NCBI GenBank assembly: GCA_003223115.1
Contig: QHXW01000175.1
Location: 1-46,941 of the forward strand
Length of the DNA: 46,941 nt
Direction of reading: 5' to 3'
From: Acidobacteriota bacterium
Lineage (GTDB): Bacteria > Acidobacteriota > Terriglobia > Bryobacterales > Bryobacteraceae
In this document: piece after piece, positions 1-46,941 of the stretch
How positions within the stretch are numbered: the stretch's first letter is position 1
Layout of the letters: every line of letters begins with the position of its first letter
The notes under the pieces: generated by a model
Databases searched by the model: none
What the model was told of the DNA's origin: nothing
Seen by the model: only the letters and a program-made list of their open reading frames with translations
Program-made: the position numbers and the translations under genes

Positions 1-14
1 CTCCCGCTCCAGTC

Positions 15-46
15 TTGTCCCATCGTTTCGTACCACAATTTAGAAT
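15..46 (+). promoter_or_regulatory. possible promoter, near-leaderless
   Basis: TTGTCC at 15-20 and TAGAAT at 41-46 resemble sigma-70 -35 and -10 boxes, but the 20-nt spacer is longer than usual. The ATG of the next gene lies only 9 nt after the -10-like box, so a transcript from here would be nearly leaderless. The call rests on pattern matching only. Confidence 0.3.
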
Positions 47-55
47 GGTTTTATC

Positions 56-682
56 ATGCAAACGGCTCTTCTGACATTTACGCTGGCGGCCAGTAGTCTC
101 TGGGCTCAATATAAGAGCGAACCTGCCGGAACCCCGCCTACCGAGCTCGCGCCGGTTATCAGCCAGGCGCTTCAGCAACAGGGAACTAAAATTGTCGATG
201 CCGGTGAAAAAGTGTACTGCGAAATTTGGCTGCGCACCAGCATGCCGTCAGGAACCAAAAGCAGGGAAGAGAGCGTCACGCTGCCCACGATTCCCCACGG
301 AACGCTGCTGGGCGCGATTCGCTTTTCAGGGCAAGGCGCGGACCGCCGCGGACAAACCATTAAGCCCGGCGTTTATACGTTGCGCTACAGCCTGCAGCCG
401 CTGAACGGTGACCATTTAGGTGTATCACCGCAACGCGATTTTCTGGTAATGGCGCCGGCCGCGGATGACAAAGACGTAAACGCGACGCCGGATTTTGACA
501 CGCTGATGGGCATGAGCCGCAAGGCTTCGGGAACGCCGCATCCGGCAGTGCTCAGCGTGTGGGGCGCCGGGGCGGGTGATGCGACCGGTTTCGCCAAGCA
601 GGGCGATGCCGACTGGGTGCTGACCACGAAGATAAGCAGCACGCCAGTGTCGATAATCCTCATCGGTCAGGCACAGAGCTGA
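56..682 (+). CDS. secreted hypothetical protein
   Basis: This 208-residue protein has a short hydrophobic N-terminus (MQTALLTFTLAASSLWAQ) that looks like a cleavable signal peptide, so export to the periplasm or cell surface is likely. The rest is soluble and beta-rich in appearance. It has a stretch typical of secreted acidobacterial hypotheticals (HGTLLGAIRF, then TIKPGVYTLRY around residues 102-112). No catalytic motif is recognisable. It sits 3 nt upstream of cysH on the same strand, so the two may be co-transcribed, but nothing in its sequence ties it to sulfur metabolism. The ATG at 56 is chosen because it opens the signal peptide. No Shine-Dalgarno is visible before it. Function unknown. 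Confidence 0.7.
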   Translation: MQTALLTFTLAASSLWAQYKSEPAGTPPTELAPVISQALQQQGTKIVDAGEKVYCEIWLRTSMPSGTKSREESVTLPTIPHGTLLGAIRFSGQGADRRGQTIKPGVYTLRYSLQPLNGDHLGVSPQRDFLVMAPAADDKDVNATPDFDTLMGMSRKASGTPHPAVLSVWGAGAGDATGFAKQGDADWVLTTKISSTPVSIILIGQAQS

Positions 683-685
683 GGT

Positions 686-1450
686 GTGACTGTTCTGCCG
701 GAGGTATCACAAATTCGCGAGCTCGAGAAGGCCCCGGCGCCAGAGCTGCTCGAGTGGGCCATCCGGCAGTTCGGAAATTCGCTCGGCATCGCCACTGCGT
801 TTCAGGCTGAGGGGATGGTGATCCTAGACATGGCGGCGCGCGTGTCGCCAGCGCTGCGGGTATTCACTCTCGATACGGGCCGGCTGCCGGAAGAAACCTA
901 CCGCATGATTGAAACGGTGCGCGAGCGCTATGGCGTGCAGGTGGAAACAGTTTCTCCCGATGCCACGGAAGTCGAGGAGATGATCAAGCGGCATGGTCCG
1001 AACCTGTTTTATCGCGAAGTGCCGTTGCGCTCGTTGTGCTGCCATCTCCGCAAAGTACGGCCGCTCGAGCGCAAGCTGAAGGAATTCCGGGCCTGGGTGG
1101 TGGGACTGCGCCGGGACCAGAATGAATCACGAGCCGACGTGCGCAAGATCGATGAGAGCGACGGCCGGCTGAAGCTGAGTCCTCTGGCGGACTGGTCAGC
1201 CGAACAGGTGAACCAATACATAAGCGCAAATCATGTGCCCATGCATCCGCTCTACGCCGCCGGGTACAAGAGCATTGGCTGCGCGCCATGCACGCGCGCG
1301 GTCAAGCCGGATGAAGATGAACGCGCCGGCCGCTGGTGGTGGGAGCAGGACGCCGATAAAGAATGCGGCATCCATTTCACTCCCGAAGGAAAAAGCGAAC
1401 GCACACTCGACGTGCTGGTGAACGAAATCCTCGAGGCTAGGCGCGCGTGA
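686..1450 (+). CDS. cysH: phosphoadenylyl/adenylyl-sulfate reductase
   Basis: The product reduces activated sulfate (APS or PAPS) to sulfite in assimilatory sulfate reduction in the cytoplasm. The 254-residue protein has the PAPS-reductase fold hallmarks: an early nucleotide-binding stretch (GIATAFQAEGM, about 34-44), FTLDTGRLPEETY (60-72), and a C-terminal ECGIHF block with the active-site cysteine at 227. It also carries the two cysteine pairs CC 118-119 and CxxC 199-202. In this family they ligate a 4Fe-4S cluster and mark the APS-preferring, plant/bacterial assimilatory type. Translation most likely starts at GTG 686, 3 nt after the upstream stop. The APS kinase gene follows 34 nt downstream, forming a sulfate-activation cluster. 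The substrate (APS versus PAPS) is inferred from the cysteines. Confidence 0.92.
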   Translation: MTVLPEVSQIRELEKAPAPELLEWAIRQFGNSLGIATAFQAEGMVILDMAARVSPALRVFTLDTGRLPEETYRMIETVRERYGVQVETVSPDATEVEEMIKRHGPNLFYREVPLRSLCCHLRKVRPLERKLKEFRAWVVGLRRDQNESRADVRKIDESDGRLKLSPLADWSAEQVNQYISANHVPMHPLYAAGYKSIGCAPCTRAVKPDEDERAGRWWWEQDADKECGIHFTPEGKSERTLDVLVNEILEARRA

Positions 1451-1484
1451 CCGAGTCGTTGCCGCCGCCTTTCTTGAGCATCCC

Positions 1485-2018
1485 GTGACACACCAGGGTT
1501 TCACGTTGTGGTTCACCGGGCTCTCCGGCGCCGGCAAGAGCACCATCTCGGCCATCATTGAAAAGCGTCTACGCGAAGCGGGCGCCAAAGTCGAAGTGCT
1601 GGATGGCGACGTGGTGCGCGCAAACCTTTCCAAAGGCCTCGGCTTCAGCAAGGAAGACCGGGATACGAACATCCGGCGCATCGGTTTTGTTTGCGAGGTG
1701 CTGTCGCGCAACGGCGTGATTGCTATCGCGGCGGCAATTTCGCCTTACCGCGCGGTTCGCGAAGAAATACGCTCACGCATTCACAACTTTGTTGAGGTCT
1801 ACGTGGAAGTTCCGCTCGAAGTGGTGGCCGAGCGCGACGTAAAAGGACTCTACAAGAAGGCGATGGCCGGAGAGATCCCGCAGTTCACCGGAGTTTCAGA
1901 TCCCTACGAGCCGCCGCTTCACCCCGAAGTGATGGTGAACTCGGCCAAAGAAACGCCCGAAGCGAGCGCCGGGAAAGTCTGGGCTAAACTGAAAGAATTG
2001 GGGCTCATTTCTCTCTGA
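1485..2018 (+). CDS. cysC: adenylylsulfate kinase
   Basis: This 177-residue kinase phosphorylates APS to PAPS with ATP in the sulfate-activation pathway. The P-loop GLSGAGKST is at residues 12-20. It is followed by the family motif LDGD, the RxNIRRIGFV stretch, ISPYR, and the lid-region FTGVSDPYEPP, all diagnostic for CysC. The length matches stand-alone bacterial enzymes, and there is no fused CysN. The GTG at 1485 is the only start that gives the usual short N-terminus before GFTLWFTG. Its 3' end overlaps the CTG start of the next gene by 4 nt (CTGA), which suggests translational coupling. Having APS kinase next to a reductase of the iron-sulfur type is slightly redundant and could serve sulfation or sulfur storage. 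That last point is inference. Confidence 0.93.
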   Translation: MTHQGFTLWFTGLSGAGKSTISAIIEKRLREAGAKVEVLDGDVVRANLSKGLGFSKEDRDTNIRRIGFVCEVLSRNGVIAIAAAISPYRAVREEIRSRIHNFVEVYVEVPLEVVAERDVKGLYKKAMAGEIPQFTGVSDPYEPPLHPEVMVNSAKETPEASAGKVWAKLKELGLISL

Positions 2019-2872
2019 TCGATCTTCACACACATACCAACGAATCCGACGGGACCTATGGCGCTGCGCAGCTCGTCGAGGCCGCGGTATCGGCGGGTCT
2101 CGAAGCTCTGGCGATTACGGACCATGACACGCTGACGGGATACGATCGCGCGGAACTTGTGGCGCGTGCGATGAACCTCGATTTGATCTGCGGCATCGAG
2201 ATCTCCACGCGATTTCACGCCCGCTCGGTGCATTTGCTGGGATATTTTTTTCACGATCCGCCTACACAGGAATTTCGCGAGTGGCTGCTCGGGTTGCAAA
2301 GATCGCGCCGCGAACGCAACTTGCGTATGATCGAACGGTTGCGTTCGTTCAACATCGATATTTCGATTGAAGAGGTGGAAGCCAAGGGGCGCAGCCTGGC
2401 GGGCAGGCCCCACTTCGCGCGTGTATTGATTGAGAAGGGCTACGTCACTACCACCGAGCAGGCGTTCCGCGAATATCTGGATGAATCGGCGAAGGGCTAT
2501 GTCGAGCGGCAGGAGGTGATTTTACATGAAGGAATCGCTCGCGTGCTCGCGGCCGGCGGCGTACCCTCGCTTGCGCATCCCATACGCGTAAGCCGGCAAG
2601 TGGAGCGTAGGGTGCGCGACGGTCACGACGAACTCGCTGACACGGTGGCTGAGATGCGCGAGATGGGTTTGCGCGCCATAGAGGCCTACCACAGCGATCA
2701 TCGGCCAGAGGACGTGGCGCGATATCTCGACCTAGCGCGCAGGCTCAAGCTGGCGGTGACCGGCGGCTCCGATTTTCACGGTGCGAATAAGCCGCGCGTG
2801 GAGCTGGGCCGTGGCGTGGAAGGGAATCTGAGCGTGCCGAAGTCTGTGCTGGATGACCTGCGGGCTATGTAG
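2015..2872 (+). CDS. PHP-domain phosphoesterase (RNase AM/YciV-like), CTG start
   Basis: This is a PHP-family metal-dependent phosphoesterase of 285 residues. Members act on 3',5'-nucleotide bisphosphates such as pAp or trim short RNAs, and pAp is a by-product of PAPS use, which fits the cysH-cysC context. The metal ligands are all visible: LHTHT at the N-terminus, ITDHD, GIEIS, SLAHP, AYHSDH and GSDFHG. The first ATG (2159) would remove the first two metal motifs, so the real start must be upstream. The frame is closed by TAA at 1985-1987 and contains no ATG, GTG or TTG before the motif. CTG 2015, which overlaps the cysC stop as CTGA and gives the canonical opening (M)IDLHTHT, is the best candidate. 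ATT 1997 is an alternative. Confidence 0.85.
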   Translation: MIDLHTHTNESDGTYGAAQLVEAAVSAGLEALAITDHDTLTGYDRAELVARAMNLDLICGIEISTRFHARSVHLLGYFFHDPPTQEFREWLLGLQRSRRERNLRMIERLRSFNIDISIEEVEAKGRSLAGRPHFARVLIEKGYVTTTEQAFREYLDESAKGYVERQEVILHEGIARVLAAGGVPSLAHPIRVSRQVERRVRDGHDELADTVAEMREMGLRAIEAYHSDHRPEDVARYLDLARRLKLAVTGGSDFHGANKPRVELGRGVEGNLSVPKSVLDDLRAM

Positions 2873-3158
2873 CTATAGCTAGTTTTCCATGTCTTGACGA
2901 CAGCACGAATCATGAAAATGGCTGCCAGATCGCGATATGCTAACCAAGCTGATGTTAGCGTCTCGGTGGCCATCACCCAGAGAGGCGTGACTGGAATTTC
3001 CAGACTGTCGCTTGCGCCGCTGGTGGGTACCCGCAGATCCGTTGACGATCACGCTCAACCCTACTCGAGGGGACGGGAGTGGTGTGCCTCGCAGCTTGCG
3101 CGCAGTGCCACCTATGCCCCTGGCCAATTAACCCAAGCCCTTCCAACGCTTCAGCATT
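2873..3158. other. intergenic, no gene seen
   Basis: This 286-nt gap separates the PHP gene from the converging minus-strand ygfZ-like gene. Open frames crossing it have no recognisable protein character. A perfect 12-bp palindrome (TAGCTATAGCTA, 2870-2881) overlaps the stop codon of the PHP gene. No convincing terminator with a T-run was found. Confidence 0.5.
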
Positions 3159-4163
3159 TTATTTTCGAGGGAGGCTGTAGGGAGCGCGGACGCGCGTGGG
3201 GTGGCCGTTCAACGTCAGCTCAGTATCGGGCACTGCATATTCACGCCGCGCATACGCTAACCCCACCACTTTTCCGAGCGCCGGCGAGAAGACCGCGGAA
3301 GTAATTTTTCCCACATTTTGTTCACCCTGGAGCAGGCGCGGGTCTGCCTCGGGGACGTCCGCGCCATCGCTCTCAACGCCGATGAGCACACGGTGCACCA
3401 AGCCGCGCGAGCGCACGCGTTCCACGATTTCCTGACCGATGTAGCAGCCCTTGGTGAAGTGCACGGCGTGCATCTGCTGCGTTTCCTGGACTAGCGTAGT
3501 GTCGAAAATGTCCTCACCGTAGCGTGGCTTGAAATGTTCTAGACGCACCACACGCGCCGCCTCGGGCGATGCTTCCACGATTCCAGAAGCCTTCAGGCGA
3601 TCGATAAACCGCGGCTTTTCCTCGGTGGGTACGAAGAAGAACAACCCGGGCGAGCCCGTTGTGGAAGCGCGTGCCACCAGCATGCCATCCCACGCGGCAA
3701 ACGAAAGTGGTTTTTCCGGAACCGGTGCGCCCAACCGGGCTGCGAGTTCGAGCGCTTGTAGGCCTTCGAGCGTCACAGTGGCGATGCGCCCGGTAGCGCC
3801 CTCGAGTGTGACATCGTCGGCAATGATGAATTTATCCAGATGTTGGTTGAGCGACTGGCGTGTTTCGGGCTCCGTATCGAGCAGCAGATCCTCTTCCCGG
3901 CAAAAGATATTCGCGTCACCCAGGATTTTGCCCTGCGGGTTCAGAAAGAATGCGTAACAGCCTTCGTCGCGCTTCAACTGCTGCACATGATTCGTAGTCA
4001 TGGCGTGCAGCAGGCGCGCGCGATCCTCACCGGTAACGACGATTTTGCCGCGCGCTGAAAGATCGAGCCATGCCGCGCTGGACCGTAAGGCAAGATAACC
4101 CGGATAGTCCGCAGAGAGCGAGGGTGCTGTTGCGGCAGCCGGAATTTCCGTAGCTCGGTCCAT
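3159..4163 (-). CDS. ygfZ: YgfZ/GcvT-like folate-binding protein
   Basis: This 334-residue protein belongs to the YgfZ family, relatives of glycine-cleavage T-protein that bind tetrahydrofolate and support maintenance or repair of iron-sulfur enzymes such as MiaB. The diagnostic motif KGCYIGQE is at 238-245 with the conserved cysteine present. The N-terminal GcvT-like domain (LRSSAAWLDLS, then MTTNHVQQL) is also typical. The ATG at 4163 was chosen because it gives the expected N-terminus. The frame runs open to 4328, but that extension of 55 residues is low-complexity and not family-like. No operon partner is evident. The next minus-strand gene ends 190 nt upstream. Confidence 0.88.
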   Translation of the reverse strand: MDRATEIPAAATAPSLSADYPGYLALRSSAAWLDLSARGKIVVTGEDRARLLHAMTTNHVQQLKRDEGCYAFFLNPQGKILGDANIFCREEDLLLDTEPETRQSLNQHLDKFIIADDVTLEGATGRIATVTLEGLQALELAARLGAPVPEKPLSFAAWDGMLVARASTTGSPGLFFFVPTEEKPRFIDRLKASGIVEASPEAARVVRLEHFKPRYGEDIFDTTLVQETQQMHAVHFTKGCYIGQEIVERVRSRGLVHRVLIGVESDGADVPEADPRLLQGEQNVGKITSAVFSPALGKVVGLAYARREYAVPDTELTLNGHPTRVRAPYSLPRK

Positions 4164-4354
4164 ACTTCCAGTGTAAGGCAGGGGGCGGAAGCCAGGAGTC
4201 AGCCATGCCTCCGGCGGAGCCGGATTGAACAGCCTGTGACTTCGACCGCAGCCGACTACCGGCTTCCCGCGCCGCAGTTTTTGGGGAGACAGCCGATGTT
4301 GGAAATAAACGGCTTGACTGGAAGTCACAGATCAGGGGAGACAGAAGGCCTCTG

Positions 4355-4771
4355 CTATATGTGGAGCTGGCGCAGCACCGCGGATATAGCGATGATGATG
4401 ACGCCCGAAATCAACATGCCGGTCATCATGCGCGCGCGCTTGGGATTCTTGGGCTTCACGATCAGAAAGCCGACGGCGAAGACGTGCAACACGAGCAGCA
4501 GCTTGATGCCCAGAAAAGCGTGATAGAGCGGCCCACGGCCGAGGTTCATAAAGATGTTGTAGGTGCCTGACGCGAGGAGGAACAGCATGGCCAGGTACAG
4601 TAATCCACGGTAACGGGCGGCCATGGCAACGCCCAAAGTTTCCTGCTGCTCCGCGGGCATGGACGCGATGGATGGCGCCACGACGAGCCGGGCATAGAGA
4701 ATTCCACCAATCGACACGACAACCGAACTGATGTGCAGCCACCGCATGAGTATGTTGAGCGCGTCCGTCAT
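4355..4771 (-). CDS. small four-helix membrane protein
   Basis: This integral membrane protein of about 138 residues has four hydrophobic helices. The first contains LHISSVVVSIGGILYARLVV. The others are around LLYLAMLFLLASG, the LLLVLHVFAVGFLIV segment, and MLISGVIIIAISAVL at the C-terminus. The overall pattern resembles CopD/DUF2269-type small membrane proteins, but no metal or heme site can be assigned with certainty beyond isolated histidines (RWLHISS, VLHVF). ATG 4771 is preferred over the longer frame at 4801 because it opens directly before the first helix. A TATACT box sits 6 nt before it. It is transcribed divergently from the broken MBL gene at 4804. Function unknown. Confidence 0.6.
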   Translation of the reverse strand: MTDALNILMRWLHISSVVVSIGGILYARLVVAPSIASMPAEQQETLGVAMAARYRGLLYLAMLFLLASGTYNIFMNLGRGPLYHAFLGIKLLLVLHVFAVGFLIVKPKNPKRARMMTGMLISGVIIIAISAVLRQLHI

Positions 4772-4777
4772 ACCGTG

Positions 4778-4783
4778 AGTATA
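4778..4783 (-). promoter_or_regulatory. -10-like box, leaderless context
   Basis: On the minus strand TATACT lies 6 nt before the ATG at 4771. This matches the spacing of leaderless promoters, where transcription starts at or next to the start codon. No clear -35 hexamer at 16-18 nt was found. Confidence 0.35.
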
Positions 4784-4803
4784 CAATCGGTTGTGGCGCA
4801 ACG

Positions 4804-5366
4804 ATGATTCATGCCATTCTTCCTGTGGGCCTGCTGCAGTGCAACTGTTCGATTTTCGGCGACGAGCAGACGCACACGGCGATCGTGGTCGATCCGGGAG
4901 ACAACATTCCGGACATTCTGGCGGGGCGCATAAGCTGCGCGAGGTGACGGGCGCGCCGGTTTACATGAACGAACGCGACGCGCTGTTGCGGGACATGCTG
5001 GATGTGCAGGCCGCCTGGCTGGGATTGGAAACGCCTGAGAAAGTCACGATCGATAAGCCCGTGAAAGAGGGCGACAAGCTGGTGCTGGGGTCAGCGGAAT
5101 TTTCAGTACTCGAGACACCGGGCCACACGCAGGGCAGCATCTGTCTGTGGATTCCGGCCGAGAACAAACTGGTGGCGGGCGATACGCTGTTCCGCGACAG
5201 CATCGGACGCACGGATTTACCCGGCGGCGACGGGAAGCAGATTTTGCGATCCATTCATGACAAGCTGCTGCCGCTTCCCGATGATGCGGTCGTGATTCCG
5301 GGCCATGGCGAGAAGACCACGATCGGACGCGAGAAGCAGTTCAATTATTTTCTGCAAAACCTGTGA
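4804..5366 (+). pseudogene. MBL-fold hydrolase, deletion removes metal motif
   Basis: This is a glyoxalase-II-like metallo-beta-lactamase-fold gene. It starts at ATG 4804 with the family opening (MIHAILPVGLLQCNCSIF, then AIVVDPGDNIPDIL). That frame ends at a TGA near 4947. A different frame continues with family-typical sequence (GGAHKLREVTGAPVYMNE, then TPGHTQGS, GDTLF and PGHGEKT) to 5366. In intact relatives roughly 25-30 residues containing the THxHxDH metal motif lie between the two parts. Here they are absent at a junction near 4914-4924, and the reading frame changes. An out-of-frame internal deletion of roughly 80-90 nt therefore removed the catalytic dinuclear metal site. The downstream metal ligands are still present. 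An assembly error is the main alternative. Confidence 0.8.
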
Positions 5367-5383
5367 AACCGTAAACACGGACC

Positions 5384-7285
5384 ATGAACGCTCCGCAAGT
5401 GTTCTTGCTGCTCGTCGCGGCGCTTGCGCTCGGCAGCGCCACGCAGCCCTTTTACGATTGCAAACATTTCGCGAAAATTTTCGCCGAGCAGCGAAATTAC
5501 CGCATTTTTCTGCCGGCGAGTTACGACACCGGCAATATGCGTTATCCGGTGATCTACTACTTTCACGGCCACAGGGACCGCTACACCCTCGAAAACCCTC
5601 GAAAAGTATGACGGCGGCACTGACACCGTGCCCAGGATTGCGGACTTTGTGGCGAAGTACGAGGTCATCGTGGTTTCGGTCGATGGCTACGTGGCCCGCG
5701 CCTATGCCGGTTTCTACGGTGGCACTCCTTGGGATGTGATGCTTGAAGGTGGCGACTACGATTTCGGAGTGTACTTCCAGGAGCTGGTAGCCACATTGAT
5801 TCGAGTTATCGCACGCTCACAGACGGCCGCCAACGCGCGACCTGCGGCCTGAGCATGGGCGGTTTCATGAGCTTGTGGCTGAGCGCGCGCCATCCGCAGT
5901 TGATCGGGAGCGCATTGGCATTCAATCCAGGACCGGAATTCCACGTTGGCGACAAAGGCTGGCGCGTTCTATGGCGGCCCAAGGACCACGTCTCGAGCCA
6001 CACCCTCACCATGGTGCGCCTTGTGCGTGCGAGCGGCGACTACATCAGCCAGTACCACGAAGAAACCCGGGAAGCCTACGCACGCGCCCACGACGTAAGT
6101 TTCGAATACCGGCGGGACGAATATCACCGGCACTGGGCGACCTCCATCGAAGGAGACGTTCGACTTTCATATGCGGGCATTCGCAAATTCCACGCTCGAA
6201 TGATGCGCCCGTCGTCTGGAGCCACGACGATCCATACCGAGCGTTCGAAGTATGGGGCTACAAAGTGGCCGTCACGGGTGCCGGGGCGGGCTTCACGAGC
6301 TTGCACGATGTCTCACAGACGGGCCTGCGCGTTACTACACGGGCGTGGGCGCCGGACGGGCCGCCAATCGCGGATAACCGCATCACGATCACCACCGCCG
6401 CTCTCTACCAGCCTGGCGCGCGCTATCAGTGGATGGATTACAATTTCGCAAGCGGCCGACGCATAACGAAAGCATCACCACGGATTCCGAGGGCCGGATT
6501 ACCATCACCGTCGATGGCGCGGGTCACGAGATCAGCTTCACCGGGCCAGGCGCGAGCGCTCAGCCTCCCGTCCTTCTGCCGGTGACCTCAAAGGATAAAC
6601 TGCGGCTTGAGGCCGCGAGCGAATTGCCGCTGCCCATCTGCATCTACAACCCGCGTGCGGAACCCATGACGGGCGTGCGCTTCACGGCCGGCGCCGGCTA
6701 TTTCGCTCCGGCACGCCTCACCCTGACCATGATCTACGACGGCTGGCATGAGATGGCTGAGAACATCGATGTGCAGGTCATTCCGGAAGCTGTCCCGGCT
6801 GCCTCCGCGGTCGAGATTCTGGATGGACGCGCGATCGAGCTCTCGGTTTTCCGTCAAAAAGGTAACCAGGGCGGGGGTTCGTCTATCGAGATCGAGCGCC
6901 GCGTCACCGAAGGCAAAGGGAATGGCAACGGTGAGCTCGAGCCGGTGAAGAGGCCACACTCTGGGTAAAACTGCCGCAGGGCATGGATCCCTTCGACAAG
7001 AACAACTGGTATCGGACGAAAATCTATACGGACTCGTCGTGGGTCAGCGAGACCGGTGATCTTGAAGAGAGGAAGGGTCTCGAGTGGACCAGCGCGAAAG
7101 AACGCACCAGCGTAATCCGGCTATCGCGGGACACTCCACACGGAATTGCGATCCCGCTGCTGCTGGACAACGAATCGTGGAGCTACCATTACACTCCGGA
7201 TGTGCGCTACGGAAAAGAAGACCTATACCAGGCGTTCCAACTCCACACGCACCATCTGCACCGGTACGAAATTAGAGTTAGGTAA
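5384..7285 (+). pseudogene. secreted esterase-like alpha/beta hydrolase, multiply frameshifted
   Basis: An intact version would be about 630 residues: a signal peptide (MNAPQVFLLLVAALALGSA), an esterase-D-like alpha/beta hydrolase with YPVIYYFHGHRD and the nucleophile elbow GLSMGG (near 5850-5865), then a C-terminal region of beta-sandwich type. The coding potential jumps frame about six times: at the 10-bp duplication 5586-5605, near 5790, near 6155, near 6200, near 6455 and near 6940. At each point one frame loses sense and another picks up with plausible protein. The final part ends at TAA 7283-7285. It lies 17 nt after the broken MBL gene on the same strand. Most breaks look like single-base indels. 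This is either a decaying gene or a locally error-prone assembly. Confidence 0.75.
5586..5605 (+). repeat. 10-bp tandem duplication causing frameshift
   Basis: CCCTCGAAAA occurs twice in direct succession (5586-5595 and 5596-5605). Removing one copy restores the frame of the esterase-like gene (RYTLEKYDGGTD). The second copy is therefore the likely inactivating event and looks like replication slippage. Confidence 0.85.
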
Positions 7286-7311
7286 CGCGTGGGGAGACGC
7301 CTCGTCCTAGG

Positions 7312-7915
7312 CTAGCACGCATCGCGATTTCTCCTCTGCCCCCTCACAACTCTGGTCGCAATCAGTCGTACGCCGGGACTGCTGTCTTCCAGTTGGTGTC
7401 CGTCGGCCGATAGCCTCACACGATCCGCCGAGCCATCGGACCAGGTAAGTTCGTAAATACCATCATTGGAGTTGAGCTCTCTCGAGCGTCCCCCTGAACC
7501 TGCGGCAGTAAAGGTCCCGTCGCGCCTGATCGGAGTTCCATCGCTTGACGTCTGCCAGTTGCCCAGGATAGACGGTGCTTGCGCGCTGCCAGCCGGACCT
7601 TGGGGATACGACACCTGGCTGGTGGGCGCTTGTGTTTGAGTGAAGACCGTTCCACCAAAGTTATTGGATTCAACGCGCGGTCGATCGAGCCCGTATGATT
7701 CGTACGGCCGGCCGGAAGGTCCGCCCAGATGCCGTGAATGGTGTTCCCGCTGATTGTGCCGTGAAATACATTAGCGTAACGAGGACCGGCATCATCTAGG
7801 CCTAGCCCGAACATTTGATACCCGACCTGTCGGATTTCATACTTTCCACCGGGAGATCGATGCCGCGCTGTGGGTACATGGTTGCTGGAACGAAAAGAAA
7901 AGCGGGCTCTACGAA
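7312..7915 (-). pseudogene. frameshifted hypothetical secreted/surface protein
   Basis: On the minus strand two frames carry complementary parts of one protein. The upstream part (GGKYEIRQVGYQMFGLGLDD, then TIHGIWADLPAGRTNHTGSI) runs to about 7676. The downstream part (NNFGGTVFTQTQAPTSQ, then GRSRELNSNDGIYELTWSDG) continues in another frame to the stop at 7312. A one-base deletion near 7676 joins them. The G-x-WAD-x-P-x-G pattern recurs in acidobacterial and actinobacterial secreted hypotheticals of unknown role. The N-terminus is not defined, so the right boundary is approximate. It converges on the broken esterase gene. Confidence 0.5.
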
Positions 7916-8053
7916 CATCAAATGACGAGTCATTACACATCTCCCCTGAACCACAATGTGGCAAGTTTGGAGCCAAAAGCTTCGAGAAGTAACTCGAAAC
8001 GCCTAACACCGGGAATGTTTAGAGCAAGATTTGCTGCGCGGCCAAAAGCAGTG

Positions 8054-9061
8054 TCATCCGCGACACTCTTCCCACTGACGGGATTCGACCGAGCGCACGA
8101 GGGCATCGATTACCACCATATTGCAGATGCTCGATTCGAGCGGCACCGGCACTTCACCGCCCTCGAGCACGGCACGCGAAAACAGATCGCCCTGAATGGT
8201 GTATTGATCGCAAGCGGGGATCGTGTGCGTCTCGATGCCCGAGCCGAGCAGATCGCGGCCGTCGTCCACGAAAATGCGGGAGGGGCGATCGGGAAACGTG
8301 TTGAAAGGAATCTCGAGTTCAACGCGGCCCCGCGTGCCGAAAATCTGCACTCGCTGATAGGGGACAAGCTGCGTACTGCAAGTGAAGACGGACTGGCCGG
8401 AGGAAAAATCGAGCATCGCTGAAGTCAGACGGTCGACCTTTAATTGCGGATCTCGTTCCATCAATGCCAGCGCGCGCCGCGGCTCCTGGTCAAAGATCAA
8501 ACGCGAAATGAAGATCGGATAGCAGCCGATGTCCATCAACGCGCCACCCCCGTAATCGAGGATGTTGCGGATGTTGGCGGGGTTGGCGTTCGAGTAGCTG
8601 AAAAATCCCGCGATGGACCGCAAGTCGCCGATGCGCCCGCCACGAATCAGCTCAATCGCTTTCAACCATTGCGGGTGCGTGCGCACCATGAACGCCTCGC
8701 CGATTTTCACGCCGGTGCGATCGCGCGCGTCACGCAATTGCCTGGCCTCAACCACTGAGAGCCCGATGGGCTTCTCGCATAACACGTGCTTGCCGGCTTC
8801 GGCGGCTTTGATGGACCAGGGCACGTGCAAATGGTTGGGCAGGGGGTTGTAGATGGCTTCAACGTCGCCATCGGCCAGCAGTTCCTCGTAACTGCCCACG
8901 GCTCTGGCAATACCGAAATCGCGCGCGGCTTTTTCAGCTTTGGCGCGGTCGCGGGACGCGATAGCCATGATTTCCGATCGCTCGCCCCCCTGCATCGCAG
9001 GTATGACTTTCTTGACTGCGATCCCGGCGACTCCCAGGACACCCCATCGAAGTTTGCGCAT
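8054..9061 (-). CDS. Gfo/Idh/MocA family oxidoreductase
   Basis: This is a 335-residue NAD(P)-dependent oxidoreductase of the glucose-fructose oxidoreductase / inositol dehydrogenase family. The N-terminal Rossmann domain is clear (WGVLGVAGIA, residues 6-15). EKPIG, the motif carrying the catalytic lysine, is near residue 96. The C-terminal GFO_IDH_MocA substrate domain follows (GGGALMDIGCYPI). Members act on sugars, inositols or dehydrate sugar derivatives, and the substrate here cannot be read from sequence. The ATG at 9061 gives a standard N-terminus. It appears monocistronic, flanked by the decaying gene on one side and a 154-nt gap on the other, and there is a TAGAAT box on the minus strand at 9135-9140. 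Confidence 0.9.
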   Translation of the reverse strand: MRKLRWGVLGVAGIAVKKVIPAMQGGERSEIMAIASRDRAKAEKAARDFGIARAVGSYEELLADGDVEAIYNPLPNHLHVPWSIKAAEAGKHVLCEKPIGLSVVEARQLRDARDRTGVKIGEAFMVRTHPQWLKAIELIRGGRIGDLRSIAGFFSYSNANPANIRNILDYGGGALMDIGCYPIFISRLIFDQEPRRALALMERDPQLKVDRLTSAMLDFSSGQSVFTCSTQLVPYQRVQIFGTRGRVELEIPFNTFPDRPSRIFVDDGRDLLGSGIETHTIPACDQYTIQGDLFSRAVLEGGEVPVPLESSICNMVVIDALVRSVESRQWEECRG

Positions 9062-9215
9062 TGAAATTAGCCTTGCCGTTTGAGATCTCGCGCCAATTCG
9101 AAACGCTCCCTCGGCGGCAAGAATGATTATTCTTATTCTACATGCCCGGAGAGGCAGGAGGAGTCAGGAGTAAGGAGTCAGAATACAGGAGGGGTAGAAG
9201 CGGGAGCCGACAAAA

Positions 9216-10058
9216 TTAGTGCGGTCCTGAGGACGGGGGAGGTGGTGGTGGCGGTGGAGGTGGTGGTGGCGTCTGACCGCCCTTATCACCTAACCCGCCG
9301 CCTGTGCCGCCTCCGGTACCGCCGCCAGCGCCGCCGGAGGATGGGTGTGTGCCGACACCGCGGTAAACCACTCCATAGAGCGCGTCCGCCGCGGCTCGTA
9401 GCGCGCCGCTCAGGATCCCGCCGCGATCCACACTCTTCGCTGCCAGCGGTTGATTCTTGAAGACGCGAATCCATTCACCCGCATTGAGAACTTTGGCATC
9501 GCCTCGGGGCAGAAGCGCGTGCTGCACCGCCACCTGTCCTTCTTCAACGACGATGACGGAGGTGGCGTCTTCATCTTCAACATTGACGTAGAAAACTGTG
9601 CCGCGCACGGAAATGACCGCGGTGGGCGTGCGGACTTTGTTGTAATTGGGCTGCCCGCCGATTTTCTGGATCTGGATTTTTACCCGGCCGAGAAATACTT
9701 CCAGCAGATCCTGCCAATTGCCGGGATTATCGCGGAAAACCACGCGGGAATTTTGGAAAACTTCGAAGGTGCTGCCATCGGCCACTTGAAAAACGGCATA
9801 ACCTTCAGCGCCAGTGACGATGATTTGTTTGGGTGAGACTGAATCGCCGACGTGCAGGACCCAGTGGGTAGCGTCACGGAAGACCGATACCTGTCCAATT
9901 AGAGTGACGACTTTGGCGGCGCCTTCCGCTTGTTGTGCAGCGCTTTCCGTTTGGGCGGCCGCTCTGATGGTGCACACGCCGAGACACAAAGCCGCCACGA
10001 CAAGCAGCCTGCTCCCAAGCCCGTAAACACAGGGCACACCTGTACTTCTCCGAGACAC
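9216..10058 (-). CDS. secreted FecR-domain protein with poly-proline tail
   Basis: This 280-residue protein has a signal peptide (the hydrophobic run RLLVVAALCLGVCTIRAAAQ) followed by a FecR-type domain. That domain includes VTLIGQVSVFRDATHW, then VTGAEGYAVFQVADGSTFEV and TPTAVISVRGTVFYVNV. FecR domains in acidobacteria occur in exported proteins and are probable surface or periplasmic modules. They are not always anti-sigma sensors, and no TonB receptor or sigma gene is adjacent. The C-terminus is low complexity: glycine/threonine repeats (GGGTGGGTGGG) then twelve consecutive prolines. The tail may span the peptidoglycan or act as a flexible anchor (inference). The ATG at 10058 opens a somewhat long n-region. 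A start at a later codon is possible. Confidence 0.75.
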   Translation of the reverse strand: MSRRSTGVPCVYGLGSRLLVVAALCLGVCTIRAAAQTESAAQQAEGAAKVVTLIGQVSVFRDATHWVLHVGDSVSPKQIIVTGAEGYAVFQVADGSTFEVFQNSRVVFRDNPGNWQDLLEVFLGRVKIQIQKIGGQPNYNKVRTPTAVISVRGTVFYVNVEDEDATSVIVVEEGQVAVQHALLPRGDAKVLNAGEWIRVFKNQPLAAKSVDRGGILSGALRAAADALYGVVYRGVGTHPSSGGAGGGTGGGTGGGLGDKGGQTPPPPPPPPPPPPSSGPH

Positions 10059-10192
10059 GTTCGCCCCCTTAGTCTAGCATCAAAGTTGCATTTGCAAGTT
10101 AGGAGCCGCAAAAATTAATTGAGATAACTTTCGTAAATACAACACTTTTGAAGAGTACATGAGCCATTGCTGCGGTAAAATAGGACACGTTG

Positions 10193-12088
10193 ATGTGTCA
10201 GGGTGATACAGGCGTGCCGGCCTTCAAGCTGCTGCTCGGTAGTGCGTTGGTGTGTGGCTTGGCGCTGGGCCAGACCGCACCGCCTTCCCAACGGCTGGAC
10301 TGGCGTAAGGTCGGGTCGAGTTCGGTCGATCTGATGCTGGCGGCGCCGGCAACTGGTCCGGTGGATTCGGTATGGTTCGCTCCGGACGGGCGGACGCTAT
10401 TTGCGCGCACGCGCTCCGGGAAAGCCTTCGAGACCGTCGATTTCGAGAACTGGACTCTATCGACAAATCCACCGCCGCGGTCAGATAATTCCGCAACAGT
10501 TGGTGTCGAGCGGCTGCCGGCGTCGGGTGCCGTATTGCGCGGCGACGCACGGCATCTCTATGCGCTCGACGCTCATCTGTATGTCTCTGAAGATGGCGGC
10601 CGTTCATGGACAAATCTAACAGCGTACCGCAATGAATCGGTGATCGGTCCGAACCAGCGGGACCTTGCGGTGTCACCGGCTGATCCGAATGACGTCGTCG
10701 TAGCGAATGAGCGCGGTGTGTGGCGTTCGCTCGACGGTGGGCTCTCATGGACCGGTCTGAATCAATTCCTTCCGAACTTGATGGTTCGCAGTATTCTCGA
10801 GCCGCCTGCCGACGGCCGAGGAATGGAAATCGAAGTGGACGGCGTAGGCGCGTTGGAACTGCAACCGTCGAGCGGAGCACAAAGCGTGTGGCGGCCAGTC
10901 AGAAATGCCGCGTTGGAACGCCAGGCCCAACTGCAGCGCACTTATTCGATGGCCATCGGCACCGAGATCACCGCCAGTGCCGCGGCCGGCGATGTCGTCT
11001 ATACCGGAGCCGCTGACGGCCGGATCTGGATCTCGGTGGATCGGGCACGCACATGGACTCTCTCGCGGAGTCTCACTGGCGGACCCGTCACCAGCCTGTT
11101 TGTGGACCCACAGGCGCCGCGCGTGGCCCTGGCGACTTTGGGCGGATCAGGCGCGCACGTGCTGCGCACGACGAATAGCGGTGGCTTCTGGGATGACCTG
11201 AGCAGCAACCTGCCGGACGCTCCCGCGCATGCAGTGGCTGCGGAGCGGATTTCGAGCGCGGTTTACGTGGCAACGGATCGCGGTGTTTATTTCGCTCACG
11301 AAGATCTGGAAGCTCCGGCCCAACCAACGAACTGGACGCTACTGGGCGGCAACTTGCCGGCGGCCCGAGCCACGGCAGTGGAGCTCGGAGCGGCTGGCTA
11401 TCAGCTCTACGTGGGTTTGGAAGGTTATGGGATCTACGCGGCGGCGGCTCCGCACCGGCGCCAGTTGCTTAAGCTGGTCAATGCCGCGGATCTCAGCGCG
11501 CGTGCGGCGGCTCCGGGTTCGCTGGTCAGCGTGTTGGGCGGACCGGTGAAGTCGGCGCGTGCAGGCGATCTGAATTTTCCGGTTCTGGCATCGTCGCAAA
11601 CGGGGGCGCAGATTCAGGTTCCCTTCGAAGTGACCGGGTCTTCGGTGTCGTTGGCGCTCGAGGCGGAACTGGGCCGCGTTACGCTGGGCCTTCCGGTGCA
11701 GCCGACGTCTCCTGCCATTTTTGTGGATCGCGACGGTGCGCCCATGCTGCTCGACGCGGACAACGGCCTCATGTTGGACGCCGGCAACACCGCACACTCG
11801 AACGCGCGCATCCAGGTGCTCTCCACCGGCCTGGGCCGCGTGAAGCCGGATTGGGCGACTGGTATCCCGGCGCCGCTCGAAAATCCGCCCGCGGTGGTAG
11901 CTACGGTTCGGGCGTATCTGGACGGTGCGCCGGTTGCGGTCACCCGCGCCACGCTGGCTCCCGGCTATGTCGGATTTTACTTGATTGAATTACAAGTGCC
12001 GGCTGTCGTGAACTCAGGTCCGGCGGATCTTTACCTCACCGCGGAAGGCCACGAAAGTAACCACGTGCGGCTTTATCTGGAACCCTAG
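10193..12088 (+). CDS. secreted BNR/sialidase-fold protein with TIGR03437 C-terminus
   Basis: This exported protein of about 631 residues has a signal-like hydrophobic segment (AFKLLLGSALVCGLALG). A beta-propeller region follows with recurring Asp-box-like motifs (SEDGGRSWTNL, SLDGGLSWTGL, SVDRARTWTLS, TTNSGGFWDDL), the signature of BNR/sialidase-type propellers. The last 220 or so residues form the Solibacter-type module TIGR03437 (NAADLSARAAAPGSLVSVLG, then STGLGRVKPDWATG). The propeller lacks obvious sialidase catalytic arginines, so a binding or structural role is as likely as catalysis. ATG 10193 is preferred to the TTG at 10190. TAAAAT at 10176-10181 ends 11 nt before the start. It is divergent from the FecR gene. 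Confidence 0.75.
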   Translation: MCQGDTGVPAFKLLLGSALVCGLALGQTAPPSQRLDWRKVGSSSVDLMLAAPATGPVDSVWFAPDGRTLFARTRSGKAFETVDFENWTLSTNPPPRSDNSATVGVERLPASGAVLRGDARHLYALDAHLYVSEDGGRSWTNLTAYRNESVIGPNQRDLAVSPADPNDVVVANERGVWRSLDGGLSWTGLNQFLPNLMVRSILEPPADGRGMEIEVDGVGALELQPSSGAQSVWRPVRNAALERQAQLQRTYSMAIGTEITASAAAGDVVYTGAADGRIWISVDRARTWTLSRSLTGGPVTSLFVDPQAPRVALATLGGSGAHVLRTTNSGGFWDDLSSNLPDAPAHAVAAERISSAVYVATDRGVYFAHEDLEAPAQPTNWTLLGGNLPAARATAVELGAAGYQLYVGLEGYGIYAAAAPHRRQLLKLVNAADLSARAAAPGSLVSVLGGPVKSARAGDLNFPVLASSQTGAQIQVPFEVTGSSVSLALEAELGRVTLGLPVQPTSPAIFVDRDGAPMLLDADNGLMLDAGNTAHSNARIQVLSTGLGRVKPDWATGIPAPLENPPAVVATVRAYLDGAPVAVTRATLAPGYVGFYLIELQVPAVVNSGPADLYLTAEGHESNHVRLYLEP

Positions 12089-12120
12089 TCCCCGGCGCGT
12101 TCAGAGGGAAAATCACCACA

Positions 12121-12152
12121 AAAACTAAAAGAGCCGCCTCGTGGGGCGGCTC
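12121..12152 (-). terminator. intrinsic terminator of the cold-shock gene
   Basis: GAGCCGCC (12131-12138) and GGCGGCTC (12145-12152) form a perfect 8-bp stem with a 6-nt loop. Read on the minus strand the stem is followed by TTTTAGTTTT (12121-12130), the usual U-rich tract. It lies 30 nt after the csp stop codon. Confidence 0.85.
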
Positions 12153-12181
12153 CTGGGTGTTTGAAAACTCCGGCGGAATTT

Positions 12182-12385
12182 CTAGGTACGGTTTACGTTC
12201 TCAGCCTGCAGTCCCTTGGGTCCCTGCTTGACTTCGAACTCCACCTCCGAGCCTTCATCCAGAGTCCGATATCCATTGGCTTGGATGGCCGAGAAATGCA
12301 CAAACACATCGTCGCCACTGGTGCGCTGGATAAATCCATAACCCTTGGCGGCATTAAACCACTTCACTACACCTTTTTCTTTCAC
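12182..12385 (-). CDS. csp: cold-shock protein (CspA family)
   Basis: This is a single cold-shock domain protein of 67 residues that binds single-stranded nucleic acid and acts as an RNA chaperone. The motifs are unmistakable: [16 protein letters not shown] (RNP1 region), then DVFVHFSAI (RNP2) and the C-terminal [17 protein letters not shown]. The frame is open to 12418, but the real start is GTG 12385. AGGAG (12394-12398, complement) lies 8 nt upstream of it, and family members begin exactly at this K-rich stretch. It has its own promoter (12513-12541), a leader of roughly 120 nt with a terminator-like hairpin, and a strong intrinsic terminator downstream, so it forms a complete monocistronic unit with likely RNA-level control. 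Confidence 0.93.
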
Positions 12386-12435
12386 TACGAATTCTCCTAA
12401 GCACTGGTTCACCGCCATCCGGGAGCCCTAAGACA

Positions 12436-12463
12436 CAAAAAGCCGCGACGCAAGTGTCGCAGC
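12436..12463 (-). promoter_or_regulatory. terminator-like hairpin in csp leader
   Basis: Read on the minus strand, GCTGCGAC (12463-12456) and GTCGCGGC (12449-12442) pair over 8 bp (one G-U) around a 6-nt loop. TTTTTG (12441-12436) follows at once. This is the shape of an intrinsic terminator, yet it sits between the csp promoter and its ribosome-binding site, 44 nt before AGGAG. It could be a transcription attenuator or a cold-responsive leader structure. Confidence 0.6.
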
Positions 12464-12512
12464 TTCAATTAGTTGGGTAGGAGGGCGAACAACCATTTCA
12501 AACTGCCTTTGT

Positions 12513-12541
12513 ATTCTCTCAGACAAGCACTGCATGGTCAA
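12513..12541 (-). promoter_or_regulatory. sigma-70-type promoter of csp
   Basis: On the minus strand TTGACC (12541-12536) and GAGAAT (12518-12513) are separated by exactly 17 nt. This predicts a transcription start near 12506 and a leader of about 120 nt before the GTG at 12385. Confidence 0.55.
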
Positions 12542-12640
12542 GTAGGAATTAGTCTCTTCTATTACCTACCATTACCTAGTTTGAGTGTAGGAATATTCCG
12601 GGCTTTGAAGACCGTCGGCTGTTGGCATACTCTGTGGAAA

Positions 12641-13549
12641 TTGACAGAAGATCGCATTCTCGGCCGGGTCCGCCGCAAAGTGAGCTTGCCGCGCGGTTCG
12701 GAGCTGGTGGCGGGCATCGGTGATGACTGCGCTGTAGTTCGTCCGCGAGGTGCGCGCGAGGATCTGCTGTTTACGACAGACCTCCTAGTTGAGAACGTGC
12801 ATTTCACGCGCACCACGCACCCGCCCGAAGTGGTGGGCCGGAAGGCGTTGGCGCGAGGTTTGAGCGACATTGCGGCCATGGGAGGTGAACCGCGCTTCTG
12901 TCTGTTGTCCCTCGTGGCGCCGCAATGGACGGATCAAACCTGGATCCGGCGGTTCTATGAGGGTCTACTAGCTTTCTCGGATCGAACACATACGCCACTT
13001 GCGGGCGGCGACCTGGCGTGTGGCAGAAATTTCGCTTGCGACATCGTGGTGGCCGGAGCCGTGCCGCGTGGGCAGGCACTCTTGCGCAGCGGAGCAAAAC
13101 CAGGCGATAGCATCTATGTATCAGGAGCGCTGGGCGGCTCTGCTCTAGGGCTGCGCACCGGGAAAGGTCCAGCGTGGAAGCGGCACCTGAAGCCCGAACC
13201 GCGGCTCGAACTGGGCAGGTATTTGCGTTGGCGGCTCCGCGCCACAGCGGCCATGGACTTGAGCGACGGCCTGTCGCTCGACCTGCACCGCATGTGCATG
13301 GCTTCGGGCGTTTCCGCGTCAATCGGACCGCCACCAGTGTTTCCGGGCGCCGGCCTTGAGGACGCTCTGCACGGTGGCGAAGACTACGAACTGTTGTTTA
13401 CGGCTTCGTCGCGGGTCCGGGTTCCCGCTCGTTACAAAGGTCTGCCGCTCACGCGCATCGGCAGCATTCATCGGGGACGCGCCGGCGACGTTTTCTCATC
13501 TGGGCGTCCGCTCGCCGTTCTCGGCTACGATCATTTCAGGCGCAAATGA
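12641..13549 (+). CDS. thiL: thiamine-monophosphate kinase
   Basis: ThiL phosphorylates thiamine monophosphate to the active cofactor thiamine diphosphate. The 302-residue product has the AIR-synthase-like fold hallmarks: GIGDDCAVV, the metal-binding DLLVENVHF, GLSDIAAMGG, AGGDLA, MDLSDGLSLDL and LHGGEDYELLF near the C-terminus. Upstream in-frame sequence (from 12473) is not ThiL-like. TTG 12641 gives the usual TEDRIL opening and is the only plausible initiator there. A possible promoter, TTGAAG (12605-12610) and TACTCT (12628-12633) with a 17-nt spacer, would put the transcript start almost on this codon. The stop overlaps the next gene's ATG (ATGA), so the downstream methyltransferase is probably translationally coupled. 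Confidence 0.9.
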   Translation: MTEDRILGRVRRKVSLPRGSELVAGIGDDCAVVRPRGAREDLLFTTDLLVENVHFTRTTHPPEVVGRKALARGLSDIAAMGGEPRFCLLSLVAPQWTDQTWIRRFYEGLLAFSDRTHTPLAGGDLACGRNFACDIVVAGAVPRGQALLRSGAKPGDSIYVSGALGGSALGLRTGKGPAWKRHLKPEPRLELGRYLRWRLRATAAMDLSDGLSLDLHRMCMASGVSASIGPPPVFPGAGLEDALHGGEDYELLFTASSRVRVPARYKGLPLTRIGSIHRGRAGDVFSSGRPLAVLGYDHFRRK

Positions 13550-14571
13550 GCCAGCCACAAACCGCACTTCCAGATCCCACTCCCGTCATCGACCTGATTG
13601 AAGCTTTTCGCCGCTCGAAAACCATGTTTGCGGCGGTGGAGCTGGGAATATTCGACGAGCTCGAAAAAGGTCCCGTGACTGCAGCCATGCTGTCAGCTCA
13701 ACTGGGCGCGGATGCCGGAGCACTCGAACGGCTGCTCGATGCCTGCGTTGGTCTGGGCTTCATTGAAAAGCGCGAAACTCAGTATATTAACCTGCCGATC
13801 GCACAGACTTATCTGTGTCGCGCCAGCGAACGCACTCTGGCGGGATACATTCTTTACTCCAGTAAGGTGCTCTTTCCGCTGTGGGCGCATCTGGCGGACG
13901 CCGTGCGCGAGGGAATCCACAGGTGGAAGCAGGCTTTCAATCTGGAGGGTCCGATTTTCGACCACTTTTTCCGGAACGATGAAGCCATGCGCACGTTCAT
14001 CCTCGGCATGCACGGTTTCGGTGTTTTGAGTTCGCCCGCGGTGGTGGCGGCTTTCGATCTGTCACGTTTTCGCAAGCTGGTGGACTTGGGCGGCGCGACG
14101 GGACATCTGGCGATTGCGGCGTGTGAGCGATACCCGGACCTGCGGGCAGCTGTGTTCGATTTACCGCGCGTGATCGAAGCGGCTGGTCAACAAGTGAACC
14201 GCTCGCCCGCGGCTTCCCGCGTCGAACTGATCGCCGGCGATTTTTTCAAAGGACCGCTGCCTCATGCGGACCTGTTCGCCATAGGCCGTATTCTGCATGA
14301 TTGGTCGGAAGACAAGATCCGGACACTGCTCCGGAAAATTTACGGCCAGTTGCCAAAAGGTGGCGGGCTGCTGGTTGCCGAGAAACTGCTCCATGACGAC
14401 AAGAACGGTCCGACGCCAGCCCACATGCAGTCGCTCAATATGCTGGTATGCACGGAAGGCACAGAGCGCTCACTGCTGGAATACCGCGCGCTTCTGGAAG
14501 AGGCCGGATTCATGAAAGTGGAAGGCCGCTCTACCGGGGCGCCACTCGATGCGGTGCTGGCCGTGAAGTAG
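13546..14571 (+). CDS. SAM-dependent O-methyltransferase (family 2)
   Basis: This is a 341-residue methyltransferase of the plant-type O-methyltransferase / acetylserotonin methyltransferase family. The N-terminal winged-helix dimerisation domain is visible (FDELEKGPVTAAMLSAQLGA). The SAM-binding motif LVDLGGATGHLAIA follows, then RVELIAGDFF and the catalytic-region RILHDWSEDK, in which the histidine is the usual general base, and PKGGGLLVAEKLL. Typical substrates are small phenolic or polyketide-like molecules. None can be assigned here and no biosynthetic cluster surrounds it. The gene overlaps thiL by 4 nt, an arrangement that suggests co-expression, although no shared pathway is obvious. 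Confidence 0.88.
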   Translation: MSQPQTALPDPTPVIDLIEAFRRSKTMFAAVELGIFDELEKGPVTAAMLSAQLGADAGALERLLDACVGLGFIEKRETQYINLPIAQTYLCRASERTLAGYILYSSKVLFPLWAHLADAVREGIHRWKQAFNLEGPIFDHFFRNDEAMRTFILGMHGFGVLSSPAVVAAFDLSRFRKLVDLGGATGHLAIAACERYPDLRAAVFDLPRVIEAAGQQVNRSPAASRVELIAGDFFKGPLPHADLFAIGRILHDWSEDKIRTLLRKIYGQLPKGGGLLVAEKLLHDDKNGPTPAHMQSLNMLVCTEGTERSLLEYRALLEEAGFMKVEGRSTGAPLDAVLAVK

Positions 14572-14668
14572 AAGAAGCCGAATGAGTGTGAGAAGCGCCT
14601 GAATTGACTTGCGTTGCGGATCACCGCTAATATCGGAGTTTGGTTGAACCTGAACGACTAGACGCCCG

Positions 14669-16123
14669 ATGGTAGGTTCTCCCAGGACAACTTGGCGGCT
14701 TCTGGCCCTCATGGGTTTCATCTTGCTGCTGCCAACCAGCCCCTGCCGGGCTTCCGCTTTTACAATCCACGAACTTGGCGCGCGGGCCGTAGGATTGGGC
14801 GGCGCGTTCATTGGCGTAGCCGATGACGGCTCGGCGCTGTACTATAATCCCGCCGGTATTGCTTTCCAGCCTGGAACCCGGTTTCAAATGGAAGCCCTCG
14901 TGGTGCACGGACAATTCCGCTTCGTCCCTTCCGAGGCTCCCCCGGGAACCGTCTTCGGGAAGGAAGGTTATGACGGATACATCAAGCCCAAGTACATCGT
15001 GTTGCCGAACATGTATATGACCAAGCAGTTGGGCGCGAAATGGACCGCCGGTCTCGGCTTGTTTGCGCCCTTCGGACTTGGCGCGAATTGGACCAACTTC
15101 AAAGACAGCGATGCGAAGGAAATCAAATTCGTGGGCCGTTACGCGACCAGCCGTCCGAAGATGGAGTCCATCTGGATACAGCCGACCGTCGCGTGCAGAT
15201 TGAGTGACAACTTGAGCTTCGCCGTTGGCCTGGCCCTGGTCCACACGCATGTCTTGCTCGAGCAGAGCGTCCTGAATCCCTATGACGACGGCAGGACGTT
15301 CGGAGAGCAGGTCTCGCCGAAGATCTTCCCGGCAGAGGACGCGAAGCTGGGAGGCAACATCGTCGCGCGGCTGCTTCCCGAGGGGCGGTCGCGATTCGCC
15401 GGCGTGTCGAACAATATCGGCGGCACGGCCGGTCTGCTTTGGAGGGTTGCAAACAAGAAGGTCCGGATCGGTCTGGTCTATCGGACGGCGGTGGTCCAGC
15501 ATTTCGACGGCAAGTCGTCGTTCGCGTTCACGCAAAACTACGCGTTGAAGCCGTTCGTGGGGTTGTCGAAATTCGCTGAATTATTCCCCGGCCAGCGCGC
15601 GAGGGTGACTTTCCCGACGCCGGGCACCTACGGATTCGGGATCGCCACCACGGCCATCGGCAAGAACCTTTTCGCCATGGATGTCCAGTTTCAGGATTAT
15701 CAACGGCTGAAGTATGTCGTTCTGAACTTCACCAAGACCGTTGATACGGCGACTCCCGCCGAGTTGCGTTTGCAGTTCGACTTCCGAAACGCCCTTGCGG
15801 TCCGCTTCGGGTGGGCACGGCCCATGAAAGGTTTCACCGTGCGGGCAGGCATGGCGTTTGACGGATCGCCGGTGCCGGAAAAGAGCGTCGGGCCGCTGTG
15901 GCCCGACAGCACGCGCTACAATTTTGGCGGCGGCATTTCCAAGCAGATTCGCAACAAAGAGATTTCCGTTTTTTATCAGGCCACCCAGTTCCTCAACCGA
16001 ACCACCGATGTTGCTGCGAACGCCAAGCAGTTTACCAACGGCCAGTACAACAATTTCGCACAGCTAGTGGGAATCTCGATGCGCCTTCGAAACGGAGGCG
16101 GCAACCTCGAGTTCGGACCATGA
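14669..16123 (+). CDS. OmpP1/FadL-type outer-membrane transport protein
   Basis: This 484-residue outer-membrane protein has a signal peptide (RLLALMGFILLLPTSPCRASA) and the FadL/TodX N-terminal signature (GARAVGLGGAFIGVADDGSA, then YYNPAGIAF). A long series of amphipathic beta strands follows that would form a 14-stranded barrel for hydrophobic substrate uptake (fatty acids, aromatics). The C-terminal strand ends MRLRNGGGNLEFGP, slightly unusual because it lacks a terminal aromatic. It is the first gene of a three-gene operon. Its TGA overlaps the ATG of the SGNH-like gene by 4 nt. The pairing of a FadL-type barrel with an SGNH/GDSL-like exported protein suggests processing or binding of a lipophilic ligand at the cell surface. 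Confidence 0.88.
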   Translation: MVGSPRTTWRLLALMGFILLLPTSPCRASAFTIHELGARAVGLGGAFIGVADDGSALYYNPAGIAFQPGTRFQMEALVVHGQFRFVPSEAPPGTVFGKEGYDGYIKPKYIVLPNMYMTKQLGAKWTAGLGLFAPFGLGANWTNFKDSDAKEIKFVGRYATSRPKMESIWIQPTVACRLSDNLSFAVGLALVHTHVLLEQSVLNPYDDGRTFGEQVSPKIFPAEDAKLGGNIVARLLPEGRSRFAGVSNNIGGTAGLLWRVANKKVRIGLVYRTAVVQHFDGKSSFAFTQNYALKPFVGLSKFAELFPGQRARVTFPTPGTYGFGIATTAIGKNLFAMDVQFQDYQRLKYVVLNFTKTVDTATPAELRLQFDFRNALAVRFGWARPMKGFTVRAGMAFDGSPVPEKSVGPLWPDSTRYNFGGGISKQIRNKEISVFYQATQFLNRTTDVAANAKQFTNGQYNNFAQLVGISMRLRNGGGNLEFGP

Positions 16124-17346
16124 AGCGGACCAAGATAAAGACGCTTCTCTTCACGCTGGCGCTGTGCGCTCCGCTGGCGGCGCAGAATCGCCTCGACCCG
16201 ACGCTGGTCGCCGTTTTAGGCGGCGGGTTGTCGGCCGGATATTCCGGTTTTCGCCTGGTGGAACAAACGCAGAGGCAAGCCTGGCCCTCGCTGGTAGCGC
16301 GGCAAATGGGCACGATTCTGCCGCTGCCCACGTTCCGTGATGACGGGGCTGCCGGCGTGATTAACGCGTTCCGGCCGCTGCCCGGCCTGCTGCCTGTGGT
16401 TTCGCAGAGTGGCGAGCGCGGTCTTCCCTTTCCGATCTTCGCGCTGAATCTGTCGGTGCCGTTTCTACGCGTAGGAGAATCGTTGACCTTGCGGCCTCAT
16501 CCGCAGTACGACGGACCGAAGCTGATCGCCGCCATCGAGGGGGACCTCAAGACCAGTCTCGTGAATGCGATTCTCGGAGGACCGCTGCTGACTCTGACGG
16601 ATCCGGTTCTGCTGTCCCAGACCGAATACGCCGAAATGCTCTCGCCCACCATGGTGTTCGTAGAACTCGGCTTCGGCGATGTGCTGGATGCCGCGCTTCA
16701 GGGCAACGCGCCTCTGATCACTCCCGCCTCCTCGTTTCAGACGGAATACGGCGAAGTGATCCGCCGAATGGCGGCAACCCACGCGAGCGTGATCGCACTG
16801 ACGGTTCCCGATCCGCTCGATGCCGGCTACTTTGCAACCATCGATGAGCTGGCCCAAAAATATGGCGTGGCCGCCGAAGCGCTGCGCGACAGATTCCATC
16901 TGGCCTCGGGCGATATGCTCACGCTCGGCGGAATGCTCGAAATTGGCGACGCTCTCCGTGGCCGGCGTGGCTCGACGCTCAGCCCGGGCTCCGTGGTGCC
17001 GGCCGCTGTCGTTACGGCCATCCACGCGGCGGTCGCCGCATACAACGCTGCGGTCCAATCGGCAGCCGGGAACGCCGGCGTGAAGGTTTTCGATCTGGGC
17101 GGTTTTCTGCACCCTCTGCGAAGCGCTGCCCTGCAGGCGGGGCATTTCACGGCCGGCGGAGGATATGGCGCGGGCTTTTATTCCGAAGACGGCATCTATC
17201 CCAGCGCAACCGGGCAAGCCCTCATCGCCAATGCCGTCATTCAATTCCTCAATGCACAATTCGGCGCTTCATTTGCGCCCATTGATTCCGAAGCGGTGGC
17301 GGCGAATGACCCCGCGATTGTAGCTTCACACGGAGCGGCGCGATGA
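16120..17346 (+). CDS. secreted SGNH-like protein lacking catalytic residues
   Basis: This exported protein of 408 residues begins at ATG 16120 (coupled to the FadL gene) with a signal peptide (TLLFTLALCAPLAAQ). Its overall plan is that of SGNH/GDSL hydrolases, but the key residues are missing. Block I, normally GDSLSAG, reads GGGLSAG (34-40), so the nucleophile Ser is Gly. Block III, normally GxND, reads GFGD (184-187). The C-terminal DxxH dyad reads DGIY (357-360). The scaffold around each block is preserved, so this is likely a pseudoenzyme used for binding rather than a sequencing artefact. It is followed, again with ATGA overlap, by the kelch protein. Hydrolase activity should not be assumed. 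Confidence 0.7.
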   Translation: MKRTKIKTLLFTLALCAPLAAQNRLDPTLVAVLGGGLSAGYSGFRLVEQTQRQAWPSLVARQMGTILPLPTFRDDGAAGVINAFRPLPGLLPVVSQSGERGLPFPIFALNLSVPFLRVGESLTLRPHPQYDGPKLIAAIEGDLKTSLVNAILGGPLLTLTDPVLLSQTEYAEMLSPTMVFVELGFGDVLDAALQGNAPLITPASSFQTEYGEVIRRMAATHASVIALTVPDPLDAGYFATIDELAQKYGVAAEALRDRFHLASGDMLTLGGMLEIGDALRGRRGSTLSPGSVVPAAVVTAIHAAVAAYNAAVQSAAGNAGVKVFDLGGFLHPLRSAALQAGHFTAGGGYGAGFYSEDGIYPSATGQALIANAVIQFLNAQFGASFAPIDSEAVAANDPAIVASHGAAR

Positions 17347-19874
17347 AGCGCCTGGTAGCGCTGGCGTTCGCATCGGCTCTTGCTGCCGGCCTTCTGTTCG
17401 CCCAGATCCAATTGCCCGCGTCCGGGCATTTGGCCGGGCCAGTGGATGATCTCAAGAGTTCACTCGGTGACGACATTTTCAACTACCCGTTCGGCAAGGG
17501 ATTCGGCGCCGGGCCTGTGCATGGCTGGATTGCCGTCGATTTCGATCGCCCTTCGGGACGGAAGGTCAGATTCCACCTGCGCTGGCAGACGGTTGGTGAC
17601 GAGCCCTTCATCACTTTCGCCAGCGGCGCTTACTTCCATGCCAAGGCGATAGCCAACTTCAACAGCGGCGTCCAGGACAGCTTCGGTGACTTGAATCTGG
17701 ATACGGGCGAGATCAAGAATCTCGAGCTCCACGCAATTTTTCAGAACGTTCTGGTGCACAAGACCTCGCGCAACAACCGCTTCCCCCTGCAAAGCCTGGG
17801 CGGCCGTTTTACCGTGTTGTTTGGCGATTACCCCGCGATCGAGTTTCCTTTCCCGTTGCCGTTTTCCCAGCGCCCGGAAACATTCAATAAATTCAGCTTT
17901 TTTCTCGATGGCGAGCGCCGAATTACAGGCCTTTCCTTTCAGGGAAAATCGTTCGTTCCAATTACCGTGGTGCCGAACGTGGCGCTGATGCCCACGTATG
18001 CGTTCGGGCGGCGCGGCAATACTGTGATCCCGGGAGCCGACGGCTGCCTTCCCGGAACCACTTCGGCCGAAAGCTGTCTCACTGACGCTCGCTTTCCCGA
18101 CGGCCTGCCTTCGCCGGACGATGCATTCCTCAATCCCACGCTCATCATGGTTTCGGACGAATTGCAGGAAATTACCGGACCCATGCCGGTCCCGCCGGTC
18201 CGGCCCGGCGGACCGGCTTCGGGCGCCGCGGCCGCTGCGCTTGGCAACCGTCTTTACATGTTTGGCGGCTTCGATGGATCGAAAGCGCTCGACCGCGCGG
18301 CCGTCTACGACGCCGCAAGCAACGCCTGGAGCGTCGGCGAAACCGTGCCGCGCGCGGCTTGGCACGCCTGTGCTGTTGCGGCGGCCGGGAAAATATATCT
18401 CATTGGTGGACGCGAGCGAGCGGACGGTGCGCCGGTCGCGTCGGTACATGCGTTCGATTCCGGCTCCGGTTGGTCGGTGGCGCCTGCGCTGCCGGCAGTC
18501 GCCGATTTTCCCGCGTGCGCGGCGTGGAACGAGCGGGTCTATGTTTTCGGAGGGTGGTCGAGCGCCGGCGCTGTCACGCGCGCCGCTTGGGTTTTCGACC
18601 CGGCGGCAGGACATTGGGCTGCCCTTCCGCCCATGCCCGCGCCTCTGGCGGGGGCGGCGGCAACTGTGGTGGGTAACGAAATCTTTATTGTGAATGGCAC
18701 CCAGGATGGTGTTTCGGCGACTCAGCGAGTTTTTGTCTTCAACCCCTCGACAGTTAGTTGGCGCGAGGCGCCTCCGTCCCTACGGGGTGTATACGGAGCA
18801 ACCGCGGCATACCTGAGCGGCCGGTTGCTAGTTGCCGGCGGACGATTGGCTGTGAACGGCCCTCTCGACGTCGGGGCGTTTCTCTATCAAAGCCAGGCCA
18901 TGCAAGCGCTCATCCAGGGAAAACAATGGTTCGCTGGTCCCGATCCGCCTCTGCCGATCGCCGACAGCGCGGGTGCGGTCATTGGCCAAAGCTGGTATAT
19001 CGTGGGCGGCGACGTATCGCCAAACGGGCAATCGGCGATTCCACAAGATGTCGTGCAAGCCTTCGCCACCGCGCGCGGGTGGGTCATCAGCGACACTCAC
19101 CCGGTTTACACCAGCGAGATGGTACGAAATGCCGCAGGCCTTTCAGTAGGACCGGCGGCAATTGCTCCAGGCGCTCTGGTTGCGATTACCGGTTACCACT
19201 TGGGAGGCGCGCCGCGTACAGCTCCGCCGGCGCGGTTCAACGGACAGGTGTTCACATCCGATCTCCCCGTGGAACTGGCAGGTGTTCGCGTCACGGTGGG
19301 CGGCACAACCGCGGGAATCGTGTCGGTTGCTCCCGGGCGCGTCGATTTTCAAGTCCCGTTCACACTCCAGGCGTCGAGCGAACCTCGTCCGGTTGAGGTT
19401 CAAGTGACGCGCGCCGGATCGCCGGTCGCGGCCTCTCCGGTGACAGTGCAACTAGTCGAATCGGCGCCCGGAATCTTCAATTATTCTCACGGCGAGATAC
19501 GCGCCATCGCGCATCTGGATCTCTTGGCCGCAGTGGCTTACAATGCGGGCGGCCGGCTGAATTACGGTTCGCAACCGGCGCACCGCGGAGAGGCCGTCAC
19601 GCTGCTCGCCACCGGATTGGGCGACGTCGAGCCCCGCCCGGAGCCGTTACAACGAGCGTCGCGTGTGGCGGTATCCGCAGCTCTCAGGACACCTGAAGTG
19701 CTGATCGACGGCAAGCTGGCTGCAGTCCAATTCGCGCGTCTTGTGCCGGGCGAAGCGGGAATTTACGAAGTTAAAGTGATCATTCCGGCCGATGCGCGCA
19801 CCGGCTTTCGCGTACCGGTTCAGATCCGAAGCGGAGACATTCTCTCGAATCGCGCCATCCTCGTGATCGAGTAA
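17343..19874 (+). CDS. secreted kelch-propeller protein with TIGR03437 C-terminus
   Basis: This is an 843-residue exported protein. After the signal peptide (LVALAFASALAAGLLFAQ), a beta-rich N-terminal domain of about 250 residues has no family I recognise. It includes FPFPLPFSQRPETFNKFSFF. Kelch-type propeller repeats follow (LGNRLYMFGGFDGSKALDRA, then AGKIYLIGGRERADG and NERVYVFGGWSSAGAVTRAA, among others). The last roughly 230 residues are the Solibacter-type TIGR03437 module (SVGPAAIAPGALVAITGYHL, then ATGLGDVEPRPEPLQ). It ends the FadL/SGNH-like/kelch operon, and the 4-nt overlaps argue for a joint role. A ligand-binding or substrate-docking complex at the outer surface is a reasonable inference. 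No catalytic motif is visible. Confidence 0.78.
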   Translation: MKRLVALAFASALAAGLLFAQIQLPASGHLAGPVDDLKSSLGDDIFNYPFGKGFGAGPVHGWIAVDFDRPSGRKVRFHLRWQTVGDEPFITFASGAYFHAKAIANFNSGVQDSFGDLNLDTGEIKNLELHAIFQNVLVHKTSRNNRFPLQSLGGRFTVLFGDYPAIEFPFPLPFSQRPETFNKFSFFLDGERRITGLSFQGKSFVPITVVPNVALMPTYAFGRRGNTVIPGADGCLPGTTSAESCLTDARFPDGLPSPDDAFLNPTLIMVSDELQEITGPMPVPPVRPGGPASGAAAAALGNRLYMFGGFDGSKALDRAAVYDAASNAWSVGETVPRAAWHACAVAAAGKIYLIGGRERADGAPVASVHAFDSGSGWSVAPALPAVADFPACAAWNERVYVFGGWSSAGAVTRAAWVFDPAAGHWAALPPMPAPLAGAAATVVGNEIFIVNGTQDGVSATQRVFVFNPSTVSWREAPPSLRGVYGATAAYLSGRLLVAGGRLAVNGPLDVGAFLYQSQAMQALIQGKQWFAGPDPPLPIADSAGAVIGQSWYIVGGDVSPNGQSAIPQDVVQAFATARGWVISDTHPVYTSEMVRNAAGLSVGPAAIAPGALVAITGYHLGGAPRTAPPARFNGQVFTSDLPVELAGVRVTVGGTTAGIVSVAPGRVDFQVPFTLQASSEPRPVEVQVTRAGSPVAASPVTVQLVESAPGIFNYSHGEIRAIAHLDLLAAVAYNAGGRLNYGSQPAHRGEAVTLLATGLGDVEPRPEPLQRASRVAVSAALRTPEVLIDGKLAAVQFARLVPGEAGIYEVKVIIPADARTGFRVPVQIRSGDILSNRAILVIE

Positions 19875-19918
19875 ACGCGGGTTTTGCTACGCAAATTGAT
19901 TTTGGGTGAAACGTTGTC

Positions 19919-20923
19919 ATGTCATTCTTGCTCGAGGAAAGCGAAGTTGATGGTATCGCTCGCGCGGTAGAAACGTCGATCAGCCGTGGGAAGGAATTGC
20001 TCCAATGGTGGAACGCTTCGAATCCCCGGTTTGTTGATTTGCCGTCGCACTTCACTGGAGTGCGGATGCAAGCATTCTTTGACAACATTCCCCTGGATAG
20101 CCGCGTAATCTCCGGCATGGGATGCCTGCAAACTTCGGCCTTTCCGCGCGGGACCATAAAGCCGGGCGCATCCGCGGCAAGCCTGCGGCAATGGCTGCTG
20201 GACAATTTCATTCAGGAATGTTGCTGGACCGGCCGCGATGCCAAACCAGGGGGATTCTCCTACCGCCCGGTTCTGCTTCGCGATGGCTCGCCGCCGGCCA
20301 TACGCCGGGTGGAACCCGATCTCAAAGTGAGGATCGCCGATATTGGCACCCCCTACGAGTGGGTTCTATTTCTGCTTGACGTGATTGACTATGCGCGCGC
20401 GCTCCCGTTTAACGATGCCATTGGCCGTTTCCTGAAGCGCTTGATCAAGGAATCTGGATACGTGGTCTATCATTCATTTCTGTCGCACTCGCCGCGGCCG
20501 GCGCCGTCTGGCGCAGTGGCGCAGTTGTGCTTCGGCTACGCCATTGTTCCGTGGGATGCACGGCCAACCATTCTGGCCTATGGTCCGGGCCGGTTTTATG
20601 CTGCCATCAAGCAATACCGGTTCTTCGTCATGGGGGATGGCTCGGTTCTGATCGAAGTGCTGTTCGTTGTGACGCCGCGCACCGAGAAGATTCTCAATGT
20701 AGGCGGCGTCGATCCGGTCTATGGCTTGACTTCGGTTCTCGATCTTTTGACGTTCCGTAAAACCGGCATCGTGGAGTGGGCGCATCATTCGATTGACCGG
20801 TACGCCATGGGACATCACGGCCGCGTACACATCCACATGCTCGAAGGGATGCGGTCCATCTGGGAAGGCTCGGATTGGAGCATCGACGCGCCTGATTCAG
20901 ACGCGCCCAGGTCAGGTTCCTGA
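19919..20923 (+). CDS. conserved hypothetical protein
   Basis: This 334-residue soluble protein has no signal peptide and no recognised domain. It is rich in aromatic residues and has several distinctive stretches (DLPSHFTGVRMQAFFDN, then QECCWTGRDAKPGGFSYRPV and PWDARPTILAYGPGRFYAAI). These look structured and well conserved, not random. The coding frame is clean over its full length and is supported by GC-rich third positions. It starts at ATG 19919, 44 nt after the kelch gene, so it may be read through from that operon. Its 3' end overlaps the converging unknown gene by 12 nt. No function can be proposed. Confidence 0.65.
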   Translation: MSFLLEESEVDGIARAVETSISRGKELLQWWNASNPRFVDLPSHFTGVRMQAFFDNIPLDSRVISGMGCLQTSAFPRGTIKPGASAASLRQWLLDNFIQECCWTGRDAKPGGFSYRPVLLRDGSPPAIRRVEPDLKVRIADIGTPYEWVLFLLDVIDYARALPFNDAIGRFLKRLIKESGYVVYHSFLSHSPRPAPSGAVAQLCFGYAIVPWDARPTILAYGPGRFYAAIKQYRFFVMGDGSVLIEVLFVVTPRTEKILNVGGVDPVYGLTSVLDLLTFRKTGIVEWAHHSIDRYAMGHHGRVHIHMLEGMRSIWEGSDWSIDAPDSDAPRSGS

Positions 20924-21949
20924 CGGCCTATTCCGGCCGAGAATCTGGTCGAGCGGACGGAAGCAAGTAATCTCGTCGAGCCGGCGTCCCGCCTTGAGCG
21001 CCGGGTGAATGGTATCGAGCGCCCGGCGGGCGGGCCCCCCAACTACCCGTTGCCAGAGCTCGGGCGCAAGCTCGCTGGGTGTATGTTGCACGAACGTTCG
21101 CGTGCTCGCTTCATCCGGTGTGGTGTCTTCCCGCATGACCACCGCGCACGCCACCCCTTGCGAGTAGGCCGCGATATCTTCGTCCCCGAGCTTGGCGATC
21201 CTTTCGCGGACGATGATTTCGAGAATTTCGGGCGACCGCATGTTCACGATTGCTGTCACCGAGCCCAGCCCAGCCAGCAGATTCAAGCGGCTGGTCAGGC
21301 AGGTCGCCTCGCGGTTGATGCGTTCGAATACCGGCCACGGCTCTTTCCAGCGCGGCATGAAGTCGAAGAAGTAGACCGCGCGGCCGGCGCCATGCCACAT
21401 GTTCGGAACGTGCGCCGTGTCGATCTGTTCCATCGATTCGATAATCGCCGGGAAAACCTTCCGGTAGAAGAACCGTGTCACCATGCCCCAGGCCTCGTAG
21501 CTGATGCCGCCGTACCCGCCGAGCGCGTTCGCTTCGATCAACCCAGCGATGCGCCTGGCTGTCTCGCGAGCCTGTTCGGGCGCCGGTGAAGAGCCGAGTC
21601 GGTCCAGATGATGCCGGGCAAACGCCAGCGCCATACCAGCGTGCGCCATCAGAAGCAGGTTTTCGGGAATGTCGCGGCCCTCGCCCTCGGAGAACAGGTT
21701 CTTCGGGCTTTCATTACGCGCCAGCAATCGATTTCCATAGTGCTGGCCCAACCCTTCGGCAAGCCACAGCGCGCGAAACTGCCCGGCTGCATGAATCCGA
21801 GCGACCAGGCCCTTGACGCTCAGATCACCGCCTAGAAAATGGTTTGCATACTCCACGCTCTCGATGGTCCGGATCTTGTTTGAGCTCTCAATGCGGCCGG
21901 TCCGGCTCTGTCCGGCCGGGGCGCACAGCAGTGCGCTGATGGGTGGCAT
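20912..21949 (-). CDS. conserved hypothetical protein
   Basis: This is a 345-residue protein of unknown function, mostly alpha-helical in character (GMALAFARHHLDRL, then ANALGGYGGISYEAWGMVTR and MWHGAGRAVYFFDFMPRW). The glycine-rich W-x-G-x-G-R-A-x-Y-F stretch faintly recalls DUF1702-type proteins, but the match is too weak to use. ATG 21949 is chosen as the start. The frame is open to 22174, but the extension is arginine/proline-rich and overlaps the upstream gene. It is the last gene of a minus-strand set with the 246-residue protein (32 nt upstream) and the DinB-like gene. It collides tail to tail with the unknown plus-strand gene. Confidence 0.6.
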   Translation of the reverse strand: MPPISALLCAPAGQSRTGRIESSNKIRTIESVEYANHFLGGDLSVKGLVARIHAAGQFRALWLAEGLGQHYGNRLLARNESPKNLFSEGEGRDIPENLLLMAHAGMALAFARHHLDRLGSSPAPEQARETARRIAGLIEANALGGYGGISYEAWGMVTRFFYRKVFPAIIESMEQIDTAHVPNMWHGAGRAVYFFDFMPRWKEPWPVFERINREATCLTSRLNLLAGLGSVTAIVNMRSPEILEIIVRERIAKLGDEDIAAYSQGVACAVVMREDTTPDEASTRTFVQHTPSELAPELWQRVVGGPARRALDTIHPALKAGRRLDEITCFRPLDQILGRNRPSGT

Positions 21950-21981
21950 AATTGCGTTGGCTACCTTGAAAAATAGCGGAC

Positions 21982-22722
21982 TCAATGGGATGGTCCCTCG
22001 GCCTGGCGGCGGAAGCTGGTGACGAGTCGCCAGGAATGGACGTGGATGTCGACGAGCACTGGCGCTGGCATCGGCCTGCCTCCGGCACCCACGGGTGTGA
22101 CGCGGCGCTGCGAGGGGAACGGGACTCCCTCCCACGATCCGTGTTCGAGAACGACGTTGGCCGCCCGCGCCCACGAGCCGAATACCTCGGCGGTATAGTC
22201 GTGGCGCAGCAACAAGCCGGTCTTGGGATCAAAATAGAATACCTGTCGCGCATTGTGCGTAGGTATCGACGCCGGAAATATTGCTTCCATCCGGGCGCCG
22301 GGTAGTTCTGTCCACTGAATGTCGTTGCGTAGTATCAACGCCGGGAAGGTGAGATAGTTCCACAGCGCATACGCGGAAAAGTACGCGCGGTCCAGGCGGT
22401 CCCACCAGAACACTCTGCGGCCATAGGGAAAGAATCGCTTCGGATCATCGCGCTCTGCAACAAGCGCGCCCGAACTGTTCTCGAGGCGGATGTGCTGCCC
22501 TTCGAGCACAGCGGTGTGGCCCTGCCGGTCCGCGGGAGTATACCGAGCGCCGGGTTTGCCGCCGACCGCCGCATGCACGCGGATGTTCCGGTCCGGCGGC
22601 TGGAACTTGAGGCGGAACGCCCATCCCGAGGCCGAGACTTGCGCCTCTACCGCCGATGCTGCCTGCCATCTCGACCGCCCTCCATAAGTTTCCAAGACGA
22701 GTTCACTTAATGTCGCCTTCAT
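21982..22722 (-). CDS. conserved protein of uncharacterised family
   Basis: This 246-residue protein has no signal peptide. It belongs to a family I recognise from actinobacteria and other phyla as uncharacterised. It opens with TLSELVLETYGGRSRWQA, contains DRLDRAYFSAYALWNYLTFP and IFPASIPTHNARQVFYFD, and ends with DPKTGLLLRHDYTAEVFG and FPSQRRV. The arrangement resembles LolA-like beta-sheet proteins, but this is only a structural guess. Its ATG overlaps the TGA of the DinB-like gene (ATGA), so translation is coupled. The combination with a DinB-fold protein suggests a thiol or stress-related role at most. No catalytic residue can be named. Confidence 0.65.
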   Translation of the reverse strand: MKATLSELVLETYGGRSRWQAASAVEAQVSASGWAFRLKFQPPDRNIRVHAAVGGKPGARYTPADRQGHTAVLEGQHIRLENSSGALVAERDDPKRFFPYGRRVFWWDRLDRAYFSAYALWNYLTFPALILRNDIQWTELPGARMEAIFPASIPTHNARQVFYFDPKTGLLLRHDYTAEVFGSWARAANVVLEHGSWEGVPFPSQRRVTPVGAGGRPMPAPVLVDIHVHSWRLVTSFRRQAEGPSH

Positions 22723-23096
22723 GAGTGCAGAGCCGATTTTACCGGATCGAGCTGCATTCCTGGGGTAGCGATGCGAGTCATTCCTTCGGGTATCCGGGCG
22801 GGTATCCGGGCTGCTGCTTGAACCTTGCGGCTGCGGTCCACTACAGCCGCGGCCATCCGCCGATCTTTGTCAGGCGCGAGAGGAACGCCGTCCGGTTTGG
22901 CCGCGCCCGAACGCAGTATCTTCAGCAGGACATCCTCAGTTAGCGCCACGTGCTCGACGCATTCGGCAATCGACCAGCAATCGGACCCCGGGCTGAAATT
23001 GGATTGCACTTCCGACACCCCGCGCAGGGCTTGAAAAAGAGCGTCGCGGCCTGCGATCATCTGCAGGTTGGCGAACTCTTGCTCGGCATCGTTCAT
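22719..23096 (-). CDS. short DinB-like four-helix protein
   Basis: This 125-residue protein has the N-terminal half of a DinB/YfiT-type fold: ALFQALRGVSEVQSNF, then CWSIAECVEHVALTEDVLL. The histidine in VEHV is a standard metal ligand of this fold. Full DinB proteins usually have about 150-170 residues and a second histidine pair in the C-terminal half. Here the region after residue 95 contains a 12-bp in-frame duplication (ARIP ARIP) and ends soon after, so the C-terminal half is probably lost or altered. The gene overlaps the next one by 4 nt and leads a three-gene minus-strand operon. The transcript direction is divergent from bamA. Confidence 0.6.
   Translation of the reverse strand: MNDAEQEFANLQMIAGRDALFQALRGVSEVQSNFSPGSDCWSIAECVEHVALTEDVLLKILRSGAAKPDGVPLAPDKDRRMAAAVVDRSRKVQAAARIPARIPEGMTRIATPGMQLDPVKSALHS
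22787..22810 (-). repeat. 12-bp tandem duplication, in frame
   Basis: CGGGTATCCGGG is repeated exactly (22787-22798 and 22799-22810). It encodes ARIP twice near the C-terminus of the DinB-like protein. Confidence 0.85.
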
Positions 23097-23266
23097 TTCA
23101 TGGGCGCCAGATTCTACACGCGAAACCCGATGGCCGTAGCACCCGGCGGTGTGGCATCGATGCTCCTATGTGCCATTCCTTCACATGATAGGTAACGCCT
23201 GAAGCCGCGGTTCTATGTGTTTCCGTCTTAAACGGGGCTTGGCGACTCGCGTGCCCGCACACTGCG

Positions 23267-23295
23267 TTGTCCGGCCGCGAAGCATTCGCTAGAAT
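23267..23295 (+). promoter_or_regulatory. sigma-70-type promoter for bamA
   Basis: TTGTCC (23267-23272) and TAGAAT (23290-23295) are separated by 17 nt. The predicted start near 23302 leaves a leader of about 95 nt before bamA. This is the only good match in the 300-nt gap (23097-23397) between the divergent DinB-like gene and bamA. Nothing else was seen in the gap. Confidence 0.55.
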
Positions 23296-23397
23296 GGACG
23301 TTTATCACATCTGCGCATTTGGGCGTGAAGGCGGTTGCGGATTGCGGGACAGGTACGTCTTTATAAGGGCGCGGCGTGGAAAGGGACTGGATTATTC

Positions 23398-26300
23398 ATG
23401 TTTTGTAGCAGGCGCATCCGCCTGAGCAGCGCCTCGGTTCTCCTCCTCAGTCTGCTTACCGTTGTACCGTTGTGGAGTCAGTCGCAGGCGCAATCGAGCT
23501 CGCCGGCTTCTCAGTCCGCAGAGCCGCAGCCCGGGCCCGCTGCCCAGCAGCCATCTCCGCAGCCGCCTCAGCCCCAGGCGCCGCCCGCGCAGCAGCCACG
23601 AGAGCAGCAGCCCAAGCAACCTGCGACACAGCAGCCCAAAACCAATCCCTTTGAGAATGTGCCGCAAGCCGAACCGCCACAGCAGCAGAAGCCCGCCCCT
23701 GAACAGGCCAAACCGCAGCTTGAGGCTCCAAAGACGCCGGAAACCGCTCCGCAGGCCGCCGAAAACGTCATCGAGAGCATCGAGTTTCGTGGTGCGCGCC
23801 GGGTTCCGCAGGACACGTTGCGCGCGCTCATCATCACCAAGAAGGGCGATATTTACAACGAAGACGCAATGCACGGCGACTTCATGCGGCTCTGGAACAC
23901 CGGCCGCTTTGATGATATCCGGCTCGAGACCGAACAGGGGAAGACCGGAATCATCGTGCGCTACGTACTCACCGAACGGCGCGTCGTGCGCAGTATCAAG
24001 TACAGCCCGGGCATGAAATCCGTCAGCGTCTCGGAGGTGCTGGACCGGTTCCAGGAAAGGAAAGTCGGGCTCACGGTTGAATCGCAGTATGATCCCAATA
24101 AGGTACAGCGCGCGGCGGTGGTGCTGAAGGAGTATCTGGCCGAGCGCGGGCGCCAGTTCGCCACCGTAGAGCCGGAGATCCGGCAGGTTCCGCCGTCCTC
24201 GCTGGAGATCACCTTCAACGTGAATGAAGGGCCGAAGGTGAAAGTCGGAACGATCGACATTCAGGGTAACCAGGTGTTCAGCGACCGTGTGGTGATCCGC
24301 GCCATGAAGAACCTGCACCCCATCGGGATTCCGCACTCCATCTTTTTCGAGAGCATATTTGCCAAGACCTACGACTCTTCCAAGCTGGAAGAGGACAAAG
24401 AGCGCGTTCGGCAGTTCTATCAGGACAAGGGCTACTTTATGGCGCGCGTGCTAGACCAGAAAGTCACGCTGCGCGACGTGGGAGGCAAGGGATTGCGCAT
24501 TCCGTTGTTCAAACCCAATAAGCCCGGCAAGCGGGCCGACATTGCCGTTCCCGTCGAAGAGGGCCGGCTGTTTCACTTGAGCAAGATGAATTTCGTCGGT
24601 GTGAAACTCTTCAAGACCACTGACTTTCTGCAGAAGCAGATTTTTCAGATGCAGGAAGGCGACGTCTTTTCAACGGCTAAGCTGCGCAAGGGCATTGACC
24701 AGTTGAAGAAGCTCTACGGCGAGTTCGGCTACATCGATTTCGTGCCGGAGCCGTCGTTCGATCCGAATCCCAATTCCGACAAGATAGATCTGACTCTCAC
24801 CGCCGATGAAGGCAAGCAGTTCTTTGTCCGCCGCATCGATTTCAGCGGAAATACCACTACCCGTGATAAAGTGATCCGCCGCGAGCTGCTGCTCGACGAA
24901 GGCGATATTTTCAATTCACGGTTGTGGGAGTTGAGCGTACTCCGGCTCAATCAGCTCGGGTATTTCGAAACGTTGAAGGCCGAAGAAGCCGCCACCATTC
25001 AAAGGAACACCCAGAGCAACACGGTGGACCTCACGCTGAAAGTGAAAGAGCGCGGCAAAAATTCCATCGGCTTGAACGGCGGCGTTTCGGGCATTGCCGG
25101 CAGCTTTGTCGGATTCAATTATTCCACCAACAACTTTCTGGGGCTGGGCGAGACGCTGTCAATCGAATCGCAGCTTGGTACCCGGATGCGCGACGTGAGC
25201 TTCGGATTTACTGAGCCTTACTTCCTGGACAAGCCGATCCAGATGGGCTTCGTGGTCTATCTGCGGCGCTTCAATTTCGACCAGGGCCGCGAAATTTCGA
25301 TCCTTACCGGCCGCGATCTCATTCCCTTGTTCAATCAACTGGGCAAAGACAACTTGCTGAACTACATTCAGAACGGGCACGGCTTCTCATTTTCAACCAG
25401 CAAGATGTTGAGGCGAAGTTTCGCCCGCGTGGGACTGACGTACGGCTTCGACAATTCCAGCATCGTGGTGAACAGCAACGCATCACGCCAATATTTCGAG
25501 TTCATCAATTTCCAGGGCATCAACGGACCGAATTCACTGAACGGGATCAAGACCAGCTCCATTACTCCGTCCTACACCTACAACACGGTGAACCACCCGC
25601 TCACGCCGACCGGCGGGAGAAGCCTGTTCATTTCGACTCAATTTTCGGGTAGCTTTCTGGGCGGCAACGTCAACACCATCCGGCCGACTGTCGATGTCAA
25701 GTACTTCCGGCCCTCGCCGATTCACCGCTCTCACATTTTGGCCTTCCACGCCATGGGCTCTCTACTCACGGGCTATGGCGGGAAAGTGGCTCCGCCGTTC
25801 GCCCGGACCTATATCGGCGGTGAGCAGGATATTCGCGGATTCGACATCTGGGGCGTCAGCCCTATCGCGTTTGTACCCAGCGAGGCTACGGTCAGCGTTT
25901 ACAATAATGACGGCACGCCGCGACAGCAGACCGTGTTGGTGAATGGCGCCCCCGCGAAGGTGGCGGATACCATCAAAATTCCGGTCTACCAGTTGATTTT
26001 CCCGGGAGGTGACACGCAGGTAGTCACCAACTTTGAGTACCGCATCACGATCTTTGGACCGGTCACCTTGGCGGTCTTCTTCGATGCAGGCGTCAACCGG
26101 ATACTAAGGAGCAGTCAGTTGACGATGAATCCCGGGCGGATCGCGGAATTGAACGGCACATATCCGCAGGCCGGATTCGACGGCAAAGTCAAGATCGCGG
26201 GTGGAACACAGAAGATGCGCGCCTCTACGGGCCTTGAGCTGCAGGTTCTGCTTCCCATTGTTCAGGCGCCGTTCCGTATATACTGGGCGTATAATCCGCT

Positions 26301-26457
26301 GCTGGTGCGAGAGTACTTGCAGCCGCCGATTGTTGCGGACCGTTCATTTTTTCCGAATAACACGACGTTCCTGAATTCAGTGGCGCTGTGGGGGCGGGCA
26401 TTTCCATTCTTTGAAAAGCGCAGCACGTTCCGGTTCACCATCGGGCGGACGTTTTAA
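23398..26457 (+). CDS. bamA: outer-membrane protein assembly factor BamA
   Basis: BamA is the Omp85-family core of the machinery that folds beta-barrel proteins into the outer membrane. The 1019-residue product has a signal peptide (SSASVLLLSLLTVVPLWSQ), then an unusual Pro/Gln-rich linker (about residues 31-120), then POTRA repeats beginning near 123 (ENVIESIEFRGARRVPQDTL), of which at least four or five can be followed. The C-terminal barrel holds the lid-lock motif IGGEQDIRGFD, near residue 810. The last residues (FRFTIGRTF) end in phenylalanine as expected for an outer-membrane barrel. ATG 23398 is preferred to the longer TTG frame at 23335 because it directly precedes the signal peptide. 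The Skp chaperone gene follows, the standard bamA-skp neighbourhood. Confidence 0.93.
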   Translation: MFCSRRIRLSSASVLLLSLLTVVPLWSQSQAQSSSPASQSAEPQPGPAAQQPSPQPPQPQAPPAQQPREQQPKQPATQQPKTNPFENVPQAEPPQQQKPAPEQAKPQLEAPKTPETAPQAAENVIESIEFRGARRVPQDTLRALIITKKGDIYNEDAMHGDFMRLWNTGRFDDIRLETEQGKTGIIVRYVLTERRVVRSIKYSPGMKSVSVSEVLDRFQERKVGLTVESQYDPNKVQRAAVVLKEYLAERGRQFATVEPEIRQVPPSSLEITFNVNEGPKVKVGTIDIQGNQVFSDRVVIRAMKNLHPIGIPHSIFFESIFAKTYDSSKLEEDKERVRQFYQDKGYFMARVLDQKVTLRDVGGKGLRIPLFKPNKPGKRADIAVPVEEGRLFHLSKMNFVGVKLFKTTDFLQKQIFQMQEGDVFSTAKLRKGIDQLKKLYGEFGYIDFVPEPSFDPNPNSDKIDLTLTADEGKQFFVRRIDFSGNTTTRDKVIRRELLLDEGDIFNSRLWELSVLRLNQLGYFETLKAEEAATIQRNTQSNTVDLTLKVKERGKNSIGLNGGVSGIAGSFVGFNYSTNNFLGLGETLSIESQLGTRMRDVSFGFTEPYFLDKPIQMGFVVYLRRFNFDQGREISILTGRDLIPLFNQLGKDNLLNYIQNGHGFSFSTSKMLRRSFARVGLTYGFDNSSIVVNSNASRQYFEFINFQGINGPNSLNGIKTSSITPSYTYNTVNHPLTPTGGRSLFISTQFSGSFLGGNVNTIRPTVDVKYFRPSPIHRSHILAFHAMGSLLTGYGGKVAPPFARTYIGGEQDIRGFDIWGVSPIAFVPSEATVSVYNNDGTPRQQTVLVNGAPAKVADTIKIPVYQLIFPGGDTQVVTNFEYRITIFGPVTLAVFFDAGVNRILRSSQLTMNPGRIAELNGTYPQAGFDGKVKIAGGTQKMRASTGLELQVLLPIVQAPFRIYWAYNPLLVREYLQPPIVADRSFFPNNTTFLNSVALWGRAFPFFEKRSTFRFTIGRTF

Positions 26458-26544
26458 TCAGGGGCTCGGACCAACTAGAATTAGAGAAACGATTTATGGG
26501 CGGACCAGTATGGGCTGCTCTCATTAACACGAGGAGTTCAATTT

Positions 26545-27174
26545 GTGAGAAGTACACGGTTTGTTTTACCGGCTCTGGTTTTTGGACTGGCTTTGACGGC
26601 GGGCGCGCAAGGAACGGCCACCAAAGTCGGCATCATCAATATCCAGAGCGCAATCGTCAGCACCAAAGACGGGCAGAAAGCCGCCGGTGAGATTCAGTCG
26701 CGCTTTAACCCGAAGAAAGCGGAATTGGACAAGAGACAGGGAGACATCACCCAGCTCCAGGACCAATTGAACCGCGGGCGAAACACGCTGAGCGAGGATG
26801 CCCGGCAGAAGCTGGTCCGCGAGATCGACGTGAAAACGAAGGCTCTCAATCGGGATACCGAGGATGCCCGCGCCGAACTCGATCAAGAGGAGCAGAAGAT
26901 CATGACCGAGCTGGGCGGCCGGATTATGCTGGTGATTGACAAGTTCGCCAAGGACAATGGCTTTTCGGTGATCTTGGACGTCAGTTCGCCTCAAAACCCC
27001 GTAATTTTTGCGGCGACCGGTATCGATATCACCAAGGACGTTATCGATCTGTACGACAGGAACGCCCCGGCTGCAACATCCGCTCCATCGGGGGCGCCCT
27101 CAGCTCCGGCTGCGCAACGCCCGCCGGCTACACGGCCCATCGTTCCTCCTGCCACCCCGAAGCCCAAACCGTAA
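26545..27174 (+). CDS. skp: OmpH/Skp-family periplasmic chaperone
   Basis: Skp holds unfolded outer-membrane proteins in the periplasm and delivers them to BamA. The 209-residue protein has a signal peptide (FVLPALVFGLALTAGAQ), the family opening KVGIINIQSAIVSTKDGQKA, and a long helical coiled-coil region (about residues 50-130) forming the tentacle. The closing beta segment is GFSVILDVSSPQNPVIF. A Pro/Ala-rich C-terminal tail is added beyond the usual end. GTG 26545 is the start, with GAGGAG at 26531-26536, 8 nt upstream. It follows bamA by 87 nt and is likely co-transcribed or at least co-regulated with it. Confidence 0.92.
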   Translation: MRSTRFVLPALVFGLALTAGAQGTATKVGIINIQSAIVSTKDGQKAAGEIQSRFNPKKAELDKRQGDITQLQDQLNRGRNTLSEDARQKLVREIDVKTKALNRDTEDARAELDQEEQKIMTELGGRIMLVIDKFAKDNGFSVILDVSSPQNPVIFAATGIDITKDVIDLYDRNAPAATSAPSGAPSAPAAQRPPATRPIVPPATPKPKP

Positions 27175-27177
27175 CGC

Positions 27178-27197
27178 GCGGCGGTATGCGGCGGTAT
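27178..27197 (+). repeat. 10-bp tandem duplication
   Basis: GCGGCGGTAT occurs twice in direct succession (27178-27187, 27188-27197) just after the skp stop codon. Confidence 0.85.
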
Positions 27198-27256
27198 GGC
27201 GACGCTGGTGTGGGCTCTCTAACGGTAGTAAGCTATGAGCAGCGGAGGACATTGCC

Positions 27257-27994
27257 ATGAAAACTCTGGCGGCATTCGCCCTGGCACTCTTTTTCGCTGC
27301 CGGGGCTTTCGCGCAGCATCGTGGACTTACGAATTTGAATTTCGGATCATCGGTCCGGTCCGGTACCAGGGGCTCGTTCGTTCGACCGAACACGTACGGC
27401 TCTTTTAGCGGATTTGGAGATGTCGTTTTTCCAGGAACAGGCCATCCTCCGTCCGGTCCGAATCCGTTTTCGATTACGGATACGTCCTTTACCCCGCGCC
27501 TAGGCACGACTGTCAGCGGTTTTGGCGGCCGGGGCTTCAACCGGTCTCGCGGCCAGCTTGCGGTTCCGTTCGCTTATCCGGTTTTCATCGGTGGTTACGG
27601 CGACTATGGCGCGTATCAGCAGGATCCAAACGTGACCGTGATCGCGCCGCAACAGCCGCCACCCCAGGTGATCATCAACCAAAACTTCATTCCTGAGCGG
27701 GCGGCACCCGTGCTGCGCGAATATTCCGAGGACAGCTCCGGCGGCGTGCACATCTATGAGGCGCCCTCGCGCCAGCTAGTTGAGACCACGGCCGAGGACA
27801 ACACCAGCTATTATCTTCTCGCCTTCAAAGACCATTCCATCTACTCGGCTTTCGCGTACTGGGTGGAGGGCGATACGCTTCACTATGTCACCCCGCTACG
27901 CGTTCACAATCAGGCCTCATTAAGCCTGGTGGACCGCGAGTTGACCGACAGGCTGAATCGCGGCAGGATGCCGGTGAAATTACCGCAGCAGTAG
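27257..27994 (+). CDS. secreted hypothetical protein
   Basis: This 245-residue exported protein has a clear signal peptide (LAAFALALFFAAGAFAQ). It is followed by a Gly/Phe/Ser/Pro-rich low-complexity region (about residues 25-115, for example TYGSFSGFGDVVFPGTG). A compact C-terminal domain follows (GGVHIYEAPSRQLVETTAED, then YYLLAFKDHSIYSAFAYWVE). The latter resembles the small C-terminal domain found in many acidobacterial exported proteins that ends LVDRELT-x-x-LN. GGAGG-type Shine-Dalgarno (GGAGG at 27244-27248) precedes ATG 27257 by 8 nt. It is downstream of skp and may join an envelope gene cluster. Function unknown. Confidence 0.7.
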   Translation: MKTLAAFALALFFAAGAFAQHRGLTNLNFGSSVRSGTRGSFVRPNTYGSFSGFGDVVFPGTGHPPSGPNPFSITDTSFTPRLGTTVSGFGGRGFNRSRGQLAVPFAYPVFIGGYGDYGAYQQDPNVTVIAPQQPPPQVIINQNFIPERAAPVLREYSEDSSGGVHIYEAPSRQLVETTAEDNTSYYLLAFKDHSIYSAFAYWVEGDTLHYVTPLRVHNQASLSLVDRELTDRLNRGRMPVKLPQQ

Positions 27995-28023
27995 GCTGAC
28001 AGGCGTGGACGCAGTGTTGACGC

Positions 28024-28410
28024 CTATTCTACTGACGCAAGTGTGCGCACGAAGTCGACGTCACCTTCCAGAAAATCGTAATCCGGCAGGTGCCCCCGTG
28101 ATTCCCAACGGATCTGTTCGAAGGCCAGGTTCTTCATTGCACCCTGGAATCTTGTGACCCGGTAGAAGATAAGCCGAATCGCGGGCCGCTCAGAATAGGC
28201 GTATTCGTAATCTGCCAGCTCCGGGCCAATCTCGGCCTGTATGGCGAGTTCTTCTTCCAGTTCCCGGCGCAGAGCATCAGTCGGCGCTTCACCCGGTTCC
28301 ACCTTACCTCCCGGAAACTCCCACTTGAGAGCATGACGCTGGCCCACTTTTCGCTGGCCGATCAAGATCCGCCCGTCACGCTCGATCACGGCTGCGACGA
28401 CAATCGTCAT
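28024..28410 (-). CDS. MutT-type Nudix hydrolase
   Basis: This is a small 128-residue Nudix hydrolase. Proteins of this size and sequence (VAAVIERDGRILIGQR, then KWEFPGGKVEPGE) clean oxidised nucleotides such as 8-oxo-dGTP. The Nudix box spans residues 35-57 (GKVEPGE, then REL and EEE). The catalytic REUxEE core is intact, while the following Gly of the consensus is Ala. The C-terminus ends with a substrate-loop typical of MutT (YDFLEGDVDFV). ATG 28410 is the start and the gene is transcribed away from the iron-sulfur scaffold gene, with 76 nt between them. The exact substrate is not determined by sequence. Confidence 0.88.
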   Translation of the reverse strand: MTIVVAAVIERDGRILIGQRKVGQRHALKWEFPGGKVEPGEAPTDALRRELEEELAIQAEIGPELADYEYAYSERPAIRLIFYRVTRFQGAMKNLAFEQIRWESRGHLPDYDFLEGDVDFVRTLASVE

Positions 28411-28486
28411 TCTTCAGAGTTGAACAATATTGGACCACAACACCACCCCAATGCAGAACGCCGCGTAGAATGAAAAAGCGCGTCTG

Positions 28487-28843
28487 ATGTACAGCCAACG
28501 TCTACTGGAGCACTTTCAAAATCCGCGCAATGTAGGGGATCTGCAGCCGCCGGCCGTGACGGTGGAAGTGACCAACCCGATTTGCGGCGATATTCTGCGG
28601 CTTTCAGTGCGCTTCGAAGGCCAGGTCGCCGCCGAGGCTCGTTACAAAACGCGCGGCTGCACCGCGTCGATCGCGGCAGGTTCCGCGTTGACAGAGTGGA
28701 TTGCGGGAAAGACGCGCGCCGAGCTGGCGCAGATAAAACCAGCAGTAGTGGAGGAGGCTGTGGGCGGCCTAGAGCCCGAGTCCAAACATGCGGCGGCCCT
28801 TTGTGTGGATGGCGTGCGGGCGTTGCTGAAGGCCCTTTCCTGA
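28487..28843 (+). CDS. IscU/NifU-like iron-sulfur scaffold, third Cys displaced
   Basis: This 118-residue protein is the N-terminal scaffold domain of the IscU/NifU family, which assembles Fe-S clusters on three cysteines and an aspartate. YSQRLLEHFQNPRNVGDL is the family opening. Cys33 (NPICGD, with Asp35) and Cys58 (RGCTASIAAGSALTE) are in place. The third ligand is not: where IscU has K-x-H-C, this protein has K-H-A (100-102), and a cysteine appears only at 106, one helical turn later. The protein may use Cys106, or it may be an accessory or specialised scaffold. No nifS, iscS or hscA is in the window. It is encoded immediately upstream of the Sec-candidate gene, 87 nt away. Confidence 0.8.
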   Translation: MYSQRLLEHFQNPRNVGDLQPPAVTVEVTNPICGDILRLSVRFEGQVAAEARYKTRGCTASIAAGSALTEWIAGKTRAELAQIKPAVVEEAVGGLEPESKHAAALCVDGVRALLKALS

Positions 28844-28854
28844 GCCGCGGCTTG

Positions 28855-28883
28855 TTGTCAAACTTGTAACTTACCGTTACTTT
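28855..28883 (+). promoter_or_regulatory. possible sigma-70 promoter
   Basis: TTGTCA (28855-28860) is followed after 17 nt by TACTTT (28878-28883). It would drive the selenoprotein candidate from a start near 28890, leaving a leader of about 40 nt. The -10 is a weak match, so support is modest. Confidence 0.4.
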
Positions 28884-28930
28884 TGCGGATTTCACTTTGC
28901 GGGCGTGGGCTTTCGTAGTAATCAGGGTGT

Positions 28931-29731
28931 ATGGTGGCGCAATCTGTGCGCGTCGGCATTATCGGGGATTTCAACCCCGTGTTCCGTTCGCATCACGCGA
29001 TCAACAGCGCGCTAGAGCACGCGGCAAACCGGCTTTCCGTAGACGTGGAGACCGTCTGGTTACCGACTCCGGCACTATCGGGCCGCGGTGTCCATGAAAT
29101 CCTGGCGAACTACGACGGCCGGTGGGCTGCATCCGGCAGCCCATACGATTCGCTCGACGGAGCGCTGGCCGCCATTCAGTTCGCACGCACGCGAAACTGG
29201 CCGTTCGTGAGCACTTGAGGCGGATTCCAACATGCTCTGTTAGAGTATGCGCGCAACGTAATGGGCATCGCCGAAGCTGATTCAGCCGAGCACGGCAGCC
29301 CGTCAAAGGAGCTGTTAATTACTCCCGTTGCTTGCCCCATGCCCGATCGTTCAGCCGGCGATCCGAAACTTTCCGGCAGATCTTCGGTGCGAATCGAGCG
29401 TGGATCGCGGCTGGCGCGCCTCTACGGCCTGGCCAATGGGTCGTCTCCCTGCACCGGCGAGATTGAAGAAGAATACTGCTGTAATTACGAAGTGAATCCG
29501 GATTACCGGCGGGAGTTTGAGCAAGCCGGGCTTTCGATCACTGCCACCGGCGACACTGGCGAGGTGCGTGCCATCGAGATTCCGGGCCACCGGTTCTACA
29601 TTGCCACGTTGTTTCAGCCGCAGTTATCCTCCACGCATGAGACACCGCACCCCATTGTGCTCGGATTCCTAGCTAGGCTGCGTAGCCGGCCGCGCCGTCG
29701 CCGCCTGATAAAATTGCGTCCGTGGCTGTAA
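28931..29731 (+). CDS. glutamine-amidotransferase-like selenoprotein (CTP synthase C-terminal-related), Sec at TGA 29216
   Basis: This is read as one gene of 266 residues with an internal TGA (29216-29218) decoded as selenocysteine 96. Sequence on both sides is in the same frame and belongs to the same family. Before it comes [20 protein letters not shown], typical of class-I amidotransferase relatives. After it come [16 protein letters not shown] and [19 protein letters not shown]. The TGA falls exactly at the nucleophile of the (T)CGGFQHA motif, where relatives have Cys or Sec. A hairpin follows at the bacterial SECIS distance. RefSeq uses the name CTP synthase C-terminal region-related (seleno)protein for this family. 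Of the canonical GATase triad, the FHPE motif of CTP synthase reads FQPQ (228-231), so amide transfer is uncertain and a redox role is possible. The alternative is a nonsense mutation of Cys96. The last codons overlap the SDR gene start by 10 nt. Confidence 0.82.
29216..29252 (+). promoter_or_regulatory. candidate bacterial SECIS element
   Basis: The RNA hairpin lies just after the UGA (29216-29218). CATGCTCT (29231-29238) pairs fully with AGAGTATG (29242-29249) over 8 bp with one G-U pair, leaving a 3-nt loop GTT (29239-29241). The loop starts 20 nt after the UGA. A further GCG/CGC pairing (29220-29222 with 29250-29252) could extend the base around an internal loop. The described bacterial SECIS pattern needs an upper stem, a small apical loop with a G in its first two positions and 16-37 nt spacing. 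All three are met here. Confidence 0.65.
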
Positions 29732-30492
29732 CGCTCGAATCCATGACCGCCCTAGTAACCGGCGCGAGCAAGGGAGTAGGCAAGGGGATTGCTCTGGAAC
29801 TGGCGCGCGCGGGCGCCGCGATCATCGTCAACTACAATACTGACACGAAGGGTGCAGAGAAGACGGTCGATGAAATTCGCAGCCTGGGCCGTGAGGCGAT
29901 TGCCATACCGGCTGACGTGGGCGTGGCGGCGGACGTAGATCGCATGTTCGAGCAGGCCGTCGAAAAATTTCCGCGTATCCAGATTCTGGTGAACAACGCC
30001 GGAGTCCAAACCTGGAAACCGTTGCTCGAGCTTACGGAATCCGAGTGGGACCGCACCATCAACACCAATCTCAACGGCTGTTTCCTATGCACGCAGCGGG
30101 CGGCGCGCCATATGCGGGAATCCGGCGCAGGCAGAATCATCAATATCGGATCGGGATGCAACAAAGTGGCGTTTCCGAATCTGGTGGACTACACCTCGAG
30201 CAAAGGCGGCATCGAAATGTTCACCAAAGCGGCGGCCGTGGAGCTGGGGAAGTACGGCATCACGGTGAATTGCGTGGCGCCAGGCGCCATTGAAATCGAG
30301 CGAACCAAACACGAGGCCGGCGATTATGCTGCTACTTGGGCGAAGCTGACGCCGCTCGGACGCGTGGGCCAGCCGGTGGATGTGGCGCGCGCGGTGGCCT
30401 TTCTGGCGAGTGACGCCGCGGCATTCATTACCGGTCAAACTCTGTGGGTGGATGGCGGGTTGTTCAGTAAACCATCGTGGCCCTATGATTAG
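29722..30492 (+). CDS. SDR-family short-chain dehydrogenase/reductase
   Basis: This is a 256-residue NAD(P)-dependent classical SDR, close to the glucose 1-dehydrogenase / 3-oxoacyl-ACP reductase type. The cofactor motif [11 protein letters not shown] is near residues 13-23. Other features are the VNNAGVQ core motif, the catalytic Ser in NIGSGC, the YxxxK catalytic pair in DYTSSKGG, and the family end [15 protein letters not shown] 29722 is taken as the start and overlaps the selenoprotein gene's stop by 10 nt. ATG 29743 would give a slightly shorter N-terminus. TAAAAT lies 7 nt before GTG 29722. Substrate not predictable. Overlap suggests expression linked to the selenoprotein gene. Confidence 0.88.
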
Positions 30493-30826
30493 CGGCCGGG
30501 TCATCGGCCGCGGCGCGGCGATCGTAAAATTGCAGCCCGCACCTGGAGCACGTGTAGAGCTTGGCGCCGATCAGTGCTTGTGCCAGGTTGATCGGGTTCC
30601 AGTACAAGACCAGACCCGGCTTCCGCTTGATGGCCCTGGTGACCCGCTGGTCTCCACACAACGGGCACTTCGCGGAGCCTCCAAACCACAGCAATAGCGT
30701 TCGCGGCTGCCGGTGAATGCTTCCGCAGCGCCTGCACTGATACAGTTTTCGGTAGAGGCATTTCTGCAGACGTGTCCGCTGCACGCGCTTCATCGCTTCG
30801 GCTCCGCAACTGGGACATGAGAGCAT
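30464..30826 (-). CDS. double zinc-ribbon protein
   Basis: This 120-residue protein has four CxxC pairs that would build two zinc ribbons: C4/C7 with C31/C34, and C54/C57 with C93/C96. Between the ribbons lies a basic, hydrophobic stretch ([17 protein letters not shown]). Such small proteins bind nucleic acids or act as adaptor domains, and no specific family is recognised. ATG 30826 is the start. The 3' end overlaps the SDR gene on the other strand by 29 nt (tail to tail). The 5' end is 117 nt from uvrA, divergent. The coding sequence is dense in Cys and Arg but has an ordinary codon pattern, so it is accepted as real. Confidence 0.65.
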
Positions 30827-30853
30827 TTTGCCGTGATACCGCTTTATAACACC

Positions 30854-30866
30854 CTAGCTTAGCTAG
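30854..30866. promoter_or_regulatory. 13-nt palindrome between divergent genes
   Basis: CTAGCT-T-AGCTAG is a perfect odd-length palindrome. It lies 28 nt upstream of the zinc-ribbon start and 78 nt upstream of uvrA, a position suited to an operator. No known acidobacterial LexA box is recalled, so a role in SOS control is only a possibility. Confidence 0.3.
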
Positions 30867-30943
30867 ACGCGGGATGGTCGCTGCCGATTGCGTGGCTGGC
30901 GTATGTCAGGTCACAATTGAATCAGCCTTCCCTTCGGGTTCTC

Positions 30944-33742
30944 ATGCTGAAACAGATTACAGTACACGGCGCGCGCCAACACAATCTAAAGAACATCGAC
31001 GTCGAGATCCCTCGCAACAGCCTCACTGTGATCACGGGCTTGAGCGGCTCCGGGAAATCCTCGCTGGCGTTTGACACGATTTACGCGGAGGGCCAGCGGC
31101 GTTATGTGGAAACGCTCTCCACCTATGCCCGCCAGTTCCTGGATCAGATGGAGCGGCCGGATGTAGATTCGATTGAAGGTCTGAGCCCGGCCATTTCGAT
31201 CGAACAGAAGACCACCAGCCGCAGCCCGCGTTCTACCGTGGGCACCATCACCGAGATTTACGATTACCTGCGGCTCCTATATTCCTCAATCGGCATTCCG
31301 CACTGCCCGGTTTGCGGAAATCCCATCTCGCGGCAGACCACCGAGCAAATTCTGCAGCACGTGGTGGCGCTCAGACCCGAAGACCGCATCATGATCATGG
31401 CGCCCATCGTGCGCGGGCGCAAAGGCGAATTCAGGAAAGACCTGGAGAAACTCGCGCGTCAAGGTTTCGAGCGGGCGCGGATCGACGGTGTGACTCGCTC
31501 GCTCGATGACCAGATCCCTCCACTCGACAAGCGCAGGAACCACAGCATCGAAGTTGTCGTCGACCGGCTCCTGGTCAAGCCCGGAATCGAGAAGCGCTTG
31601 GAAGCCTCCATTTCCACCGCCACCAAATTGGCCAACGGCCTGGTGCTGGTCGCGGTGGTGAACGGCGAAGAGCGGCTCTATTCTCAGAAACTGGCGTGCA
31701 CTGAATGTGGTACCAGCGTGCCGCAATTGGAGCCGCGGTCGTTCTCTTTCAACAGCCCTTATGGGGCGTGCGAAACCTGCACGGGGCTAGGCAGCCGTTG
31801 GGCCTTCGATCCCGGCAAGGTGATTGTGGATCATTCCAAGCCCCTGCTCGAAGGCGGCCTCGGGCCCGGTGCCGGCTCGGCCTACATGGGCCACAAGCTG
31901 AACGACGCCGCGCGCATTCTGGGGTTTAAACTTTCGACGCCCTTCGAGCAGTTGCCGAAGAAGACCCAGAAACTGCTGCTCGAGGGCGGCAATGGTTTTC
32001 CCGGTGTCTTGAAAATTCTGGACCACACTTTCGAAGAGTCTTCGGAAGGTTACCGCGAATGGCTCACCGAATACATGTCGCCTATTGAATGTTCGGATTG
32101 CCACGGCCGGCGATTGCGGTCTTCGAGCCTGGCGGTTCGCGTGAAGGAACTCTCGATCGCCGATTTCACCGCGCTGCCGATTTCACGGGCGTTGCTTACG
32201 GTCAAGTCCTGGCAATTCAGCGAGCGGGAAGTGCAGATTGCCGGCCGCATCCTCGACGAGATCCGGCGGCGCCTCGAATTCCTTTCGGCTGTGGGCCTGG
32301 ATTATCTCAGCCTGGAGCGTTCGGCGGCGACACTCTCGGGCGGCGAGGCGCAGCGCATCCGGCTGGCGACCCAGATCGGGTCTAAGCTGCGCGGCGTACT
32401 CTACGTGCTCGATGAGCCCTCGATCGGACTGCATCCGAGAGACAACGGCCGCTTGCTCGAAACGCTGGCGCACTTGCGTGACATGGGCAACACCGTCATC
32501 GTGGTAGAGCACGATGCCGAGACCATCGAACGCGCTGATTACGTGATCGATCTGGGCCCTGGCGCCGGACGGCTCGGAGGCGGCCTGGTGTCCAGCGGCA
32601 CCCCGCCTCACATTTCGAGCGATCCGGCGTCGCTCACCGGCCGCTACCTTTCGGGCGACTTGCAGATCCCGGTGCCTGCCGTGCGGCGTTTGCCAAATGG
32701 AAAGAAGCTTACCGTGTTCGGAGCGCGCGAGCACAATCTGAAAAATCTTGACGTCGAAATTCCGCTGGGCGTATTCACGGTTGTGACTGGTGTTTCGGGA
32801 AGTGGCAAATCCACGCTCATCAACGAAATCGTGTATCGAGCCCTGGCCCGCGAAATTTATGGCTCGCGCGAGGACCCCGGCTCGCACGACAGAATCACCG
32901 GTCTCGAACACCTCGACAAAGTGATACGTATCGATCAATCGCCTATCGGCCGAACGCCGCGCTCGAACCCGGCCACGTACACCGGTTTGTTTGGGCCTAT
33001 TCGCGACCTTTATGCGCGGCTGCCGGAATCACGCGAACGCGGTTACAAGCCCGGGCGGTTCAGCTTCAACGTCAAAGGCGGGCGCTGCGAGGCCTGCCAG
33101 GGCGACGGCTTGAAGCGCATCGAGATGAATTTCCTTCCCGATGTTTACGTCACGTGTGACGTTTGCCACGGACGGCGTTACAACCACGAAACGCTACAAG
33201 TGAAGTACAAAAGTCACTCCATCGCGGACCTGCTGGATACCACGGTCGAGGAGGCGCTTCCGGTGCTCGAGAACATTCCGCCGATCCGGGTGAAACTCGA
33301 AACTCTGCGCGACGTCGGCCTGGGCTATATTCATCTGGGACAATCGTCAACCACGCTGTCGGGCGGTGAAGCACAACGCATCAAGCTGGCACGGGAGCTG
33401 AGCAAGCGCCAGACCGGCCGGACGTTCTATCTCCTCGACGAACCCACCACGGGCTTACACTTCGATGATGTGCGCAAACTGCTCGATGTGCTCATGCGGC
33501 TGGTGGACTTGGGGAATACGGTGGTAGTCATTGAACACAACCTGGACGTCATCAAGACCGCGGACTGGATCATCGATCTGGGTCCTGATGGCGGCGAATT
33601 TGGCGGGCGTGTGGTGGCCTGCGGGGCGCCGGAACAGATATTGCGATCGAAGAAAAGCTACACTGCCGAAGCGCTGCGGAAGGTGCTGAACGGCGTCAGG
33701 TCCGGAACACGCGCGGTGCCGATGCATGTGTCATTGAACTAG
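30944..33742 (+). CDS. uvrA: excinuclease ABC subunit A
   Basis: UvrA recognises DNA damage and loads UvrB in nucleotide-excision repair. The 932-residue product contains two ABC ATPase modules. The first Walker A is GLSGSGKSS at 32-40 and the second GVSGSGKST in the later half. Signature motifs LSGGEAQRI occur twice, and there are zinc-finger cysteines in the first half (HCPVCG, CTECG, CETC) and near residue 700 ([16 protein letters not shown]). All are conserved. ATG 30944 is chosen over the TTG at 30917 because it gives the standard opening [15 protein letters not shown]. The gene is followed after 25 nt by an unrelated conserved gene and is divergent from the zinc-ribbon gene. Confidence 0.96.
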
Positions 33743-33767
33743 AATTGCCACCACGGCCGCACCCACA

Positions 33768-34727
33768 ATGAGCACGTACAAGATCAAGCCTATCGACTTC
33801 ACCAGGCTCAAGACCGTGCCGCTTCAAACACGAGGCGGCAAAGTGCGCGCAGAAGATTTTGCGGCGCCGTACGTCAAAGGCGGTGGATTTCAAACCTGGC
33901 TGGACTCGCTGCCGAAGATTCTGGCGGGAGATTCCTTTCGCGCGGTCGTCAACGCGCTAGTCGCGGCGCGCGACCAGGGTAAGCCTATCCTGTGGGGGTT
34001 GGGCGGCCATGTCATCAAGTGCGGCCTGGCGCCGGTATTAAAGGATCTGATGGCGCGCGGCTATGCCACAGCATTCGCCATGAACGGCTCGGCCGCAATT
34101 CACGATTTTGAAATCGCATTGGCGGGCCATACCAGCGAAGATGTGGAAGCCGTACTGCCGGACGGTTCTTTCGGCACGGCTGAGGAGACCGGCCGCGAGA
34201 TGAATCAGGCTGTGATTTCGGGCGATCGCGATGACATCGGCATGGGTGAGGCGCTGGGCCGCAGGCTGCAGGAGATCGCTGACCCCGTGCATGCCCCCTA
34301 CAGCTTGCTGCTGGCTGCCTATGGCGGTTCGATCCCGCTTACGGTGCATGTGGCTATTGGGACCGATACTCCGCACATGCATCCGGCCGCCGACCCCGCC
34401 GCATTGGGACGCGCCACACATCGCGATTTCGGTTTGCTCGGTTCGCTGGTCGCCGGGTTGAATGAGGGCGGAGTTTATCTCAACGTGGGCTCGGCAGTCG
34501 TCATGCCGGAAGTTTTCCTGAAGGCGGTCTCCACCGTACGCAACCTGGGCCGCCCGTTGGCGAACTTCACCACAGTCAACCTGGATTTCCTGCAGCACTA
34601 CCGTCCACGCGTCAACGTTGTGGAGCGGCCGCACTCGAAAGCGGGAGGCCATGGCTATGCCATTACCGGTCACCACGAATTGATGCTGCCGCTTCTGGCT
34701 GCAGCGCTCATTGAAAGCGGCCGGTGA
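33768..34727 (+). CDS. conserved deoxyhypusine-synthase-like protein
   Basis: This 319-residue cytosolic protein is from a conserved but uncharacterised family. It has a Rossmann-like opening (ILWGLGGHVIKCGLAP, residues about 74-89), then NGSAAIHDFEIALAGHTSED, GTAEETGREMN, LNVGSAVVMPEVFLKA and YRPRVNVVERP. The H-x-x-K and EDV patterns recall the NAD- and polyamine-binding fold of deoxyhypusine synthase, but the active-site lysine region is not certain, so no reaction is claimed. It starts 25 nt after uvrA, with ATG 33768. Its last codon overlaps the CPBP protease gene (ATGA), so the two are probably co-translated. Identification of the fold is inference. Confidence 0.6.
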   Translation: MSTYKIKPIDFTRLKTVPLQTRGGKVRAEDFAAPYVKGGGFQTWLDSLPKILAGDSFRAVVNALVAARDQGKPILWGLGGHVIKCGLAPVLKDLMARGYATAFAMNGSAAIHDFEIALAGHTSEDVEAVLPDGSFGTAEETGREMNQAVISGDRDDIGMGEALGRRLQEIADPVHAPYSLLLAAYGGSIPLTVHVAIGTDTPHMHPAADPAALGRATHRDFGLLGSLVAGLNEGGVYLNVGSAVVMPEVFLKAVSTVRNLGRPLANFTTVNLDFLQHYRPRVNVVERPHSKAGGHGYAITGHHELMLPLLAAALIESGR

Positions 34728-35581
34728 TGGAGTACGATCCTCAGTTCCCACCGGCCCCGCCCGAATCACGGGAGCCTCCATCGGAGCCGCCCTCGGCTCT
34801 GCCGGGCACGGCCGGTTTGCTGGGCGAAGCGCCGCCAGAACCATGTCTTGTGAGTGCGCCAGGGCCGCCGTACGACCGTTATCCTTTCTGGGGCTACGCC
34901 GACATCGTGGTCTTCTTCGGCCTGGCGTTTCCGTGCCTCCTGCTCGGATTTGGGGTGGTGCAGGGCTTGCTGCACGTATTCCATGTGCGCCCGCACAGCA
35001 TGGCTTTGATCTTGGTCCCATCTCAGTTCCTAGGTTATGGCTTCGTGTTCTTCGCGCTCTACGTGATCTTGAGGTATCACTATCACCGTCCGTTCTGGAG
35101 CTCGCTGCGCTGGGTCCACACGCGTCCGGGATCATCGAGAGCCGTCTTGTGGGGCTTCCTGCTGGCATTCGGTGTGGCCCTGGTTGGCCGCCTGCTCCAG
35201 ACTCCGGATGTGAATACGCCCATGAAGCAGCTCCTCTCCGACCGCAGTTCAGTGCTGCTGATCGCCATTTTTGCCGTGACGCTGGGCCCTTTATGCGAAG
35301 AGTTGGCGTTTCGTGGTTTCCTGCAGCCGCTTCTGGTGCGGTCCTTCGGCCCTGTTCCGGGTGTGATTCTCGGCGCGGTGCCGTTTGGATTGCTTCATCT
35401 GTCGCAGTACGGTGGTTCCTGGCGCCATGTGGTGCTGGTGACATTGGCAGGCGTCGGGTTCGGCTGGATGCGTCACGTTTCCGGCTCCACTCGTGCCGCG
35501 GCCATCATGCACGCCGCATATAACTTCATCTTTGTCGCGGCATTATTCTCGCAATGGAAGGAACTGCCCAAGACATGGTAG
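34724..35581 (+). CDS. CPBP-family intramembrane metalloprotease
   Basis: This 285-residue membrane protein of the CAAX-protease / bacteriocin-processing (CPBP, Abi) family has a proline-rich cytosolic N-terminus (residues 1-45) and about six hydrophobic segments. The catalytic motifs are all present in order: EExxFR in LCEELAFRGF, a FxxxH-type block in FGLLHLSQY, and the HxxxN-type block in HAAYNFIF. In other bacteria such enzymes process peptides or immunity proteins. Its partner is unknown. The ATG overlaps the stop of the deoxyhypusine-synthase-like gene, making that protein its best functional candidate. Confidence 0.88.
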   Translation: MMEYDPQFPPAPPESREPPSEPPSALPGTAGLLGEAPPEPCLVSAPGPPYDRYPFWGYADIVVFFGLAFPCLLLGFGVVQGLLHVFHVRPHSMALILVPSQFLGYGFVFFALYVILRYHYHRPFWSSLRWVHTRPGSSRAVLWGFLLAFGVALVGRLLQTPDVNTPMKQLLSDRSSVLLIAIFAVTLGPLCEELAFRGFLQPLLVRSFGPVPGVILGAVPFGLLHLSQYGGSWRHVVLVTLAGVGFGWMRHVSGSTRAAAIMHAAYNFIFVAALFSQWKELPKTW

Positions 35582-35726
35582 ATCTGGGCTCTCTCCGGCG
35601 ATGGCGTTGGCAAGCTGCAGGATATAGACTTAGCGGTGAGCCAGGCCTCGTCGAGCTAACGCAGCCGCCCATGAAAGGAAAGCTAGAGGCCTGCAGGCTC
35701 GTGTATCAATTCGCCTTGCCAGTTTG

Positions 35727-35732
35727 TATAAT
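35727..35732 (+). promoter_or_regulatory. possible -10 box
   Basis: A perfect TATAAT, preceded by TG at 35725-35726, lies 61 nt before the GNAT-aminotransferase gene. No convincing -35 hexamer was found 16-18 nt upstream. The rest of the 212-nt gap (35582-35793) shows nothing else of note. Confidence 0.35.
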
Positions 35733-35793
35733 TCTGAGGGTCACTTGCGCAGACTACAGTACAGTTTAAGGCTTTACGGCTGTTGAGCGTGAA

Positions 35794-37425
35794 ATGAAGC
35801 AAACTGAGCGTTATCGATTCAAGGTCGCTTCGGAGAATTGGGAATTCGAGCAGATCTATCAGCTCAACTACCGAACCTTCGTCGAAGAGATTCCCCAACA
35901 CGAGACCAACGAACGAGGGATTCTGGTTGATCGTTTCGACCAGGAAAACGAGTACGTCATTTGCCTCGATGCAGATCGGCTTGTCGGCATGTTGTGCATC
36001 AGGGACCGGCGGCCGTTTTCTTTAGACCAGAAGCTGAAGAACCTGGATTCATACTTGCCGCCGGGACGTTCTGTCTGTGAGATCCGGCTTCTGGCGGTAG
36101 AACCTGACCACCGCAACGGCGTCGTGCTCGATGGCCTGATGAAGGCGGCGGCGGATCTGTCTTTCTCAAAGTCGCATAACCTGTGGATCATTTCCGGATC
36201 ATCCAGACAGCTCAAACTGTACCGGCATCTCGGATTCGTTCCGTTCGGCACGGTGGTCGGAACCAGTGAAGCGGCATTCCAACCCATGTACCTCACCCTC
36301 GAACGCTTCGAAGAAACCGGGCCTACCCATATTCGAGAGGCAAACGGCCTGTTCAAGCCCGCTGTGAAGGTCAACCTGCTACCGGGGCCTGTGGGTCTGC
36401 GCGAGGGCGTTCTGCAGTCGGCGGCCCAGGAGCCGGTGCCGCATCGCAGCGCCAGATTTCACGCAGAGGTCGATCGCGTGAAGAGCTTTCTCTGCTCCAT
36501 GGTGGGCGCAAAGCAGATGGAAATCCTGCTGGGCTCTGGCACCCTGGCCAACGACGTGATCGCCGGCCAATTGTCCCTGCTGCCAGGTCGAGGGCTGATT
36601 CTCAGTAATGGAGAATTCGGCGAACGGCTACTGGATCACGCAACCCGGTTCAATCTCGCCTTTGACTCTCTTCAGAAAAAATGGGGAGAAGTCTTTGACG
36701 AGGCTTCCATTCGATCGGCGATCGGGCGCTTCCCGAACGCGGAATGGCTGTGGGCGGTGCACTGCGAAACTTCCACCGGAGTTCTGAATGGCCTGGCCAG
36801 CCTGAAACGGCTCTGTGCTGCGCGCGGGCTCCGGCTTTGCCTGGATTGCATCAGCACCATCGGAATTGTCCCGTTAGATCTTTCTGGTGTTTACCTTGCG
36901 TCCGGAGTGAGCGGTAAGGGTCTGGCCGCGCTGCCTGGGCTTTCAATGGTCTTCTACAATCACGCAGTCGAGCCCGCCCCCCACAGCCTTCCCAGATATC
37001 TGGACCTGGGTCTTTACCGGGCAAACTGCGGCGTTCCTTTCACGCATTCGTCAAATCTGGTTGCCGCCCTGGCCAAAGCCATCGATTACTGTTCTTCCAG
37101 GAACCCTTTCGAGAGAGCCGTCGAAGTTTCTACCTGGCTGCGATCTCTGCTTCGAACCAGCGGCTTTGATATCGTCGCGCCCGATGAGACCGCCTCTCCC
37201 GCAGTCATTACCATCGCGCTACCCGAAACTCTGAACTCAGACAGAATTGGCGCCCAGCTGGAGCGCAAGGGTTTCTTGCTGAGCTATCAAAGCGGTTATC
37301 TTCTGAAGCGCAACTGGATCCAGATCTGCCTGATGGGCGAGTACTCCCGCCAAGACCTGAAGAGTGTGGTGAACGCTCTCGAGGAAGTCTCGCGCTCCCA
37401 GAAGGCGCAGACCGTTTCCGTCTAA
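35794..37425 (+). CDS. GNAT acyltransferase - class V aminotransferase fusion
   Basis: This 543-residue fusion is a two-domain enzyme. Residues 1-170 form a GNAT / N-acyl-amino-acid-synthase-like domain (EQIYQLNYRTFVEEIPQHE, then VCEIRLLAVEPDHRNGVVL and LYRHLGFVPFG). Residues 190-540 form a PLP-dependent class V aminotransferase (PGPVGLREGVLQ, then LLGSGTLANDVIAGQL, with a candidate Schiff-base lysine K375 in SGVSGKGLAALPGLS). The N-terminal part shares the layout of LuxI/FeeM-type autoinducer or acyl-amino-acid synthases. The tail part resembles alanine-glyoxylate / aminoethylphosphonate transaminases. A product that is both transaminated and N-acylated is a reasonable inference. The region looks somewhat less GC-rich than its neighbours. 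Start ATG 35794. Confidence 0.82.
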   Translation: MKQTERYRFKVASENWEFEQIYQLNYRTFVEEIPQHETNERGILVDRFDQENEYVICLDADRLVGMLCIRDRRPFSLDQKLKNLDSYLPPGRSVCEIRLLAVEPDHRNGVVLDGLMKAAADLSFSKSHNLWIISGSSRQLKLYRHLGFVPFGTVVGTSEAAFQPMYLTLERFEETGPTHIREANGLFKPAVKVNLLPGPVGLREGVLQSAAQEPVPHRSARFHAEVDRVKSFLCSMVGAKQMEILLGSGTLANDVIAGQLSLLPGRGLILSNGEFGERLLDHATRFNLAFDSLQKKWGEVFDEASIRSAIGRFPNAEWLWAVHCETSTGVLNGLASLKRLCAARGLRLCLDCISTIGIVPLDLSGVYLASGVSGKGLAALPGLSMVFYNHAVEPAPHSLPRYLDLGLYRANCGVPFTHSSNLVAALAKAIDYCSSRNPFERAVEVSTWLRSLLRTSGFDIVAPDETASPAVITIALPETLNSDRIGAQLERKGFLLSYQSGYLLKRNWIQICLMGEYSRQDLKSVVNALEEVSRSQKAQTVSV

Positions 37426-37443
37426 TCCCTCCCCGGGCGCTTC

Positions 37444-38499
37444 ATGGTAGAAACCATCCAGTGGACCGACGCGGGCGTGGTGATGATCGATCAAACCCGG
37501 CTTCCGCACGAGGAGCACTACGTCACCTGCCGCACTTACCAGGAAGTCGCGGAGACCATTCGCTCCATGGTGATTCGTGGTGCGCCGGCCATCGGCGTGG
37601 CCGCGGCCATGGGTATCGCGCTCGGAGTGGCGCAAGCCGTCGACCATGGCGCCGCGAACGGACTCGACGAGCAATTCGAAAAGATCTGTAACACGCTCGC
37701 CCACACACGGCCCACAGCGGTGAATCTGTTCTGGGCTATCGAACGTATGAAGCGAGTCTACCGGGATGCACGCGCCCTCGGTCCGATTGCATTACGCGAC
37801 CGGCTGATTGCTGAAGCGCGGCAAATCCGCCTGGAAGACATCGCTATCAATGAAGCCATCGGCCGGTACGGTGCTCCGTTGGTTCCCGACGGCAAAACGG
37901 TCCTGACGCACTGCAATGCGGGTGCGCTCGCGACCGCGGGCTTCGGAACGGCCCTGGGGGTGATTCGCGCTGCGGTTTCGCAAGGAAAGAAAATCGACGT
38001 GTTCGCGGATGAGACCCGGCCTTTTCTGCAGGGCGCGCGGCTCACGGTGTGGGAGCTGCAGCAGGACGCTATCCCAACAACGTTGATCACCGACAATATG
38101 GCAGGATATTTTCTCAGGGGCGGACGCATCGGCTGCGTGGTGGTGGGCGCGGACCGCATCGCCGCCAATGGCGATGTGGCAAACAAGATTGGCACTTACT
38201 CGCTCGCCGTACTGGCCAAGGAAAACGATGTGCCGTTCTTCGTGGCTGCGCCTATTTCCACTCTCGATCTGACGCTCGCCTCAGGCGACCAGATTCCTAT
38301 TGAGCAGCGCGCCAGTTCGGAAGTGACGCATGTCTTTGGAGTGTCCGTTGCGCCTGAGGGCACCACGGTCGAGAACCCTGCATTCGACGTCACTCCTCAC
38401 CGCTACGTGACCGCGATCATTACTGAGCGAGGAGTGGCGCGGCCGCCGTATCTGGTATCGCTGCGCCGGCTGGCGGATCAAGGTTCAGTGGCGCGGTAG
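37444..38499 (+). CDS. mtnA: S-methyl-5-thioribose-1-phosphate isomerase
   Basis: MtnA converts methylthioribose-1-phosphate to the ribulose form in methionine salvage. The 351-residue protein matches the eIF2B-alpha-like isomerase family along its full length: [20 protein letters not shown], then [20 protein letters not shown], and [19 protein letters not shown] followed by [18 protein letters not shown]. The active-site cysteine is in THCNAG and the aspartate in VGADR. The gene starts at ATG 37444, 18 nt after the fusion gene. No other mtn gene is visible, so salvage partners lie elsewhere. It converges with the ABC ATPase gene, with 10 nt between their stops. Confidence 0.93.
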
Positions 38500-38509
38500 C
38501 AGCCAGCCA

Positions 38510-39205
38510 CTACATAACAGCTGTCTGGACCTGTTCCTCGACCACTCGTCCGTCGAAAAGCCGTACCGTGCGGTCGGCTAATCCGGCATAACGTGGATCG
38601 TGCGTGACCATACAGATGGTAGCGCCCGAGCGATGCAGGTCACGTAAGAGCTCGATAACCGCTTCACCATTCGCGGAATCGAGATTCCCCGTGGGCTCGT
38701 CAGCGAGTAGAATGGAGGGCTCGCCGACCAGCGCCCGGGCCACTGCCACACGCTGCTGCTGGCCGCCTGAAAGCTGCGAGGGATAGTGCTTCTCGCGGTG
38801 CGACATACCTACCTTTTCGAGCGCCTCGCGAACCCGCTTGCGCCGCTCCGCCGATCCCATTCCACGGTAAGTCAGCGGCAGTTCCACATTTTCAAACACC
38901 GTCAGATCGCCGATGAGGTTGAAGGCCTGAAAGATGAAGCCGATTTCGCGGTTGCGCATGCGCGCGCGGTCACGTTGATCGAGGTTCGCGGCAGACTTGC
39001 CGTTGAGCACGTAACGCCCGTCGCTCGGTGAGTCGAGCAATCCCAGAATAGCGAGCAGCGTGGACTTGCCGCAGCCCGACGGTCCGGAGATGGAGATGAA
39101 CTCACCGCGTTCAATATCCAGATGAACGCCTGAAAGCGCATGCGTTTCGACTTCATCAGTCGTGAAAACCTTGCTCGAATTCTCGAGGTGAATCATTGGC
39201 TCCAT
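38510..39205 (-). CDS. MacB/LolD-type ABC transporter ATPase
   Basis: This 231-residue ATPase energises an ABC transporter of the MacB/LolD type involved in lipoprotein, antibiotic or envelope transport. Walker A GPSGCGKST is at 41-49, Q-loop FIFQAFNLI follows, then the signature LSGGQQQR and Walker B ILLADEPTGNLD, and the H-loop in MVTHDPRYA. An AAGGGAG Shine-Dalgarno lies 9 nt before ATG 39205. It is the last gene of a minus-strand operon with two DUF4097-type proteins, an anti-sigma factor and an ECF sigma factor. No permease gene follows, since mtnA converges at once, so its membrane partner must be encoded elsewhere. Confidence 0.92.
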   Translation of the reverse strand: MEPMIHLENSSKVFTTDEVETHALSGVHLDIERGEFISISGPSGCGKSTLLAILGLLDSPSDGRYVLNGKSAANLDQRDRARMRNREIGFIFQAFNLIGDLTVFENVELPLTYRGMGSAERRKRVREALEKVGMSHREKHYPSQLSGGQQQRVAVARALVGEPSILLADEPTGNLDSANGEAVIELLRDLHRSGATICMVTHDPRYAGLADRTVRLFDGRVVEEQVQTAVM

Positions 39206-39231
39206 AGTTGGCTCCCTTGAAAAGGACTTTT

Positions 39232-40056
39232 CTACTTTGGCTTGCGAATATAAACATTCCCGTTGAAGGTCTGAAACTGAAATTCCGGCCCGCCGCCGTT
39301 GATGGTGCCGTACAGGGCGCGGTCGATGCGCACGCGGTACTTGCCGCGATTGGAGCGGCCGTCCTCCACGACGGGGCGCTGTGAGGCGACGTCCATCTTG
39401 ACCTCGAAGTCGCTGTAAATTTCGCCATTATCGGTCTTGAGCTTCACGCGAGCCTTAGTATCCGCGGGCAAGGTCACATCAACGTCTCCGTTGAGCGAGC
39501 TGAATGACATGGATTTGTCGGCCGTGATCTTGTCCAGCTTAACCACCACGTTTTTGTTCAACGCATGAGCAATAACCGATCCCGAGACATTAGTAAGAGT
39601 GACGCCGCCATTCACATTGTTCACTTCGATTTCGCCGGAGATGCGGTCTACCACGATGTCGCCGCCATTCACGCAACCGAGCTGCAGAGACGTGTTTACG
39701 GGAACTTGAATCGTCAGATCCGCGTTACGATTTATGGACCGCGTACCCACCGTCAGCACGTTGTCCTCCTCCTCAGCCGTTAGACCTGCGCCGCTGTTGT
39801 CGATGCGCTTCATGCCTTCTGCTCCACGCGGCGGCCGCGAATGATGTCGTTCTTCGCCGGATTCGCCGTGGATCTCTATGATGGCGTCCTTGCCGTCATA
39901 ACCCTTGACGGTGATGCCTCCGTTCATGAGATGAACCTTGAGCGTATGGGTGCGCGATGGATCGCTAAAGGGCACGGTGATCCGTTCGCCTGGGTCCTGC
40001 GCGAAGGCCAGGCCGCCGGCGGCGAGTACCGGCAAGATAAAAAACAAATTCTGCAT
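39232..40056 (-). CDS. secreted DUF4097-type beta-helix protein
   Basis: This is a 274-residue exported protein with signal peptide (FFILPVLAAGGLAFA) and a long run of short parallel beta turns of the putative-adhesin/DUF4097 type: NGGITVKGYDG, then CVNGGDIVVDRISGEIEVNN and SSLNGDVDVTLPADTKARVK. Such repeats form a right-handed beta structure, commonly at the cell surface or in the periplasm. The gene has a good AGGAG-type Shine-Dalgarno (complement of 40063-40067) before ATG 40056. It is homologous in layout to the upstream 286-residue protein and follows it by 60 nt, so the two look like a tandem duplicate pair within the sigma-factor operon. Confidence 0.8.
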   Translation of the reverse strand: MQNLFFILPVLAAGGLAFAQDPGERITVPFSDPSRTHTLKVHLMNGGITVKGYDGKDAIIEIHGESGEERHHSRPPRGAEGMKRIDNSGAGLTAEEEDNVLTVGTRSINRNADLTIQVPVNTSLQLGCVNGGDIVVDRISGEIEVNNVNGGVTLTNVSGSVIAHALNKNVVVKLDKITADKSMSFSSLNGDVDVTLPADTKARVKLKTDNGEIYSDFEVKMDVASQRPVVEDGRSNRGKYRVRIDRALYGTINGGGPEFQFQTFNGNVYIRKPK

Positions 40057-40116
40057 TGTGGTTCTCCTATTGGGTCCAGCGCTCGGGCCGCTGTGGGCTC
40101 CGGCGCCCTTTTTTTT

Positions 40117-40977
40117 TTATTGCTCACGCTGCCGGATGCGAATGTCTCCGTTGAAGGCATCGAACTTGAGTTCGGGCCCTCCACGACCTACTCGTACGCC
40201 GTAAAAAGAGTTGGTCTTATAAACAAACTTACCGTCGCGCCGCTCGCTGACCGCAGGCCGGCCGGGCAGCGCTGTCACATCGAAATCCGTATAGGCGTGC
40301 CCGTTGAATGTCTTCATCCACAGGTCCGCCGAAAAATCACGCAGAAATGTGATGTCAACGTCGCCATTGAGTGAGCCAAAATCGCTGGCAGTCGCCGGAT
40401 TGCGGCTGAACACCACCTTGAGCGGCCGGTTCAGCGCGTACGCATGGCCTGAGCCCGCGACACCCACCAGATCCACTCGGCCATTGATATTTTCAACATC
40501 AAAATTGCCGGTCGTATTTTCCACCCGGATATTTCCGCGATTCACGGTGCGCAGGCGCAGGTTGACGTCGCGGGGCACCTTCACATTGATCTCGAAACTC
40601 ACCTCGTAACCGTAGTAGCGAGACCCGCGGTAATTGATGGAGCCGTCGCCGCATTTCGAGCGAAACGGCCCGTCCACATAGAGGCGCAGATCCGCACCGT
40701 TCTGCGCGATGTCCAGATGCACTTCGCGCTTGGCTTCTTCGATCTTGTCCTGCGACCGCGCTCGAATGGTCTTGCGAACTTCCATCTCGATATCGCCGCG
40801 ATCCGCTCCCGCGACTGTAATGGAGCCGTCGAAATTGTCGACATCCGCGCTCTTGACCGCGGTAAATGAGCGCCGGATGGTCTCGTTTTCTGAGAGCCTC
40901 GGATCCTCGTCTGAGCTCCACACAAGCGCGCAAGCCGCCAATCCGAGAGCGCCGCACCAGCTGAGACGGACGCTCAT
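40117..40977 (-). CDS. secreted DUF4097-type beta-helix protein
   Basis: This is an exported protein of 286 residues with hydrophobic start (CGALGLAACALVWSS) and beta-turn repeats of the same type as its downstream neighbour: NFDGSITVAGADRGDIEM, then VNRGNIRVENTTGNFDVENI and SDFGSLNGDVDITFLRD. The C-terminus (FDAFNGDIRIRQREQ) matches that of the neighbour, which ends FQTFNGNVYIRKPK. ATG 40977 is preferred to an earlier start at 40998 because it overlaps the anti-sigma stop (ATGA) and begins right before the signal segment. Its product is probably a target or sensor of the sigma system. That role is inferred from operon position. Confidence 0.78.
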   Translation of the reverse strand: MSVRLSWCGALGLAACALVWSSDEDPRLSENETIRRSFTAVKSADVDNFDGSITVAGADRGDIEMEVRKTIRARSQDKIEEAKREVHLDIAQNGADLRLYVDGPFRSKCGDGSINYRGSRYYGYEVSFEINVKVPRDVNLRLRTVNRGNIRVENTTGNFDVENINGRVDLVGVAGSGHAYALNRPLKVVFSRNPATASDFGSLNGDVDITFLRDFSADLWMKTFNGHAYTDFDVTALPGRPAVSERRDGKFVYKTNSFYGVRVGRGGPELKFDAFNGDIRIRQREQ

Positions 40978-41789
40978 TTCAGCACTCCCAGCGCCCATTG
41001 CGCCCGCTCGCGAACTTCCGGATTAATCTCCGGTTCCCGCGCCATCTCGTGAAGCGTATCGGCGGCTTCCTTCTGGCGAATCTCCACCAACAGGTCGATC
41101 ACCGCTATCTGTACCAGTGGCGACGTTTGCCTCTCCAGTGAATCGACCAGCCCCTCGCGCACCATGTTGTTCGATGCCGATTGGTGCAGAGCATCGAGCG
41201 CGGCCAGACGAACATTGACGTTCGGATCGTAGTCCACGGTATGCAGCAGCGCCGAGAGTACTTTAGGATCGGGCTGTGAAATTCGGGAACTCCAGTCCAC
41301 GCCCTTCAGGCGCTCACTGGCGGACTGTTGCTGCAGCAACGACAACGTGACCAGTTGGCGCGTGTTGCGTACCTCTTCGCGCAGGCGCACCAGTTCACCA
41401 CTGCCTTGCGAAGCAGACGTGAAGACATGGCCCACCAGCGCGCCGAACGCCAGAAACACCACCGCAAAACCAAATTGGTATGCAGGCTGCCGCGGCCACC
41501 AGCCTTCCAGCCATTTGTTCAATCTCTCGCCCGTGCCCGGACCGCGCTCGGCTTGGCGCAAGCCCTGCACGTAAGCGTCCAGCGTGGCTTCGAATCGCGG
41601 GCGCGCCGCCCGGCTGGGCCGTTCTTCCGGAATTCCGCCAAGCTTTTTCCAGATTGAGCCCAGCTTCTCGGCCTCGCCTCGGCAGTGCACGCAGGTCTCA
41701 AAGTGGGCCTGTAGTTCACCGCGTTCGCTCTCGTCCAGCTTGCCGGTCCAATAATCAGGTAATTGCTCTCTCACTTCATTGCACTTCAT
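40974..41789 (-). CDS. zinc-type anti-sigma factor with HEAT-repeat C-terminus
   Basis: This 271-residue membrane-anchored anti-sigma factor has an N-terminal zf-HC2/ZAS motif (C3, and H-F-E-T-C-V-H-C with H29, C33, C36) that binds zinc and would sequester the ECF factor. A transmembrane helix follows near residues 105-125 (FGFAVVFLAFGALVGHVF). The C-terminus carries HEAT-like repeats (PNVNVRLAALDALHQSAS, then VQIAVIDLLVEIRQKEAAD) that probably lie in the periplasm and sense envelope state. The start ATG overlaps the sigma gene stop (ATGA), a usual sign of 1:1 expression. Its own stop overlaps the next gene's ATG in the same way. Confidence 0.85.
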   Translation of the reverse strand: MKCNEVREQLPDYWTGKLDESERGELQAHFETCVHCRGEAEKLGSIWKKLGGIPEERPSRAARPRFEATLDAYVQGLRQAERGPGTGERLNKWLEGWWPRQPAYQFGFAVVFLAFGALVGHVFTSASQGSGELVRLREEVRNTRQLVTLSLLQQQSASERLKGVDWSSRISQPDPKVLSALLHTVDYDPNVNVRLAALDALHQSASNNMVREGLVDSLERQTSPLVQIAVIDLLVEIRQKEAADTLHEMAREPEINPEVRERAQWALGVLK

Positions 41790-42373
41790 GACGCCCTCTC
41801 GCCTGAGAGTTCATAGAAAATTTCACTCAACTCGCGAATGGCACGAAACACTCTCACTTTGATCGTGCCAATTTCGCAATTCATTATCTGCGCGATCTCC
41901 TCGTACTTCAGATTCTGAAAACGGCTCAGCACCAGCACTTCGCGTTTTTCAACCGGCAGCCTAGCAAGGGCGCGCCGCAGCAGCCCGATTTCCTGGTTGT
42001 GCTCCAGGCTCTCGTGCTGGTCCGGTGCCGTGGCGGCCACATCATCCCAGGCTGGCTCCTCGTCCGGCGCCACTTCGAGCTTCCACTTACGCACGTGATC
42101 GATGTGCGCGTTCCGCGCCACCTGATACATCCAGGCAGTGAAATTGCTGCCGGGCTGGAACGTCTGCCGGTATTTCAACATCCGCAAAAACACCTCTTGT
42201 ACCAGGTCTTCACTGAGGCTGCGGTTTCCCGTGAGCCGCAGAAAAAAGTTAAACAGCATGCGATGATGCCGGTGGAACAGGACACTGATGCGCTCCACGT
42301 CGCCGTTCCGAACCGTGAGCATGACCGCTTGATCCGTCTGAGATTCCACTACGAACAGCGCCTCATCGTGCAT
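41786..42373 (-). CDS. ECF RNA polymerase sigma factor
   Basis: This extracytoplasmic-function sigma factor is about 195 residues from the start chosen here (213 if ATG 42427 is used). Region 2 is clear (FFLRLTGNRSLSEDLVQEVF, then WMYQVARNAHIDHVRK). Region 4 has the -35-binding helix-turn-helix (KREVLVLSRFQNLKYEEIAQ, then IGTIKVRVFRAIREL). ATG 42373 is chosen because the sequence before it is not typical of ECF factors. The longer reading frame remains possible. It is coupled to the anti-sigma gene and heads a five-gene operon with two beta-helix secreted proteins and an ABC ATPase, so it probably answers envelope stress. Autoregulation is expected, but no reliable promoter motif was identified upstream. 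Confidence 0.88.
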   Translation of the reverse strand: MHDEALFVVESQTDQAVMLTVRNGDVERISVLFHRHHRMLFNFFLRLTGNRSLSEDLVQEVFLRMLKYRQTFQPGSNFTAWMYQVARNAHIDHVRKWKLEVAPDEEPAWDDVAATAPDQHESLEHNQEIGLLRRALARLPVEKREVLVLSRFQNLKYEEIAQIMNCEIGTIKVRVFRAIRELSEIFYELSGERAS

Positions 42374-42605
42374 CCCGCCTCTGGTACCGATCCAGCTTTT
42401 CAGCCTCCCGGCTATTTCCGGTGTCATCCCTGCCGTTCGGCGTCCTTTCGCCGTTCAAACAGGAAAACCGGCCACCCGCAGAAAGGTTACAGGAAAATCC
42501 GCCGGAAAGGTCGGAATAGGCAGTATAGGCATTCCTGCCTGTCTGCCTTGATTTCGCACACTTTTTCACCACGCCGCCTTAGGGGTCTTGCCCGTTTGCC
42601 ACAAT

Positions 42606-43556
42606 GTGAAAAGCTCCCCAGACGAGCCTCCATTGCGGATCACTCTCACTCGCGACGACGCCGGCGTACGCCTCGATCACCTGCTGCACTCCCATCTGCC
42701 TCAGTACAGCCGCGCGCGTCTGCAGCAGTGGATCAAGAACGGCCGCGTGCAGGTGAATGGCTCTGCGTGCCGGCCCTCATATCTGGTTCGGCGTTCGGAT
42801 GTCATCGACGTTGAGCCCGCGGAACTCTCGCCCCTCTTCGCCACGCCCGAAGCCATTCCGCTCAAGATTCTGCATGAAGACCAGGACCTGGTGGCAATCG
42901 ATAAACCAGCCGGCATGGTGGTGCACACGGGCGCCGGAGTGCGATCGGGAACGCTGGTGAACGCCCTGCTGCATCACTTTGATTCCCTCTCCCGCGCGGG
43001 CGGCGACTTGCGGCCGGGCATCGTGCACCGCCTGGACCGCTACACCAGCGGCGTGCTACTGGTGGCCAAGAATGACGCGGCGCATCAAAATCTGGCCGAG
43101 CAGTTCGCTTCGCGCCAAATCGAAAAAACCTACCTGGCCCTGGTGCACGGCAAGGTGAAGCTGGATCACGGGCGCATCGCGAAGCCCATCACGCGCGATC
43201 CACGCCAACGCGTACGAATGACCGCCCGGCTGGCGCGCGGCCGCCAAGCAATCACCGAATATCACGTGCTACGGCGATCCAAGGATTTCACGTTTCTAGA
43301 GGTTCGCATCGGAACGGGGCGTACCCACCAGATTCGCGTGCACCTGGCCAGCATCGGCCATCCGGTGGCTGGGGACCGTCTTTACGGAGCGCCTGCCACG
43401 ATCGACGGCCAGCCGACACTTTCCCGCTTCTTCCTCCACGCCCACCGGATCCGCTTCGATCACCCTTCGACCGGGGACCGGATCACCGTGGAATCTCCTC
43501 TGCCGGCGGAACTTACAGACTGGAGAGACGCGCTAGCAGACGGGGGGCCAGCATAG
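42606..43556 (+). CDS. rluD: RluA/RluD-family 23S rRNA pseudouridine synthase
   Basis: This pseudouridine synthase of about 316 residues would isomerise uridines in 23S rRNA. An N-terminal S4 RNA-binding domain (AGVRLDHLLHSHLPQYSRAR, then WIKNGRVQVNG) is followed by the RluA catalytic core with the invariant aspartate in HRLDRYTSGVLLVAKN. RIGTGRTHQIRVHLASIGHP is the other hallmark. The C-terminus ends shortly after the core. GTG 42606 is preferred. The frame can extend to TTG 42588. Assignment to RluD rather than another RluA-family enzyme is by domain layout, so rRNA sites are not certain. It is divergent from the ECF operon, with a 178-232 nt intergenic region, depending on the sigma start, in which nothing definite was found. 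Confidence 0.9.
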   Translation: MKSSPDEPPLRITLTRDDAGVRLDHLLHSHLPQYSRARLQQWIKNGRVQVNGSACRPSYLVRRSDVIDVEPAELSPLFATPEAIPLKILHEDQDLVAIDKPAGMVVHTGAGVRSGTLVNALLHHFDSLSRAGGDLRPGIVHRLDRYTSGVLLVAKNDAAHQNLAEQFASRQIEKTYLALVHGKVKLDHGRIAKPITRDPRQRVRMTARLARGRQAITEYHVLRRSKDFTFLEVRIGTGRTHQIRVHLASIGHPVAGDRLYGAPATIDGQPTLSRFFLHAHRIRFDHPSTGDRITVESPLPAELTDWRDALADGGPA

Positions 43557-43613
43557 CGTGCCATCACTCTTCCTTCCGATTCACGCGAATTCGTACGGAT
43601 CAGGCGCTTCCTC

Positions 43614-43619
43614 TATAAT
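43614..43619 (+). promoter_or_regulatory. -10 box of a leaderless transcript
   Basis: TATAAT is perfect and ends 8 nt before ATG 43628, so transcription would begin on or next to the A of the start codon. No -35 hexamer is evident at 17 nt. Confidence 0.45.
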
Positions 43620-43627
43620 TGACTCAT

Positions 43628-44557
43628 ATGAATTGGCTGGTCCCCGTTGTGATCGGCGCACTCGGCTTTTCGGCGGCGGCCCAGCAGCCCGACCAAAAGC
43701 CGGCCAACGTCGATAACCCTGATACCCGATTTACCCTCGAGGTGAATCGCGTGAACATGCTGTTCACGGTTACCGACAAAAAGGGCAAGTTCATCACCGA
43801 TCTCAACCAAGATGCCTTCTCGGTGGTGGAAAACAAGAAGCAACAGGCTATCCAGGAATTCACGGCCGAGAGTGACCTGCCGCTCCGCATCGCTATTTTG
43901 ATTGATACCAGCAACAGTATCCGCGACCGCTTCAGGTTCGAGCAGCAGGCGGCTGTCGATTTCATCAACAGCGTGATCCGGCCACGCCAGGACAGAGCCA
44001 TGCTGGTGAGTTTTGACTCCGCCGCTGAGCTGGTCCAGGACCTGACCGATAATCCGGAGTTACTTGACACTGCCATCCGCAGCTTGCGCCCGGGCGGCGG
44101 TACCGCGCTCTATGATGCACTGTTTTATGCCAGCCGCGATAAGCTGCAATTGGACAAGCCCCGGCACAAGTTCCGGCGGGCCGTAATCATTGTGAGCGAT
44201 GGCGAAGACAACCAGAGCCGCTATTCGCGCGATCAGGCGCTCGAGATGGCTCAGAAGGCCGACGCGGTGATCTATTGCATTTCAACCAACATCTCCCGCA
44301 TCGCCAGCGACGGCGACAAGGTCCTCAAGTATCTGGCATCTGAAACCGGCGGGCAGGCTTTCTTTCCGTTCAAGGCCGAGGACCTGGCGCAATCTTTTGA
44401 AAACATCGCCAACGAGCTCCGCCATCAGTACAACATTTTCTACCGGCCCGAGCCTTTCAAAACCGATGGCCTCTATCACACGGTGGATCTGAGGGTAAAG
44501 GGGCGTAAAGATCTTGTGGTGCGCGCGCGCAAAGGATATTACGCGCCCAAGATGTAA
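43628..44557 (+). CDS. secreted VWFA-domain protein (acidobacterial VWFA type)
   Basis: This is an exported 309-residue protein. After a signal peptide (LVPVVIGALGFSAAAQQ) the conserved acidobacterial pre-domain appears (LEVNRVNMLFTVTDKKGKF, then FSVVENKKQQAIQEF). A von Willebrand factor A domain follows with an intact metal-ion-dependent adhesion site (DTSNS at 93-97), the GGGTALYDALFYA threonine block and VSDGEDNQS. The protein belongs to the lineage-expanded family often named VWFA-related acidobacterial domain (TIGR03436). Its role is thought to be surface adhesion or protein binding. ATG 43628 is used, not the earlier in-frame TTG at 43619, as the signal peptide then begins at the expected place. 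Confidence 0.85.
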   Translation: MNWLVPVVIGALGFSAAAQQPDQKPANVDNPDTRFTLEVNRVNMLFTVTDKKGKFITDLNQDAFSVVENKKQQAIQEFTAESDLPLRIAILIDTSNSIRDRFRFEQQAAVDFINSVIRPRQDRAMLVSFDSAAELVQDLTDNPELLDTAIRSLRPGGGTALYDALFYASRDKLQLDKPRHKFRRAVIIVSDGEDNQSRYSRDQALEMAQKADAVIYCISTNISRIASDGDKVLKYLASETGGQAFFPFKAEDLAQSFENIANELRHQYNIFYRPEPFKTDGLYHTVDLRVKGRKDLVVRARKGYYAPKM

Positions 44558-44578
44558 GGCCGCTATCAGCCGGGCTTC

Positions 44579-44700
44579 CTACAGCTTGAACCTGTAGCCG
44601 CGAATCTTCACCAGCAAGATGGTCCGGGTCGTGGGTCATGCCTGCGCCGGCCCCCAGGTTGAATTCCCAGTTCGGCGATAGGTTTAGGTTAGGTTCAGGT
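44579..44700 (-). pseudogene. remnant of an outer-membrane beta-barrel protein
   Basis: On the minus strand NLNLSPNWEFNLGAGAGMT is followed, after a one-base shift near 44622, by HLLVKIRGYRFKL and a stop (44581-44579). The pattern of G-A-G-x-G-M-T followed by a terminal strand ending in GYRF is typical of the end of acidobacterial outer-membrane proteins. The upstream part is missing, since the region before it is occupied by the start of the radical SAM gene. Only about 40 residues survive. Confidence 0.4.
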
Positions 44701-44783
44701 CGATGGCCGGCCTGGGCTGTCGCTGCCCGGTTGTGGCCCGGTTGTCTCTTGCAAATAGGCGAAGAAAAGACGAAAATAGACGG

Positions 44784-45794
44784 ATGCTGCTGTTCGCCTC
44801 TTCTCCCGAGCCCGAACTGTCTCTCAACAAAAATCGCCTTGTGGGGATCGCGAAGCTGGCCGCGCAAAGTGAGGTCCTTGAGTCCAAGCGCGCCGTGAAG
44901 TATTTCGAGATCCCTGTGCGGAGCCTGCTGAATCGGACGAAACCCGGAATGCCTTTCCAGTGGACTATCAATCCTTACCGGGGCTGCGAATTCGGCTGCA
45001 AATATTGCTATGCCCGCTACACGCACGAGTTCATGGAAAAAGACGCCGCCGCGTTCGAAGACCAGATCTACGCCAAAGCTCGTGTGGTCGAAATTCTGGA
45101 GCGTGAGTTGGTGAAAATCGATAAACGCGAGCTTATCGCGATCGGCACCGCGACCGACCCTTATCAACCGGCCGAGCGGCGTTTCATGCGCACGCGGTCC
45201 ATCCTCGAAGTTTTCGCGCGGCGGCGCGGATGGCATCTGTCGATCACCACCAAATCAGACCTTGTTGGCCGGGATGTCGATTTGCTACGCGAGATTGCGC
45301 GGTCGAACCTCCTGGATGTGAACATCACCATCACGACGTTGAAGACGAACTTGGCCCGGATGCTTGAGCCCCGCGCCCCGCGGCCGGACCTGCGGCTGGC
45401 TGCCGTGCAGAAGCTTGCTGACGCCGGAATTGTGGTGGGCGTGTTCCCGAATCCCATTCTGCCGCTGATCACAGACCGGGAAAAAGATCTCGACCGCCTG
45501 GCGGCTGCCGCGAAACGGGCTGGCGCTCAATACTTCGGCGGCGGCGTCCTGTTTCTGATGCCCTCTGCTCAGAAGATTTTCTTCCCATTCCTGCGCGAGC
45601 GGTTTCCGCGTCTGGTGCGCCGCTACCAGGAACGGTACACTAGGAGCCCCTATCTGCGCGGTGCTTATCTGGACACGTTGCGCGAGCGGCTGAGGAAGAT
45701 TCGCGCGCGCCACGGGCTGGCATCCACGCCGGTCGAATACAGGCCCGACCTCTGGGAGGACGAGCGCCAGCAGGAACTGTTTCCGGAAGAGTAG
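44784..45794 (+). CDS. radical SAM protein, spore-photoproduct-lyase-like (SplB/Rv2578c type)
   Basis: This is a 336-residue radical SAM enzyme. Cysteines C68, C72 and C75 in GCEFGCKYCYAR form the CxxxCxxC site for the 4Fe-4S cluster and SAM. The pattern of N-terminal VKYFEIPVRSLLNR, TINPYRGCEFGC and LIAIGTATDPYQPAERR matches the family annotated as SplB-like or Rv2578c-type. Members are often mis-annotated as DNA repair lyases, and their true substrate is unknown. ATG 44784 was chosen because the stretch before it (from 44703) is non-coding and overlaps a gene remnant. The protein ends at a TAG near the converging TonB fragment. Confidence 0.88.
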   Translation: MLLFASSPEPELSLNKNRLVGIAKLAAQSEVLESKRAVKYFEIPVRSLLNRTKPGMPFQWTINPYRGCEFGCKYCYARYTHEFMEKDAAAFEDQIYAKARVVEILERELVKIDKRELIAIGTATDPYQPAERRFMRTRSILEVFARRRGWHLSITTKSDLVGRDVDLLREIARSNLLDVNITITTLKTNLARMLEPRAPRPDLRLAAVQKLADAGIVVGVFPNPILPLITDREKDLDRLAAAAKRAGAQYFGGGVLFLMPSAQKIFFPFLRERFPRLVRRYQERYTRSPYLRGAYLDTLRERLRKIRARHGLASTPVEYRPDLWEDERQQELFPEE

Positions 45795-45814
45795 TTGTAA
45801 GTTGCGCGGTCGTC

Positions 45815-46745
45815 TTACTCACTCAACCTGAACGGTACCTCCACTTCAGTGACTATTTCCGCCGGCATGCCATTCAGCAACGTCGGTTTATAGACCCATT
45901 GCGCGAGGGCTTCTCGCGCGGCCGGAACCAATAGCGGGTGCCCCCTGATCAACTCCATTTGGGCGATCCGGCCGTCACGGCCAACGGTCACCTGGAAGAG
46001 GACCACGCCTTGGAGACGAGCTTGCCGCGCCAGAGCCGGATATTCAGGCGGCACCTGCTTGATCAGTTTTGCTGCCTGCACTTGCGGCGCTACGCTGCGG
46101 CTGGTACGCCGGTTTCTGGCCGCGGAATTGAAACTGAGCTTCGTGCCGGATGCCGAGCAACAAATGCCGCCGCTTTCGGACCGATCTCGGCGATGAGCTG
46201 CCAGGCGGCATCCTCTCTGATTCAGCGGCTCGGGAGAGTCACCAGCAGGCGGTCATGCGAAGTCTCGCCGGTCCTTCCACCGTGATCGGGTTTCCTGCTT
46301 GAGGCACTTGGGGCCCTTGAGGGCGTGTCCTCAGGTTTGGCTCGCAGCATTTCAAGGCCCTCACTCCACGTTGCGGTTATCAGGCTCCAGCGCTTGCGCG
46401 CGTTTGAGCAGCGTTTCGGCGTATTCACGCCGCATCCGGTCCCCAGTGCGCTGCCATTCATTTCATCAGTCCCAGCCCATATACGCAGCCGGGCGAGGTC
46501 CACGCCCACCGTGCCCACCAGTTTGGCGTCACCTGAGCTTTCGAGTTCGCTTTTCACCATACTGACAAACGCAGGGTCAGAACTCCCGAATCCTGGCGGG
46601 CTTGGGGTGGAATTGTATACGGTACTCGCATACAGCTGAGACAGGCGTTCGGTCCAGCGCGGGTTCGAGGGATCCACGTCTCGCGCTCGCTTGAGCCATT
46701 CCGCGGTACTGGATGGTTCCCTGTAGTGAAACAGCGTTGCAACAT
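45815..46745 (-). pseudogene. TPR and TonB C-terminal domain protein, frameshifted
   Basis: Minus-strand pieces of one gene are scattered over several frames. The 5' part has TPR-like repeats (LFHYREPSSTAEWLKRARDV, then DPSNPRWTERLSQLY). A later piece in a second frame reads EYAETLLKRAQALEPDN (near 46385-46440). A third carries AAWQLIAEIGPKAAAF (near 46160-46210). The 3' part is a clean TonB C-terminal domain of about 88 residues (AAKLIKQVPPEYPALARQAR, then LQGVVLFQVTVGRDG) ending at 45815. Joining them needs at least three frameshifts. The gene is cut at its 5' end by the transposase fragment. It is likely a decayed gene, or a poorly resolved repeat-adjacent region. Confidence 0.6.
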
Positions 46746-46941
46746 TCTACGCCAACCTCACTTGGTTGAGCCAACACCAGGAGTCGATTGAGAAGCGGCT
46801 GTTCGCCAAGCGGTCGGGGCAGAAACCGAATCTCTTTCTCTACGACGTGACCAGCAGTTATCTGGAAGGCAAGTGCCATGCCTACGGCGCCTATGGCTAC
46901 AACCGCGACGGCAAGAAGACAAGAAGCAGATGGTCATCGGC
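46736..46941 (+). mobile_element. truncated IS1634/IS4-like transposase
   Basis: The plus strand encodes FYANLTWLSQHQESIEKRLF, then LFLYDVTSSYLEGKCHAYG and YGYNRDGKK. This is recognisable as the middle of an IS1634-type (IS4 superfamily) transposase. The D in YDVTSSY is the expected first acidic catalytic residue. No start codon precedes it: a TGA lies at 46727-46729 and the coding sense begins at about 46736. One further base loss near 46917 shifts the frame to KKQMVIG. The 3' end is cut by the window. It directly abuts the broken TPR gene, so the insertion or a later deletion truncated both. Confidence 0.65.

Follow-up and report, generated by a model that had tools for sequence, protein, structure and literature searches.

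The family of the gene analyzed here appears among the selenoproteins of two recent publications. In the available text of the deep-Sep study of 2025, a COG0504/PyrG glutamine amidotransferase of Desulfosediminicola ganghwensis is presented as a newly recognized selenoprotein whose homologues in other bacteria include TGA- and Cys-containing ones, and the acidobacteriote Occallatibacter riparius appears with no new selenoprotein (PMC12013277). The available part of a 2026 review catalogues the family under NF004836, with the motif GxUxG, and lists a Desulfosediminicola-type protein as WP_419249736.1 (PMC13188914). Our literature searches for NF004836, PRK06186 and glutamine amidotransferase selenoproteins found no functional study of the family. 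We investigated a member of this family encoded in a 46,941-nucleotide stretch of DNA (hereafter, the window) that spans positions 1 to 46,941 of contig QHXW01000175.1 of an Acidobacteriota genome (GCA_003223115.1). Sequence comparison leads us to conclude, with a probability of roughly 95%, that the in-frame UGA at codon 96 of this gene is read as selenocysteine (Sec), and that the gene thus encodes a selenoprotein (Table 1).

Table 1. Coordinates of the features discussed in the text, given as positions in the window.
Feature	Position	Strand	Remark
NF004836 selenoprotein gene (CTP synthase C-terminal region-related (seleno)protein)	28931..29731	+	266 residues, TGA predicted to encode Sec
Start codon of selenoprotein gene	ATG 28931 (GTG 28934 as alternative)	+	
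In-frame TGA, predicted Sec at residue 96	29216..29218	+	opposite Cys379 of E. coli CTP synthase
SECIS-type hairpin	29231..29249	+	8 bp, loop GUU 20 nt after UGA
Cys135 codon	29333..29335	+	Cys in 67/67 family loci
Cys184 codon	29480..29482	+	Cys in 67/67 family loci; opposite His469 of E. coli CTP synthase (counted by hand)
Q229-P230-Q231 codons	29615..29623	+	H515-P516-E517 in CTP synthase
Short-chain dehydrogenase (PF13561)	29722..30492	+	directly downstream of selenoprotein gene

The first-pass annotation of this DNA had described the frame as open save for one TGA and free of further damage, and the frame indeed contains this single internal stop and terminates with TAA. It had also assigned both halves of the gene to one family and cited the name given in Table 1, which exists in NCBIfam. 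When the TGA was supplied as Cys, one NF004836 match bridged it, extending over residues 6-248 of the read-through protein and profile positions 1-225 of 228 (9.1e-78); hence, the two halves belong to one family. The score of this match, 260.5 bits, exceeds the curated cut-off of 260 bits by a thin margin, and a six-frame search of the gene with the same profile remained below it (252.7 bits). NF004836 ranks first among the profile matches of the 266-residue protein and CTP synthase models rank second, while the Pfam GATase model PF00117 matches with 30.7 bits (cut-off 22.8). A phmmer search against solved structures returned 25 distinct sequences at E <=1, all of them carrying the name CTP synthase. 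No Rfam family matched the window at gathering scores.

Family members were drawn from overlapping sources: genome contigs (25 loci), the window genome together with 60 relatives (seven family-level hits), 399 class-level genomes, of which 32 gave a hit at 1e-55, and 396 genomes of the phylum, of which 13 did. The working set comprises 67 loci and includes near copies (e.g., the proteins of L029 and L097 are identical), so that counts drawn from it are not independent. Two further genomes, G090 and G320, gave family hits without a stop and lie outside the 67; the G090 region (L127) served for the neighbourhood comparison only. Sixty-six loci cover residue 96 (L050 is a contig-edge fragment that ends short of it), and they carry TGA in 13 cases, Cys in 51 and Ser in two. 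The first-pass annotation had expected Cys or Sec at this column in the homologs, which holds for 64 of the 66 and fails for the two Ser copies; its argument that the TGA is not randomly placed is borne out by the 13 loci sharing it. No TGA was found at any other column among the 67 loci, each frame being terminated by any TGA that lay beyond aligned residue 140, save in two contig-edge fragments, and every family-level hit of the genome searches contained either no stop or one TGA. In an earlier analysis, L091 showed one TGA off the column, in a frame extended to 452 residues, with no stop inside the family match. Relatives with named records, at 49-56% identity, come from Acidobacteriota, which makes this phylum the probable source of the window as well.

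A tree of 65 rows, from which the contig-edge fragments L050 and L051 were left out, requires at least four changes between Sec and the other forms, two of which are forced by well-supported branches; the tree included the Sec column and gives no direction of change. A Sec gene (L104) and a Cys gene (L107) are sisters within one genus. The two Ser copies, L056 and L093, are related to each other and yet retain Cys135 and Cys184. We also observed that position 106, ten residues past the elbow residue 96, is Cys in 13 of 66 loci (e.g., L029-L038), with a Cys codon there in one Sec gene.

Downstream of the TGA, the genes that carry it share a SECIS-type hairpin that begins 12 nt past the UGA and presents, at 20 nt, the loop GUU (nine genes) or GGU (four genes). 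All eight pairs are formed in 13 of 13 TGA genes, as opposed to none of the 53 Cys/Ser genes. One pair differs on both sides, with U-A turned into C-G in L104, while three further pairs differ on a single side. Moreover, the seven-codon block with the highest third-codon identity among 12 TGA genes falls on the hairpin and reaches 0.95, the mean being 0.43. When the eight-pair rule was applied to other codon offsets of 12 TGA genes, at least seven pairs were found at 19 of 3028, a proportion that is not a probability because the genes are related. According to the available text of the review, the bacterial SECIS model has a 3-9 nt loop, a 4-16 bp stem, a G within the first two loop positions, a spacing of 16-37 nt and a minimum free energy limit of -7.5 kcal/mol (PMC13188914). 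With its 3-nt loop GUU, G in first place, 8 bp and 20-nt spacing, the hairpin of the window gene fits these structural limits; the free energy of its 19-nt core, -7.4 kcal/mol, falls narrowly short of the limit of -7.5, and that of a 63-nt stretch is -18.

Folding energy did not set the site apart. The 63-nt fold is not exceptional (z -0.68; 46 of 200 shuffles equally good), an equally good fold arises at 32 of 79 positions sampled elsewhere in the window gene (every third codon), and under the same rule 15 to 43 positions do so in each of the other eleven TGA genes. Some Cys genes even surpass Sec genes in folding energy (to -13.5), but they do so elsewhere in the stretch. Since the site is not special by shuffles or by other codon positions, we gave minimum free energy no weight in the case for the hairpin. 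The RNA fold that the first-pass annotation had suggested examining is upheld as a structure kept in all the TGA genes, and not as an energetically distinctive one. In L028 the best-scoring hairpin is longer and different, and the shared 8-bp hairpin is present as well. We also weighed an excess of the rare Leu codon TTA as a mark of RNA constraint and set it aside: TTA accounts for 16 of 737 Leu codons across 15 ORFs of the window and for 4 of 24 over the whole selenoprotein gene, so that its excess is not confined to the hairpin. A Cys-form gene from the same phylum (L131) forms seven of the eight hairpin pairs, possibly a relic of the Sec form or a step towards it.

The window genome (9.1 Mb, 594 contigs, 97.5% complete, 4.8% estimated contamination) contains the full set of Sec genes for which the first-pass annotation had proposed a search. 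The selA (496.8 bits), selB (370.9) and selD (356.8) genes each score above their own cut-offs, and the tRNA-Sec scores 69.9 bits against an Rfam cut-off of 47 and is called tRNA-SeC with anticodon TCA by ARAGORN; the second locus above this cut-off is a tRNA-Ser. All the sel genes lie on contigs other than that of the selenoprotein gene, which, like the fragmentation and estimated contamination of the assembly, counts against the selenocysteine reading. The selD gene (L022, G000:C289:23397-24320) itself contains a single TGA, placed after AAG as residue 24 of the frame, which we take to be the usual Sec site; hence, UGA decoding is to be expected elsewhere in this genome. An AIR-synthase-related protein (PF00586) encoded in the window at 12473-13549 matches selD weakly (53 bits, below the cut-off of 125) and is not the selD of the genome. 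Across genomes, selA is present in 12 of 12 TGA genomes tested and in 18 of 24 that lack a TGA copy (Fisher p 0.08), with G351, one of the 18, scored as positive on two fragments under the cut-off and the later-found G446 excluded from the twelve; this co-occurrence offers weak support. We propose that SelB and Sec-tRNA would decode UGA 96 as Sec, steered by the hairpin at 29231-29249.

Could the TGA instead be a plain stop, belonging to a pseudogene with a nonsense mutation or separating two short genes (28931-29218 and 29261-29731)? The mechanical ORF list does contain two ORFs, yet the same column holds TGA in 12 other genomes whose proteins are only 37-62% identical to the window protein, and such divergent genes are not copies of one error. 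The frame contains no second stop, the hairpin bears the mark of silent-site constraint, and the genome is equipped with the Sec machinery; we regard a plain stop as highly improbable. A sequencing or assembly error in a Cys codon would demand a single change from TGC or TGT, and Cys is the residue found in 51 of 66 homologues; however, TGA and hairpin recur together in 13 genomes and the full hairpin is missing from all the Cys/Ser genes, which leaves an error scarcely credible and the least probable explanation that we considered. The selenocysteine proposed by the first-pass annotation is thus strongly supported by the family column, the sel genes and the hairpin.

The gene neighbourhood was compared across 42 loci with mechanical ORFs. 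The short-chain dehydrogenase gene also follows directly in two other loci of the same genus (L109 and L110), where it is approximately 82% identical, and L043 has a distant short-chain dehydrogenase downstream (24% identical). Across the three same-genus genomes the selenoprotein is 55-56% identical; hence, it evolves much faster than its neighbour. There is no family-wide neighbour among these loci, the most widely shared gene occurring in 11 of 42. This gene is the upstream neighbour in the Sec-form locus L115 (G378) and in ten Cys-form loci (e.g., L029-L035), and its presence beside both forms fits a switch between Sec and Cys in place.

The window protein is a stand-alone domain, lacking the CTP synthetase part, with Cys/Sec at a GxC/UxG-type elbow; its residue 94 is Ser, while Gly occupies this column in 49 of 57 proteins. 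Its AlphaFold2 model (pLDDT 86.2, pTM 0.86, from 23 sequences) matches the CTP synthase 3nva (Foldseek 4.1e-23; Z 33.3, rmsd 2.0, 235 aligned, 30% identity), and the predicted fold is that of the CTP synthase glutaminase domain. When the protein is aligned with the 1s1m chain of E. coli CTP synthase and numbers are counted along the two rows, residue 96 falls on Cys379, Q229 on His515 and Q231 on Glu517, the Cys-His-Glu residues that we take to be the catalytic triad. The triad of class I glutamine amidotransferases is incomplete in the window protein, which has Gln at both the His and the Glu sites. Position 229 is Q in 56, V in 8 and L in 2 of 66 loci, and never His; position 231 is Q in 46, E in 19 and P in 1. 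The position facing E. coli R470, a contact of the glutamine carboxylate, is N in 46, S in 9, R in 9, T in 2 and D in 1 of 67 loci, and is Asn in the window protein. With the elbow Sec/Cys kept, and His and mostly Glu lost, the nucleophile appears to have been retained without the glutaminase apparatus. The first-pass annotation had placed the TGA at the catalytic Cys of an amidotransferase: this stands for the ancestral nucleophile position, and does not stand as a statement of present function, given that His is found in 0 of 66 loci and Glu is absent from 47 of 66. Of the two invariant Cys residues, Cys135 is absent from eight of nine CTP synthases inspected, that of T. brucei having a facing Cys, and lies in a stretch of the model with pLDDT <50; Cys184 is absent from the CTP synthases inspected.

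The protein is a free-standing relative of the glutaminase domain of CTP synthase. Given the loss of the glutaminase His and the presence of two further invariant Cys residues, its chemistry is probably a different one: we expect, at about even odds, that Sec/Cys96 in the nucleophile elbow would not hydrolyze glutamine and would rather act as a redox or electrophile-attacking selenol, which Cys135 or Cys184 could possibly resolve. These same features make the label "glutamine amidotransferase" doubtful. Continued activity as a glutaminase or amidotransferase, with Sec as the nucleophile and other residues replacing His and Glu, would account for the glutaminase fold of the model and for the elbow Gln Q100 (kept in 66 of 66 loci) and E120 (63 of 67), and would agree with the name used in the available text of the deep-Sep study (PMC12013277). 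Against it stand the missing catalytic His in all 66 loci and the missing Glu in most, the rarity of Arg opposite R470 (just 9 of 67), and the comparison of 42 loci, in which no shared synthase partner gene was found; we therefore consider a surviving glutaminase unlikely. We would lay even odds on the more far-reaching proposal, built on conserved residues, that the whole family consists of former glutaminases now working as selenol or thiol catalysts, with Cys135 and Cys184 resolving or metal-binding, and that the printed label is wrong. Against a new function of this kind speak the Cys facing Cys135 in T. brucei CTP synthase, the low model confidence around Cys135, the Ser at position 96 in two members and the lack of a neighbour gene common to more than 11 of 42 loci. 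Neither the lost His nor the two invariant Cys residues are mentioned in the available text of either publication (PMC12013277, PMC13188914).

Our comparisons provide strong support for a little-studied selenoprotein family. Should the label of glutaminase prove mistaken, an amidotransferase fold may have acquired selenium chemistry to serve a new end. The Sec, Cys and Ser variants that occur in nature, among them the Sec and Cys pair in one genus (L104 and L107) and the Cys forms of Sporomusa and Anaerocolumna, make this idea directly testable.

We herein compare the window protein with three known systems. It resembles NF004836 (PRK06186.1) in the location of its Sec or Cys and differs from it in an insertion of approximately eight residues around positions 167-176; in a 58-row alignment, positions 171-176 are occupied in the window row alone. 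To the D. ganghwensis selenoprotein, compared by the description in the available text, it is alike in belonging to the same reported family (PMC12013277). With the glutaminase domain of the CTP synthase PyrG it shares the fold and the nucleophile position; unlike PyrG, it has no synthetase domain, its His, Glu and R470 positions are replaced, and it has an extra Cys184 and, relative to eight of the nine CTP synthases inspected, an extra Cys135. The genome encodes a separate PyrG on another contig (C118), with the motif FHPEF. By these sequence comparisons, the window gene is a well-supported addition to a selenoprotein family that is already in print.
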